Source: Chiridota heheva (Eukaryota > Echinodermata > Holothuroidea > Apodida > Chiridotidae). Taken from it: 64,000 bases of DNA. Shown here piece by piece: positions 1-64,000 of the stretch. The position numbers and the translations under genes were made by a program. Where the stretch lies: the NCBI GenBank assembly GCA_020152595.1, contig JAIGNY010004303.1, positions 107,501 to 171,500 of the forward strand. Reading direction: 5' to 3'. Below the pieces are notes generated by a model that made no database searches, had not been told where the DNA came from, and saw only the letters and a program-made list of their open reading frames with translations. Positions within the stretch are counted from its first letter, which is position 1. Each line of letters begins with the position of its first letter.

Positions 1-39
1 AAACACAGACCATAGGTTCCTTTTTCAAATTGAAAATGT

Positions 40-345
40 TAATAATAATAATAATATACAGTTCTTATAAAGCGCAACACACACTAAATTCTCATTGAGC
101 TGGATGAAAAATGAAAGAGGGGAAAATAGGGAAACAACTTATAGAAGTGAGAAAAGATGTGTTTTTAATAATGATTTAAAGTTAGTTACGATTTGAGCTT
201 CTTTGATATGAGTTGGTAGATTGTTCCAGAGAAAAACAGATTTTTGAAGATTGAAACGAACGATGACCACATGACTTTGTAGAAACAGAAGGAGGTGCGA
301 GCGATAACTTAGAACTAGAGCGTAGACGGCGAGTTGGAGTGTGCA
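40..345 (-). repeat. Possible SINE/L2-like 3' tail with (ATT)n end
   Basis: Read on the minus strand, this stretch ends in a GCGCTTTATAA-like motif followed by a short (ATT)n tract, at 40-54 of the plus strand. That arrangement is typical of L2/CR1-type LINE tails and the SINEs that borrow them. No coding region is recognisable. The inner boundary near 345 is a guess. It could instead be an unrelated AT-rich stretch. Confidence 0.3.
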
Positions 346-1204
346 TGTGGATAAGATCCTGTAATCATAATGTTCTTATGCTTGTTCTTATTATTTTGTA
401 TTCCAATACAATCTATCTTACGTTTATTGAATAAGGTTTCAGCTTTTAAACCGAAAGACACAATAAACTGAAACAGCAAGTAATAAAAGAAATGATATCA
501 TTAGATTCACTCTGTCAATGCGCATTGCAGCTTGCTTACACTCCTGCGACCAAATCTCCTTGTTAGCCTCCTTTTGCAATGAATCTTCCGGCTGCCGGTT
601 GTTGTTTATTTGCGAAATGATGTCTTTTTCATTTTAATCCCGGTAATCAAAGGTCATGCGGCTTGGTACTACAAATCTGTTAATGCAATCCTCACTCCCT
701 GTGTAAGATGGCCGCACCAAAGATGAACAATACAAGGTTCAGCGCCCTGTTGGGCAGTTCAGAAGAACTATCGCATCAGTTTATCAGTTCAGGAGAGACT
801 CGAGTCATGCCGTGTGACCTCGGTTTGAGAAGACAATCATAAACAAGTTGAGGGTTAGTCACGAGTATGTGTAAGGGTCCAACGAAACATTAAAATGTTC
901 CGATCCTAGTTTGTCTATTTATTGAATTAAAACTCTAAAATGTTTTTCATGCATATTATTATTTTAACTTATGAAGAATGATTATGGATAATGAATTTAG
1001 AAATCCTCTGAAAGGGAACAAGGCTAAGCAAATAAACTTTTTTAATATGATTTCAAAATCCTCTGGTGAACGAGATATTTTGCTCTTTGAAATAGAAGAA
1101 AATGTTTTTAGTTTCAAATTACAACAATAAATTTTGGAACATTGACCTTGTATTTTCTATTTTATTTAAAAACCAGTGCTTACTGCTAACTTCATAGACA
1201 AAAT
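346..1204. other. Non-coding stretch, nothing recognised
   Basis: No open frame, exon-like stretch, inverted repeat or tandem repeat stands out here. It lies 3' of the receptor exons on the minus strand and could hold their untranslated or downstream sequence. Confidence 0.4.
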
Positions 1205-2506
1205 TCAAAATTGGAAAGCTGCATAATGTGACATGATATCTAAAATATCCTCCGATCGGGAAAGTGTATTTGATAAAAAATACTGTACCTCTGCGTCTCT
1301 TTTTCGGTTTTGCTTGAATATAATAGTAGAGCATTGCGTATATTCTCGGTAAGAGAGTATGTCCATCATGGTGACTCTACTAAGTCCAATGGCACTTGAA
1401 ACAACGGACAAGGAACTGATGACAATCATAGCTAAGAAAAAGTCAGCTGTGAAAACAAAACAGAAAAGAAAGATTCACAACCAGAATTTCATGACGATAC
1501 TGAAGAATGATTGGCGAAAATGTCGAATTTAAAAGAGTAGGGTTGGACAATGGTGTAATGCGGTGTATTTTTTCAATGATAATTACATTATGCTCATTTA
1601 GAAGTTTTGGCTTTTATTGCTAACAATTTTATTTTTCATAATTATATTCTATGTCTATCATAATGTTTAAATGTGTTTAGGACTGATCTATCTAAATAAG
1701 CTCACCATAGTTAATTTGCAGTGCGAATGGATAGTAAGACAATACTTCATTTTGTAGTTAAATGCAACAGCAAACGTCAAATAAATCCCACAATTTCCTA
1801 TTATTGTAATAAGAATTAAAAGACATTAAACTTCAAGTTAATTAACGTCTCCTTAACGAAAGATACCATGGATAAATGCATTTAACGTTAACGCTGCTGT
1901 ACTTGCAACGTTCTTTTTGATTTTCAATTTCCTCTTTTGATCTCGAAATATCTGCTATGTTATCGATCACATTTCGGATTTCTTGCAATCTGTAAGGAAA
2001 ATTGAAAACCGGAAGTGGCGTTACCAGCACAGCGGTGTTCACTTCCAAATTAATTTATGGCACGAAATATTACCTTTAAGATCATAACGACAATAAGAGA
2101 ATACTTCAGGGCAAAATGATTGTGTCTTCTACCAATATAATGACTTTCTAAGAATAGGGAATTGGTCTCCTGTCGGTGGCATTGAATTGGCCTATAACTG
2201 TTGCAATAAGAACAACACTAAGACGTTCGTCATGCTTAGAGACAACTTCTCTCCTGACTCGGGATGTATAACAAACACGGACAAGATTGTGAGACAAAGC
2301 AGTCCTGTTGGAATTCCGATAGTATATACGTAAAACGCCGCATTACGGGATATAATGAAAGCGTGATGAACTTCTAAAAACGTATAAGGACAGCAAAGGT
2401 AGTTTTTTGCCACTTGCTTCACCTCAAATCCGACAAGATTAAACACACCATTGGATGTAAAAACGGCCTCATTGGCAGAGCTGTCGTTGGGGTAGTACAG
2501 ACGAAG
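1205..2506 (-). pseudogene. Nicotinic acetylcholine receptor-like (Cys-loop) subunit, 3' exons, damaged
   Basis: Three exon-like segments on the minus strand together look like the membrane half of a cation-selective Cys-loop receptor. The first (2506 to about 2074) starts after a polypyrimidine-AG acceptor. It encodes loop C with the vicinal cysteines (YLCCP), the first membrane segment, the SGEKLSL motif before M2, and M2 followed by MPPTGD. An in-frame TAG falls inside M2 near 2190 and the frame slips again before the M3-like stretch (HYIG...LIVVMILK), which ends at a GT donor. The second (1989-1910) follows TTCCTTACAG and resembles the amphipathic helix before M4. The third (1446-1205) follows TTTTCACAG and holds a hydrophobic M4-like stretch. 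The phase between the second and third fits if the donor is GTTGCA. In the family these subunits form pentameric ligand-gated channels in the plasma membrane. The ligand-binding exons were not found upstream, where a transposon sits. Stop and frameshift suggest a pseudogene; sequence error is possible. Confidence 0.68.
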
Positions 2507-2725
2507 CTTTAAGGGGGAGTAAAATCCATATCAATGAATATTCTTTCAGAATAAACATTTTACAGGTAGCAGCTAGCTTCATCAATGATATTAAAATTGT
2601 AAAGAATATGTAGGTTGGTATCACTTTTGTCGTACTCCAAAATTACATTACTATCATTGGGTCTACCTGGACACTATCAGCAGGAAAGGAAGCTTAAGCA
2701 CGGGTGAAAACTGCTGAAGCATAGA

Positions 2726-3725
2726 CAGTTCGGGTGAACCCCTCCTTTTAGCCCTCGGTAAAACCCTTCGAAGGAGGGTTTTTTTAGGTCATGGAGGCAG
2801 CCATTACCCATCATGCAATTTCCTTCGCCCATACACTTTGTACAGAGTGACCAAGTAAATTCATTTTGTGAACTACGACGGCGTTTGATGAAGTGTGAGA
2901 GGTACATGGAATTATGGGGAAACATGTTAGCTAACTTTTATCCAGTACCTTTTGATATGTTCACCAGTCCGAATTTGAAAAAGAGCCAATATATGGCACG
3001 ACCCATGTTTGAAATGCTTAGGTTTGTTGCGAATAATCTGTACTGTGCTAACATCTGCGTTGTGTTGACTAAGCATTGACTTTTCTTCTTTGACTGCGAT
3101 TGTCAGTGTTCAATAAATTACAAATTAAAAGGGTTATTTTATATGCATTCTTACATTAAATTTGTTCTTCGCGTAAGTTGTGTTGTTATTTACGTAGCCT
3201 CTTGGAGAACGCGTTCAATTAAATCATTTTAATGCAGTGAATTATCAGTTCCTTTGTGACTTTCGTATGTGATGTTCTGTCTGAACAGTGAACGTATTCT
3301 AACGTAGGCCTATTGACCGTAACTAATGCTAAGTTACAGCCATCATGTGCGTAGAGTGTACGTTGGACTGTTTGCATTGCAGGCTTGTGTGTAATATATA
3401 TTGTCATTCGTTTTATTCTTTTTCACCCATTGTCTGTACTGGCGAGTAGCGTTCAGATGTTAGGGCCTAATCAAGTCATGAATAAAACTTAAGCAGTTAG
3501 TTTAGTTAATCTCAAATTGCACTGTTTATTCCTTTACGATCTGTCAGTCAGTAGGTGATCGCATAATGCATACCTGAAATAGACCAAATTGAAGTTAGTA
3601 AGCAGCTGAGATGTGTGTGCGATTCGTATGTTTGAACTGTCGACTGGTTGCTGAACTGCGCGATGGTCAAACCGTGGAAGCAGGGATTAGCATGAAAGAC
3701 TCTTTTCAGGGGTTCACCCGAACTG
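2726..3725. mobile_element. 1.0-kb DNA transposon with 18-bp TIRs and 5-bp target duplication
   Basis: CAGTTCGGGTGAACCCCT at 2726-2743 is matched by its exact reverse complement at 3708-3725. Both ends are flanked directly by ATAGA (2721-2725 and 3726-3730), a credible 5-bp target-site duplication. The inside has short frames only and no transposase, so it is a non-autonomous element. Terminal CAG...CTG is hAT-like, but a 5-bp duplication is not the usual 8, so the superfamily is open. Confidence 0.72.
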
Positions 3726-3730
3726 ATAGA

Positions 3731-4900
3731 GCGTACGTAATCTTTACAAGAGTCAAATTTGTTAAAGTGTTGCAAGAGTCAGATAACATAAAGAACCAAA
3801 AAACAAAAGATTCAGTTGAGTAACATGTCAGTGAACAGCACGTAGTACACCGGAAAAAGAATCCCACCACACCTTTTTTCAATGTCAGTGTAGCAAATCG
3901 GCAAAATTTGTAAAGTGCATTTTAATCCCATATTAATAATAAGATAGAAATTGTTTCCAATAATTTCAAAAGAAGCAATTAATTTTCAAAGAAATACATA
4001 AACGTTATCTTAGATCTGCAATTGTGACATCACACGATACACTGCAAGGTCAATTTATTTCAACACACTGATGACTTATTTGAAATTGCAATAACTTCTA
4101 AACGGAATAAGATACTAACATGTTTGTTTAAAATTCATGGAAATTTTGATTTACAAACAAATTTACACACAATCGCAAGCACAAATATAAATAACTTTCC
4201 CTTCCAAACAAATCAATCTACCTCACTTGAAAACAACATATGGTGTAACATTTAACATTACCTTTGATAACCCATTATATCTGGAAGCCAAATTTTACTT
4301 TTTCTAAGCGAGATTTCCTCGATTCCACCATAGCTTTCGGGGTCCCATTGTAGATATTCATCCCTCCATTTCTATTGAGATGCAAAAACATTAACTGATT
4401 AAGAAAGCATAGGGCATGGATCATACCCATGGTAACGAAGTATATCTAACCCTATTAAACATTGGTATAAAATGACAATATTATCAGATAGTAACAGTAC
4501 AGGTTTAGACTAACAATTTGCCAGCATTATTTCGTTCTGTATTTTGCTTTCAAATAGCCATGTTGTTCAGGCAATATGTGCAGATATTGTCCAAAAAACA
4601 TTAGGTTTTCTGAGAGTTTTGAGCGATTTAAAATCAAGCACCATACTTTTCTTATTAGGCTTTTCTTCGCAAATACAGTATGTATTTCCTATAAATTTAT
4701 GTGAGAATCTATGTATTTATCGATAGTTAATTTCAAAAGCAAATTGACACTGTCCTGTTGGTAATCCGATGGAGAGAACTGTGTTGATTCTCCGATCAGG
4801 AGATCATTCACGGTTAGTATTCCTCGATGCACCAATTAATCCAAATTATTTTTTGTGCATACATAATGCTGTTTACAACCTCATTATGTACCCGAATTTA
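3731..4900. other. AT-rich non-coding stretch, nothing recognised
   Basis: Only short frames without recognisable motifs occur. The sequence becomes C-rich on approach to the LINE that follows. Confidence 0.4.
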
Positions 4901-4939
4901 TCCACCCTTACCCTGTTTGATAGGACTAAAACCTATCCC

Positions 4940-6172
4940 CTCCCTTTAGCTTACGCATCACATCAGACCTTCTCCCTCTTGGCATCAATCCAACCACTCT
5001 TAGCACTTTCTCCTGGCCGACGTTTCCCCCACTGGGCCACCCCTCCCTACTATTCACCTGGACATCTCCACTCATCACAAAACCCAAACCCACCCTAACC
5101 TTTTCATCAACCTCCACAACTAAATCAAAGACCAACTCTCAAACTATACCTGTATCTATACTGATGGCTCCAAGGAAGACAACAAGACAGCTGCTGCTGC
5201 CGTCATCCAAGACAACACACTCAGTAGCAGGCTTCCCGACTACTAATCCATCTTCTCGGCCGAGGCCAAGGCAATCCTCCTCGCCCTCAACTCTATTAAA
5301 TACTCTCCGCTCAGCCACTTTGCCATCTTCCCCGACTCCAAAGTTGTCCTTACTTCATTACTCAATCTTAAATGGGATAACCCCACATCTCACCGCATCC
5401 TCAGTAAACTCCTTTCGCCCCCCCCCTTCCCCCCTCCGTAGAAAACATATTATTTTCTTCTGGATACCCAGCCATGTTGGCATCCCTGGAAATAACAGGG
5501 CTGATGCAGCTGCTAAGCTTGCCCTCACCCTTCCCCCTACCCCTTTTCCCAAAACCCTTTCTGACATCAAACTGCTTAAGCTTTCTTGTTTGAGGCCGCT
5601 GGCAAACCTCATGGGACTCCCAAATTGATAACAAACTACACGTCATCTAGCCCACCATTCCGATCAAAGCCACCATTCACAACCTATCCCATGTCGACAA
5701 CCTCCACATTACCCGCCTTAGAATAGGTCACACCCACCTCACTCACTCCCACCTCCTTACTAGCTCCCCCACCCCTCTGCAACAAGTGCCATTGATCCCT
5801 CACAGTCCATCACATTCTCCTTGCTTGCCCCCTGTACAACCTTCCCAGAGCTTTCCTTGCTGCCCACAACTCAGTAGCCGAGCTCTTCCAAAAAACCCTT
5901 CGGATAAAATTATCTCCTTCCTTCTTCATGTTTCCCTATACAACCATATTTAGTCCTCCTTTCCCACCCTTTCTCTCTCTCTACATTATTTTTTTACCCA
6001 TACACCTCCTCTCTCGATCCCAGCTCTCTGGTTTTAGTTCTCGTGTTTTTTTCAATCTGCCCCTGTTTACTCTCCTTCCTACCTCTGGAATGATCTAAAC
6101 GCTCAGGCACAATTTGGCCCTTGCTGTTGTGGTGCCGTTAAACTTTTATCAAACAAACAAACAAACAAACAA
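4940..6172 (+). mobile_element. LINE 3' end: RNase H domain, zinc knuckle and (AAAC)n tail (truncated)
   Basis: This is a 5'-truncated non-LTR retrotransposon on the plus strand. The RNase HI signature is readable across frames: YTDGSKED near 5158 (first Asp), AEAKAILLALNSI near 5263 (Glu), FPDSK near 5333 (Asp), then HVGIPGNNRADAAAKLA near 5475 (last Asp). A stop follows shortly after the first motif, and the frame changes around the C run at 5417-5427. A cysteine-histidine knuckle of the CNKC...HHILLACP type lies at about 5778-5840. The 3' end has GGTGCCGTTAAAC followed by CAAACAAACAAAC (6128-6170). RNase H after the reverse transcriptase points to the I/R1/LOA-type lineages. It is inactive. 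A second copy with the same tail lies at 59.6-60.2 kb. Confidence 0.78.
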
Positions 6173-6559
6173 TCGTATTAGAATCAGATTAATGTAGAAC
6201 TCAGGCAACTTAGGCACAGCGATATTTCAGATTTTGTATCTTGAAATACAATAGGGTAATCAAATATGAAATATCTATCACTGTTCGCCTTTCAATTTTA
6301 CAGTGAAATGTGCGAGAAAAGAGGTGGTTTTGGTTTTGTTGCCCTTAGGCAGTCATGTTGTGATAGAATTTCCGAAGAATAATACTGAAATCTGGCTTGA
6401 GAATTGTTTGTAAAATGAGGTTAGAGTCAAATCAACCGTTTATATTGATGTTTTTGTAAGTAAAACAAAGTATTTGTAGATAAGGAATACACAAACCGGC
6501 TGTACAACAGACTACGAAGAAGCACCTCTATCTGTCTATTGAATTGACCATTGCTGCGC
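6173..6559. other. Non-coding spacer between two LINE fragments
   Basis: No coding or structural feature is seen between the (AAAC)n tail and the next LINE fragment. Confidence 0.4.
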
Positions 6560-6574
6560 TCTTGATATCCAAAC

Positions 6575-7118
6575 GAAAGAACTGTGAGACTACTGTAATT
6601 CCCTTTTGAATGGTATTACCATGAAAAATGTAAATCGCCTACAGAAACTCCAAAATAAAGCTGCTAAGCTTATCTTCAGGAAACGTCGTCGTGATCATGC
6701 CTCACCCTTGCTCAACAAATTGCATTGGCTTCCTGTGTCACAGCGAATTTTATACAAAACATGTGTTATTGTCTACAAATCCCTGATACATCAATCGCCT
6801 GAATACATATCCAACAGTCTGAAACTTTATACACCAGCACGATCCCTTCGCTCCTCTTCTGAAAACTTCCTGACTGAACCCAGAACTAACACCAACGCTG
6901 GTTCTAGGGCTTTTTCAGCTGCAGCACCCCATGTTTGGAACTCTTTGCCTTCACACATTCGCCATGCCAGTTCACTTGGACAGTTCAAAACACGTCTCAA
7001 GACTTTTCTTTTTTAATCAAGTATTACTTACTGAACTTTGGGGCAGCGTTCTGGGCGCTTTGTATCCTATGGAAAAGGCGCCTACTACAAATGAACATGG
7101 ATGGATGGATGGATGGAT
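6575..7118 (+). mobile_element. L2/CR1-like LINE, reverse transcriptase C-terminal tail with (ATGG)n end
   Basis: The frame from about 6583 to 7016 encodes the conserved C-terminus of CR1/L2-type ORF2. It reads YCNSLLNGI, then RLQKLQNKAAKLIF, LNKLHWLPVSQRI, PHVWNSLPSHIR and a terminal FKTRLKTFLF. The 3' untranslated part has the GGGCGCTTTGTATCC...GGCGCC stem common to L2 tails and ends in a (GATG)n repeat at 7098-7123. The fragment lacks the reverse transcriptase core and is a dead 5'-truncated insertion. The short frame is intact, so it is relatively young. Confidence 0.85.
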
Positions 7119-7123
7119 GGATG

Positions 7124-8390
7124 AGAACTCTCCAGATTGGCGGCACGTGACGGACGCGATTTTTCCCCAAATAGGATAGTAATGTCACAAATTTCCTCTG
7201 ATCTAATTGGCTTAAATTCTAGACCTTAACCCTGACCTAACCATAACTTAACTGAAATGAGCGCAATTGCTATCCTGTATCCTGAGATTACATAATAATA
7301 AATTGAACTACGTTCTATTCCAATTTTTTGCAAATTGCAAGGTCACAGTATGCGGATTTTACCAGGAGAGAAGGTACTTGTAAGCCACAAAAGAATCTTA
7401 GTGAGAGAACAAAGATTTTAAAAACCAAAATTGGCCATCTTTGATACATATATTCTGCATCTTTGGCCACATTGCCAAAAACAAAACGAAATAGTGATGT
7501 CATAGTGATTATTTGCCAACTTGAAATCGATTCACAAATCAAAATACTTATCCACTCTTTTACGACTGACGAGGTTTGGTTTGACTCTATTCCTACCGTA
7601 GATACCACATACTCATTAAAATGAAATTTATGATGAGTATTACCATTTGACAGCTAAGCGCCAAGCTAATTTGCTGAGTTCTTTCATTCTGTAATAGATT
7701 TATAAAAAAAAAATCAGAATAAATATACTATGATTTGTTTGATTAATTGTTTATTTCTGCACAGGTAAATTGGCTTGAATAATTTTAACACAAGCATTAA
7801 ATCGCAAATTTAGATTTAAAGGACGTGTAGAGACGTGATCTATTCAAATACTTTCAAGCAGCTATACATTTCGTCTAAATCGTTTAAAATGGACAATTCT
7901 ACAACGGCTTGATTCTTCAAGAATGATTATAAAAACTGTTGTATGCAAATTTGTGATGTATTATAAAATGATCTTGTATTTTTTGCGTTAAGTTTTAGTT
8001 TCAAGATTGCCTTATCATTATTCTTTGAAATGCTGCAGCAAATTTGGCCAAACTGTTTGGATTTTTACCATGCTCTTAAATTCTAGCGAGTCTCACTGAG
8101 ATTTAGTGTAGAAATTTTAAAATTGATATGATGGTCTGGCACAGCTCGGCCAGTCGTACATCACAAATTTAGGGTAAATAAAAAGTTAATAGAAATAAAA
8201 TCATCCAAAAGTCCTCCTGACCAATATAAAATTTGCTAAAATGATTACATATTGAAATATGACTACGTTATTTGCGCCAAAATAATATTAGCTATTCGAG
8301 TTTTCGGAATTACGTAATAATAACGTGCGTAAATCTCAACAATTAGTTTGTCGGTGAAAACAAAGCAGTTTACCATTACAGCCGGTATGA
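7124..8390. other. Non-coding stretch, nothing recognised
   Basis: AT-rich sequence with short random frames; no motif, tandem repeat or inverted repeat was identified. Confidence 0.4.
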
Positions 8391-8640
8391 AATCGGTCAC
8401 CTTAGATGCCTAAGTTTCTACGTTCGCCTATGTATTTTTGCAGGAAATTATTGCAGATTTGAAGAAAACATCGTAGAAAAGATTATTTTGAAGTTTGAAA
8501 TATATGCATCGTGCGTGCGTAGGCATAAGCGTGGTGTTCACTTGTGCACATATCGTAGCATGTTTTCACCGACAAAGAGTCCCGGATGTTCAAAATGCCC
8601 GGATGACCGAATACTCGAATATAATAATTGATGATTACTT
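8391..8640 (+). repeat. Dispersed repeat, copy 1 of 2
   Basis: This segment is similar along its length to 19,091-19,345. Shared blocks include AATCGGTCACCTT/AGTCGGTCACCTT, GTTTGAAATATATG, CGTAGCATGTTTTCA and GAATACTCGAAT. Neither copy codes for anything recognisable. It is an unclassified interspersed repeat in the same orientation at both sites. Confidence 0.7.
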
Positions 8641-8908
8641 TCGAGTACTTTAGTGTGCCGGTACTTTAAAAGCTGAAGAAGGTAACATTCACAAATTCTA
8701 TCAGGTAGTTAGGTTTTGCTCTGAATGACAGGTCTAGGAAATGTGAGTGATTCCCTACAGGTATGACATACTTTGATCCATAGTTATCTAGCAGGTCATG
8801 TGCAAGACTTTTACTGGCAGCTATGCGAAAAAAGATATTTAATATTATAAATTAAATTCAAATCAATTTATTCTTCTTCATGATTAAACCACCAGCCTTT
8901 ACATGAAA

Positions 8909-9464
8909 AGATATGATTACATGAATACATATGATTATATGAATACATATGATTACATGAATACATATGATTACATGAATACATATGATTACATGAATAT
9001 ATATGATTACATGAACAACAGCAATGATTACATGAATACATAAAACTTTACATGAAATAAAAATATATAATTTCATCAAAATAAGATTACATGAATACAT
9101 CTCCAGATTGTCCAGAAATATAAATGTTATTCAAAATGAATATATATGATTACATACAAATACATATGATTACATGAATACATATGATTATATGAATACA
9201 TATGATTACATGAATACATATGATTACATGAATACATATGATTACATGAATACATATGATTATATGAATACATATGATTACATGAATACATATAATTACA
9301 TGAATATATATGATTACATGAATACATATGATTACATGAATACATATGATTACATGAATACATATGATTACATGAATACATATAATTACATGAATATATA
9401 TGATTACATGAATACATATGATTACATGAATACATATGATTATATGAATACATACATATGAAGA
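8909..9464 (+). repeat. 18-bp minisatellite array 1
   Basis: Tandem copies of an 18-bp unit, ATGATTACATGAATACAT with small variants (TATATG, ATAATT), fill 8909-9020 and 9135-9460. A non-repeat interruption at about 9020-9135 includes CATCAAAATAAGATT and CCAGAAATA. Because the unit is a multiple of three, long frames open on both strands; these are not genes. The array abuts the palindromic module at 9465. Confidence 0.9.
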
Positions 9465-9620
9465 AAGCGCCCCTTGAAACCACGACGGGTTAAATCTGCC
9501 AGTGGCAGATTTTTCCCATTTCAAGGACACAGCTCAGGTATTACGTAAGCTTTTTGTAACCCGGTATTAAGACAATTTTGAAAATCCTGCCGATCCACCA
9601 GTGTAACTTCCTCCCCTGAT
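9465..9620 (+). repeat. Palindromic dispersed repeat, copy 1
   Basis: The segment begins with GCGCCCCTTGAAA and folds back on TTTCAAGG about 50 bases later. Its core is the perfect palindrome-like AATCTGCCAGTGGCAGATT. Downstream sequence (GAAAATCCTGCCGATCCACCAG, then TGTAACTTCCTCCCC) is shared with 15,868-16,015. It looks like the end of a mobile element with a terminal hairpin. Confidence 0.7.
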
Positions 9621-10615
9621 CTATTTGTTTCTGATGTGACATGACTTCTGAATGCTTTTCATATTGGTGTTGCTTAATTTAATGCTCATTATTCATTAAG
9701 ATGTTTCTCTTGTATATACGCCATTGCTCTAATCTATAAATTAAAAGAATTTCTTTAACGTTCGTTCTTTTTCGTTTCGGATTTTCACTAACGATTAAGT
9801 TAAGAACGCGGCATTGGAATGCACGACGTTACAACAAAACATTCTCAGACCAATTCCTTCACACAACAAAAATCGGGAATGAGAGTAAATCGGTAGTAAA
9901 ATCAGAGACCTGCTACCTAAAGCTCCATGGTAATACACAGAACAGAAGGAACTTTTGATAAACTATTCAAACAGTGCGGTTTTTTCATTTCCGCTCACCC
10001 ATAGAGCTATTAACTGAGTTAATAGCTCCATGGTTTATTACAGCGCTGCTGGCAATGTCGGTCATGCATGTTATTGTTATGATGTTGTAGGCCTACTGCG
10101 AATTTGCGCGTGTTCCTAGGATTGTACCATTATCAATGTTTACGTGATCTTCATCCCCATAAACTAAGTTAATGTTTCTTTAAATATGAATCTTATTAGA
10201 TTTTCGTTAATCATGGTTATAACAAGAAATGTTCTTACCAGGTTTCGTTTGCTAAAAAGACATAATACATATTATAATTTTATTTAAGTAAAATATCCCC
10301 TCGTGTGATATTGGGTGAACCCAGTTAAGATGGGGAGGAAGGCTTTTGGATAGAATGCTCTTCATGATTTCAAAAGTTAAAAATGATTTACCACAAAATA
10401 CGAAATATAGCATCAATTTTGTTTTTGAAAGGTTTAATTCTCTAACAATTTGCACAAGTAAAACAAATTCCACATATTTCATACACTAAGAGCACAAATT
10501 TTGTGGAAATGAAATAGAAAATTCAAAACTTTTCTAAGACCTGGATGTCAATGTCACCTTATCTTTCCTGCGGTTACTAGAATGCCACAGGCACAGAAAA
10601 CAAGGATAGAGTAGC
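9621..10615. other. Non-coding spacer, nothing recognised
   Basis: No coding sequence or repeat was recognised between the palindromic module and the second minisatellite array. Confidence 0.4.
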
Positions 10616-10970
10616 GTTCAAGGGGCGGATTCTGTAATGATGATTACATGAATACATATAATTACATGAATATATATGATTACATGAATACATATGATTA
10701 CATGAATACATATGATTACATGAATACATATGATTACATGAATACATATGATTACATGAATACATATGATTATATGAATATATATGATTACATGAATATA
10801 TACATAATAATGAACAAGCAGCAAAGCAATACAAATAACAGCAACTAAAACTTTGAACAAAAGCTATGAAATAAAAATACTTAATTTCATCAAAATAAGA
10901 TTCTATTTCTGAACGAATCTCCAGCACTTTGTCCAGAAATAAGCAAATATTATTCAAAATAGATTATTAG
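10616..10970 (+). repeat. 18-bp minisatellite array 2 with shared flank
   Basis: The same 18-bp unit as at 8.9-9.46 kb runs from about 10,637 to 10,805. It is preceded by TTCAAGGGGCG, the reverse complement of the start of the palindromic module. It is followed by AATTTCATCAAAATAAGATT, CTCCAG, CCAGAAATA and ATTCAAAAT, all present in the interruption of array 1. The two arrays are therefore copies of one composite repeat, not independent microsatellites. Confidence 0.8.
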
Positions 10971-11096
10971 ACACATTACAAATACAATCATAATCACAGC
11001 AGTGCCTATCTAATTATTATTATTGTGCCACTTGGTAATACACATTTAAAACTAATGTTTAGTGGTTTGGCTTGTGGTCAGGTAGTTTTTTTCTGG

Positions 11097-11350
11097 GTCA
11101 TGCCAATATTGTTCCCGACACCTACGACATTGCTATTCGCAGCGCCCTCACTCAATATTTCTTAAGTAATGTACACGCTGTATCTTCTTAAACCGAATCC
11201 CGAAATAAACTCCGCACGTGCAGTGTATGCATAACTGTACACTGTATGTATGGAGTTTGAGGGCAGTGATGCGTACATTTTCGGTGGCCTTGAGATTGTT
11301 GATTTTCTAACATGTGGAAAAACCGAACATTGCAAATGTAAGGGCGTAAA
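11097..11350 (+). repeat. Dispersed repeat B, copy 1
   Basis: This stretch is similar to 13,638-13,905, sharing CATGCCAATATTGT, CGCAGCGCC, TGTACACTGTATGTATGGA and ACATGTGGAAAA/ACGTGTGGAAAA. It is non-coding and unclassified. Confidence 0.7.
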
Positions 11351-11654
11351 CCTGTTATGTACTTAATGAGTTTATAATGAATTGCGATATTAAAATGTAA
11401 TAAATTATTCCAAAGAAGACCTAAACCATTTGAGTTTTGATCTTAATGCTTTAGTCTTGCATTATTTTACCGGTATGTTTTTTGCACAATACATTTTTCA
11501 ATTTGTCATTAAAAGATATACCTAAGAATTAAAATATAATGAACGTAGGTCATCAAAAATACCAGAATTTTCACCTAATTTCATAGAAGTTGGTGTTGAA
11601 CTATAGCTATACGTGTTGTACTAACATTGGCTAAGTTGCTTTAGAGATAGTAGA

Positions 11655-12136
11655 AGTCCGGTCCACGCTCCCAAACGGGAGATCTCCTGATTTCTAATTA
11701 TATCCCACAATGCATCTTTCCAAATCAAATTCGCTCTAAAGAAATACATAACGCTTAAATAGGTTTAAGCCAAAGGTAGACAAAATGCATGCGAAATATT
11801 CAAATTGGATTAGTGTAAGAGAACTATGAAATTATTTTCTCCATTTTCACCAGCGAAAATTTGACTTTGCCCAGGGAATTTTAACTTAATCTTTTTAAAT
11901 TGATTTCAATGTTTTTAAAGAGCAGATTATAACATTTTAATCACCAACGAAAACTCATATTACACAGAATTATTAATTCCAATTTTTTTCAAAGTATACA
12001 ACTTTAGAATTACATAAATTAACAATCAAAAACAAGATAACCGCTCAACTTATTAGCAATGATTTAAATAATGGTCACTGCGCATGTCTCGATCTCCCAA
12101 TCGGGAGATCTTCTGATGGGGAGCGTGGACCAGACT
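11655..12136. mobile_element. 482-bp MITE with imperfect TIRs
   Basis: AGTCCGGTCCACGCTCCC at 11,655 pairs with GGAGCGTGGACCAGACT ending at 12,136 as imperfect terminal inverted repeats. Just inside each end lies a second inverted block (AACGGGAGATCTCCTGAT and ATCTCCCAATCGGGAGATC). The interior is AT-rich and non-coding. I could not define a clear target duplication. Confidence 0.75.
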
Positions 12137-13637
12137 GATAAAAGTAGCAACAAATTTCATAAAAGATTATCTCAAAAATAATCTCAGGCATCAAAATGCA
12201 AATTCTAGTTATGTATAACAGAGATACCTACAATCTTGGTCAAAAATACTTGTTACACCTCAGAATTCCTTCGTTTTCCAATACAGTCATTGCGGAGCAT
12301 TTTCTTTTATGTATATACGGATAAACGTATTATGGTGTTTATTGTTGTAATTGTAAATAAGATAATTTGTTGGCACAAAAATATCCTAAGGTTTATCTTA
12401 TTTTGTTTTTCAGAACCTCATTACCAGACGCCCCCACCCCTCCGCTTCCCCATATCGTGAGATTGGCTGCGTACACGAACTGTTAAGAAATAGTTTTTAC
12501 GATAACATAGGAAGTGTTACGTCTTAACAGACGATATGTCAGTCATGCAACGAAACAATTTGCAGTTGAAAAGCAATTACTATTTATTGTCAGATGAGCT
12601 CAATAAGTTGTTTTTGTACACAAAAATTACCACCGGGTTTTAACAATGATCAATGTGACACCCAAGTTACGCGCTACCCGTCCGTACCTGTTTTTACCCA
12701 GCTTATATTTTCTTTTCCCTCCAAGCAGCACTACTGCCTCCATATACATGTACAGTGCCCCATTCGTTCACACTTCTGCCAATGGGGTATCCTTAAAAAT
12801 CAAAAGCTATTTCTTGTCTTATTTGTATTAAAACTACATACTTACGCTTTGGAATTTTAGCAGAACTTGTAGAAATTAATAATAATCTAAAGGTAATAAT
12901 GTAAGATGCCATCATTGTCTTCTGATTTAGTATTTCATTAATTTTTTACATCCACTTTGTTCAAGGTTTTCTTCTGATTCTTAACAATGACCACTTAACT
13001 TTCGTTCAATACTCCTTGTGACTGTTAAAGTAATTATGGTAACATCTGAAAGAGCACTGTTTTAAGATGCAAATTCTCGGCGGGTAAAATAGTGCAAGTC
13101 ATGCAAAACAAACTTGTGGTGTTAACGGAGAAAACTTATTCCTTGATTAACAATAACATTGAAGTAACAACGTTGAATAGAAAGCTCTATATTATAACAG
13201 AAAAAAGAATAACAAGAAATGTTAAAACAACGATTCACGCAATGCAGCTGCTGTATAAAGTCCCGGATGTACTTTTCAATTTGGTATCTACTACCATCTA
13301 TTGAAAAATTAAGACTTCTAGTTGATTATATGTCGATGGATCAATTTTGTAATGAATACAAAATACCCGTAAATGACAGAAATCTAGCAAAATGGTTTTG
13401 AAGATGAGGGTATATATCTTGTGTTTTAATAGAGCAAGGTCAGAAGTTCAATCCAATGATACACTGTAGTGCAATGTTGTTCACTCTCCCTCTGTTCAGG
13501 GCAAATCATTTTTAACATAGAAGCAGAAATCGAATTCAAGAACACGCACATTTTATTAGAAGCACTTATTTTGCGAGAAGCACTTATTTTGCGAGAAGCA
13601 TTAAAACTCCTCCGTATTTAGAAGTCAGAGCTATATC
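12137..13637. other. Non-coding stretch, nothing recognised
   Basis: AT-rich sequence with short frames that show no family motifs. A direct duplication, TTTTGCGAGAAGCA, occurs twice near 13,570-13,600. Confidence 0.4.
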
Positions 13638-13905
13638 ATGCCAATATTGTGCCACGACATCTATGACATTGCTACTCGCAGCGCCTTCACTCAATATGTT
13701 TTACATAATGTACATGCTGTGTTACCCTTAAACTATTCCCGAAGTAAACTACGTTCGTACATAGATACGTACAGTGTATGGATAAATGTACACTGTATGT
13801 ATGGATCCTAGGTGCAGTATTGCGTTAATTTTTGGTGACCTTGAGATGTTCGACTTTCCAACGTGTGGAAAATGCGAACACCGCTGATGTAGGGGCGCGA
13901 ATCTT
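13638..13905 (+). repeat. Dispersed repeat B, copy 2
   Basis: Second copy of the repeat described at 11,097-11,350, same orientation, with scattered substitutions and small indels. Confidence 0.7.
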
Positions 13906-15310
<1,405 letters not shown>

Positions 15311-15547
15311 AAAAGTTTCACGCATTGGCCATTACAAACAAAACAAAATAGCAAAAAATGACAATGTCTCTAGCCAACAGATTTAGTTATAAACCAAATA
15401 TTTCGAAATCTCCTGTTTCCTTCTTTAGTGGTATGAAGTCAAATGACGCTAGAAGATAACAGCGATGATAGCTTGCACATTAGCACATTACACAGAGCGC
15501 CAAAAAACGTACGCGTAAAAAAGTAGGCGCAAAATGGAAAAAGCGCA

Positions 15548-15612
15548 CAGAGTATATATATATATACTCTGCTATAAAAAAAAAGTTGACCAAAACGCAG
15601 GTCAACTTTTGA
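15548..15612. other. Two adjacent hairpins
   Basis: AGAGTATATATATATATACTCT is a perfect palindrome starting near 15,549. About 15 bases further on, AAAGTTGACC and GGTCAACTTT form a perfect 10-bp stem around the loop AAAACGCA. They could be the end of a transposon or a cruciform; no partner terminus was found nearby. Confidence 0.6.
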
Positions 15613-15867
15613 CAATGTCTTTTATCGTCATGGATCACTTTTACGTAATACAAAATAAATTGCTATATGCAATGATATTATATTAAGACGTTCGCTTATG
15701 TTTTGTGCGTGAGTTTAATAAAGAAGACTGAAAAGCTGCATTTTGTATAAGAGCCTTCGCCACTGACTTAGTTTCAAACAGCACCTTTGATAGATGTATC
15801 TTAAATAGCATGAAAAGTTGTCACACACTAGCGACGGTGAAGTGAATGTACTGTACATACATATCAA

Positions 15868-16015
15868 GAAAACGCCCCTTGAAACATGGACGGGACAAAT
15901 CTGCCAGTGGCATTTCTATCCCGTTTCAAGGCCAAACTCTCAACCCTGGATGCTTGCTCTCAACAATGGAAATTTGAAAATCTTGCAGATCCATCAGTGT
16001 AACTTCCTCCCCAAG
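15868..16015 (+). repeat. Palindromic dispersed repeat, copy 2
   Basis: Matches 9465-9620: ACGCCCCTTGAAAC, ACAAATCTGCCAGTGGCA, CCCGTTTCAAGG, then TTTGAAAATCTTGCAGATCC and GTGTAACTTCCTCCCC. The inner palindrome is degraded on its right side. No 18-bp array is attached here, so the module can exist without it. Confidence 0.7.
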
Positions 16016-17539
16016 CTTCACCTATATGAGTTTGATGTTTTAAGTTTTTCTTAAATAGGTATATGACAGTATGTCTTGTTGTCAGTAGTTGATCATAATT
16101 TGTCTTGGTCTCAGCTCACAGCAACTAGCCTAGCCTCGTTGACTGTGATAAAGTAACAGAATAGGGACCATTAACGTTAGGCCACATCTGTGTTGTGCTA
16201 GTCTTTAGTACGTTAGTATGGTACTGTAGTCTGTTGTGTTACTGGTCTTGGGCTGTAGAATTAGTGCTAGTTTAACACTCGATAGGTCTAACTTAGAAAC
16301 TGAAAAAAATGAAGAAACTCGAAGTCAGGACTGGAGCCTGGAGATGGGTGTCTAACGTTAGGAAATTCATAGACTATATCCGAGATGTTAGGTTCGAAGT
16401 TCATGCAGCTAGGCCTATCAGTAATAAATTATATCATATTTTGTTTTCGCAAAGAAAGGGCCTTTGCCTAATGTAATTGTTAGTAGGCTAACTGTTTTCG
16501 TTGTCAGAAATATCGGCATGGTTATGAATATCCCGCAAAACTCTTAAGTATATATTTTTGAGTTGGACTCGAAATTTTACCCTGTCAATATCTAGGCCTA
16601 ACGATAGTAACCTACAGTAGGCTAGTTAGATAACATCTCCCTCTACAGACCCCTAGCTTTGCTTTTTTATACACAATTTTTGGCATGCACCTGAAATATG
16701 CCAAGAGGATTTTTTCTATTATAAACATAAAGTATTGAAGGATTAAATTTCTGGAATAGCCAATTACAAAATCATTGTCAAAAGCCGGCTGCTTTTCTAC
16801 AAGTTAAAGGTATATGGACAAAATGATAGAGATTTTTGTATGCACCATAAAGAGTTTTCTGTCATTCTGAACAGAAGTCTTTAATTTATGTTAAACATAA
16901 GTGTAGTTTCCAAATTGTGGCTAATAGAAGTTTGACAACTTTTTTATTGTATCCAAAAAATTTGAATTTTGATAGAGAGGACCACTTACAAATTTCTAGA
17001 GCGATTCTTCAAATTTCAATCATAAATCTAGGTCAATATTTAGGACAATCTACAGTACATTAGACTGTTCCTTCCTGCTTATGACTCAAATTTTTCCACA
17101 TCATATTCAACTGCTACCATACAAGAAACTTTGGAGGATTTAGTATCAATTAATAAGTTTTTCTGTCGTGATATCACAAATTTTCAATAAACTTTGCATA
17201 ATTATTTTAAAATAAGGTTTTCATGATTTAAAATGCTGTAAAATGGTCAATTTTTACCTGATTGTGATGAAATATTTTGCTGTTTTCATAGCTTTATTTT
17301 TTTCTCCAGAAGCTCAAGTTGGTAGATTACTTAAACAAATCAGATCAAATCCAGTACAGTTTGTAATTTTCATGTGATTTAATGACAAATTTACATGTCT
17401 TCTTCATCCTTTAACCATCAAAATTTCAATTCTGTAAAATGCCTTTTTTTCCTAGTTCTTTGCCATTTTGTTTATGATTTTTGCAACCAGAAAACCGTTA
17501 AGTGGTTCCGATGCATTCTTTTATTGTTGGTTGATTTTC
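16016..17539. other. Non-coding stretch, nothing recognised
   Basis: No gene, tandem repeat or terminal repeat was identified. Several AGGCCTA motifs occur around 16,400-16,630. Confidence 0.4.
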
Positions 17540-19000
17540 AAGTTTCACACAAAATGGCATTGCACATCATGAAATATGCTAAAACAAAAAACACATATTC
17601 ATAAGCCATGCCCACCATGCGTGTCAATGAAATAGAACCTGTTGACAAAACTTGTATGATGCAAAACGTGCATGCGGTTGCACATTTTTCACTCACATTT
17701 AAGAATTTTACGTAAAGCCCCACCTACACACTATCAAACCAATAGGTCACATATACAGACCATAACTCACCTAATGTACCATGTGTGCGATGTTTTTTGT
17801 AGTACTTTCACACTGAGGCGCATATATTAGTGATACAAGCTGCTGACAAAAGAAGCATGTACACAATAACTGAAAATAACATGCAAGTATGATGCAAACA
17901 GACATATGGTTGCTATAAATTTTCACTTTTTAAAATTATTTTATTTTATGTTAACCTTCCCCCCCCCCTCCCCCTTTCTCTTCATTAAGCAACATGTCTG
18001 ACATCACAACCAAAAACAAACAATGGGCTATCTGGTACAACATTATGTCCTGTATCCGATGTTTGTTCTGGAGTTGCTGTGTTAGTAATCTCTTTTCAGC
18101 AAAACCATACATGCCCAACATGTATGATATTCAACAATTTTGTACTATGAATATGTTTATACTAGCTAACAACATCATTATACTAAGTATGAATCAAAAC
18201 AGACATGTAGTTGTTAAAATATGAGCATTTGAAGATTTTTAAATTAAGCCCTACCTATTCATTGATATGCATCACATCACCACAAAACCAATAGGGCAGA
18301 TATATGGATCATGGGCTATCTGTGTACCACACATGACATGAATCCAGTTTATCATTTTTCAGATATTATATTAACCAGCTCTTTTCAGCAACATCATGAT
18401 AAGCCCCTGCCCTGCCCACTATGCATGTTAATAAAATTCAACAATTTTGTTTTCTGAACATATACACACCAGCTAACATCATAAATAAACCAAATATGAA
18501 ACATAAGAGGCATGTGTAATTGTTAAATATGAGCATTTCAAGATTTTTATATTAGGCCCATGCCTACTCATTAATATGCATGACATCACCAAAAACAATA
18601 GGGCACATCTACAGACCATGGGTTACATGTATGTGTACCAAATATTACATAAATGCAGTTGATCGTTCTTAAGATGCTGTGCTAACAAGCTTGTTTCAGG
18701 AAAATCATAATAAGCCCCGCCTTCTATGCATGCATACTGATGAATTTTAATGTTTTTATACCATGAATACATACACTAGTTAACAATATAAATGCAATGA
18801 ACAATAATGAATACGAAACTAAACAGATATGTGGTTGTTAAATTATGAGCATTTCAATATTCTAAAATTAAGCCCTGCCTACTCATTAATATGCATGACA
18901 TCACCAAAAACAATAAAGCACATATACATATCATGGGCTGTGTACTAAATATGACATTAATCCAGAGTATCGTTCTTGAGATATTGTGTTAATAAGCTTA
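17540..19000 (+). repeat. Degenerate ~310-bp tandem repeat
   Basis: A block reading AAGCCCxxCCTA...CAATAGGGCACATATA...CATGGGCTA...TGTACCA recurs near 17,716, 18,246, 18,555 and 18,868. The last three are spaced about 310 bases apart, and the first interval is larger. Units also share ATTAATATGCATGACATCACC and ATGAGCATTTCA. Divergence between units is high, so the array is old. Open frames inside are short and not conserved. Confidence 0.75.
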
Positions 19001-19090
19001 CTGTTACAGACACACACATATACATACATACATACATTCATCAATTAAAGACACTAGTGTTAGTCTACATGCTTTCAACTGGATTTGACC

Positions 19091-19345
19091 ATAAGTCGGT
19101 CACCTTTTAGAGGCCTAAATGTCTACATTCGCTTAGAAACTTTTGCACGAAAATGTTGCAAATGGGGAGGAAATTTCGTAGAAAAGATCATTCCCAAGTT
19201 TGAAATATATGTATCGTGCATACATAGGCTACAGGGTGGTGTTTACTTAAGCACAAATCGTAGCATGTTTTCAAAGACAAAGATTCTTTGATATTGAAAA
19301 TGCCCTAATGACGGAATACTCGAATTGAACCAATTGTTGTACATG
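19091..19345 (+). repeat. Dispersed repeat, copy 2 of 2
   Basis: Second copy of the repeat at 8391-8640. It lies just left of the kilobase tandem array. Confidence 0.7.
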
Positions 19346-19514
19346 TTTTCTGCTCTGTACATCCCTCCAAGTTAAGGACAAGCGCAAGCTTTTTTTCTAT
19401 GGAGTACAAAACTCCAGTTCTTGCACCGTCTTACTGTAACTAAGTTACAGTAGGTATGCTACGGTCTGAAGATCTGTATGCAGGCTAGGCCTGTAGTAGC
19501 ATGTTCAATTATTG

Positions 19515-21948
19515 TTGTCCGTTGTCAGGGTATCAGTGGACCTTTGAGACTCGAAACGTACTTTACTGAATCTTAACATAATAAAAATGCACACATTTTG
19601 GGGTAAAACTATATTTTAAAGAGTTTTTGTTAGTCAGTACGATTAATTTGCAGAAAAATGTGTCCTCTCTGCGCCGTCACACGTGTCTATGAAAATAAGA
19701 CATAACATGCATCCATGTTGGATGGGTGTTGCTATTCATTTTAGCTAATGAACTTGGATCTTTCTTACCCCTGACGTCTTTCAGCAAAAGACGAAAGAGA
19801 AACCTAATTATCCGCTTAATTATATAACGGAGAATATTCCAAATCATCTCCAAGCCATGTATAGATGATGAAATTATTAACGGTCTACCAACCACCCACT
19901 CCCCCCCCCTCCTCCCTATTTACCCTTGTCCTTCCACCTCCCTGAGTCTCTTGCATTCACCTACCTATGGTAAAAGGATTGGAAAACTCGATATAGGCCT
20001 ACATAATACCATGAACTTTATTCTACTTACTGTTGTAACAGTGTGCAGAAAATCACTTTTCCCACTTCAAAAATCTTCTCCATGGATAAAATATTTAAAA
20101 AAAATTACTTTAAATAGTCCACTGTGGAAGGAAAGGGGGAAGTAGAGAGAGAAAGGAAATTTAACGTCTGTCTGTTAATTACACTTCTTCTGTTCTGAAT
20201 TTTTTTAATTAATCACGTTTCCATAAAGTTCCAATGCTACTTAACGATGTTACGTAATAGAATATGCGTGCGCACTTTATACGCGCATTTCTGCTCTGCA
20301 CAAGCAGAGTTGAACTTTTAAAAAAAAATCAGTGTAAAAGTTGTATGCAACATCATCTGCATTATTTAGCGATACCACCACTTTTGTAGAGGTATTGCAC
20401 GCGACGTTGAAAACGCACAATATAAACACTATATGCGGCGCATATCAAACATAAGATACACACGTACTTCAAACGACATGGATTGTTTTGTCAACAATTT
20501 ATGGCCGATGATTGGACAGGAAAAAATAAACAGTGCGTGGGGAAAAGCTTGTAGGTATTTTTGCATGTATCGCCATACGCACTGAATACCACTAATTGGC
20601 GGAAAAAGCAAAGCGTATTTCCGGCGCAGATTGTTTCGTAACTAGTTCATGACTTGTGATTGGATAATTAACTACAGGTTGAGTATTTTAGAATCCTTTT
20701 TACTAGCTTCCTATCGTATGTATGCACCGCGGCTTGACTTACAAATGGGCATGAACGAAGAAAAAGTGTGATAAATACAAAGCGCGCAATTCTTCCTTCC
20801 AGACAAGAAAAACACGATTTCGAGGCTATTTTATAGGTGTTTCTACGTAAGCTGGACAAACTAACAGAATAAGTATTTAACATGACTTTATGGAGAATCA
20901 AAACGTTTGAGTGCGCCTCTCGAGCTTATCCATCACGCAGCGGTCTTTAACCGGTTTGCGCCAGGAGTTTCCAGTATGCGATACGCGTATGGACCTTTTG
21001 CGTGTGACCTCATTTACGCTGTGAACTTACCCCTGAAGTAGTAGAGGGGGCCAGAGGGGAAAAGTTTCCGGAAGTAAAATCAAACATGTGTGTATATCTG
21101 GAAAAGTGCTTATTGTTTCGTTTCTAATCCTTGACTCGTTAGTGGATGGCTACTTACGCAGTGCGCGGTGCATTTTTTATCTTACGCGCTGTGAAAGAAC
21201 ATATCCTGAAAGAAATCAGTGCATGTAGAAATCAGTGCAACACTTTCATAATATCAATTACCTTTTTAATTTCATCTTTTGTGGTGCATGACTTGACATT
21301 TTCATCTTTATAAAATGTGATGACGTCATTCACGGAATCGCTAAGATTTTTCAGAACCAAATACAAAATTTGACTGTAGTATATCAGTACATTCGATGAC
21401 ATCGGGCTGTTGGGCCGTGCAATTGAAAAGAAGTTACGTTATCTATGTAGAAATTGTCTTCAATTTGTATATATTTGTATCTATTATCATCAGTACCGTA
21501 GCAAGGACTGGAAACGTGCGTGTGACGGGGTGGGATAGTGGACAGGAGGGTGAGTCAGTGAGATTTGGACGCGATGACGGGGACCAACTGCGATTTGGAC
21601 AAAAATAATATTAAGGCGGGGGGAGGGTTATAACCTCGGTCACATACAAAGAAACACATTTTATACTTAATCCTCCTAAGTGCCTGGTACAAGATTCCAA
21701 CAATATGTTAAAGCTTCCACTTAACCCCCGCTGTAGTATGTTACAGAGAATGACCTTAAAATTACCGACAGATCACGAGGAAACAACTTTACTGATTGAA
21801 GAATTTATCTTTTTATCCAACGAGCTGTTAAAGAATACGTTGTCTGCTGCCTATCCTCACACTTAAGTTTTTGGAGCCTCCTAATTAGTTTATTTTAGTC
21901 TGCCCTTTTGACCTAAAACTCTAAATTTACGCAACGGTCGTATTACTG
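19515..21948 (+). repeat. Kilobase tandem repeat, unit A (2,434 bp)
   Basis: The start is set arbitrarily at TTGTCCGTTGTCAGGG; the same phrase recurs at 21,949, giving the period. The unit is non-coding overall. Landmarks include a C-rich run near 19,900, TGTAACAGTGTGCAGAAAATC near 20,036, CTTCAAACGACATGGATTG near 20,466, TGACGTCATTCACGGAATC near 21,321, and GTGAGATTTGGACGCGATGACG near 21,557. Small frames occur at matching places in all units but differ in frame and ends. It shares the GATGACATCGGGCTGTTGG subtype with units C-E of the second array. Confidence 0.88.
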
Positions 21949-24471
21949 TTGTCCGTTGTCAGGGTATCAGTGACCTTTTGACACTCGAAACGTACTTTAC
22001 TGAATCTTACCATATCAAAAATGCTCAAATTTTGAGGTAAAACCATATTTGAAAGAATTTTTGTTAGTCAGTACAATTAATTTGCAGAAATATGTGCCTT
22101 TCCCTGCCCCGTCACACGTATCTATGAGAATTAGACATAAAATGCATCCATGTTGGATGGGTGTTGTTATTCATTTTAGGTAAGGAACTTGGATCTTTCT
22201 TACCCCTGACGTCTTTCAACAAAAGACGAAAGAGAAACCTAATTATCCGCTTAATTATATAACAACAAAAATTCCAAATCATCTCCAAGCCATGTAGATG
22301 ATGAAATTTCCGGCACAATTATTGGCGGTTTCCCCCCCCCCCCCCTCTCCCCCTCCTACCTCTCCTCGAGTCTCTTGCATTCACCTACCTATGGTAAAAG
22401 GTTTAGAAAACTCGATATAGGCCTAGGCCTAGATAATACAATGAACATAATTCTACTTACTGTTGTAACAGTGTGCAGAAAATCACTTTTCACACCTCAA
22501 AAATCTTCTCCATGGATAGAATCCAAAACAAATTACTTTAAGTGGTTCACTGTGGAAGGAAAGGGGAAAATAGAGAGAGAAAGACACTTTCTCGTCTGTC
22601 TGTTAATCACATTTCTTCTGTTCTGATTTTTTTTGTTCACTCACGTTTCTTTGAAGTTCCAATGCTACATGTTACGTTTTAGAACATGCGTGCGCACTTT
22701 ATACGCGCATTTCTGCTCTGCACATGCAGAGTTGAACTTTTCGAAGTAATCAGTGTAAGAGTTGTATGCAACATCACCTGCGTTATTTAGCGCTACTACC
22801 ACTTTTGTAGAGGTATTGCACGCGACGTTGAAAACGCTTAATATAAGCACTATATGCGGCGCATATCAGACCTAAGATACACACGTACCGTACTTCAAAC
22901 GACATGGATTGTTTCGTCAGCAAGTTATGGCCGATAGTTGTAAAGGAAAAAACAAACAGTGCGTGGGGAAAAGCTTGTAGGTATTTTTGCGTGTATCGCC
23001 ATAAGAAGTAATTACCACTAATTGGCGGAAAAAGAGAAGCGAATTTCACAGAGCGCAGATTGTTGCGTACCTCTTTCATGACTTGTAATTGGATAATTAC
23101 CTACAGGTTGAGTATTTTAAAATCTTTTTAACTAGCTTCCTATCGTGTGTAGGCACCGCGGCTTGGCTCACAAATGGGCATTAACGAAGAAAAACTGTGA
23201 TAAATACAAAGCGCGCAATTCTTCATTTCCAAACAAGAAAAACACAATTGCGAGGCTATTTCATGAATGTTTCTACGTAAGCTGGACAAACTAGCAGAAT
23301 AAGTATTTGACGTGACTTTATGGAGAATCAAGACGTTTGAGTGCGCTTCTTGAGCTTATTTATCACGCAGCGGTCTTTTAACCGGTTTGCGCCAGGAGTT
23401 TCAAGTATGCGATACTTGTATGGACCTTTTGCGTGTAACCTCATTTACGCTGTGAACTTAATCTTGATGTACGTAGAGGGGATCAGAGGGGAACAGTTTC
23501 CGGAAGTAAAATCAAACATGCGTGTACATCTGGAAACGTACTTATTGTTTCGTTTCTAATCCCTGACTCGTTAGTGGATGGATACATGCGCGGTGCATTT
23601 TCTAACTTATGCGCTTTTAAATCTTGTGAAAGAACATATCCTGACTGAAATTAGTCCATGTAGAAATCAGCGCAACACTTTTGTTATACACTTTTTATTT
23701 TCATTTTAGTATTTCATGTTGAATGTTTGTTTGTTCGTTTGATGAGGGCTTGACGGCACCAATATAATGAATGAATTGACATTTTCATTTTGATAAATTG
23801 TGGGACGTCATACACGGAATCACTAAGATTCTTCAGAACCAAATACAAAATTTGACTAGTATATTAGTGTATTCGATCACAATGGGCTGTTGGGCCGTCC
23901 AATTGAAAAGAAGTTACATTATCTATGTACGATTTTTCTTCAGCTTGTATATATCTTTCTCTATCATCATCAGTACCGTAGGCACTGGAAACGTGTATGT
24001 GACGTGGAAAGGTGGAAAGAAGGGTGAATCAGTGAGATTTGGACGCGATGACGGGGACCAACTGCGATTTGGACAAAGAGCATGCTGAGGGAGGGAGGGA
24101 GGTAATAACCTCGGTAACATACAAAGAAATACATTTTATACTGAATCCCTCCTGACTACTCGATAGAGAAGTCAAAAAATATTTTGAAGGTTCCACTTAA
24201 CCCCCGCCGTCCTAGGTCACGGAGTATGACCTGAAAATCACCAGCAGACAACGAGGTAACAACTATACTGAATAAAGAATTTATCTCTAATTCCAATAAG
24301 CTGTTATAGTCCGGCAGATTATAGCAAAATTTTAAATAACAAAATATGAAATTTAGCTCACTGGTAGAGCTTGACGTGCAGAATATTTCTGGATATAGGG
24401 GCCAACTTAATGTGTTCCAAGGAGTTTCAAATTAAAAATGGCCGCCATGTCAGCTAATAATAACTGTGTGT
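21949..24471 (+). repeat. Kilobase tandem repeat, terminal unit B plus shared right flank
   Basis: Second unit of the first array. It is a distinct subtype (GATCACAATGGGCTGTTGG, GGAATCACTAAGATTCTTC, CACTGGAAACGTGTATGTGACG) shared with the right half of unit F at 50-51 kb. After the unit proper, a tail from about 24,300 (ATAGTCCGGCAGATTATAGC) to 24,471 (GGCCGCCATGTCAGCTAAT) is also present after unit F. So both arrays end in the same subtype and flank. A minute LINE tail is inserted at about 23,724-23,763. Confidence 0.87.
23724..23763 (-). mobile_element. Ultra-short LINE 3' tail inserted in unit B
   Basis: On the minus strand this reads GGTGCCGTCAAGC...CAAACGAACAAACAAAC, matching the 3' end of the RNase H LINE at 6128-6170 (GGTGCCGTTAAAC...CAAACAAACAAAC). 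Unit A lacks the segment. Short GAATG/AATGAATG repeats flank it, as expected of a target duplication. It is an insertion truncated to about 40 bases. Confidence 0.6.
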
Positions 24472-24931
24472 GACTACTAATGGTTTTTTATACCTTTCTA
24501 TGGGATTTAAGACTTTGGTGTAATCCTAAACATAATCAACAAGTATTTGTTTGTTTTTTGTAATATAGTGGCAATATGGCTGCCGTTTTCATAATGGCTG
24601 CCATAGATAAATATTTATATATCAGAATTAAGTGTTACATATGTGTTTGGTACTAAAACTTAACTAAATAGCTGCTTTTTTTTCTTTCTTTGCGGTATAT
24701 TCTATTATTTAGCAAAACACAATATGTGATATTATCCAATATGGCTGCCAAATTTAAGATGGCTGCCTTGTAATATCCAACAGGATTGCAATACAAATTT
24801 CCTTTACCTTGAATTTTCTCAGTTGCCAATTAAAAGAATAATGGACATATGTTATAATTCTTTGATGAGCTTTTTCAAGCAACTGTTCAGGATGGCAAAA
24901 TGAAACAGGATGGCGTGAAATATGGTAGGCC

Positions 24932-26140
24932 TAGTGCTGTTGGCCTAATTGATGTGGGCCTGATTGCTCTTGGCCTAATTGCCGTAGACCTAATTGCTGT
25001 AGGCTTAATTGCTGTGGGTCTAATTGCTGTGGGTCTAATTGCTGTGGGCCTAATTGCTGTGGGTCTAATTGCTGTGGGTCTAATTGCTGTAGGCATTATT
25101 GCTGTGGGTTTAATTGCTGAAGGCCTAATTGCTGTGGGTCTAATTGATGTGGGTCTGATTGCTCTTGGCCTAATTGCCGTAGGCCTAATTGCTATGGGTC
25201 TAATTGCTGTATGCCTAATTGCTGTGGGTCTAATTGCTGTAGGCCTAATTGCTGTAGGCCTAACTGCTGTAGGCTTAATTGCTGTGGGTCTAATTGCTGT
25301 GGGTCTAATTGCTGTGGGCCTAATTGCTCTTGGCCTAATTGCCGTAGACCTAATTGCTGTAGGCTTAATTGCTGTGGGTCTAATTGCTGTGGGTCTAATT
25401 GCTGTGGGCCTAATTGCTGTGGGTCTAATTGCTGTGGGTCTAATTGCTGTAGGCATTATTGCTGTGGGTTTAATTGCTGAAGGCCTAATTGCTGTGGGTC
25501 TAATTGATGTGGGTCTGATTGCTCTTGGCCTAATTGCCGTAGGCCTAATTGCTATGGGTCTAATTGCTGTATGCCTAATTGCTGTGGGTCTAATTGCTGT
25601 AGGCCTAATTGCTGTAGGCCTAACTGCTGTAGGCTTAATTGCTGTGGGTCTAATTGCTGTGGGTCTAATTGCTGTGGGCCTAATTGCTGTGGGTCTAATT
25701 GCTGTGGGTCTAATTGCTGTAGGCCTAATTGCTGTGGGTCTAATTGCTGTGGGTCTAATTGCTGTAGGCCTAATTGCTGTAGGCCTAATTGTTGTGGGTC
25801 TAATGCTGTAGGCCTAATTGCTGTAGGCCTAATTGCTGTGGGTCTAATTGCTGTAGGCCTAATTGCTGTGGGTCTAATTGCTGTGGGTCTAATTGCTGTA
25901 GGCTTAATTGCTATGGGTCTAATTGCTGTGGGTCTAATTGCTGTGGGTCTAATTGCTGTAGGCCTAATTGCTGTAGGCCTAATTGCTGTGGGTCTAATTG
26001 CTGTGGGTCTAATTGCTGTAGGCCTTATTGTTGTAGGCCTAATTGCTGTGGGTTTAATTGCTGTAGGCCTAATTGCTGTGGGTTCAATTTCCGTGGGCCT
26101 AATTGCTGTAGGCCTAATTGCTGTAGGCCTATTTACTATA
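24932..26140 (+). repeat. 15-bp minisatellite with 360-bp higher-order repeat
   Basis: About 80 copies of a 15-bp unit (CTAATTGCTGTGGGT and variants GTAGGC, GTGGGC) fill this segment. Lines of variants at 24,961-25,320 recur in the same order at 25,321-25,680, so a 24-unit (360-bp) block was duplicated as a whole. The unit is a multiple of three and free of stops in several frames, giving frames of 190-303 codons on both strands (VGLIA, PNCCG and RPTAI repeats). These are consequences of the repeat, not evidence of a protein. Confidence 0.95.
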
Positions 26141-27403
26141 TAAAATGGCAGCTCTAATGGTGTGTGGATGAAATCTCCGTGCTGTCCTAACTGTATCGTG
26201 ATAATGTGCAATTGAGCAAATTTAGTTGACTCAACTATAATCAAGTTTTTGAGGGCTGAATCATGATTGATATTAATTTCTAAACTTCTCTGAAGCTAAA
26301 AAGACATTTAAAACTTCGTACAAAAGTTATTCAACTACAAGAAAACATGAATATTCAACGCGCGCGTGGTTGCTAAAGCAAAACAACAATCTCGCGTTCG
26401 TATGATGTCTAGATTGAACGTACTGTAATGTATTTCCCATACGTACAGTGTAAGCGCATGTGCTGGTCAACCGCAGTAGGTTCACAGTATTAAGCTGTTT
26501 TCGAATTATATGTATACATTTATTGACTGATTAAGTACATATGAATTGTTGCCAGAGGTTAGTAATTTTTGGACAAAACCTTGGATGTAATTGCAATTGA
26601 CTAAGATATCTACTTCTCCAGAAAATCTCTTCTCAATATTTCTTTGAATATGACTTGATTTTGCTTTGGATCAATGTTTATTTTATTGCGTTTGAGCTTA
26701 GGTCAAGCTCACTAAGTTGTGGAAACCAGTTTGAAACTGTTCAACAATGATTCATTATTTCCTTTTGCGATGCTAGTAAGTCTACTGCATCTACCAGTTC
26801 ACTTTGTTTTTGATGAATGGAGTAATTTATGTTGGTATCAAATTCACTTAAGAAGAATTGTTCACCAAAACTTACGACACCTTTTATCATCCCAATGTGA
26901 TCTACTGGATAATGGACGATTGATTTAATAGATAGCTTTTATAGGTATCCTAGTTATATTTATTCTTTCTAATGTATAGTTGGATCAAAGCATACATCAT
27001 TGGTTTAGCTAAAATCTGATTGATATTTTCTTCTCGTTGTTAAGGATAAGGAGATAACATACTGTATATGATACAACAATATATACATTATTTTACCTGG
27101 ACGAAAGTTGAATACACCACAGGATAAATGACTATGCAAATAAGTGGTGTGTCCCAGATATAACCGTTCCGAGCACAACTTCTGAGCCTAGATTATACAT
27201 TTAATTCTAAAAGGAGCGCGAGCACCAAAAATTGAGGGCGCTCAGTTTTTGCAAATTTCACATATTTTTTATCCGCAACAGATCGATAAACTTCATGCTT
27301 CCATAGCCCAAAGCCGATGTGAGACAATGGTTATTTGGATATTAACCAGAAAATTGTTATATCCCGTTGTGTGCTAGATAAGCATTGGATTTTTATATCA
27401 ACT
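26141..27403. other. Non-coding stretch, nothing recognised
   Basis: No recognisable gene or repeat. It lies between the minisatellite and the first SINE. Confidence 0.4.
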
Positions 27404-27660
27404 TTTGTGTAGCGGTTATTATACATATCTACAGACCACGAGGCTCTGGGTTTAAGCCTGGGCTGGGTAAACACGCCAGTGACCCCACAACTGGTTATCA
27501 AAGACTGTTGACATTGACTTGGTTGTCGATGTTATGTCTGTCCGTACGTCGTACCTGTGTTCTCGTCCGGGTCGTATTAAGCGTTTCGTGATAGCATTGT
27601 TACTATCATAACTGATACGCAGGCGACGACTCCGTCATTGTAATCGTGTGTTCACTCGTC
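27404..27660 (+). mobile_element. tRNA-derived SINE, copy 1
   Basis: The head resembles a tRNA: TGTAGCGGTTATTATAC (A box) and GGGTTTAAGCCTGGG (B box, degraded). A unique body follows with TTGACTTGGTTGTCGATG, TCTGTCCGTACGTCGTACC and CGTATTAAGCGTTTCGTGAT, the same as in copy 2 at 31,637. No clear target duplication is visible, so this is the older copy. Confidence 0.8.
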
Positions 27661-27818
27661 GTTGTCGGGGAACCCCTAGAAAACAGCCTTCACGTTTCGG
27701 TATAGTGCTCCTTTAATTCATCATTCTTAAAGCTAACTAATAATTCTCTTTTATTCAATTTCAAGGTCAAGCGTTATGCTGCTCTATGAAATTTAATCTG
27801 CCTCAACCATTACTACCT

Positions 27819-27827
27819 TATATATAG
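27819..27827 (+). promoter_or_regulatory. Candidate TATA box of element 1 gene
   Basis: TATATATAG lies about 55 bases before the ATG at 27,881. Position and sequence fit a TATA element; there is no other support. Confidence 0.3.
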
Positions 27828-27880
27828 CGAACTAGATCAAAACTGAAAGCAGTTGGTGGTACAAACGCAAAACAGTAACA

Positions 27881-29915
27881 ATGTCGAAATCATACAAATT
27901 TACAGACCCAACGCTGCACTCAAAATCTGAAACAACTTCAGATACATCAGGAGAAAGTATAGATTGGCGAAAATGTATCATATGCCAAAGAGGTATCGTC
28001 AGATATCCTGGAATGCCCAGATAATTAAAAAACTACCGACGTTGGTGCTGGATATACTCACTTGGTAGATGACCTTCAGCGATTCGATGAGCTGGAATGT
28101 CATCCAAAGACTATTAGCCTAAGCTGATTAGATGATGGCAAATTTTGGCTGCAACCTTTGCGTCTCGTAAAGCTAAAAGGCACAAATCTTGCAAAGATAG
28201 CTTCAATAACACTAAACTAAAACAAGCGGCAAAGAGAAAGTTACAAACACACAAGACTAACAAAGATGGAAAAGAACTAACTAAGAAAGTAAGCCGCCGC
28301 AGTAGTGGTGAATCAGCTGATACATCACAGACTAAATGTTTCTTTGTGGAAACAAATTGCAAAATCTGCATAGGGCATCAAATTTTAAAATATATAAAAA
28401 TGTCAGACACTGTGCCTTAATTCTGCAGGATACTATTTTGTTACCCAAGCTTAGTGCTGGTGATATGATGTCGAAAGATACTATGTATCATTCTAACTGT
28501 TTGAAACCTCTTTATTACAAAACAGAAATGGCACAGAAATATAACAGTAAGGATAAGGTAGCTAAGGATATTGTAGGCATCACAATTCAATGGTTCATTC
28601 ACACATGATTGTCAACAAGAATCTTTCTCACAGTCCCTTGTTAAGTTAGTTGGAATGATTATAAGTGGTCCTAACATTGAAATGAAAAACTGCAATGCAG
28701 GAGATTTTTAAGTAAAGCTTACAGCGTCTCAACTTCTACAGTATAATGTATTTGTGAGCCGTCGTCAGGGATTAGCTAATTCCCATCGCCACAATATAGA
28801 TCGTGATCCCCCTCCACCCCTACCCCCACCCCACACACACACCTTTCTATGTAGGACTTCTCCTTTATACCAAGACCCGTAATCGTGGACTCATATACAA
28901 AATGCATGATATTGGCCTGTCTGTACATATGGCAGAGCGTTATCTATTTCAAAGGATTTTGGAAACAACATATGTGCCAGGTTTGAAGCAGAGCATGTTG
29001 TGTGTCCATGGAGCCTTCGGTTTGGCCTCTTCACTACAAGTGCGCCAGAAAACATTGATCACAACCCAAGTTCTACAACAGCACAGGGGGCATTTCATGG
29101 AACAGGAATATCACTCTTTCAGCACACGTCCAAGGACGTTCATGGAGAGGACCGAGGCATTACAAACTTTCAGAAAGGTGATGCCAAACAAAAGACATCA
29201 CCTCACTCCCTGAAGAATACACCAGCATAGATCCTGTATCACAACAAAAGAAAGAGCCCGCAGTTCCTGAGGCTGCTGTTTGTCCATCTCCCGCCAATTT
29301 AGAAATTGATGCAGCTTTTCAAGGTGCAGAAGTGTGAGTATCATGTTGTGACGTCAAGTTTTAATGATGGCTTTCAAGTTTGAACTCAGCTTGAACATGG
29401 TGGTTTATTATGAAGCGTGTATTAGATAAACTTGACAATTATAAATGATCATTTCTAGTTCTTTTCCGGCATTCCATTACTTTTGTTGACAGCAGTGACC
29501 AGTTGTGTAATTTCCATGTTTCAGAAAATTGGTATTCAATGTACGTATTCATTGCTGAACACACTTCATTGGTACATTTCAATATTTCAAGAGTGTCCAT
29601 ACAAATATCTCCTAAACCATCTTGTACTACTCATTTCTGTCTTTTTCTAATCCAATGTACCCAAATCAAAGTCATTACTGTATAGGATAATTAGAAAGAC
29701 ATACACAAAATTCCATCAAAATTTACAAATTATTATTTGAGATATGTTGTTTACAAAAAGACAAAAACTTCAAACATGGACAAAAACCTGTACTCTCCTA
29801 CACCTTTGTTATCTTTTTACACAAACTACATACAATCAATTTCCTTCTAAGAAACATTCAGGTTGTCATGTTTGTATGATTTCAGGTGGTTAAAACATGT
29901 GAAAGATTTTGTAAC
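27881..29915 (+). pseudogene. Academ-like transposon protein, N-terminal half (element 1)
   Basis: The chosen ATG opens with MSKSYKFTDPTLHS and soon reaches a zinc-binding start, WRKCIICQRG. Several stops and frame changes follow. A second zinc-type module (cysteine pair near 28,340, then LPKLSAGDMMSKDTMYHSNC near 28,442-28,500) and the family signature APENIDHNPSSTTA...FHGTGISLFQH (29,040-29,125) are readable in turn. A 552-bp intron with GTGAGT donor (29,334) and TTTCAG acceptor (29,885) separates GAEV from WLKHVKDFVT. Phase is kept across it. The gene stops at the Harbinger insertion and continues at 40,097. Proteins of this type are numerous, unnamed and transposon-borne in invertebrates. 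It is dead: at least four stops and several frameshifts. Confidence 0.72.
29334..29885 (+). other. Intron in element 1 gene
   Basis: GTGAGT at the left and a pyrimidine-rich stretch ending TTTCAG at the right join GAAGT to GTGGTTAAA without losing frame. The 552 bases between are AT-rich and non-coding. Confidence 0.6.
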
Positions 29916-30119
29916 ATTAGGGAGTTTTCGATTTTGGGCGACGGATGGTTCTGCGACGGTAAAAATAAATCAACATGACCGTCCAGTGTATTAAGTTCCG
30001 TTCTGCAATAACCCATTTCGATTTTCAGGCGACGAACTTTAATTTGATCACGTGATCGATAATCCGTCACCATAGAGATATGTCGACTGCTTCGTCGCGT
30101 TCGTCACTCTTAACTTAAA

Positions 30120-30304
30120 ATGACCAATCTTTATCGAGTCAGAGAAGCATTAGTCCTCAGTCATTGTTTGGAAATACTCGATGAAGAAGAATTTATGCTG
30201 CCATATGATGTCAATAAGCCCACCAATCGTGATTTGAAGTACGAAGAGTAAGAAGCATTTAATTTGGACAACTACAACGATGATAAATGCAATTCATATT
30301 TCAG
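30120..30304 (+). pseudogene. HARBI1-like transposase, first exon fragment
   Basis: The frame from the ATG reads an N-terminal block with EEEFMLPYDVNKPTNRD and, after a TAA at 30,249, EAFNLDNYNDDKC...FR. The order (a D/E-rich helix, YD.N....D, then F.LD...D..C...FR) matches the N-terminus of HARBI1-type Harbinger transposases. It ends at a CAG|GTAGCC donor. The catalytic exon is not found downstream. The in-frame stop and missing remainder make it a relic of the transposase that probably belonged to the host Harbinger element. Confidence 0.55.
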
Positions 30305-30419
30305 GTAGCCTAAATCATAAATGTACTTAACTTCTACAGTATAGAACTACGTATTTAACAGTTAAGCGAAATCTGAAATACCCAGATATAAATCACTTGA
30401 ATTTTAAACGGCAACCATA

Positions 30420-30910
30420 TGGGTCATTCCATTAAGAGGTCATTTCATTAAGCGACCATTTCATTAAGGGATCATTTCATTAAGGGTCTTTTCATTAAGG
30501 GGCCATTTCAATAGGAGCCATTCCATTATGGGGCCATTTCATTAAGGGGCCATTTCATTAAGGGTCATTTCATTAAGGCCATTTCATTAAGGGCCATTTC
30601 ATTAAGGGCCATTTCATTAAGAGGCCATTTTTATTAAGCAGCCATTTCAATAAGGGGCCATTTCATTGTGGGGCCATTTCATTGTGGGGCCATTTCATTA
30701 AGGGGCCATTTCATTAAGAGGCCATTTTTATTAAGCAGCCATTTCAATAAGGGGCCATTTCATTGTGGGGCCATATCATTAAGGGGCCATTTCATTAAGT
30801 GCCATTTCATTAGGGGGCCATTTCATTAAGGGACCATTTTATTAAGGGGAAATTTCATTAAAAGGCCATTTAATTAAGGGGCCATTTCATTAAGGGACCA
30901 TTTCATTTTA
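30420..30910 (+). repeat. 16-17-bp minisatellite
   Basis: About 28 copies of a unit close to GGGGCCATTTCATTAA run through the segment, with length variants and internal duplications such as AAGAGGCCATTTTTATTAAG appearing twice near 30,620 and 30,716. It is non-coding. Confidence 0.93.
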
Positions 30911-31636
30911 CGATGCATAGGCTAAGGTTAGCATTCATGTTCGTTATACGAAAAGAAAAAAAAAATATTTGTCATTGATGTATTTCCCTCTCTAAAGTAG
31001 CTTCATGAAAATGGATGTACAAAGATTAAATATTTGTTTGATGTGTTTTTTTCTTTTAACGACCGGCGATTCAAGGCGTGTTTTAATCGTAAAAATTGGT
31101 GATATTAATATTTTTCGTGGAACTAGTTTTAGGCTACTTGGTGTGTTAAGACTGATAATTTTCATGAGCAAAGGTATACGTTCACGAGCCGGGGCTGATG
31201 GAATATGGGGGTTGCATCGTGAAATAACTTCTCGGCAAAAAGGGTATTAAATTTTATCCCCGAAAGAGTAAAATACTCTTAGTCTTACTTCGCTGTGAAA
31301 AACATTTTTGTTATTTGAAGTCAAGCCTCAAGGGGAGAAGTAACCAGTTCATTACTTTCAAATAAGATACAGAATGAATGCAGACTTACACTTTGCATTA
31401 TTTTTTATTTAATGCATTCTTTTTCTATGAATCAACGTCCTGGATCTATCTGCAGGGTGCCCTTTTCATGCGCTGCCCCGCCGCTTATCTTACTTTCCAG
31501 CGCCCCTGTTTATTTGTATCTGACCTGTGAAAGTGTGTTTTAATACACCCTCGCACCATTTCGCCAAGCTCCACTGTGCGTCATGTTTATTTAGTGTTTT
31601 TAACACTATTTATTTCTTCAAATGCAATATCTACCT
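30911..31636. other. Non-coding stretch inside the Harbinger insertion
   Basis: No gene is recognised. The last 17 bases (AAATGCAATATCTACCT, ending 31,636) form the left target duplication of the SINE that follows. Confidence 0.45.
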
Positions 31637-31898
31637 ACTGTGGTGTAGCGGTTATCATACCTGTCTACAGACCACGAGGCCCCGGGTTCAAGCCTGGGGT
31701 GGGTAGACACGCCAGTGCACCACAACTGGTTATCAAAGGCCGTGGACATTGACTTGGTTGTCGATGTTATGTCTGTCCGTACGTCGTACCTGTGCTCTCG
31801 TCCGGGTCGTATTAAGCGTTTCGTGATAGCATTTGTACTATCATAACCGAACACGCAGGCGATGACCCCGTCATTGTAATTGTGTGTTCAACTCTCTC
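31637..31898 (+). mobile_element. tRNA-derived SINE, copy 2, with target duplications
   Basis: The A box (TGTAGCGGTTATCATACCTG) and B box (GGGTTCAAGCCTGGG) are better kept than in copy 1. The body has the same TTGACTTGGTTGTCGATG and CGTATTAAGCGTTTCGTGAT blocks. AAATGCAATATCTACCT precedes it and CAAATGCAATTCTACCT follows, a ~16-bp target duplication with one small difference. It inserted after the Harbinger element and is comparatively young. Confidence 0.88.
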
Positions 31899-32274
31899 TC
31901 AAATGCAATTCTACCTCTCACTGTGACTCAGGCATGAAAATATGTTTTTTTTTTTTTTACATTTTTATCCCATTTAAATTTTGGTTTATATTTATATGTA
32001 TTTTTCATACATATGAAAACTTTGAAATTCTAAATTAAAAATAGTCCACAACATTTAAGTTTCAATGAATGTGCTCATGAGTGATGTGTTACATATTTTA
32101 ATTTTAAGAAAATAAGTGTTAATGTGAAAGCTACAATAATATTAGCACAATATTGAATGATTCAAATTACAGACAAACTTCATATGAATCACATCATTTC
32201 TTGTGTACCTTCTGATGCTATTTTCATAGTCTATTTACCCCATTTTCTTAATCTTTTTCAGGTTTCTCTTTACC
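31899..32274. other. AT-rich stretch upstream of the THAP gene
   Basis: A T run near 31,950 and AT-rich sequence lead to TTTTTCAG (ending 32,262), a plausible splice acceptor 12 bases before the THAP start codon. This suggests an upstream non-coding exon that I could not locate. Confidence 0.4.
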
Positions 32275-33876
32275 ATGGGTAGGATCTGCGCAATTTACGG
32301 CTGTGGAAACAGTGTAAAGAGGCTGAACAAGTGGTACTCTCATTTATGTGAACTTCATGGTTTAAAGTTTGGTCGTTGTGTATGTAAGCCACCGTTTCAG
32401 TTATTTCCATTCCCTACTGAAACCAAGGACCCAGAACGGAGGAAAACATGGACAAAGCTTGTCAACAGAAAAGGTAAAGATGGGAAAAACTGGCAACCAT
32501 CAAAAGATGATAGAATTTGCTCATTACATTTTGTTGATACAGAGCCAACATCTGCCCACCCAAACTCTTCAGAAAATTTGGGATATGACATGCTGTCAGC
32601 AAAAGCTGCAAAAAGCCACCTCGTAAAAGGGAATTGAAACCATCAATGAAAAAGGACTTAAAACAAACAGCACCAGCTGCAGCTGCTGCACCACCATAGG
32701 AGGTACCTGTTGTTAAAGAGTTTGAGCCTTCAACAGCTGAAGGAACTGATGGTCCTCCTAAGAAAAAAATGAAGCCTCATCTGGAAGAACAATCCTATCA
32801 TGCTCCTGCAACTGATTGTGTAGAATGTGTTGATAAAGCAAAGAAAATCAAAGAACTTGCAAGCAAGGTTGCAAAATTGAAGAAGAAGAAGACACACACT
32901 ACAGTGCAACACACAAATGATTATCCGGTTTTAAAAATTATCTTGAAGAATGACACCACTGTGAAGTCATACACTGGCATACAGTCAAAAGGCCAAGTTT
33001 ATGGCATTGTACCAGTACCTGTTGCCAAATGGAAAGAAGATAAGGTACTGGTGTGGCAGGAAGAAAGAGTCATCCCCAAGGACAACTCCAATAAGGCAGC
33101 TGACCAAGCGTGGACCTGCCCGAACACTCACGGTGAAGGAAGAGTTCCTGTTGGTCCTTCTTAAATTGAGAATGGCCCTCCGATTTCCTTCCTGGCAAGT
33201 TTGTTTTGTGTATCGTCGGGAAGCGCCTCGCAAATATTCAACACATGGGTTAAATAAATTCCTGGCTTTTGAGCTTAACCCACTAATCTTCTGGCCAGAC
33301 AAGAATATCATATTGGAGAAAATGCCTGTGAGCCTTAAGAATAAGTACAAGACATTGAGGTGTACCATAGATTGTCCGGAATTATTTATTGGTCGGCCAC
33401 GAAATTTGGAACTTCAGGCACTAACATGGTCGGACTACAAGCGACATAATACCATCAAGTTTTTGGTTGCCATAGCTCCAAATGGCATGATATCGTTCAT
33501 TTCAAAAGCTTGGGGAGGGAGGGCATCAGATGTTTTAATTACAAAGGAGTCTGTTTTTTTTTTAAATTTAATTGACAAGGGGGATATCATACTTGCTGAC
33601 ATAGGGTTCACCATTAAGGAAAAACTTTTGATGAGACATGCCAAGCTAGAGATCCCACCATCAAGTAAAGAAAGGGAGCAGCAAGCACCAGAAGAGGTTG
33701 CCAGGACAAAGAAAATTGCTAATGTACGAATCCATGTCGAAAGGGCTATCGGGAGAATGAAATGGTTCAAAATCCTCAAGGAGGTTTTACCAATCACCCT
33801 TGTTCCTGTGATAGATGACATTATAACAGTCTGTGCAGCCCTGGTTAACCTCCTACCACCCCTTGTGTCAAAGTGA
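32275..33876 (+). pseudogene. THAP-domain plus DDE_Tnp_4-type transposase (ISL2EU/Harbinger-like), frameshifted
   Basis: The start codon follows a TTTTTCAG acceptor. The first 120 residues form a THAP-like zinc finger: C.IYGCGN near the N-terminus, LFPFP, W, and CSLHF, giving the C2CH pattern that binds DNA in transposon termini. The frame then shifts near 32,625, meets a TAG at 32,698, runs through a lysine-rich, probably coiled stretch (KAKKIKELASKVAKLKKKK), and shifts back around 33,100. The last part (about 33,108-33,876) holds a helix-turn-helix (LLLKLRMALRFPSWQ-like) and an RNase H-fold transposase core. The DDE residues are visible as TIDCPE, ILADIGF and HVERAIGR. THAP plus this core is the usual layout of ISL2EU-type transposases, which cut and paste their own DNA in the nucleus. 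It is recently inactivated, since all three catalytic residues remain. Its own termini were not identified. Confidence 0.8.
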
Positions 33877-34531
33877 ACAAGTGACTTCTTGCAAAGTCAC
33901 AACTGCTTATTGTATATAACTTTCAAACGTTTTATTGGACATTGTTTTTCGAAACTATGTAATTTTGTATTATCCATTGCTTTATCATTAATACTTTCAA
34001 CAATGACTGAAATGAATAATAAATTCCAGTGGTTGCTCTACAGGTGGGGTGGGGGTGGGGGGAATTTCCCCCAAACAATTATTGAACTTCTTTGATGTGG
34101 TTTAGGAAAACTGGGGTATGGCTCTAGGCTACATGTACATACAGGAGCTGAAATAACAATATAATCAAGACAGGATACTTTTAATTATCTTCTCTCTTTT
34201 CTTTCTTGTAATAAACTCTGTAAAAGAAATAAATATGTACAAATAATATTTACATGTTAATGATTCCATTTTAGGACTAGCTTGGAAAAGCCAGTAAGCT
34301 AGCTAAGCAAATGAAGTAATGGCCAAATAATACCAATTTCCAACCCTGTTTCCAGATGCTCTTGACCTGATTTGCAAAGTATATTACATATATTCTTTGA
34401 AATGGCCATTTTGTTTTCATGGTCGACTCAACTGCATCATGAACAAGGTCAAGGTGATGAGAATTGACATGGTGTTTTCAAATAACATTTAAATTTAAAA
34501 AAAATCCTCAAAAGTACTCTTAAGTAAAGTA
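33877..34531. other. Non-coding stretch after the transposase gene
   Basis: Several AATAAA-type signals occur (for example AATAATAAATT near 34,014), which could end the transposase transcript. A G-rich run lies near 34,047. Nothing else is recognised. Confidence 0.35.
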
Positions 34532-35040
34532 AAGTACTTCAAGTATTCTTCAATGGGAGTAGTCATTTTGTTTTGACTATTTTATATAATGGTCACCACC
34601 TAGCACCAATGCAGAGTTTCTACTGTGCCGTATAGTGGTGCCTGAAATTCACACAAAAAAAAAAAAAAAAAATTTCTATATGTATTCCAAGTAAGATATT
34701 TTTCATATAGAATGTTGATGTCCTAATTTCACTTTCATGCAAATTAATCTGGTTAAAAAATTTAACTTTCTGGTAAGAGAATTTTTTCAAAGGTACTTAA
34801 AAGTACTTCAAGTATTCTTCAATGGGAGTAGCCATTTTGTTTTGACTTTTTTATATGAACACCACCTGCTACCAATGCAGAGTTTCTACTGTGCCTTGAA
34901 GTAGTGCCTGAAAGTCATTAACAAAAATATCAAAATTTCTATATATATTCCAACCAAGATATTTTTCATATAAAATGTTGAAGTCCTAAGTTCATTTTCA
35001 TGCGAATTAATGTGGATAAAAATTTACCTTTTTGTTTAAA
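34532..35040 (+). repeat. Direct dimer of a 269-bp sequence
   Basis: AAGTACTTCAAGTATTCTTC at 34,532 recurs at 34,801. The two copies also share TCAATGGGAGTAG, CCATTTTGTTTTGACT, ACCAATGCAGAGTTTCTACT and AGATATTTTTCATATA. They are non-coding with moderate divergence. Confidence 0.8.
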
Positions 35041-35831
35041 TAAAATAAACTTTTGATCATGGGTATGGCTACAGTGGCCACGACAAGCAACATGACCGAC
35101 TGGCACAGGCACCAAAAATTTTCCCAAACAGCAGTCATCAGAGACTACCATCAACAGCACCAGCTTACGGAAAGGCATTCACACAAAAGGGGATCAAATT
35201 AACACCATCAGCTGTACTTGTCAAATAATATTAGGTTTTCCCTAGTTTACATACACCCCTTAAAGATATGATAGCTCGTCAAGAACACGTATTACTTTTA
35301 AAGGAATATTCCCAAATATTTTCATTTAAAATATATGAAAATAGTGAAAATGAATATGTTAATATCTATTTTCATGTGAATGACTGCCTCAATAAGAAAA
35401 CATATTTTGACTCATTTTCAAAGAATACTTAACGATCAAAATGACAGTGCTGATGATATGACATCACAGATGTTGCCAGAAAAAAAAACAGATTTTCGTC
35501 AACATTGTAAAACATTTAGAAATTCTGAACTTTTCACCTGTTGGCTTTTAAGTCTTGTCTCTTTCAAAAATGTAAAAATAAAAATCCGGTTGGAATATTC
35601 CTTTAATATGTTTATTCGATAACAAAGAGAAATTCTGATGCAAAGGAATGGAAAAAAACACATTGTGTACAGATTCACATGGATTGTTGCAACTCTCTTG
35701 TAACCATTTCTTTTGCCATGTGTGTGGTATAAAAATAGTTTGCTAATTGTTTGATCTCCTTCCACCTTTCACTGTCAAAAGGAATTCGAACTCTTAGGTA
35801 ACCATGCGAAGAAAAAAAAAAAATGATGTCA

Positions 35832-37470
35832 CTAGCATTTAGTTTTGGCAATGTGCCCAAAAAATTCTTCCAAATCACTTGCTGTTTGTGCTAGGTCCAT
35901 TAAAGAAATGGGTCGTGTAGTTTGCACATCCACAGAGTTACCAACATTAGTATCCTCCCACGGCTGTTCAATAATTGCTGTAGTTGCCGTTTCTTCCTTC
36001 TCCTTCACATAAGTTAAAGCACAAGCATTCATAAATTCAGGCCGAATAGATTAAAAGTCCTCTAATGTCGGAGTTCTTGGCTGAGCGCTTGTCGAGGTGG
36101 ATGGGGAGAACAATCGCCTGCTGGATGGGTTGATGCCTTCTGTGGATGTTTTGCCTGAAAGAACAAGTGGCTTATAACAGTCAATGTTATGGAAACTTGA
36201 ATAAGCTTTAACAATTATTTACTCTGCGGATTTGGTCTTGGGGAAAAAAATTACAGTTATGGGGGAAATTCCTGCAAAAATCAATTTTAAAAAATGGCCA
36301 GAATTTTTTTTTTGGCCACTTTAAGAATGAACCAGTTGAAACCATTGTGACCATTTTTGACCATTATGAAAACTAAATATTACATACAAATTAGTACTGT
36401 TTGGCATTTTTGCTACAGATTTCGTCAAAAAATGAAAAATTGGCCAATGAATTTTTCTTTCTGTCCATGCATTTGCAGCCAATTTAGACTAATAACAAAC
36501 AAAAAATTGATGTCTGATTTGACTGCTCTTTTTATTTTATGGCCTCATTTTCTTATAAAAAATCACCCCTTTAGAGTAAATTTTCAAATCCACCCTAGAA
36601 TTCAAACGAAGGGGAAAATCCCCATCCCACATTTTCATTCAAAGGAATATTCTTGTGGATTTTCATTATTCCTACTGTATGTGATAAAGAACATTTTAGT
36701 AACAATTTGGTACAAAAAGTGAGGCTGATATCATATTCCATTCAAGAAATATAATTTTTTTTAAAGAGAAGAAAAATGCTTTTAAAAACACATACAGAAT
36801 ATGACCTTCGGTTTGATTATGTAGGCAGGCAAATTCATGAAAAAGTCTTTTGTATTTCTTTGAAATTGACTTAAATTTTTCCCACATTGAAAATGTGACG
36901 TACATTGAAAAAGAAAAGAAAAGAACAAAATATTTTTATGTCAAGTGTGCATATCACCATATCCCTTTTTTCAACCCAAAGCTATTTTGGATTATGTGAA
37001 AAACATGTTATTAAATTTGCAAGAAATACATAAGAATTTTTGCTGAATTTGCCTGCTTACCTGTATGCAATCAAGTTGAAGGAAAAATTATGTACCAGGT
37101 ATTTTAAGAGCATCTTTCCTTTCTTTAAATTGTGATGTCTTCTGAATGGAATTAAGATATTAACTTAGTTCTTGTACCACTTTGTTTCTTAAGTTTAATT
37201 GTTCTTTACCATAAATGAAAATCCACAGGAATATTTCTTTAACCAAATAAAATAAAATTAACGTAAAAAATATCTTTCTTAGAGAACTGCGGTTTGGTCC
37301 ATGTCATATCGCAAATTCGTTTTGGCTGAACATTCTTCTTGGCTCCAAAAGCAGACCAGCCACACTCACGTGAAGTGCATGATGGGTTTGTGAGTCCATT
37401 TTCTCCAAGCAAAATCGACCTTAAAAATAACTGCGGCGATGTAGTTGCATGTGGAACTGTACCTGGAAAG
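35832..37470 (-). pseudogene. Possible companion-protein exons of the ISL2EU-like element
   Basis: Two minus-strand stretches look coding. The first (about 37,470-37,281) reads PGTVPHATTSPQLFLRS, then CTSRECGWSAFGAKK and a charged tail. A second (36,165-35,832) starts after TTCTTTCAG, contains one in-frame TAG, and ends EEFFGHIAKTKC followed by a stop. ISL2EU elements carry a second gene for a YqaJ-type nuclease, often with cysteine-rich segments, and the first stretch is reminiscent of that. No YqaJ core is visible, so the assignment is weak. The ~1.1 kb between the stretches is AT-rich. Confidence 0.3.
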
Positions 37471-39918
37471 CAAAAAGAGACGGAAAATTAATTTAATTAC
37501 AAATCGAACTAAATCTTGACTGGATACTAGACATGGTTATTCATGATAATTTCGAACAAACCTGCAAATACATCCAGTTATTGCACTTCATTAACTATAG
37601 GACGCACCCCCTAACTGGCCATGTGATGTTACGCACCCCCCGTCATCAACCATACACAACATTCTACTCACTCGCACATTGAAGGTACTGTAGACCATGA
37701 TGTGACATCATTACTACTTCGACGCTACATTTGTGGACATTCGATGCACCAATGAATTGCAATTTAATCAATATTGGGAGATTGGTACTTGGGTTTGGGT
37801 TAAGTAATTTGTATGGTACATTATGGGATACGATACGATAGCTTTAAATAAATTTGTTAATTTTTACCGAATAATTATTTTTTGTTTATTTTCATGTTAA
37901 CATACGTGGTAAATTTATACTGATCTACTGGCACCGACCTGCAATTTTGCCAAAATAAATGCAAAAGTTTGAATTATTCTTGTCTTTTCGTGTAATGTTA
38001 TTATTTCTCGATTGAACATTACTACCCCCGATGGAACACGTTATGTGCTACCTAATAAGTTCAACATCAGAATACACAATTCCACAATTCAAATATGCGC
38101 AAACGTCAGACCCCCAAAAAAGGTAGAGTGAACGAACAAGGTCGGGCCTATTTGTACGACGGGTCGTATAAATAGATCTGCCATTGATCGTAATATGTAC
38201 TGCAGCCGTACATATAAGGAAGTCAGGAATCAATATTTATATGGAAAGAAACATTAACAGCAGTTATTCAAATGAAACGCTGCCAAATCAAATTGTTTCA
38301 TACTGTGTAGTTCAGTAGTAACCTAGTTCCCTATGCTAAAACAAAAAGAATGTTTATACTCTTTTCCTCATACACTAAAAGAGTGGAATACATTGCCATC
38401 AGACATTGTAGGACAATAGGCCTAGTCTAGCTATTGAACGATTTACCATCATTTAACCATAATTCCTTTCACTTTAACCCATGTCTGTATGTTGACATTG
38501 TGTGATGACTGTTGTTTACTGATCTGCAGCCCAACGAAGACTATGGTTGTTCCGATGGACGCCATTAGAGATCAACAACAATTTTGTTTTGTAGTAACTT
38601 TATTCAATTCTACACAGCATTCCTGAGAATATTCTTCACTAAAATATCAAGTCTTTTTCACTAGGTTCACAACAGATGTACTGTTTATCCACAAAACCCT
38701 GCAATTTATAATTTATCTATTTTCTGTGAGTCTTCTGTTCATAATGAAACAGCTATTCATATATTACTTGAAGAGCAAAACTAAATTTTGTTGGCTATTT
38801 ATCTAGGGTCGACGTCCTAGGCGCCGAGGGGGCAAAGCCCCCAGAAGCTATTAGCGTTTTTTGGCGCGATTTTTGTAGCAGAAAATTGTCTCAATTCCGA
38901 ACTAAAGTTAGTTAAAAGGAATATTATTTTGGAACACATGTTCAAATGCAGGATCTCGTTTACTTCAATATGTGTCTTTCGGTGGGGTCTAGGAATGGTT
39001 TTCATGTTTTTGTAGTAAGAATTGAGCTTTGAGAAAAAATATATACAACGTAGAGAATACAAAATAAATACAATTATTTTCATAACAATTTTTGCACCCC
39101 TGTGGGCATTCGGCGCCCTCTCGAAGAGCTTCTACCAGCATGTATTCAATAAAAATGTTTGCCTTTCATTACTTCATTGCAGGAACAGATATTAAAATTG
39201 CCAACGAGCTATCGCCATGCATCGATTTCTGTCCGAGCGTAAAATCCAGGGCCCACTCGAGTGCCAATGGGGAAAATGGCTGAAATTTCTGTATTTTTTG
39301 TGGAAAATTCATGCGCTTCTGGACTTCACAAATGGAATTTTACTTGCTTTTAGTACATAGATATACTGTAGGAAGAAGTTATTGAACAACACGTAAATTC
39401 TCCCAGAGCCTAATTTCTTTTTCTCAGGACAATTTTGGCGCCTCCTCAGAAAGCTTTGATGGGGAAGGGGCTGTTTCTAACCCCACCCTCCCACCACTTC
39501 ACTGATTAGAAGGATTTTTGACGACTTAACCTATTTGGATTTAGAGTCGCAACTTGGACTAGTACGTGGAAACTAGGTAGGCCTAGAGTACTTCAATAAA
39601 AAAAAGTCAAAAACATTGCAAATTAAAAGAAACCTGACAACAAGTCCTTATCAACGCAACCTACACCGAGTCCGTTTCGCGAAAACAAAAATCTCAGTGC
39701 AACATTTTTGTTTATTTCAAGTCAAGAAAATCGCATATCATATCCAAACTTGATTGTTTATATCTTTAAAATACAAGCAACGAAAATATTAACACAAATT
39801 TTCAAACGTTCACCGCAAAACCTAAAATAAATAACAAAAACTAACCGAATAATGTCTTTTCCAACTCGGTGGTCGCATCGCTCATGTCCATGTTGTTGTT
39901 TGATATGACGTCAAAATT
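37471..39918. other. Right inner part of the Harbinger insertion, mostly uncharacterised
   Basis: No full gene is seen. A minus-strand ATG near 39,890 opens MDMSDATTELEK and soon meets a GT. It could be the first exon of the Myb/SANT-like protein that Harbinger elements carry, but it is too short to assign. A GC-rich block near 38,808-38,850 (GGGGGCAAAGCCCCC hairpin) is unclassified. Confidence 0.3.
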
Positions 39919-40096
39919 AGGTCGTAAGGTCATATGTGTACCAAAAGTTGTCGTTTTCACCACAACACAGAATCACCCCGAATACCGTCCTAGAATTTCG
40001 AGGACGACAACATTGCACAGACTACACATGCGCAGATGACTCGAGGCGTGAATTTACCGTCGCAGAACCATCCGTCGTACAAATCGAAAACTCCCT

Positions 40097-42030
40097 ATTT
40101 ACGGATGGGGACGAACAGAATATGGAGGTCTTATGGGCAGCATTTCATACCAGCAAAGTCAAAAATAATCCTGAAACTTCAATATATATCAGCAGTATTT
40201 TACCTTATTTCCTGAAAAGGCAAACTCCATTGCAATGAGAATGTTGTTAAGCCCAATCAATGTTGACTTCCTGCATCCTGGACAGCTTCCAGTTATTGCT
40301 TTTGATCAACGTTTGTTTGCACTAGCAAAGCAGGTCCAATGGACGTGGCCAGATACATATGGAGAGGACAAGGTGGTAGTTATGTTTCAAAGACTTCATA
40401 TTGAAATGACAGCTCTAAAGACACTCGGAGACTGGTTGAAGATAGTGGATGAACAAGCGCCCTCGTTGAAGCTAATATTACTACACTAGAAACAAGCGAC
40501 TCTTTCCTCAAGGAGTCACATATAAGTAGAACAAGTCATGCACATCATATAAGTGCTAGAAGTCTCTAATATTAATGCATGGGGCATACAGTGAGTACAT
40601 TGTACATTGGATCAAGAACCAGAAACATTTGACGCTTGCCGCAGTAGGAGAATAGAAGAAAGCTCACAATTTCATTACTGGTTCACAACACTAGAATTTG
40701 AATTAAAAGTCCTGTGCTTTGTAAGATCACTTCGTAACTCAAATTTCAAGCTTTACATTGAAGCTCTAGATAATTTTTTCGTTGTCAAAGTTTGGAGAAT
40801 TACGCTCTGGAAATAAGGCCGACTTAGTGAGATGTCTTTAACAGTATTCATCTACTTCAAAAGAATATAATCCAGAAGTTGATGCTATAATCCTTGATGG
40901 AGCTGCCATTGTGAACATGTTGAAGCCAAATCAAGCTAAAACCTTGCAGGAATATCTGCAAACACAAGTGAACAACAGCAACAAGAAACAAGCGTGGAAA
41001 AGGTACAAGAAGGCATGTAAAGCCGAATACCAAAGTTTCAAGCTAATTGCCAGACTTTTTAATGATTGATGAAAACAGACAGAGACAGAGCTATTTACTT
41101 TCCTTGCTGAACAGTCCGTAACAGTTCAGTGTGAGAAAAGGAAGATCATTACTACAATAGGAAAATTGGTAATATTAAGTTTTTCCAGGGAAGATACAAG
41201 CTTTATATCTGCATGTACACATGAAGAAGCCGACACTAGATTGTCGTTACATGCTGCGGATGCTGCTGCAACTGGACATCATAGAGTAATGCTGCGTACA
41301 GTCGATGCAGATGTGATTGTCTTGTTCACATCTTTGTTTGCTCAGACAAATCTCGATGAATTATGGTTAGCATTTGGCACAGGGAAGCTTTTCAAATTCA
41401 TACCAGCTCACCCTATAGCCCAGTCATTAGCTTCTGATAAAACAGCATCTCTTCTTATGTTTCACGCTTTCACTGGTTGTGATCAAACTTCATTCTTCTT
41501 AAGTAGAGGGGGAAAGACAGCTTGGGAGACATTAAACGTCTTTCCAGATGCGGTACAAGCTGTTGCTGCCACTGGACGAAACCCTCCTACTGCACAGATT
41601 CTGACCCATTGGATGCCAACAATCGAGCGGTGCATTGTTCTATTGTATGATCGGACAAGTTCTTGCACAAATGTAGACAAAGCTAGAAAAGAAAAGTTCA
41701 CCCAGAAAGGGAAGGCCATAGAGTTGTTTCCCCTACAGCAGCTGCTTTGTACCAACATGTTCAACGAGCAGCATATCAAGCAGGACATTGCTGGGGACAA
41801 GCAATACTTCACATGCCAGAATTACCTGATCCATGTCACTGGGGTGGATTCGAGACACTTCACAATTGTGGCAACCTCTTTAGTCAGCGTTATCTGAGGC
41901 ATCAAAGCCTTATCAAAAAACTTTTTCAAGTGTGGCTGCAATATTACAAGAGGATGTTTAGGAGCATTTAAATGTGTTAAAGCTGACATGGTATTTACAT
42001 TATATCGCAAATGCAAAGGAGGATGTGAAC
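40097..42030 (+). pseudogene. Academ-like transposon protein, C-terminal half (element 1)
   Basis: This continues the gene broken at 29,915. In order it shows FTDGDEQNMEVLWAAFH (40,099), a stop near 40,236, HPGQLPVIAFDQRLFALAK and DKVVVMFQRLHIEMTALKTLG (40,273-40,434), and several degraded segments. Next is EVDAIILDGAAIVNMLKP (40,877-40,932), corresponding to the first acidic strand of a FEN1-like PIN fold. The second acidic strand is missing, apparently by a deletion near 41,000-41,060. Then come HEEADTRLSLHAADAA (41,221), RTVDADVIVLF (41,300), FHAFTGCDQTS and GGKTAW (41,461-41,526). A damaged CXC-type cluster (CGCNITRGC...KCVKAD) lies at 41,931-42,030 in another frame. It is inactive. It is only distantly similar to the protein at 52.8-57.5 kb, so the two elements are different families of one superfamily. 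Confidence 0.75.
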
Positions 42031-42689
42031 GTACTTAGGAAGCATTTATGTTGTGAGGTTATGCTAGACATGTGTTTTAGACCAAATTGCTTTGTGTGAG
42101 AAGCAAGAATTGATAGTAAAAAATAACTTGATCCATGCATCTGGGATTGGAAAAACCAACAACAATTGTTGGATAGTGTTATAATTAATCATGGCAACAC
42201 GTTGACTGAAAACTACCTCTGCAAAGTCAATACAGGAACTTCTTAAAGAGAAGAGCAAGAAGATGTCGAAGATATGTCAAGACTGTGCTGGTGTTAACAT
42301 CATATTGCAAATGGAAGGAGACTGTGAATGCAATTCCATTTGTGCAGAAAATTGTTTCCTAGAACTGCGTGTCAGACAGCTAGGTATTGGTCTCTTTTCA
42401 TCTCTCTTAACTAGTACAGTATTATACTTACATTGCTTTTTGTAAATTAGCATTCATAGAATATATTAGGCAAACAAAAGCACCCAACTCTTGTATAAAT
42501 TAACAGCCATTTTGAATTTGCAGTCATATTGGAACTACACATAGTATCATATGTCCACTAATAAGCTGCTTTATCAACCGAACTGAAATATAGTACACTG
42601 ATCAATTGTAATTTGAATCCTTGTTTATTGAAATAGCAGACATAATTGCTGAAATGGCGTTCGTTTTACCAAAATGTTCAATTTACAGC
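42031..42689. other. Spacer holding the putative right arm of element 1
   Basis: Contains a short inverted match (about 42,502-42,533) to the arm-like block at 24.74 kb. No gene is recognised; the cysteine-containing frame at 42,263 is too short to assign. Confidence 0.35.
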
Positions 42690-44895
42690 GTAAAACTATA
42701 TTCTTATTAAAATCAGACATCAAATTCATCCATTTTTGATGGATTTTGCTATCCATTTTAGCGCATGAACTTGGATCTTTCTTACCCTTGACGTTGACAT
42801 CTTTTAACAAAAGACGAAAGAGGAACTTAATTATTTTCTTAATTATATAACAAAAAATATTCCAAACCATCTCCAAGCCCTGTAGATGATAAAAAAAAGC
42901 CGGCACAATTATTAGCATACTATCACCCCCTCCCCGCCCACCTTCCCTCAAGGTTCTTGCATTCACCTGCCTATTGTAAAAAGTTTAGAAAACTTAATAA
43001 AGGCCTAGATAATACAACGAGATTTATTCTACTTACTGTTGTAACATTGTGCAGAAAATCACTTTTTCCGCTTAAAAATTCTTCTCCATGGGTAAAATAT
43101 CCAAAACGAATGACTTCAGTGGACCACTGCGTAGGTAAAGGGGGAAAATACTGAGAGAAAGAAATTGTAACGTTTATCTTTTAATTACATTTCTTCTGCT
43201 ATGATCTTTTTTTGTTTACTCACGCTTCCATGAACTTCCAATGCTACATAACGACGTTACGTAATAGAATATGCGTGCGCACATTATACGCGCATTTCTG
43301 CTTTGCACATGCAGAGCTGAACTTTTTAAAGTAATCAGTGTAAAAGTTGTATACAACATCATCTGCGTTATTAAGCGCTACTACAACTTTTGTAGAGGTA
43401 TTGCACGCGGCGTTGAAAACGCACGATATAAGCACTATATGTGGCGCATATCAGACCTAAGATACACACGTACTTCAAACGACATGGATTATTTCGCCGA
43501 CAACTTATTGCCGATGATTGGACAGGAAAAAATGTACGGTGTGTGGAGAAAAGCTTGTAGGGTATTTTTCCATGCGTCGATATACGCACTGAGTACCACC
43601 ATTTGGCGGCAAAAAAGAAGCGTATTTGTAGAGCGCATGCTATTTTGTAACTAGTTCATGACTTGTGATTGGGTGATTACCTACAGGTTGAGTATTTTAA
43701 AATCGTTTTTACTAGGTTTCTATTGTGTGTATGCACCGCGGCTTGACGCACAAACGGGCATTAACGAAGAAAAAGTGTGATAAACACAAAGCACGCAATT
43801 CTTCATTTCCAGACAAGAAAAACACGCTTTCGGGGTTATTTTATAAGCGTTTTTACGAAAGCTGAACAAACTAACAGAATAAGTATTTAACATGACTTGA
43901 TGGAGAATATGCGATACGCGTATGGACCTTTTGCGAGTGACCTCATTTACGCTGTGAATTTACCCCTGAAGTAAGTAGAGGGGGCCAGAGGGGAAAAGTT
44001 TCCGGAAGTAAAATCAAACATGTGTGTATATCTGGAAAAGTGCTTATTGTTTCGTTTCTAATCCCTGACTCGTCAGTGGATGGCTACTTACGCAGTGCGC
44101 GGTGCATTTTTTATCTTACGCGCTGTGAAAGAACATATCCTGAAAGAAATCAGTACATGTAGAAATCAGTGCAACACTTTCATAGTATTAATTACATTTT
44201 TAATTTCATCCTTTCATCTTTTGTGGTGCATGACTTGACATTTTCATCTTTATAAATTGTGATGACGTCATTCACGGAATCGCTAAGATTTTTCAGAACC
44301 AAATACAAAATTTGACTGCAGTATATCAGAACATTCGATGACATCGGGCTGTTGGGCTGTCCAATTGAAAAGAAGTTACGTTATCTATGTAGAAATTTTC
44401 TTCAGTTGTATATATCTTTACCTATCATCATCAGTACCGTAGCAAGAACTGGAAACGTGCGTGTGACGGGGTGGGATAGTGGAAAGGAGGGTGAGTCAGT
44501 GAGATTTGGACGCGACGACGGGGACCAACTGTGACTTCGACAAAAAGAATATTGAGGAGTGGGGGTGGGGGTGTGATAACCTCGGTCACATACAAAGAAA
44601 TACATTTTATACTTAATCCCTCCTGACAGCCAGATACAATAGTCAAACAATATTTTGAAGCTTCCACTTAACCCCCTGCCGCAGTAAGTCACAAAGTATG
44701 ACCTGAAAATAACCGGCAGATCACGAGGAAACAACTTTACTGATTGAAGAATTTATCTACTTATCCAATAGGCTGTTAAAGAATAAATTGTCGGCTGCCT
44801 ATTTTCACACTTAAGTTTTTGGAGCCTCCTAATTAGAGTAGTTTATTCTGCCTTTTGACCTACGACTCTAAATTTACGCAACGGTCGTATTACTG
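42690..44895 (+). repeat. Kilobase tandem repeat, unit C
   Basis: First unit of the second array. Its left edge is diverged and starts inside the unit, at sequence equivalent to about 19,606 of unit A. It retains the ~310-bp segment (TTGGATGGGTG...CTTGCATTCACC equivalents) that units D-F lack. From about 43,570 rightward it is nearly identical to D and E. Confidence 0.87.
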
Positions 44896-47019
44896 TTGTC
44901 CGTTGTCAAGGGTATCAGTGAACCTTTGTGACTTGAAACGTACTTTACTAAATCTTAGCATATTAGAAATGCTCAAATTTGCGGTAAAACTATATTTTAA
45001 AGAGTTTTTGTTAGTCAGTACGATTAATTTGCAGAAAACTGTGCCCCTCCCTGTCCCGTCACACGTGTCTATGAGAATTAGACATCAAATTCATTCACGG
45101 TAAAAGGTTTGGTAAACTCGATATACTGTAGGCCTACATAATACAATGAAGTTTATTCTACTTACTGTTGTAACAGTGTGCAGAAAATCACTTTTCCTAC
45201 TTAAAAAAATCTTCTCCATGGATAAAATATCCAAAACAAATTACTTCAAGTAGTCAACTGTGGAAGGAAGGGGGAAAATAGAAAGAGCAATAAAAACTAA
45301 CGTCTGTCTGTTAATTACATTTCTTCTGTTCTGATCTGTTTTGTTTACTCACGCTTCCATGAAGTTCCAATGCTACTTAACGATGTTACGTAATAGAATA
45401 TGCGTGCGGACTTTATACGCGCATTTCTGCTCTGCACATGCAGTGTTGATATTTTCGAAGTAATCAGTGTAAAAGTTGTATGCAACATCATCTGCGTTAT
45501 TTAGCGCTTCTACCACTTTTGTAGAGGTATTGCACGCTGCGTTGAAAGCGCACGATATAAGCACTATATGCGGCGCATATCAGACCTAAGATACACACGT
45601 ACTTCAAACGACATGGATTGTTTAGTCAGCAACTTATGGCCGATGATTGGACAGGAAAAATAAACAGTGCGTGGGGAAAAGCTTGTAGGTATTTTTGCAT
45701 GTGTCGATATACGCACTGAGTACCACCATTTGGCGGCAAAAAAGAAGCGTATTTGTAGAGCGCATGCTATTTTGTAACTAGTTCATGACTTGTGATTGGA
45801 TGATTACCTACAGGTTGAGTATTTTAAAATCGTTTTTACTAGGTTTCTATTGTGTGTATGCACCGCGGCTTGACGCACAAACGGGCATTAACGAAGAAAA
45901 AGTGTGATAAACACAAAGCACGCAATTCTTCATTTCCAGACAAGAAAAACACGCTTTCGGGGTTATTTTATAAGCGTTTTTACGAAAGCTGAACAAACTA
46001 ACAGAATAAGTATTTAACATGACTTGATGGAGAATATGCGATACGCGTATGGACCTTTGCGAGTGACCTCATTTACGCTGTGAATTTACCCTGAAGTAAG
46101 TAGAGGGGGCCAGAGGGGAAAAGTTTCCGGAAGTAAAATCAAACATGTGTGTATATCTGGAAAAGTGCTTATTGTTTCGTTTCTAATCCCTGACTCGTTA
46201 GTGGATGGCTACTTACGCAGTGCGCGGTGCATTTTTTATCTTACGCGCTGTGAAAGAACATATCCTGAAAGAAATCAGTGCATGTAGAAATCAGTGCAAC
46301 ACTTTCATAGTATTAATTACATTTTTAATTTCATCCTTTCATCTTTTGTGGTGCATGACTTGACATTTTCATCTTTATAAATTGTGATGACGTCATTCAC
46401 GGAATCGCTAAGATTTTTCAGAACCAAATACAAAATTTGACTGCAGTATATCAGAACATTCGATGACATCGGGCTGTTGGGCTGTCCAATTGAAAAGAAG
46501 TTACGTTATCTATGTAGAAATTTTCTTCAGTTGTATATATCTTTACCTATCATCATCAGTACCGTAGCAAGAACTGGAAACGTGCGTGTGACGGGGTGGG
46601 ATAGTGGAAAGGAGGGTGAGTCAGTGAGATTTGGACGCGACGACGGGGACCAACTGTGACTTCGACAAAAAGAATATTGAGGAGTGGGGGTGGGGGTGTG
46701 ATAACCTCGGTCACATACAAAGAAATACATTTTATACTTAATCCCTCCTGACAGCCAGATACAATAGTCAAACAATATTTTGAAGCTTCCACTTAACCCC
46801 CTGCCGCAGTAAGTCACAAAGTATGACCTGAAAATTACCGGCAGATCACGAGGAAACAACTTTACTGATTGAAGAATTTATCTACTTATCCAATAGGCTG
46901 TTAAAGAATAAATTGTCGGCTGCCTATTTTCACACTTAAGTTTTGGAGCCTCCTAATTAGAGTAGTTTATTCTGCCTTTTGACCTACGACTCTAAATTTA
47001 CGCAACGGTCGTATTACTG
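44896..47019 (+). repeat. Kilobase tandem repeat, unit D (2,124 bp)
   Basis: Nearly identical to unit E. It lacks ~310 bases relative to A, B and C at about 45,090-45,100, where ATTAGACATCAAATTC joins directly to ATTCACGGTAAAAGG. Several single-base differences from neighbouring units lie in homopolymers (GACCTTTGC against GACCTTTTGC, TTACCCTGAAG against TTACCCCTGAAG). Confidence 0.9.
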
Positions 47020-49138
47020 TTGTCCGTTGTCAAGGGTATCAGTGAACCTTTGTGACTTGAAACGTACTTTACTAAATCTTAGCATATTAGAAATGCTCAA
47101 ATTTGCGGTAAAACTATATTTTAAAGAGTTTTTGTTAGTCAGTACGATTAATTTGCAGAAAACTGTGCCCCTCCCTGTCCCGTCACACGTGTCTATGAGA
47201 ATTAGACATCAAATTCATTCACGGTAAAAGGTTTGGTAAACTCGATATACTGTAGGCCTACATAATACAATGAAGTTTATTCTACTTACTGTTGTAACAG
47301 TGTGCAGAAAATCACTTTTCCTACTTAAAAAAATCTTCTCCATGGATAAAATATCCAAAACAAATTACTTCAAGTAGTCAACTGTGGAAGGAAGGGGGAA
47401 AATAGAAAGAGCAATAAAAACTAACGTCTGTCTGTTAATTACATTTCTTCTGTTCTGATCTGTTTTGTTTACTCACGCTTCCATGAAGTTCCAATGCTAC
47501 TTAACGATGTTACGTAATAGAATATGCGTGCGGACTTTATACGCGCATTTCTGCTCTGCACATGCAGTGTTGATATTTTCGAAGTAATCAGTGTAAAAGT
47601 TGTATGCAACATCATCTGCGTTATTTAGCGCTTCTACCACTTTTGTAGAGGTATTGCACGCTGCGTTGAAAGCGCACGATATAAGCACTATATGTGGCGC
47701 ATATCAGACCTAAGATACACACGTACTTCAAACGACATGGATTGTTTAGTCAGCAACTTATGGCCGATGATTGACAGGAAAAATAAACAGTGCGTGGGAA
47801 AAGCTTGTAGGTATTTTTGCATGTGTCGATATACGCACTGAGTACCACCATTTGGCGGCAAAAAAGAAGCGTATTTGTAGAGCGCATGCTATTTTGTAAC
47901 TAGTTCATGACTTGTGATTGGATGATTACCTACAGGTTGAGTATTTTAAAATCGTTTTTACTAGGTTTCTATTGTGTGTATGCACCGCGGCTTGACGCAC
48001 AAACGGGCATTAACGAAGAAAAAGTGTGATAAACACAAAGCACGCAATTCTTCATTTCCAGACAAGAAAAACACGCTTTCGGGGTTATTTTATAAGCGTT
48101 TTTACGAAAGCTGAACAAACTAACAGAATAAGTATTTAACATGACTTGATGGAGAATATGCGATACGCGTATGGACCTTTTGCGAGTGACCTCATTTACG
48201 CTGTGAATTTACCCCTGAAGTAAGTAGAGGGGGCCAGAGGGGAAAAGTTTCCGGAAGTAAAATCAAACATGTGTGTATATCTGGAAAAGTGCTTATTGTT
48301 TCGTTTCTAATCCCTGACTCGTTAGTGGATGGCTACTTACGCAGTGCGCGGTGCATTTTTTATCTTACGCGCTGTGAAAGAACATATCCTGAAAGAAATC
48401 AGTGCATGTAGAAATCAGTGCAACACTTTCATAGTATTAATTACATTTTTAATTTCATCCTTTCATCTTTTGTGGTGCATGACTTGACATTTTCATCTTT
48501 ATAAATTGTGATGACGTCATTCACGGAATCGCTAAGATTTTTCAGAACCAAATACAAAATTTGACTGCAGTATATCAGAACATTCGATGACATCGGGCTG
48601 TTGGGCTGTCCAATTGAAAAGAAGTTACGTTATCTATGTAGAAATTTTCTTCAGTTGTATATATCTTTACCTATCATCATCAGTACCGTAGCAAGAACTG
48701 GAAACGTGCGTGTGACGGGGTGGGATAGTGGAAAGGAGGGTGAGTCAGTGAGATTTGGACGCGACGACGGGGACCAACTGTGACTTCGACAAAAAGAATA
48801 TTGAGGAGTGGGGGTGTGATAACCTCGGTCACATACAAAGAAATACATTTTATACTTAATCCCTCCTGACAGCCAGATACAATAGTCAAACAATATTTTG
48901 AAGCTTCCACTTAACCCCCTGCCGCAGTAAGTCACAAAGTATGACCTGAAAATTACCGGCAGATCACGAGGAAACAACTTTACTGATTGAAGAATTTATC
49001 TACTTATCCAATAGGCTGTTAAAGAATAAATTGTCGGCTGCCTATTTTCACACTTAAGTTTTTGGAGCCTCCTAATTAGAGTAGTTTATTCTGCCTTTTG
49101 ACCTACGACTCTAAATTTACGCAACGGTCGTATTACTG
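47020..49138 (+). repeat. Kilobase tandem repeat, unit E (2,119 bp)
   Basis: Same internal deletion as D. A few point differences exist (for example TATGTGGCGC near 47,690 where D and F have TATGCGGCGC), with homopolymer differences near 47,770-47,800. It has a shorter GGGGTG run near 48,810 than D. Confidence 0.9.
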
Positions 49139-51229
49139 TTGTCCGTTGTCAAGGGTATCAGTGAACCTTTGTGACTTGAAACGTACTTTACTAAATCTTA
49201 GCATATTAGAAATGCTCAAATTTGCGGTAAAACTATATTTTAAAGAGTTTTTGTTAGTCAGTACGATTAATTTGCAGAAAACTGTGCCCCTCCCTGTCCC
49301 GTCACACGTGTCTATGAGAATTAGACATCAAATTCATTCACGGTAAAAGGTTTGGTAAACTCGATATACTGTAGGCCTACATAATACAATGAAGTTTATT
49401 CTACTTACTGTTGTAACAGTGTGCAGAAAATCACTTTTCCTACTTAAAAAAATCTTCTCCATGGATAAAATATCCAAAACAAATTACTTCAAGTAGTCAA
49501 CTGTGGAAGGAAGGGGGGAAATAGAAAGAGCAATAAAAACTAACGTCTGTCTGTTAATTACATTTCTTCTGTTCTGATCTGTTTTGTTTACTCACGCTTC
49601 CATGAAGTTCCAATGCTACTTAACGATGTTACGTAATAGAATATGCGTGCGGACTTTATACGCGCATTTCTGCTCTGCACATGCAGTGTTGATATTTTCG
49701 AAGTAATCAGTGTAAAAGTTGTATGCAACATCATCTGCGTTATTTAGCGCTTCTACCACTTTTGTAGAGGTATTGCACGCTGCGTTGAAAGCGCACGATA
49801 TAAGCACTATATGCGGCGCATATCAGACCTAAGATACACACGTACTTCAAACGACATGGATTGTTTAGTCAGCAACTTATGGCCGATGATTGGACAGGAA
49901 AAATAAACAGTGCGTGGGGAAAAGCTTGTAGGTATTTTTGCATGTGTCGCCATACGCACTGAATACCACTATTTGGCGGGAAAGAGAGAAGCGCATTCCG
50001 CAAAGCGCAGAATGTTTTGTAACTAGTTCATGACTTGTGATTGGATAATTACTTACAGATTGAGTATTTAAAAATCCCTTTTACTAGTGTCCTATTGTGG
50101 GTATGCACCGCGGCTTGACTCACAAATGGGCATTAACGAAAAAAAGTGTGATAAGTACAAAGCGCGTAATTTTTCATTTCCAGACAAGAAAAACACGCTT
50201 TCAAGGCTACTTTATAAGCGTTCCTACGTAAGCTGAACAAACTAACAGAATAAGTACTTAACATGACTTTATCGAAATCAAGATGTTGAGTGCGCCTCTT
50301 GAGCTTATTCATCACGCAGCGGTCTTTTAACCGGTTTGCGCGAGGAGTTTCAAGTATGCGGTACGCGTATGGACCTTTTGAGTGTGACCTTATTTACGCT
50401 AAGAACCTGCTCCTGAAGTAAGGGGAGGAGGGAGAGAAGCGAAAAGTTTGCGGAAGTAGAATCAAACATGTGTGTATATCTGGAAACGTACTTATTGTTT
50501 CGTTTCTAATCCCTGACTCGTGAGTGGATGACTACTTAAGCAGTGCGCGGTGCATTTTCTACCTTACGCGCTGTGAAAGAAAGACATTAATCAGTGCATG
50601 TAGAAATCAGTGCAACACTCTTATAATACCATTTTTAATTATAATTTCATCTTTTATGGTAAATGACTTGACATTTTCATCTTGATCAATTGTGGTGACG
50701 TCATCAAGGAATCACTAAGATTCTTCAGAACCAAATACAAAATTTGACTGTAGTATATTCGATCACAATGGGCTGTTGGGCCGTCTAATTGAAAATAGGT
50801 TACGTTATCTATGTAGGATTTGTCTTCAGCTTGTATATAACTTTCTCTATCATCATCAGTGCCGTAGCCACTGGAAACGTGTATGTGACGGTGTGGAATG
50901 GTGGAAAGGAGGGTGAATCAGTGAGATTTGGACGCGAAGATGTGGACCAATTGCGATTTTGACAAAGAGCATGTTGAGGGAGGGAGGTAATAACCTCGGT
51001 AACATACAAAGAAATGCATTTTATATTGAATCTATCTTTAATTCCAATAAGCTGTAATAGTCCGGCAGATTATAGCAAAATCTTAAATAGCAAAATATGA
51101 AATTCGGCTTATTGGTAGAACTTGACGTGCTGAATATTTCTGGATATAGGGCCAACTCGATTTTTTCCAAGATGGCGGCCAAATTGGAAATGGCCGCCAT
51201 GTCAGCTAATAATTACTGTGTGTAACTGA
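49139..51229 (+). repeat. Kilobase tandem repeat, chimeric terminal unit F plus shared flank
   Basis: The left half (to about 49,945) is almost identical to D and E, including the 310-bp deletion. The right half switches to the unit-B subtype (GATCACAATGGGCTGTTGG, CACTGGAAACGTGTATGTGACG). The tail from TAGTCCGGCAGATTATAGC (51,058) to GGCCGCCATGTCAGCTAAT (near 51,210) matches the tail after unit B. The abrupt switch suggests recombination or gene conversion between subtypes. Confidence 0.88.
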
Positions 51230-51916
51230 TGAAATACTCTTCATTAGATTTATCTCCATTTGTTCAAAAAGAAATTACAGAAGGTTAGAAACAAAAAAAA
51301 ACTTACGTAAGAAAACAGAGGCTGTGTCCCATTTGTACGTCACAAGTGTAACGCACAAATTTTCGTATCAAAATTCTTTAAAAAGCTGTAAAATGGCAAA
51401 TATTTGACCGATTTTGATGAAAGTTTTTGCCTTCACATTATATAGTGTATTTCAAATAATTTCAGCCAAAGTTACTTTGACCTATCCATATTCCTTTAAA
51501 GAATCTCTGTTCATAAATTGATGCCGACTTATTTTAGGCTTTTATCCTCTATTTTTATTTTATGATAATTCTATGTCTTTTATCCATTCTGTGCCTGTTA
51601 CACATGTAACCGTAGCAGAGAATGGATCCTCCCGGACCATTCTTTGGCTGTCACATACGTTACCATACCTCAGGATGGCCCATTCAACAGTTAGCAAAGA
51701 ATAATGTAAAATAAGTTGTTGCATAATGATTGTGTACAAAAGATGCTTTAAAGAAATTAATAGTAATTCAGAAAGCATGACTGAAACAAGTGTGATATTT
51801 CGAATAGCAAAATCAAACAGTATATAGCAGTAAACATACTAGAATGTCTTTATACATTCTAACTTGTATACATACTGTAATAACGTTTGATATGGTGAAA
51901 AACCAAACCAAAAGAC
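51230..51916. other. Spacer between array 2 and element 2
   Basis: No gene is recognised. It ends with ACA (51,917-51,919), the possible target duplication of the element that follows. Confidence 0.4.
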
Positions 51917-51959
51917 ACATAGTCTGGTTGCAAATGGCCAAAAAATGACAAGTGCTAAA

Positions 51960-52650
51960 CATTTTGGGTACAAGTCGGGAAATGATTTTAATTAATAGTT
52001 TAGGTGTATAAGAGTCTAAAAAAACCTGTTTCCACCAAAAAAAATTATTGAGGTGGCCGCCATTTCTAATTTCAAAATGGCCGCCAAATAGAGCATATTT
52101 TATAGAAATATGAGTATTTTGGCATGTTTTAGGTTAGGTTCACATTGAATAACTGGTAGAAATGTTGATCTTATATAGAATAAAAAGTCTTAACAAGAAT
52201 ATATATGTTCAGCAGTTGGCAGCCATCTTGAAATTCAAAATGGCCGCCATTTTCCAGATAATTTAAACAGAACATATTTTCACAGTAACTTTTAAGTTTA
52301 AAGATGATGATAGATAATAGTTCATTCACAGCTGTTACGAAATAAAATATAGAGCGTGTATCATTCAGAATTTTTTTGGAAACCTCGTCATCTTTGTTTT
52401 CAAAATGGCCCCCAAAGGTTTGTTTCTACTTCGAACTTTAGACAAAACATCAAAAAGTTGTTCCATTCAGTATATCTTGAACTTCTCAGTATATTGAAAG
52501 AAAATTAAGGTGGGTGTATGTAAATTTGATTCAAAGTAAAATAAAACCTGGTGATTTAATTATTCGGATAAATTTGATGTTGGTGGCCATTTTTAGTTCC
52601 AAAATGGCGGAATGGCGGCCATATTTGATTTTGAAATGGATAGCTTTCAT
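51960..52650. promoter_or_regulatory. Left subterminal arm with repeated ATGGCGGCC motifs
   Basis: At least five ATGGCGGCC or GGCCGCCAT motifs, often as converging pairs around TTCAAAATGG, occur here (near 52,053, 52,078, 52,220, 52,242 and 52,604-52,620). The right arm (58,400-58,620) has the inverted equivalents. Repeated subterminal motifs usually bind the transposase. The core also resembles the YY1 site (AANATGGCGGC), so host-factor binding is another possibility. Confidence 0.5.
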
Positions 52651-52780
52651 AAATTATTTCCCAAACACCATTGCTGGAAGCTGACTTCAACTGTTCAACT
52701 TGAGATTATTTAAAGGAAAACATAGCTTGCTACGATATGAAAACAAAACTCATACAAGGTATATTTGAGAAATGACTGCA

Positions 52781-55700
52781 TCATAGTATATTAAAAGGCA
52801 AAGATTGTGGATTTCGGCAGTACTCTGTGCATGAACATCCTCGAGTGCAGGGAACTTTCATGGAAGTACACTTGCATCTGCGTGTTGCACACCGCAAACC
52901 CTGGAGAGGACAACTGCATGCTATAAGTTCTGGCCACGTTTCTAGCATTGAGTCCACTGTGAGAAGGCGCGGTTTCAGGATTCCATCTGTACTAAGAAAC
53001 CAGCCGCTCTCCTCTGGAGATGGTAGTGATGGATTTTGTTCAAGAGCCATCTTCCATACACATGTCTGGTAATGGGCTCTTCTAATGTGCAAATGTAGAG
53101 CATCTGCAGTAGGTGGTAGTGTCTCAACATTTTTTTTCACCTTGTGAAAAAATGCACTTCTGATTTCTTGTATTTTACTTGATTCAGTAGATGGATCATA
53201 CAATTTGCAAACAAATGCTTCCGCATCAGACATAGCCTTTTTATCAGGAACTTGAGCTTCACCTAACAGCTCAAGCAGTTGTGGGTGCTTTACAAATTCC
53301 TTCCACGCCGATTTTTTGCCTATTCCAGCAAATTGGCTTGTTGTGTCACTGCCTGTAAGGGCATGAAATGCAAGCAATGATGCTCTTGCCTTGTCATCAA
53401 TTTGGATATGATGAACAGGAATGAAAGATTGTTTTTGCTGTCCCCCTTGCATCCACACTTGTTGACATAGGTTGGGCATATGATATACAAGAAGCACCAA
53501 CACATCAGTATCACGGCATACAATATTAAGTAGTTGAAATCCTGAGTTCTTTGCATCTTGAGCATGAAGTAGGATACGCGTGTCAGCCTCCTCGTGGTTT
53601 GATCGCAGATTTGACACATCTCTGCCAGACGAAGACCATGCCTCATCTGAGTTTGAGAAACCACCGCCAAGAACCAGCTCCTTGTTAGGATCTTCACAGG
53701 GATGATTTATCATTTGTGTGCAGAGAAAGTTTGCTAGACTTTCTTTGTTTTTCCCTAGTGTAATGAATCTTTCCCAGCTGCCAATTTTCTGATCTCTGCT
53801 GGATACTCTGGTTTCTATCCCCTTGTTTTTTCCACTTGCACGCTTGTTTCGTGTACCACCTTTAATGGAGTTGTCAGATATTGATCAAAAACAATGTCCA
53901 CCCTGTTGCATGTCTCAGAAAAATGTTTGTAAATTGACTTTTGAAAGTTGTCACACCATTCACCAAAGGTTTTGCTCCTATATGATTGCCAAGAGACTGA
54001 ATTACTGCCATAGCATCCACAATAGTACATGTAGGACTGTTGCTGACTGGTGGTAGATTCTGTGCTTTACCTTGATCTAGAATTTTGCCTAAATCTGATT
54101 TACTTGATGGATATCTCAGCTTTTCATCAACAGTTGCTATTGATAAAGGCACAGGTGAGAGCTCACGTTCCAGCAACCCATCTATATCAACTTCACGTCC
54201 AGCATCTAATGCAACAATCACTTGACGTAAAAGATTGATGCGTGCCTTGGTAGTGGTTGTTTTTACTTTATCCACATTTACAGTATGACTGTACATTGTA
54301 CCAAACGTGTTAAGTTTCTGTCTTTTGATTTTATCATGGAACTTTGTTGTCTTTTTGATGAGTCTGTCATTCACAAAGTCGTGTATTAACTTCTTTCCTG
54401 TTTTCTCTGCTTTCACAAAGTCATTCTTCACATCAGTACTAGCAACATCTCCTGTGGTGATTGATATCAGGTCTGACGAATCATTGGAAAATACATCAAA
54501 GCGTTCAAATTCTTGAACAAGTTTTGTGATATTTTTCTGATCTCTTTCCATTCGCTTAGGTCCCAGATCTTTATGTTGCAAATCCGTCTCACTCGTCACA
54601 TGATACATTTTCTTTGTATCTTCGGCGAGCTGAGCCCGTTCATTGTATGTAAGACACCAACGTTCTCGTGCTGAATCTGTGCGGGTAATGCCAACTAAAC
54701 CACCGGCAACTTTGCCCCGTTTGTTGATATGCTCAAGTGCTTGGTCATCAGGGATTTGATTGAATCTTTGTGAAGTTTCTTTAGTACCGAAGTCACCATC
54801 TGCAAAGCTTTGGTAAACCTCTGGTGCTGTCTCCTGTAGCATCTTCATATCTGCTAGAAAAATTATACCCCACCTGGTGTAATTAACATGGTCAAAGAGA
54901 GCAAACCAGGGTAACATTTCAGCTAGCGACGAAAGGTACAGCGCCCAGTCTCCATCTCGAAGAGCACGGGTAAATCTCAGAAGAATAGTAACAAGATGCA
55001 TATACTTCCTCAAAAATTGGAATGTTGTTAGGTCCTTGTGGTCAGCATCAAATTCATCAAGAAGTGTTAATATGGGTACAATATCTTCAATGAATAATGC
55101 CAGTGTCGATTCTATCTGCTCATCATCATCTTTGACAAACCCTTCAATAATCTTCCCTGCTGTTTCTCTCAACTTGCTTCCTAACTCCTTCTCATTCTCT
55201 TGTGCCCAAACAATAAACTTTGGCCAAAGAATTGTCCAAAGTGCTTCAAGTGTAAGTTTATGTGCACGTATAACTTTGTTCCACACCTTTCCTTTGAGAA
55301 TATTCTCTGCTGTGTTTTCTCCAAATACTCCACTTTCTACCCATATATCATTGAGACCAGCTCCTTGCATGAACTGACCAATCACTTTTGAAAAATTCAT
55401 CTGTGTGTGGAAGCCTCCTAACATGATAACAAAATCTTTGCAATCTTCCAACTTCTCCCATTGAAGCATTTTAGCTTTGTTGTAGAGTGCTTCATCAAAG
55501 GTAATTACTGTGTATGTTGCATTTAGCTTCTTTGTCATTGCTTGACAATTTTTCATCACTGTCCAAATCGTGTCATAATCATGAGCAGGAGCATTGATTA
55601 TTGGAAAAGGCCCAACTTCAGTTTGTGGCAAATCATTCTTTGACACTTTCTGGTTGAATCCACTCCAGGCAGGTACTTGTTGGTTTTCCTGATTTTCTTG

Positions 55701-57490
55701 TCGCAAAAGAATCCATGTCATGTCCATGCAGAATGCTTTGGCTATCATTTCCTTGTCTGGGTCGTACCAAGTGAGCTGTACATCTTTCGGCATCACTGGT
55801 TCTAGTTTGCTGCAAGCATGTTTGAGTTTTGAAGCTCACTCATTTCTGATGGAAGACTTGTTTTGGATCTGTTGGATCTTAGCTTAACATTTATTTCTCT
55901 TTTTGGCTCATTTGGTGCTTTTTTTGCGAAGAGCCACATATTGTGTTGCATGAAAAGTGTCCATACCACTGAGTGTTTCTTCATTGATATCGATATTGTC
56001 GTCTGCATAACGGACATATCCACAATTTTCCCAAGTGGTAAAATTACGTGGTATCATCACTTTTCCATGGTCATTGTAACGCTGAAGAGCATCATCGGCA
56101 ATGGCTTTGTCAATCTGAATAACATGCTCATAGCTGATAGAATGACCTGCTGCATGGAGAAGTTTTATGAGCCCTTTTGACCTCGTGGCCTGGTGAATAG
56201 TAACGCCAAGACCAATATGCTTTGGTGTTAGTTTCTGCCCTCCAGAAGCAAGAAAATGATGTCTTGACAAATACTGAGAATTTTCGTTCTAAGAGCATTC
56301 TCATTTTGACTCTCATTTTCAACATCAAATACATCTTCATTGCAGAGAAGACGAATAAGAAAGTAAAGATTATCTGGCACTACCATCTGCGCATGTTCCT
56401 CATCAATTCCTCCAACGAAGTCATGACTAGCTGTAGCTTCAATGTCCCGACGTAGTTTTACAGCCACTTTAAAAATCCCGCTTAAAATATCAGTGTCGTC
56501 ATTTTCTACTTGGTTACTCATAGAAGCCTCACAAATATCTATTCCTTGCACCTCTGTCATATCTTCTACAAATTTTTCCATAGCCATATCTTGAGCCACA
56601 GAAGGACATACTAGCTGCGGATCTGTAGTACACAAGGGTTGAACAAAAATCACATTATCACCAAGATACCTCTGTATTTTCTCCTTGAACCTATTACTTC
56701 TGTAAACCCCTGAAACCATTGCAAAATCTGTGAGAAGCATATTAGAATATTGTTCCCAAATGCTTGTTAATGTATAAATGTGTCCTTCAGCAACACCTTT
56801 TTCAAGATCAGCCATTACATTTTCAAAGCAAATTGTTTCTGGAATGTTATCTTGGTTTTCTTTAAGCTTACTGTACTTCTTCAAAAAACATGTATAACAT
56901 TTCAAATGATACTTGGCCTCTGCAGCTATAAGATCATGTACTCCAGCTAATCTGTGTCTCATTACGCTATCAAACTGAGCGAGGGTCAGGACTTTTTCTG
57001 ATGTTGGGAAAGTCTGAACTTGACGTAAATGAGAGTAAGGTATATCATCCTGGCAGTACATGCACTTGTTCCAGTCTACCGAAGGCAGCGATGATCTTCT
57101 CGATCTTGATGAATTTTTCAGATTAGTTTCATCTTCCAGGGGAGTTGACTCTCTAGATGAAATGGTAATATTTCGCTGACCTTTGCTTTTGAGACGATTT
57201 ATGTGAGCTTGGTTTGTAAATACGCTATAGCAGGGTCTATGCCAAAGAACATTTTTGTCAGTTTCCCGTAGGTTGACTATTTTCAAACGGTCTAGTGCGT
57301 CTATAAACTTAGTGTCATTGTATTTCTCTCTTTCCAGGGCACTTTCAATTACTCGGGCAATTCCTTCTGGTGTAGCCGACGACAAAAGATGTTTTTTCTT
57401 AGGGAACCTAACCTCTTGACACAAGATGCAATTTCCCCACTCAATTTCAGACTCTGTCACTCTTTTTCTGATTAAAGCTGCAGACTCCAT
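52781..57490 (-). CDS. Academ-like transposon protein: zinc modules, central domain, FEN1/XPG-like nuclease, CXC cluster
   Basis: This is one gene of about 1,570 codons, with all modules collinear across five frame breaks. The chosen ATG (57,490) gives MESAALIRKRV and is followed at residue ~20 by CILC, then WHRPCYSVF (~83), CMYCQDD (~143) and KYHLKCYTCF (~190), two zinc-binding modules. The middle contains GGQKLTPKHIGLGVTIHQ and VITFDEALYNKAKML...FVIMLGGFHTQM, where a transposase RNase H-like core may sit. A FEN1-like PIN nuclease follows: TIVDAMAVIQSL (~1158), VDIVFDQYL, HEEADTR (~1300), CRDTDVLVLL (~1327), then GSDTTSQFAGIGKKSAW (~1383), the helix-hairpin-helix. The end is CSC...RCKC...GCSCTEYCRN (~1530), a tesmin-like CXC DNA-binding cluster. 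Frame changes lie near 56,245, 55,920, 55,820, 53,980 and 53,815, each at or beside a homopolymer; no in-frame stop lies within the correct frames. It is either intact and mis-sequenced or very recently broken. It presumably mobilises its own element. Confidence 0.8.
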
Positions 57491-57571
57491 CTTGATAATC
57501 TTGGAGGGAAACTTAAAAGATGTTTTACTCCCTTTGTAAGAAACCAAACTGATGTATTTTGTCAAATGTAG

Positions 57572-57579
57572 GATATATA
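57572..57579 (-). promoter_or_regulatory. Candidate TATA box of element 2 gene
   Basis: ATATATAT on the minus strand lies about 85 bases before the chosen ATG. The frame is open upstream to another ATG at 57,613, but that start would lie ahead of this box and lacks family support. Confidence 0.3.
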
Positions 57580-57613
57580 TGCAATCATAAGATTTAACAA
57601 GGCACTGGTCCAT

Positions 57614-58765
57614 GGGTTAAACCAATACAAAATTGAGTGGTATTAAAAGGATTTTGAAAAGCTCATTAGAACAAAAATTAAAAGGAGGACAGGGATACAA
57701 ATTTCAGACAAATACAAGTTGTTATTGCCCAGTCGTACCTCTATCTATAACATACACTCAGTCCTTCCCCTCCATGAAGCCTTTGTTAAAGTAAGATACT
57801 AACCAAATGTCAGGTATTTTGAAAACATGTTCAAACAAACGGCCATGTACAATTTCTAAGGTGTATACTCATTGCTAGAAGTTTGCTAGTAAATCTAACA
57901 TTGTCAGATTGAATTGAATTGTAGTTAGGTCTCGGATTATTATCTTAAGGTAACGTCAGGCATGCATTTGATGGTAATTTCCTACTTAATGCAAATTTAT
58001 ATGAATACAATTATATTCTTAAGTATTTTACATTTGTCGTAGAACTGATATATGTAGGTACAACAGTAACACTGAACATGATGTTTTACCTTGTTAGCGG
58101 ATAATTTCGATCTGAACATACATAGCACATATTTTCTATATTCATTTGACATGTTTAATAAACCTAGCCTTGCACCTATCTTTAAAAATGCAGATATCTT
58201 ACCTCTATTTTGCATTAATCTTGAGAGCACATGCGTGTGACATATATTACTGCAGCAGTGCTAAAATTTCTGTCACATGGTTGCCAGATGCATCTGATAT
58301 AAAACTATCAAAATGTTGCAAACTTAGGAGTTAATCAAATTGTTTGCAAAATTGTTCAGTTAGAAGTAAAATTTAAAAATATATTATTTTTGACAATTTA
58401 TTATAGCGGCCATTTTGATTTTCTTAATCGCCATTTTGTTTTTAGCTGATTGCCATTTTTAGATAAATGAGAAACATCTAAAATTGTCTTATAAAGTCAT
58501 CTACCATAAAAAAAGCTAACATAATACCTACAATAGTCCTGTATCTAACATAAAAGTTGAGATAATTTATATATACTATGTTCAATAAGGCGACCATTTT
58601 GAAATTCAAAATGGCGGCCAAAAAAAGAAAAGAAAAATTGGAAACAGGTATTTTTGTTATCTCCTATACCTATTTTATCTATATGGACCTGTTTCCAGCT
58701 TGTACCCAAAATGTTTAGCAAATCGATTTAGAAGCATCTTTTTTTTGCTATTTGCAACCAGACTA
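57614..58765. promoter_or_regulatory. Element 2 upstream region and right subterminal arm
   Basis: The part nearest the gene is AT-rich with no recognised sites. From about 58,400 to 58,765 it mirrors the left arm: GCGGCCATTTTGATTTTC, AATCGCCATTTTG, GCGACCATTTTGAAATTC, AAAATGGCGGCC, then TTGTACCCAAAATGTTTAGC and the terminus ATTTGCAACCAGACTA. Confidence 0.6.
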
Positions 58766-59227
58766 ACAACAAATGTGTGATATATTACGTCAACAGCAAA
58801 CTACAAATAGATATCCATTAACCAAATGAAGGCTCACAAGGAGCACAACAAGCCAAAAATTACTGTTCAACTGTGAGCCATGATAATAAGAATAATAAAA
58901 AAAAAGGAATGAGAAGAAAATTATAAGGAATGCTGTTAGTAAAACAACATAAGTAAACAATCCGAAGACAGTAATAAACTTGAATTAAAGAAATAGCTCG
59001 AGCTTTTAACCTCTTATATTCTTTTTGTTTTTGTTGATGATATAAATTTCAGTGCGAAGATTTCAGCACACGTTACGCATAGGCTAGGCTAGCCTAGCGT
59101 CGCAAGTTACTATAGCTACCGCTATTGAAATTTTGACCACATTCTGGTTCCCTATCAATAAAAAAAATATCGTCTGCATGTACCGTACACGTTCTGTACT
59201 GCCGGCCATGTCATGCCATATGTATGC

Positions 59228-59480
59228 AGTGGCGGATCTAGGATTAAAAAAGGGGGGTGGCCAGGGTTTTGGGTTTTGATTTTTTCTTTAAAAATGAAGC
59301 TTCTATCCTACTATGGATTATAAATCCCTGATAGGTGTGTGAAGGGAAGGGGGTGCACTTCAAATTTTTGACTAAAATGCTGCACAGATTGCCGGAATTT
59401 TCACTTTCCAGACCATGCAAATTGCATCTAAATCCTGATGACAGGCATAAGTAGGAGGAGGGGGGAGGTGCCTTTGCCCC
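59228..59480 (+). mobile_element. hAT-like non-autonomous element fragment
   Basis: CAGTGGCGGATCTAGG near 59,228, followed by a purine-rich, G-run-containing stretch, matches the terminus common to many hAT-type non-autonomous elements. No inverted partner is found nearby, so it is a fragment. Confidence 0.4.
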
Positions 59481-59589
59481 CATCCCTTCACAACCTATGC
59501 CTTCTGCATTTTACATTTATTTCAATATCCAGGCCTTAATCTTGATATTCCACCACTTGTATGGTGGTACCGGTGCTTTCACCGAAGAC

Positions 59590-60186
59590 CCAGAATCTGA
59601 GCCAACCTATAACTTACCACTTAGTCTGGTTATCTGACAAAAACAAACCGTGTATATGCATCCTACATGTAGTTAAGCCTAATGGCGCTTCCATCTTCTT
59701 AGCCGAATCCAAGGCCATTCTCCTAAAAGGCTCCCATCCTACCTGCCCACATTGCCATAATTCTCTCTCTGTCCACCACATCACTCTTACCTGTCCTTAT
59801 CTGAAATGCTCCAGAGGGACCAGTAACACAGCCAACATCCTCTCTGATCTCTTGAATAAGAACTCCCCCTCTCAATTCCTTAACTTCCTGCACAACATCA
59901 AACTCTTCAACAATATATAGTGCGGCAGTGCCCTCTTACCTACCACCTTCTTTTGGCCTGGCCACGCTGTGGGCTAATCTTATCGTTGTTGTACTCACTA
60001 AGGTCATCCTCTGGCCCTCTCAACGTCCTCCTACCCCTTTGGTCTTTGCAACTCGCTTCACCTTCTCTCCCCTTTTCTCTAACCTCACTGCACCCATCAA
60101 TGCACCCATTTTGTCAACCATTCTCATCTAACCTCAGTTGGCGCATATGACTTTGACTGTTAAGGTGCCGTTAAACAAACAAATAA
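59590..60186 (+). mobile_element. LINE 3' end, second copy of the RNase H LINE, internally deleted
   Basis: VVKPNGASIFLAESKAILL resembles the RNase H glutamate region (compare AEAKAILLALN near 5263). It is joined directly to a CPHCHNSLSVHHITLTCPYLK zinc knuckle, so several hundred bases of RNase H are missing. The 3' end GGTGCCGTTAAACAAACAAA (60,162-60,181) is the tail seen at 6128 and 23.7 kb. It is inactive. Confidence 0.72.
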
Positions 60187-61728
60187 ACTGAAGTTATAGC
60201 CTATGCATTATTCAATCATATTGCAGTATTATCAGACAATGGTGCTGCCATTCATGGGGTTGACTTAAACTTGGTGATTTAATAGTAAAACACTTGCTTT
60301 GCAAGAGGTGTGGGTCCAAATCTCACCCAAGTCCTATACTCCATGTTTGTTCAGTACCGAAGCATGATCTGTAGCTACAAGGATGCCACGAGGTTTTGTG
60401 GGGCTCGAGGCAAAATATCAAATTGGGAGCTGGTGGGATCCAAAGGAGGAGGGGGAGGGGGGCGTGACATCAAAAAAAAGAGTCATCGGTCCATCTAAAA
60501 ACAAAAAGCATTGGGTGGAATTGAAGTCACAAAATAGGTTTTATAGCTACTCTATATTTGCTTTTTATTATTGTTTCTTTGTTAATTTTGGGGTCCTTAT
60601 AATTGTGCTGTGGGGCTGCTCAATGAAGGGGCACGGGGCAACTTGTCCCTATGCCCTACCCTCTCTTCAGGCCTGTATAGCTGCTTTTGTATCATGCCAT
60701 TGTATACCATTGTATTCAATTAAAAGTCTATGGATTATATTTCCTCAATGTAACCCCTCATCCCTTTGATCTCTAATGGTCACATTTCCCTAACTTAAGG
60801 TTGGTAGCATCTGTGCCATCGTGGCCGAAGGAGTATGTATTGTTTAAATTGTATCGTTCTTTATCAGAAAGATCCAGAATTCATTTTATACACTTTGTTC
60901 TACGAAGACTGCAAGTGCTTGGCTAATCACCCTTGCCTAAAAAAGGAATTCACCATCAACATAATGTTCTGTTCTCAGTTAAAAGGGGCTGGCGACCAAA
61001 AATTAATTAGTACGCTGCTTTTTACCAGAAAAGTTGTATCCTGTCGCATTTCCCATGCTTTATTGTCATTGATACTTTCTTCACTCGCTGTGTACACAAA
61101 TTTTTTAACGTGAACGGTCAGTGTTCGCACTAGTTTCATGGAAAAAGAAAGGTTAAAAAAACTGAGAAGATCAGAACATTTGGGGCATTGTGAAAATGAA
61201 AACAAAGAATGAAGATTCTCTACTTTAGTGGATCTCCCTAAAAGCTTAGGTTATTTGTTATGAAAACTTCTTTCACTTCATGCAATACTTCCTTCAAGTA
61301 GCCTATCGCGCTTCCCTCTTCCTACTGAAAAATTAGAAGAGTCGAGCATCAGTTCTTGTTATTTATTCATTTTCATTTATTGCATTTCTTTTTTTCTTTT
61401 CTTTTCCTTTTTTTTTTTTTACTACATCGTGATGCAATAGAGTAATATATAAAAGTGTAGTGTAATGAAAAAATAAATGTCAATACAAACGATAAACAAT
61501 CCTAACAAATTAAAGGAGTTGTCCATGGATTTTTGTTCCGTCATATAGGATAGAGAAAAAGTTTAGAAACAAATTAGTGAAAATACTTTATCAATATATT
61601 ATTGCGTTCAGAATGTATATCAAGTTGAAGATGGAAAAAAATGTCACTCAAAAACACCTTGAATAGTTTGTTCTTGAGCAGAGTGATGCAAAATGCATTG
61701 ACATTTTCCAACACAAATGCCTATAAAG
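60187..61728. other. Non-coding stretch, nothing recognised
   Basis: Short frames without motifs. A T-rich run lies near 61,390-61,420. Confidence 0.4.
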
Positions 61729-62090
61729 AATCTTTAACATTCCTTGGCAACAATAAATTTCAAACGAGGAAGTACTACAAAGGGCTGATATCCAACTCCT
61801 CGGCGATGATGTCAGACAAAAGAAATGGAAGTTCATTGGGCACGTATTAGGGCACGAAGAAAACGACGACTGTGTGACAGCTCTAACATGGGCACCTGAT
61901 GGAAAGCGTAAAAGAGGGAGACCCAGCACGACTTGGAGGAGAACCGTTGAAAAGGAAAGAAACAAGGCAGGGTGAAAAACATGAAACGAAACCAAAATTG
62001 CTGCAGCCTGCAGGACTGAGTGAAAACATTGTGTAAAGGCCTTATGTACCACTTGGCACGAAGCAGCTAGGTAAGGTAAGAGTGACGATG
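61729..62090 (+). mobile_element. LINE reverse transcriptase C-terminal tail (RTE-like), with TGA stops
   Basis: The frame reads NEEVLQRADIQLLG, RQKKWKFIGHVLGHE, ALTWAPDGKRKRGRPSTTW and RRTVEKER, then a tail to TTWHEAAR. This is the conserved C-terminus of endonuclease-reverse transcriptases of RTE-type or related LINEs (WxxIGHVLR...ALxWxPxGKRxRGRPxxTWRR). Three TGA codons at 61,973, 61,982 and 62,021 stand where tryptophan is normally found, and one TAA precedes NEEVL. It is a dead fragment. Confidence 0.75.
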
Positions 62091-62990
62091 TCATAATTAA
62101 ATTCTAGCACTATTCTTATGTATTCCTTTATAAAGTCAATCCAAAGTTCTCTACATCATCAAACCCAAATTTTTGGTTCATAATGGTAGGAGTGAAATGC
62201 ATAATTTAAAAGAAAATATTTTGTAATTTTCTTGGTATACATTACTCTTTTTAAAAGAAAATATCCAGTCAATTTAGAATAAAAAATATATTAAAAAAAT
62301 GGCATCACAGATGTTGCCAATGTGCCACTTTTGGTCCAAAATTGAAAAATATTGAACATTTTATAACTTTAAAAGCTATTAACATTTTGTTGTATTATCA
62401 ACATGTGTCTTAATTTGTTCTCTATTATATATGAATTTAGACAAATCTATTATTCCTACTGTTCCTACTGTAGGGCCTACTGTTGGATTACATTAGATAT
62501 AATGGTTTTCCTGAAAACAGATAAAGAATGAGAACTTTGGGTGTTAATTGGGGGATCATTCCAGGCATCAATTACAGTTTCATTAGTTAAATCTATTAAC
62601 TGAATGCTAGTGCGACAAGGACAGCATTCTGCGGAATAGTCTGCAATAATTTGTAATGGTTTGGGAGTATTATTTTATCGTTTAGATTGTTGTGAAATTC
62701 ATATATTGATAACCCACTAATATCCAAATTGTGCGTGTGTGTGTTGCTAACATGCAAAATTCACGGGTGGTCCATTGGACCATGATACCTTTATTTCTGA
62801 AAATGTCAAACATACGTGTACATCCCTTCCCCTTGTGGCACCGTCACTGGCGATGGTGTTATAATTATATATCATAAAGTTATAATTATCATTATATGAT
62901 TATACATGATATTATATTTGAACCATACTAGATGGTTTTAAATGATTATCGGGTTTTCGTGATCATCACGTCCTGTAAGATAAAAATCAT
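62091..62990. other. AT-rich non-coding stretch, nothing recognised
   Basis: Contains short AT-rich palindromic stretches such as ATAATTATATATCATAAAGTTATAATTAT near 62,860 but no gene. Confidence 0.35.
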
Positions 62991-63009
62991 ACCAGAATAT
63001 AGGGAAAAT

Positions 63010-63060
63010 CTCAGAAGGGGGTCCAACCCTCTGCCCCCCTCCCTGGATCCGTCCTTGACT
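63010..63060 (-). mobile_element. Fragment of hAT-like terminus
   Basis: CCTGGATCCGTCC preceded by pyrimidine runs is the inverted form of the CAGTGGCGGATC-type end seen at 59,228, more degraded. Only the terminus is recognisable. Confidence 0.3.
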
Positions 63061-64000
63061 GGTCCTTGGTCACACCAATGAGGGGTGGTCAACACAGCTA
63101 CAGTATATATTAATAATTGTTTGGCTGTTTGGAGAGATGGATCATATATCAACGAAAGATTCAAAGAAACAATTATTTTTGCACTGAAAATACAACTTGA
63201 TTGTGTAAATATTCAACGAAGATTTATTTATATCTCAACTTTGGAGTCCAGACTGAATGGCCAAATTACTAAACTAGGGCCACAAAGTCAGCTATAGGGG
63301 ACAATACCCTCCCCAGGTTATTATATATATATTTTTTTTAAAGCATGTGGTGCAAGTGGGGTACAGCATGAAATACTTCAAAATGATTGCTTTTGGAATT
63401 GAGGTAAAGTGGGTGGGCCCTTGGGGGATAATTGTATTGTCATATATACCCCCGCCTCCTGGATCTACGTCTATGCTATTTAATAATATTTTTATGGCAC
63501 AACCCTCTTCCCGCACATATTTCAAAATGGTCCAACCGCATGCCCATGTTTCATTCTTGTACTTCCATACATCTGTGCCCCACCCTCGTGCCATTGGCGA
63601 TCCCTATACAAATATAGCTTCAGTGTACTAATAACATTTATTTGAAATTCTTGCCATGTCAGTCTATAGGCCTGAAATCACAATCATCATCTTAAATGCT
63701 ATTCGAAGGGCGGCATAATGCTTTTATGATACATTTCAACAAATTTGAAATTTAAGTAGATAACGCTTAAATGAAGCACTTAATTTTGCATGGCATAATT
63801 ATTTGTGCGGTATAAGAAAGGATGCAGACTTCTTCATTCCATCCAGTGGTGTAGAACCGTCCAGTTATGTTAAACCGGGAGGAGGGCACTCAGGACGGCC
63901 GCTGAACCCCAGAGCTATTTTCGAGGTTAAGAGGGGGGGGGGTGCCGCTCTGCCGGGACCATTCTTTCAGGGATCCCCAAACTCAATTTTAGGGACCTCG
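63061..64000. other. Right window edge, nothing firmly recognised
   Basis: No gene is seen. CCTGGATCTACGTC near 63,459 and CAGTGGTGTAG near 63,846, both beside homopolymer-rich stretches, may be further fragments of the same class of transposon ends. Confidence 0.3.

Follow-up and report, generated by a model that had tools for sequence, protein, structure and literature searches.

The question raised by this locus is whether a segment of about 6.85 kb in the Chiridota heheva genome (~1.1 Gb) is a DNA transposon in its own right, and whether its protein unites a transposase with a flap endonuclease-like domain. Our comparisons make it likely that the segment is a full-length member of a cut-and-paste family, young and of moderately high copy number, in the XPG-nuclease lineage of Academ (AcademX-like), encoding one multidomain protein. 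The element occupies positions 51920..58765 of the window (the whole stretch of 64,000 bp that was analyzed), with its gene on the minus strand. Judged from the ends held in common with other copies, the target site duplication (TSD), and flank comparison, it is complete at 6,846 bp, with both ends and the TSD, rather than near-complete as had been proposed. The TSD copies, both ACA, lie at 51917..51919 on the left and 58766..58768 on the right. A repeat search placed the left terminal inverted repeat (TIR) at 51920..51948 on the plus strand (29 bp at 90%, the first 16 bp being perfect) and paired it with the right TIR at 58737..58765 on the minus strand, the sequence TAGTCTGGTTGCAAAT standing at 51920 and its inverse at 58765. 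Inside both ends, the search found subterminal inverted arms. The left subterminal cluster (52054..52620) consists of GGCGGCCATTTTG..CAAAATGGC-type repeats with six occurrences of AAAATGGC on both strands, and the right cluster (58397..58620) consists of the same GGCGGCCATTTTG..CAAAATGGC-type repeat with four. All 10 occurrences of AAAATGGC within the element are thus subterminal, compared with 13 in the remaining 57,154 bp of the window. The inverted termini, subterminal arms, and 3-bp flanking repeat of the original prediction were all found in place.

The copy set comprised the window element and 20 further copies, namely the best 20 matches to the left end after that of the window itself. 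Both ends coincide exactly with positions 1 and 6846 of the element in 19 of these 20 copies, internal deletions splitting three of the 19; the remaining copy, L024, retains the first 357 bp only. A 3-bp direct duplication is present in 19 of the 20 two-ended elements (the window element plus the 19), and the exception, L015, has a 2-bp duplication and a mutated right end. End pairing was carried out with the best 40 of 166 left-end candidates and the best 40 of 173 right-end candidates. Among the scored ends, there were 26 pairs in inverted orientation, with 25 spanning 6,596–6,884 bp and one spanning 5,221 bp. No MITE expansion was seen among the 26 pairs, which come from the 40 best-scoring ends on either side.

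The transposase-nuclease gene, delimited from open reading frames, tblastn with the frames of other copies, the majority frame, and a list of indels, lies at 52781..57616 on the minus strand; it is intronless and is interrupted in the window copy. The majority columns of the 20 elements yielded a single stop-free frame of 1,613 codons, so that the single gene originally predicted is retained, with its length corrected from ~1,570 codons. Relative to this majority, the window copy has eight frame-changing indels, three of which fall within 13 bases and cancel one another. Breaks of this kind, mostly one-nucleotide indels at homopolymers and many of them common to several copies, could represent real inherited decay of a family that is now dead, as opposed to partly being assembly error in near-identical copies, and we regard such decay as a serious possibility, although not the favored account. 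It would explain why every one of the 20 elements read has a broken frame, and why, of 150 distinct indels that change the frame of the gene, 40 are common to at least two elements, including seven of the eight in the window copy. Furthermore, two related loci in the same assembly, L029 and L030, retain intact frames of 5.3–5.5 kb, and therefore the assembly is not uniformly poor. On the other hand, homopolymers of at least 3 bases, which make up 33% of positions and are expected sites of recurrent error, contain or adjoin 212 of the 294 one-base indels, and the shared indels group the copies in conflicting combinations. Substitutions amount to only 0.44–0.91% in 15 of the 20 elements, in a set chosen for left ends near that of the window, and variants common to at least two copies are more often synonymous than private ones (42/109 versus 159/609, Fisher P=0.006). 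These observations count against decay of a dead family.

The domain order of the protein was predicted as zinc modules, transposase core, nuclease, and CXC cluster, and this order is supported, the same order being found in the two intact relatives. Two putative zinc modules were recognized by eye near the N terminus, CxxC .. HxxC at 57230..57430 and CxxC .. HxxCxxC at 56888..57064 (all protein features are on the minus strand). The first had no match in the Pfam and NCBIfam profile libraries, and the predicted DNA-binding zinc modules stand at the level of motifs. The sequence DDNIDINEE at 55977..56003, also placed by eye, is likely to contain the first catalytic D of the transposase. It is followed by the candidate DDE core at 54615..55748, which was delimited by Pfam, genome search, and alignment and corresponds to DUF6589 (PF20231). 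The alignment shows a conserved D (55482–55502), GxxH (55401–55418), and D..E..NK (54720–54749) in this region. DUF6589 in the middle of the protein was the sole Pfam or NCBIfam match above cut-off (E=4.4e-8 and 32.7 bits in the window copy, against a cut-off of 27), and, for all families together, 26 of the 27 genome matches listed were above cut-off. The Pfam entry assigns no function, and the PIN and CXC regions lie outside its model; the model had no Pfam match in a further relative, L126, and no helicase was matched by Pfam at E<=10 in the tested proteins. The C-terminal cysteine cluster at 52817..52918 resembles Tesmin/TSO1 CXC (PF03638) in cysteine spacing with CxC pairs, but scores below the Pfam cut-off. 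The TCR model gave E=0.5 for the window copy and 0.014 for the relative L032, both below the cut-off.

The region between the core and the tail (53303..54032) was assigned as FEN1/XPG-like PIN plus H3TH on the basis of profile comparisons and residue register, with the motifs TCTIVDAM, DIVFDQYL, NHEEADTR, CRDTDVL, and GSDTTSQFAGIGKKSAW. In a full-length alignment, human FEN1 residues D34, D86, E160, D179, D181, and D233 align with D, D, E, D, D, and D of the element, whereas E158 is opposite the H of HEEAD. In three alignments, six of the seven FEN1 acids fall on acids, and E158 falls on H or R, adjoining the element's own E-E-A-D. Compared with the FEN1/EXO1/XPG family (human and archaeal FEN1), the element is in register at the H3TH signature and at six of the seven catalytic acids, but differs in that the nuclease region is embedded in a transposase and unmatched by Pfam XPG_I. 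A PIN profile of seven rows, five of which were used after filtering, scored 37.6 against 81 FEN1 proteins (P=4.7e-4), whereas the reversed profile scored 13.7. None of 150 column shuffles reached 37.6 (maximum 24.3), and across tests the real FEN1 score was reached by 0 of 150 and 0 of 200 shuffles. The global-mode comparison gave P=0.027. A second alignment that included L126 scored 29.7 with six rows and 28.0 with five (P=0.01), compared with 22.4 for the reversed five-row profile, and 25.5 without L013. Comparison with human FEN1 alone gave a probability of 0.8%.

Two profile searches of the PDB, which share rows, returned matches over the expected motifs, neither of them significant: Exo1 ranked second of two (E=1.6) behind the unrelated cereblon, and YacP, which we take to be a PIN-type nuclease, ranked second and third of five (E=0.41) behind an unrelated acetyltransferase. 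A PDB search with the window open reading frame alone gave two unrelated matches only, at E>1. The proposed check with XPG_I was negative, there being no match of the Pfam XPG models (XPG_I / XPG_N) at E<=10 in the tested proteins, and the five XPG_I matches across the genome include none at a listed element copy. The proposed structure prediction was uninformative: AlphaFold gave a mean pLDDT of 32 for the 367-aa frame of the window copy, using a two-row alignment. The predicted FEN1-like nuclease is thus supported by its acids and FEN1-type signature, while the profile scores are weak. Because the Pfam XPG model is blind to this region, annotations of animal genomes probably give such nuclease-transposase proteins no name.

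It is unlikely, in our estimation, that this C-terminal region is PIN-like by motif without being an active nuclease, whether as an ancestral fold used for DNA binding or dimerization or as something other than a PIN fold. The FEN1 similarity is weak (P from 3.5e-4 to 0.023 across row sets), one acid is out of register, and some PIN acids have been lost in the L033 lineage, as would be expected under that account. However, the acidic motifs persist in the element and in both L030 and L126, as they do in L029, where E replaces D at the first position, although most pairs among these are only 22–31% identical. Of the 11 invariant columns in alignment A1, seven fall within these motifs (H161, E163, D189, G243, D245, S248, and F250).

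The relatives show how far this architecture extends within the same genome. L029 and L030 have intact frames of 1,767 and 1,824 aa with the domain order of the element, and a third lineage has in common with it the portion that runs from the second D as far as the tail. L032 is a second copy of L030, about 98% identical. The element is collinear with L126 (E=3.7e-78) in the core, PIN, and CXC, and with L029 (8e-22) and L030 (3e-17) in a stretch that begins in the last part of the core, with the E motif, and continues through PIN and CXC. Identity between the element and the other compared lineages is 23–31%, and L029 and L030 are 43% identical to each other. No TIRs were evident in the 7.4–7.5 kb around each of L029 and L030. 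One PIN query gave 798 candidate places in the genome, of which 141 were scored, and searches of viral contigs with four queries, taken from this element and related loci, found no relative. A recent origin by capture from a host FEN1 gene was rejected because the PIN-CXC order recurs in lineages that are 22–31% identical to the element or to one another (43% for L029 and L030).

We propose that the single protein may perform transposition. The N-terminal Cys/His modules and CXC tail would bind the element ends, probably at the TIR and at the subterminal AAAATGGC-type repeats. As the DDE transposase, the DUF6589 region would cut the 3′ ends and join them to target positions 3 bp apart, and the fused FEN1-like PIN domain might cut the other strand at the ends or trim 5′ flaps on the intermediate, which would give the nuclease the predicted role in processing transposition intermediates. 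This division of labor, with 3′ cuts and joining by the DDE core and 5′ (non-transferred strand) cuts or 5′-flap removal by the flap endonuclease, is put forward tentatively. If it is true, the element, carrying its own flap endonuclease, would not depend on host FEN1 for the 5′ step. Tn7 TnsA/TnsB is a two-nuclease scheme, and the element would be a eukaryotic parallel to it that draws on a structure-specific repair nuclease. The family is young and precisely delimited, has empty sites, and is accompanied in the same genome by two intact homologous frames (L029 and L030), which makes it a good start for studying how DNA is moved by a transposase fused to a flap nuclease.

AcademX, as reportedly described by Kojima in 2020, has an XPG-type nuclease downstream of the DDE core in the transposase protein. 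The element has TIRs with consistent ends, and its 3-bp TSD, found in 19 of 20 elements, is within the 3 or 4 bp given for AcademX in an excerpt of PMC10045372, where the nuclease likewise lies in the DDE-type transposase protein; the comparison with AcademX is by description only. The same excerpt gives 9–10 bp TSDs and a helicase for AcademH, which belongs to the same superfamily if the Academ assignment is right; in contrast, the element has a 3-bp TSD and, as noted, no helicase match. Academ elements are long, with a mean of 5,565 bp in the bivalve library of PMC10294476 (consulted in excerpt), compared with 6,846 bp here. Membership of AcademX is most likely on TSD length and architecture; the predicted Academ assignment is plausible rather than proven. 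We think it improbable that the family is a separate DDE superfamily (DUF6589 / PIN / CXC) resembling AcademX by convergence or loose naming. The likeness rests on description rather than sequence, DUF6589 is unnamed in Pfam and the word was not found in the literature searched, and the element is distant from the other lineages in its own genome, as given above; yet TSD length and the presence of a nuclease in the transposase protein agree with AcademX (PMC10045372), and Academ is abundant among bivalves according to the excerpt of PMC10294476. Elements of the Academ kind are already known, and the family described here is a new example.

Empty sites were sought in the window and the fetched loci. 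The joined flanks of L011 aligned across the junction at 71–72% identity with a single TAG, and the repeat units concerned, at 18285..18857 of the window (minus strand), are paralogous empty sites for the L011 insertion that agree with the element edges. The check for copies or empty sites with differing edges thus found common edges in 19 of 20 copies and empty sites that fit them. Segmental or satellite duplication, although suggested by numerous near-identical copies, is ruled out for practical purposes by the sharp shared ends, the 3-bp duplications, the empty sites, and flanks that match one another solely where they are repeats. The window also contains, separately from the element, a decayed relic of a related DDE-PIN element of the L126 type at 40271..42032 on the plus strand, to which the L126 protein gave tblastn matches at E=2.6e-18 and 1.8e-38.

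The transposon at window positions 51920-58765 (6,846 bp) has terminal inverted repeats and is flanked on either side by ACA in the sequence. A repeat search gave a perfect 16-bp terminal inverted repeat (90% identity over 29 bp) and subterminal inverted arms of 56 bp at 82% and 82 bp at 72%. The octamer AAAATGGC was found 10 times in the element, always within two subterminal clusters, and 13 times in the window's other 57,154 bp; by motif count, the AAAATGGC / AAAATGGCGGC subterminal repeats lie at 52074-52608 and 58409-58615. These repeats resemble the vertebrate YY1 site and may act as sites for the transposase or as elements of a promoter.

The genome (1.10 Gb in 3,744 contigs, the window being 107501-171500 of its contig) was searched with both ends of the element. 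The left-end query (201 bp) gave 166 candidate places, of which the best 40 were scored, all 40 being full-query matches at 94 to 100% identity; the right-end query (210 bp) gave 173, with 40 scored. In 26 of the 40 scored left ends there was pairing in inverted orientation with a scored right end, delimiting elements of 6,596 to 6,884 bp in 25 cases and 5,221 bp in one. Among 20 further copies (those ranking next below the window copy by left-end match), 19 begin and end exactly at element positions 1 and 6846, and three of these 19 (at loci L010, L013 and L022) are split by internal deletions; the copy at L024 is a remnant with 357 bp kept. A 3-bp duplication was present in 19 of the 20 two-ended elements (the window copy plus 19), and at L015 the right end is mutated and the duplication is 2 bp. 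The boundaries and flanking 3-bp repeat given in the original prediction are confirmed; the ends are conserved, and insertion is staggered by 3 bp.

Empty sites at the element edges, a check named in the original prediction, were found at two loci. Joined flanks compared against the window and the fetched loci gave self-matches only, save for repeat matches for the copies at L011, L021, L023 and L026. The L011 junction is crossed, with a single TAG, by other units of its repeat, including two at window 18285-18541 and 18592-18857 (71 to 72% identity), and is also spanned by a unit within L011 itself (80%); across the L026 junction, a neighbouring repeat unit matches at 77%. Both empty sites are paralogous, not allelic. 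The diverged units at window 18124-18857 (- strand), which belong to the same repeat that carries the insertion in L011, were not reported by Tandem Repeats Finder on window 17500-19500.

Relative to the column majority of 20 elements, substitutions amounted to 0.44 to 0.91% in 15 and 1.7 to 3.9% in five, values that skew an age estimate young because the copies were picked by closeness of their left end to the window's. The majority sequence has a single frame of 1,613 codons with no stop and no intron, upholding the single gene proposed earlier, and no unbroken frame was found in the 20 elements read. Of the 150 different indels that change the frame in the gene, 110 occur in one element each and 40 are common to at least two; the window copy has eight, seven of them common to other elements, and three cancel within 13 bases. 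Over the whole element, 212 of 294 one-base indels lie in or adjoin homopolymers of at least 3, compared with 33% of all positions, and this bias suggests that assembly errors or slippage have arisen repeatedly at such runs. Real inherited decay is a plausible alternative in view of the indels common to several elements and of the same assembly keeping frames of 5.3-5.5 kb unbroken at L029 and L030, two loci of related protein lineages. Synonymous changes made up 42 of 109 variants common to at least two copies versus 159 of 609 private variants (P=0.006), an excess as expected under selection for the protein in transposing copies.

From the N to the C terminus, the protein comprises two CxxC..HxxC modules (by eye), a DUF6589 core (Pfam E=4.4e-8, above cut-off), a PIN/FEN1-like region and a CXC cluster, which is the order originally predicted and is the same in the intact, single-frame relatives L029 (1,767 aa) and L030 (1,824 aa). 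All rows of a core alignment of the element and five other genome loci (L029-L033) keep the D in TFDEALY/AGDAKTY, GxxH and D..E..NK, and an upstream DNxD motif, positioned by eye, is likely the first catalytic acid. A third lineage, L126 (873 aa of a 997-aa frame within the fetched stretch), has PIN, CXC and that part of the core which starts at the second D, and its protein gave no Pfam match. Collinear BLASTP aligned the element with L126 over core, PIN and CXC (E=3.7e-78) and with L029 and L030 over the end of the core, PIN and CXC (E=8e-22 and 3e-17), at 23 to 27% identity. In a further DUF6589 lineage, L033 (C1790:471000-477000), the PIN-like region is degraded with several catalytic acids lost, and a CXC tail was not found in its frames. 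The window also contains a decayed DDE-PIN element of L126 type (40271-42032, + strand), and a genome search with its PIN fragment yielded 798 candidate places, 141 of them scored, many with long open frames of up to 1,184 aa; this protein class has undergone a very large expansion in the genome.

Pfam XPG_I gave five genome matches, which look like exons of host genes, and none at any listed element copy. Against 81 FEN1 proteins (human and 80 archaeal), a first PIN profile (seven rows, five left after the program's filter) reached a score of 37.6 (P=4.7e-4, probability 33%); the highest of 150 column shuffles was 24.3, and reversing the profile gave 13.7. P lay between 3.5e-4 and 1.1e-3 when rows were omitted one at a time and was 0.027 in global mode. 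A second alignment, with L126 added and the rows of the window and L032 (a second copy of L030) left out, scored 29.7 (P=0.0062). Dropping L033 as well left five rows and a score of 28.0 (P=0.01); the highest of 200 shuffles was 25.9, and the reversed profile reached 22.4. The score fell to 25.5 (P=0.023) on omitting L013 and rose to 34.9 on omitting L126. Human FEN1 alone matched at a probability of 0.8%, over the DxD-to-H3TH stretch. The active-site acids of human FEN1 are D34, D86, E158, E160, D179, D181 and D233; in three full-length alignments D34, D86, E160, D179, D181 and D233 fall on D, D, E, D, D and D of the element, and E158 falls on H or R adjoining the element's E-E-A-D. By eye, a two-residue shift of this motif would place E opposite E158 and D opposite E160. 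PDB searches with two PIN-region profiles having rows in common gave no significant match and ranked unrelated proteins first; Exo1 was second of two matches (over H3TH, E=1.6), and YacP second and third of five (over N-terminal strands, E=0.41). An AlphaFold model from a two-row alignment had a pLDDT of 32. The FEN1-type signature of the original prediction stands on weak profile scores and six acids in register; the region is quite likely related to PIN/FEN1, and its nuclease activity is probable.

The leading hypothesis, as first suggested, is that the nuclease processes transposition intermediates or flaps: the DDE core would cut and join the 3' ends, the PIN domain would cut the 5' strand or trim 5' flaps, and the Cys-rich modules may bind the subterminal repeats. 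PMC10045372 describes TSDs of 9-10 bp for the helicase lineage AcademH and 3-4 bp for the nuclease lineage AcademX, and ties the difference to helicase and nuclease. The element resembles AcademX as described there in its 3-bp TSD and predicted nuclease, and from this likeness to a published description we infer its AcademX membership. PMC10294476 gives a mean of 5,565 bp for 100 curated full-length Academ consensus elements and places Academ among molluscs almost exclusively in bivalves. The AcademX name has less support than the functional reading, in which the element behaves as a DDE transposon carrying a fused structure-specific nuclease. Overall, the original prediction holds as an observation, with small corrections, and its interpretation is supported in part.

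A fragment at window 5164-5625 (+ strand), probably a retroelement remnant, matches RNase H weakly (PF00075, below cut-off at E=0.0038), and a 291-aa frame with DDE_Tnp_4 (PF13359, E=1.7e-44) at 33001-33873 (+ strand) is probably a Harbinger-like transposase. A long minisatellite-like stretch at 24887-26244 has several open frames, on both strands, with AVGLI / PTAIR repeats.
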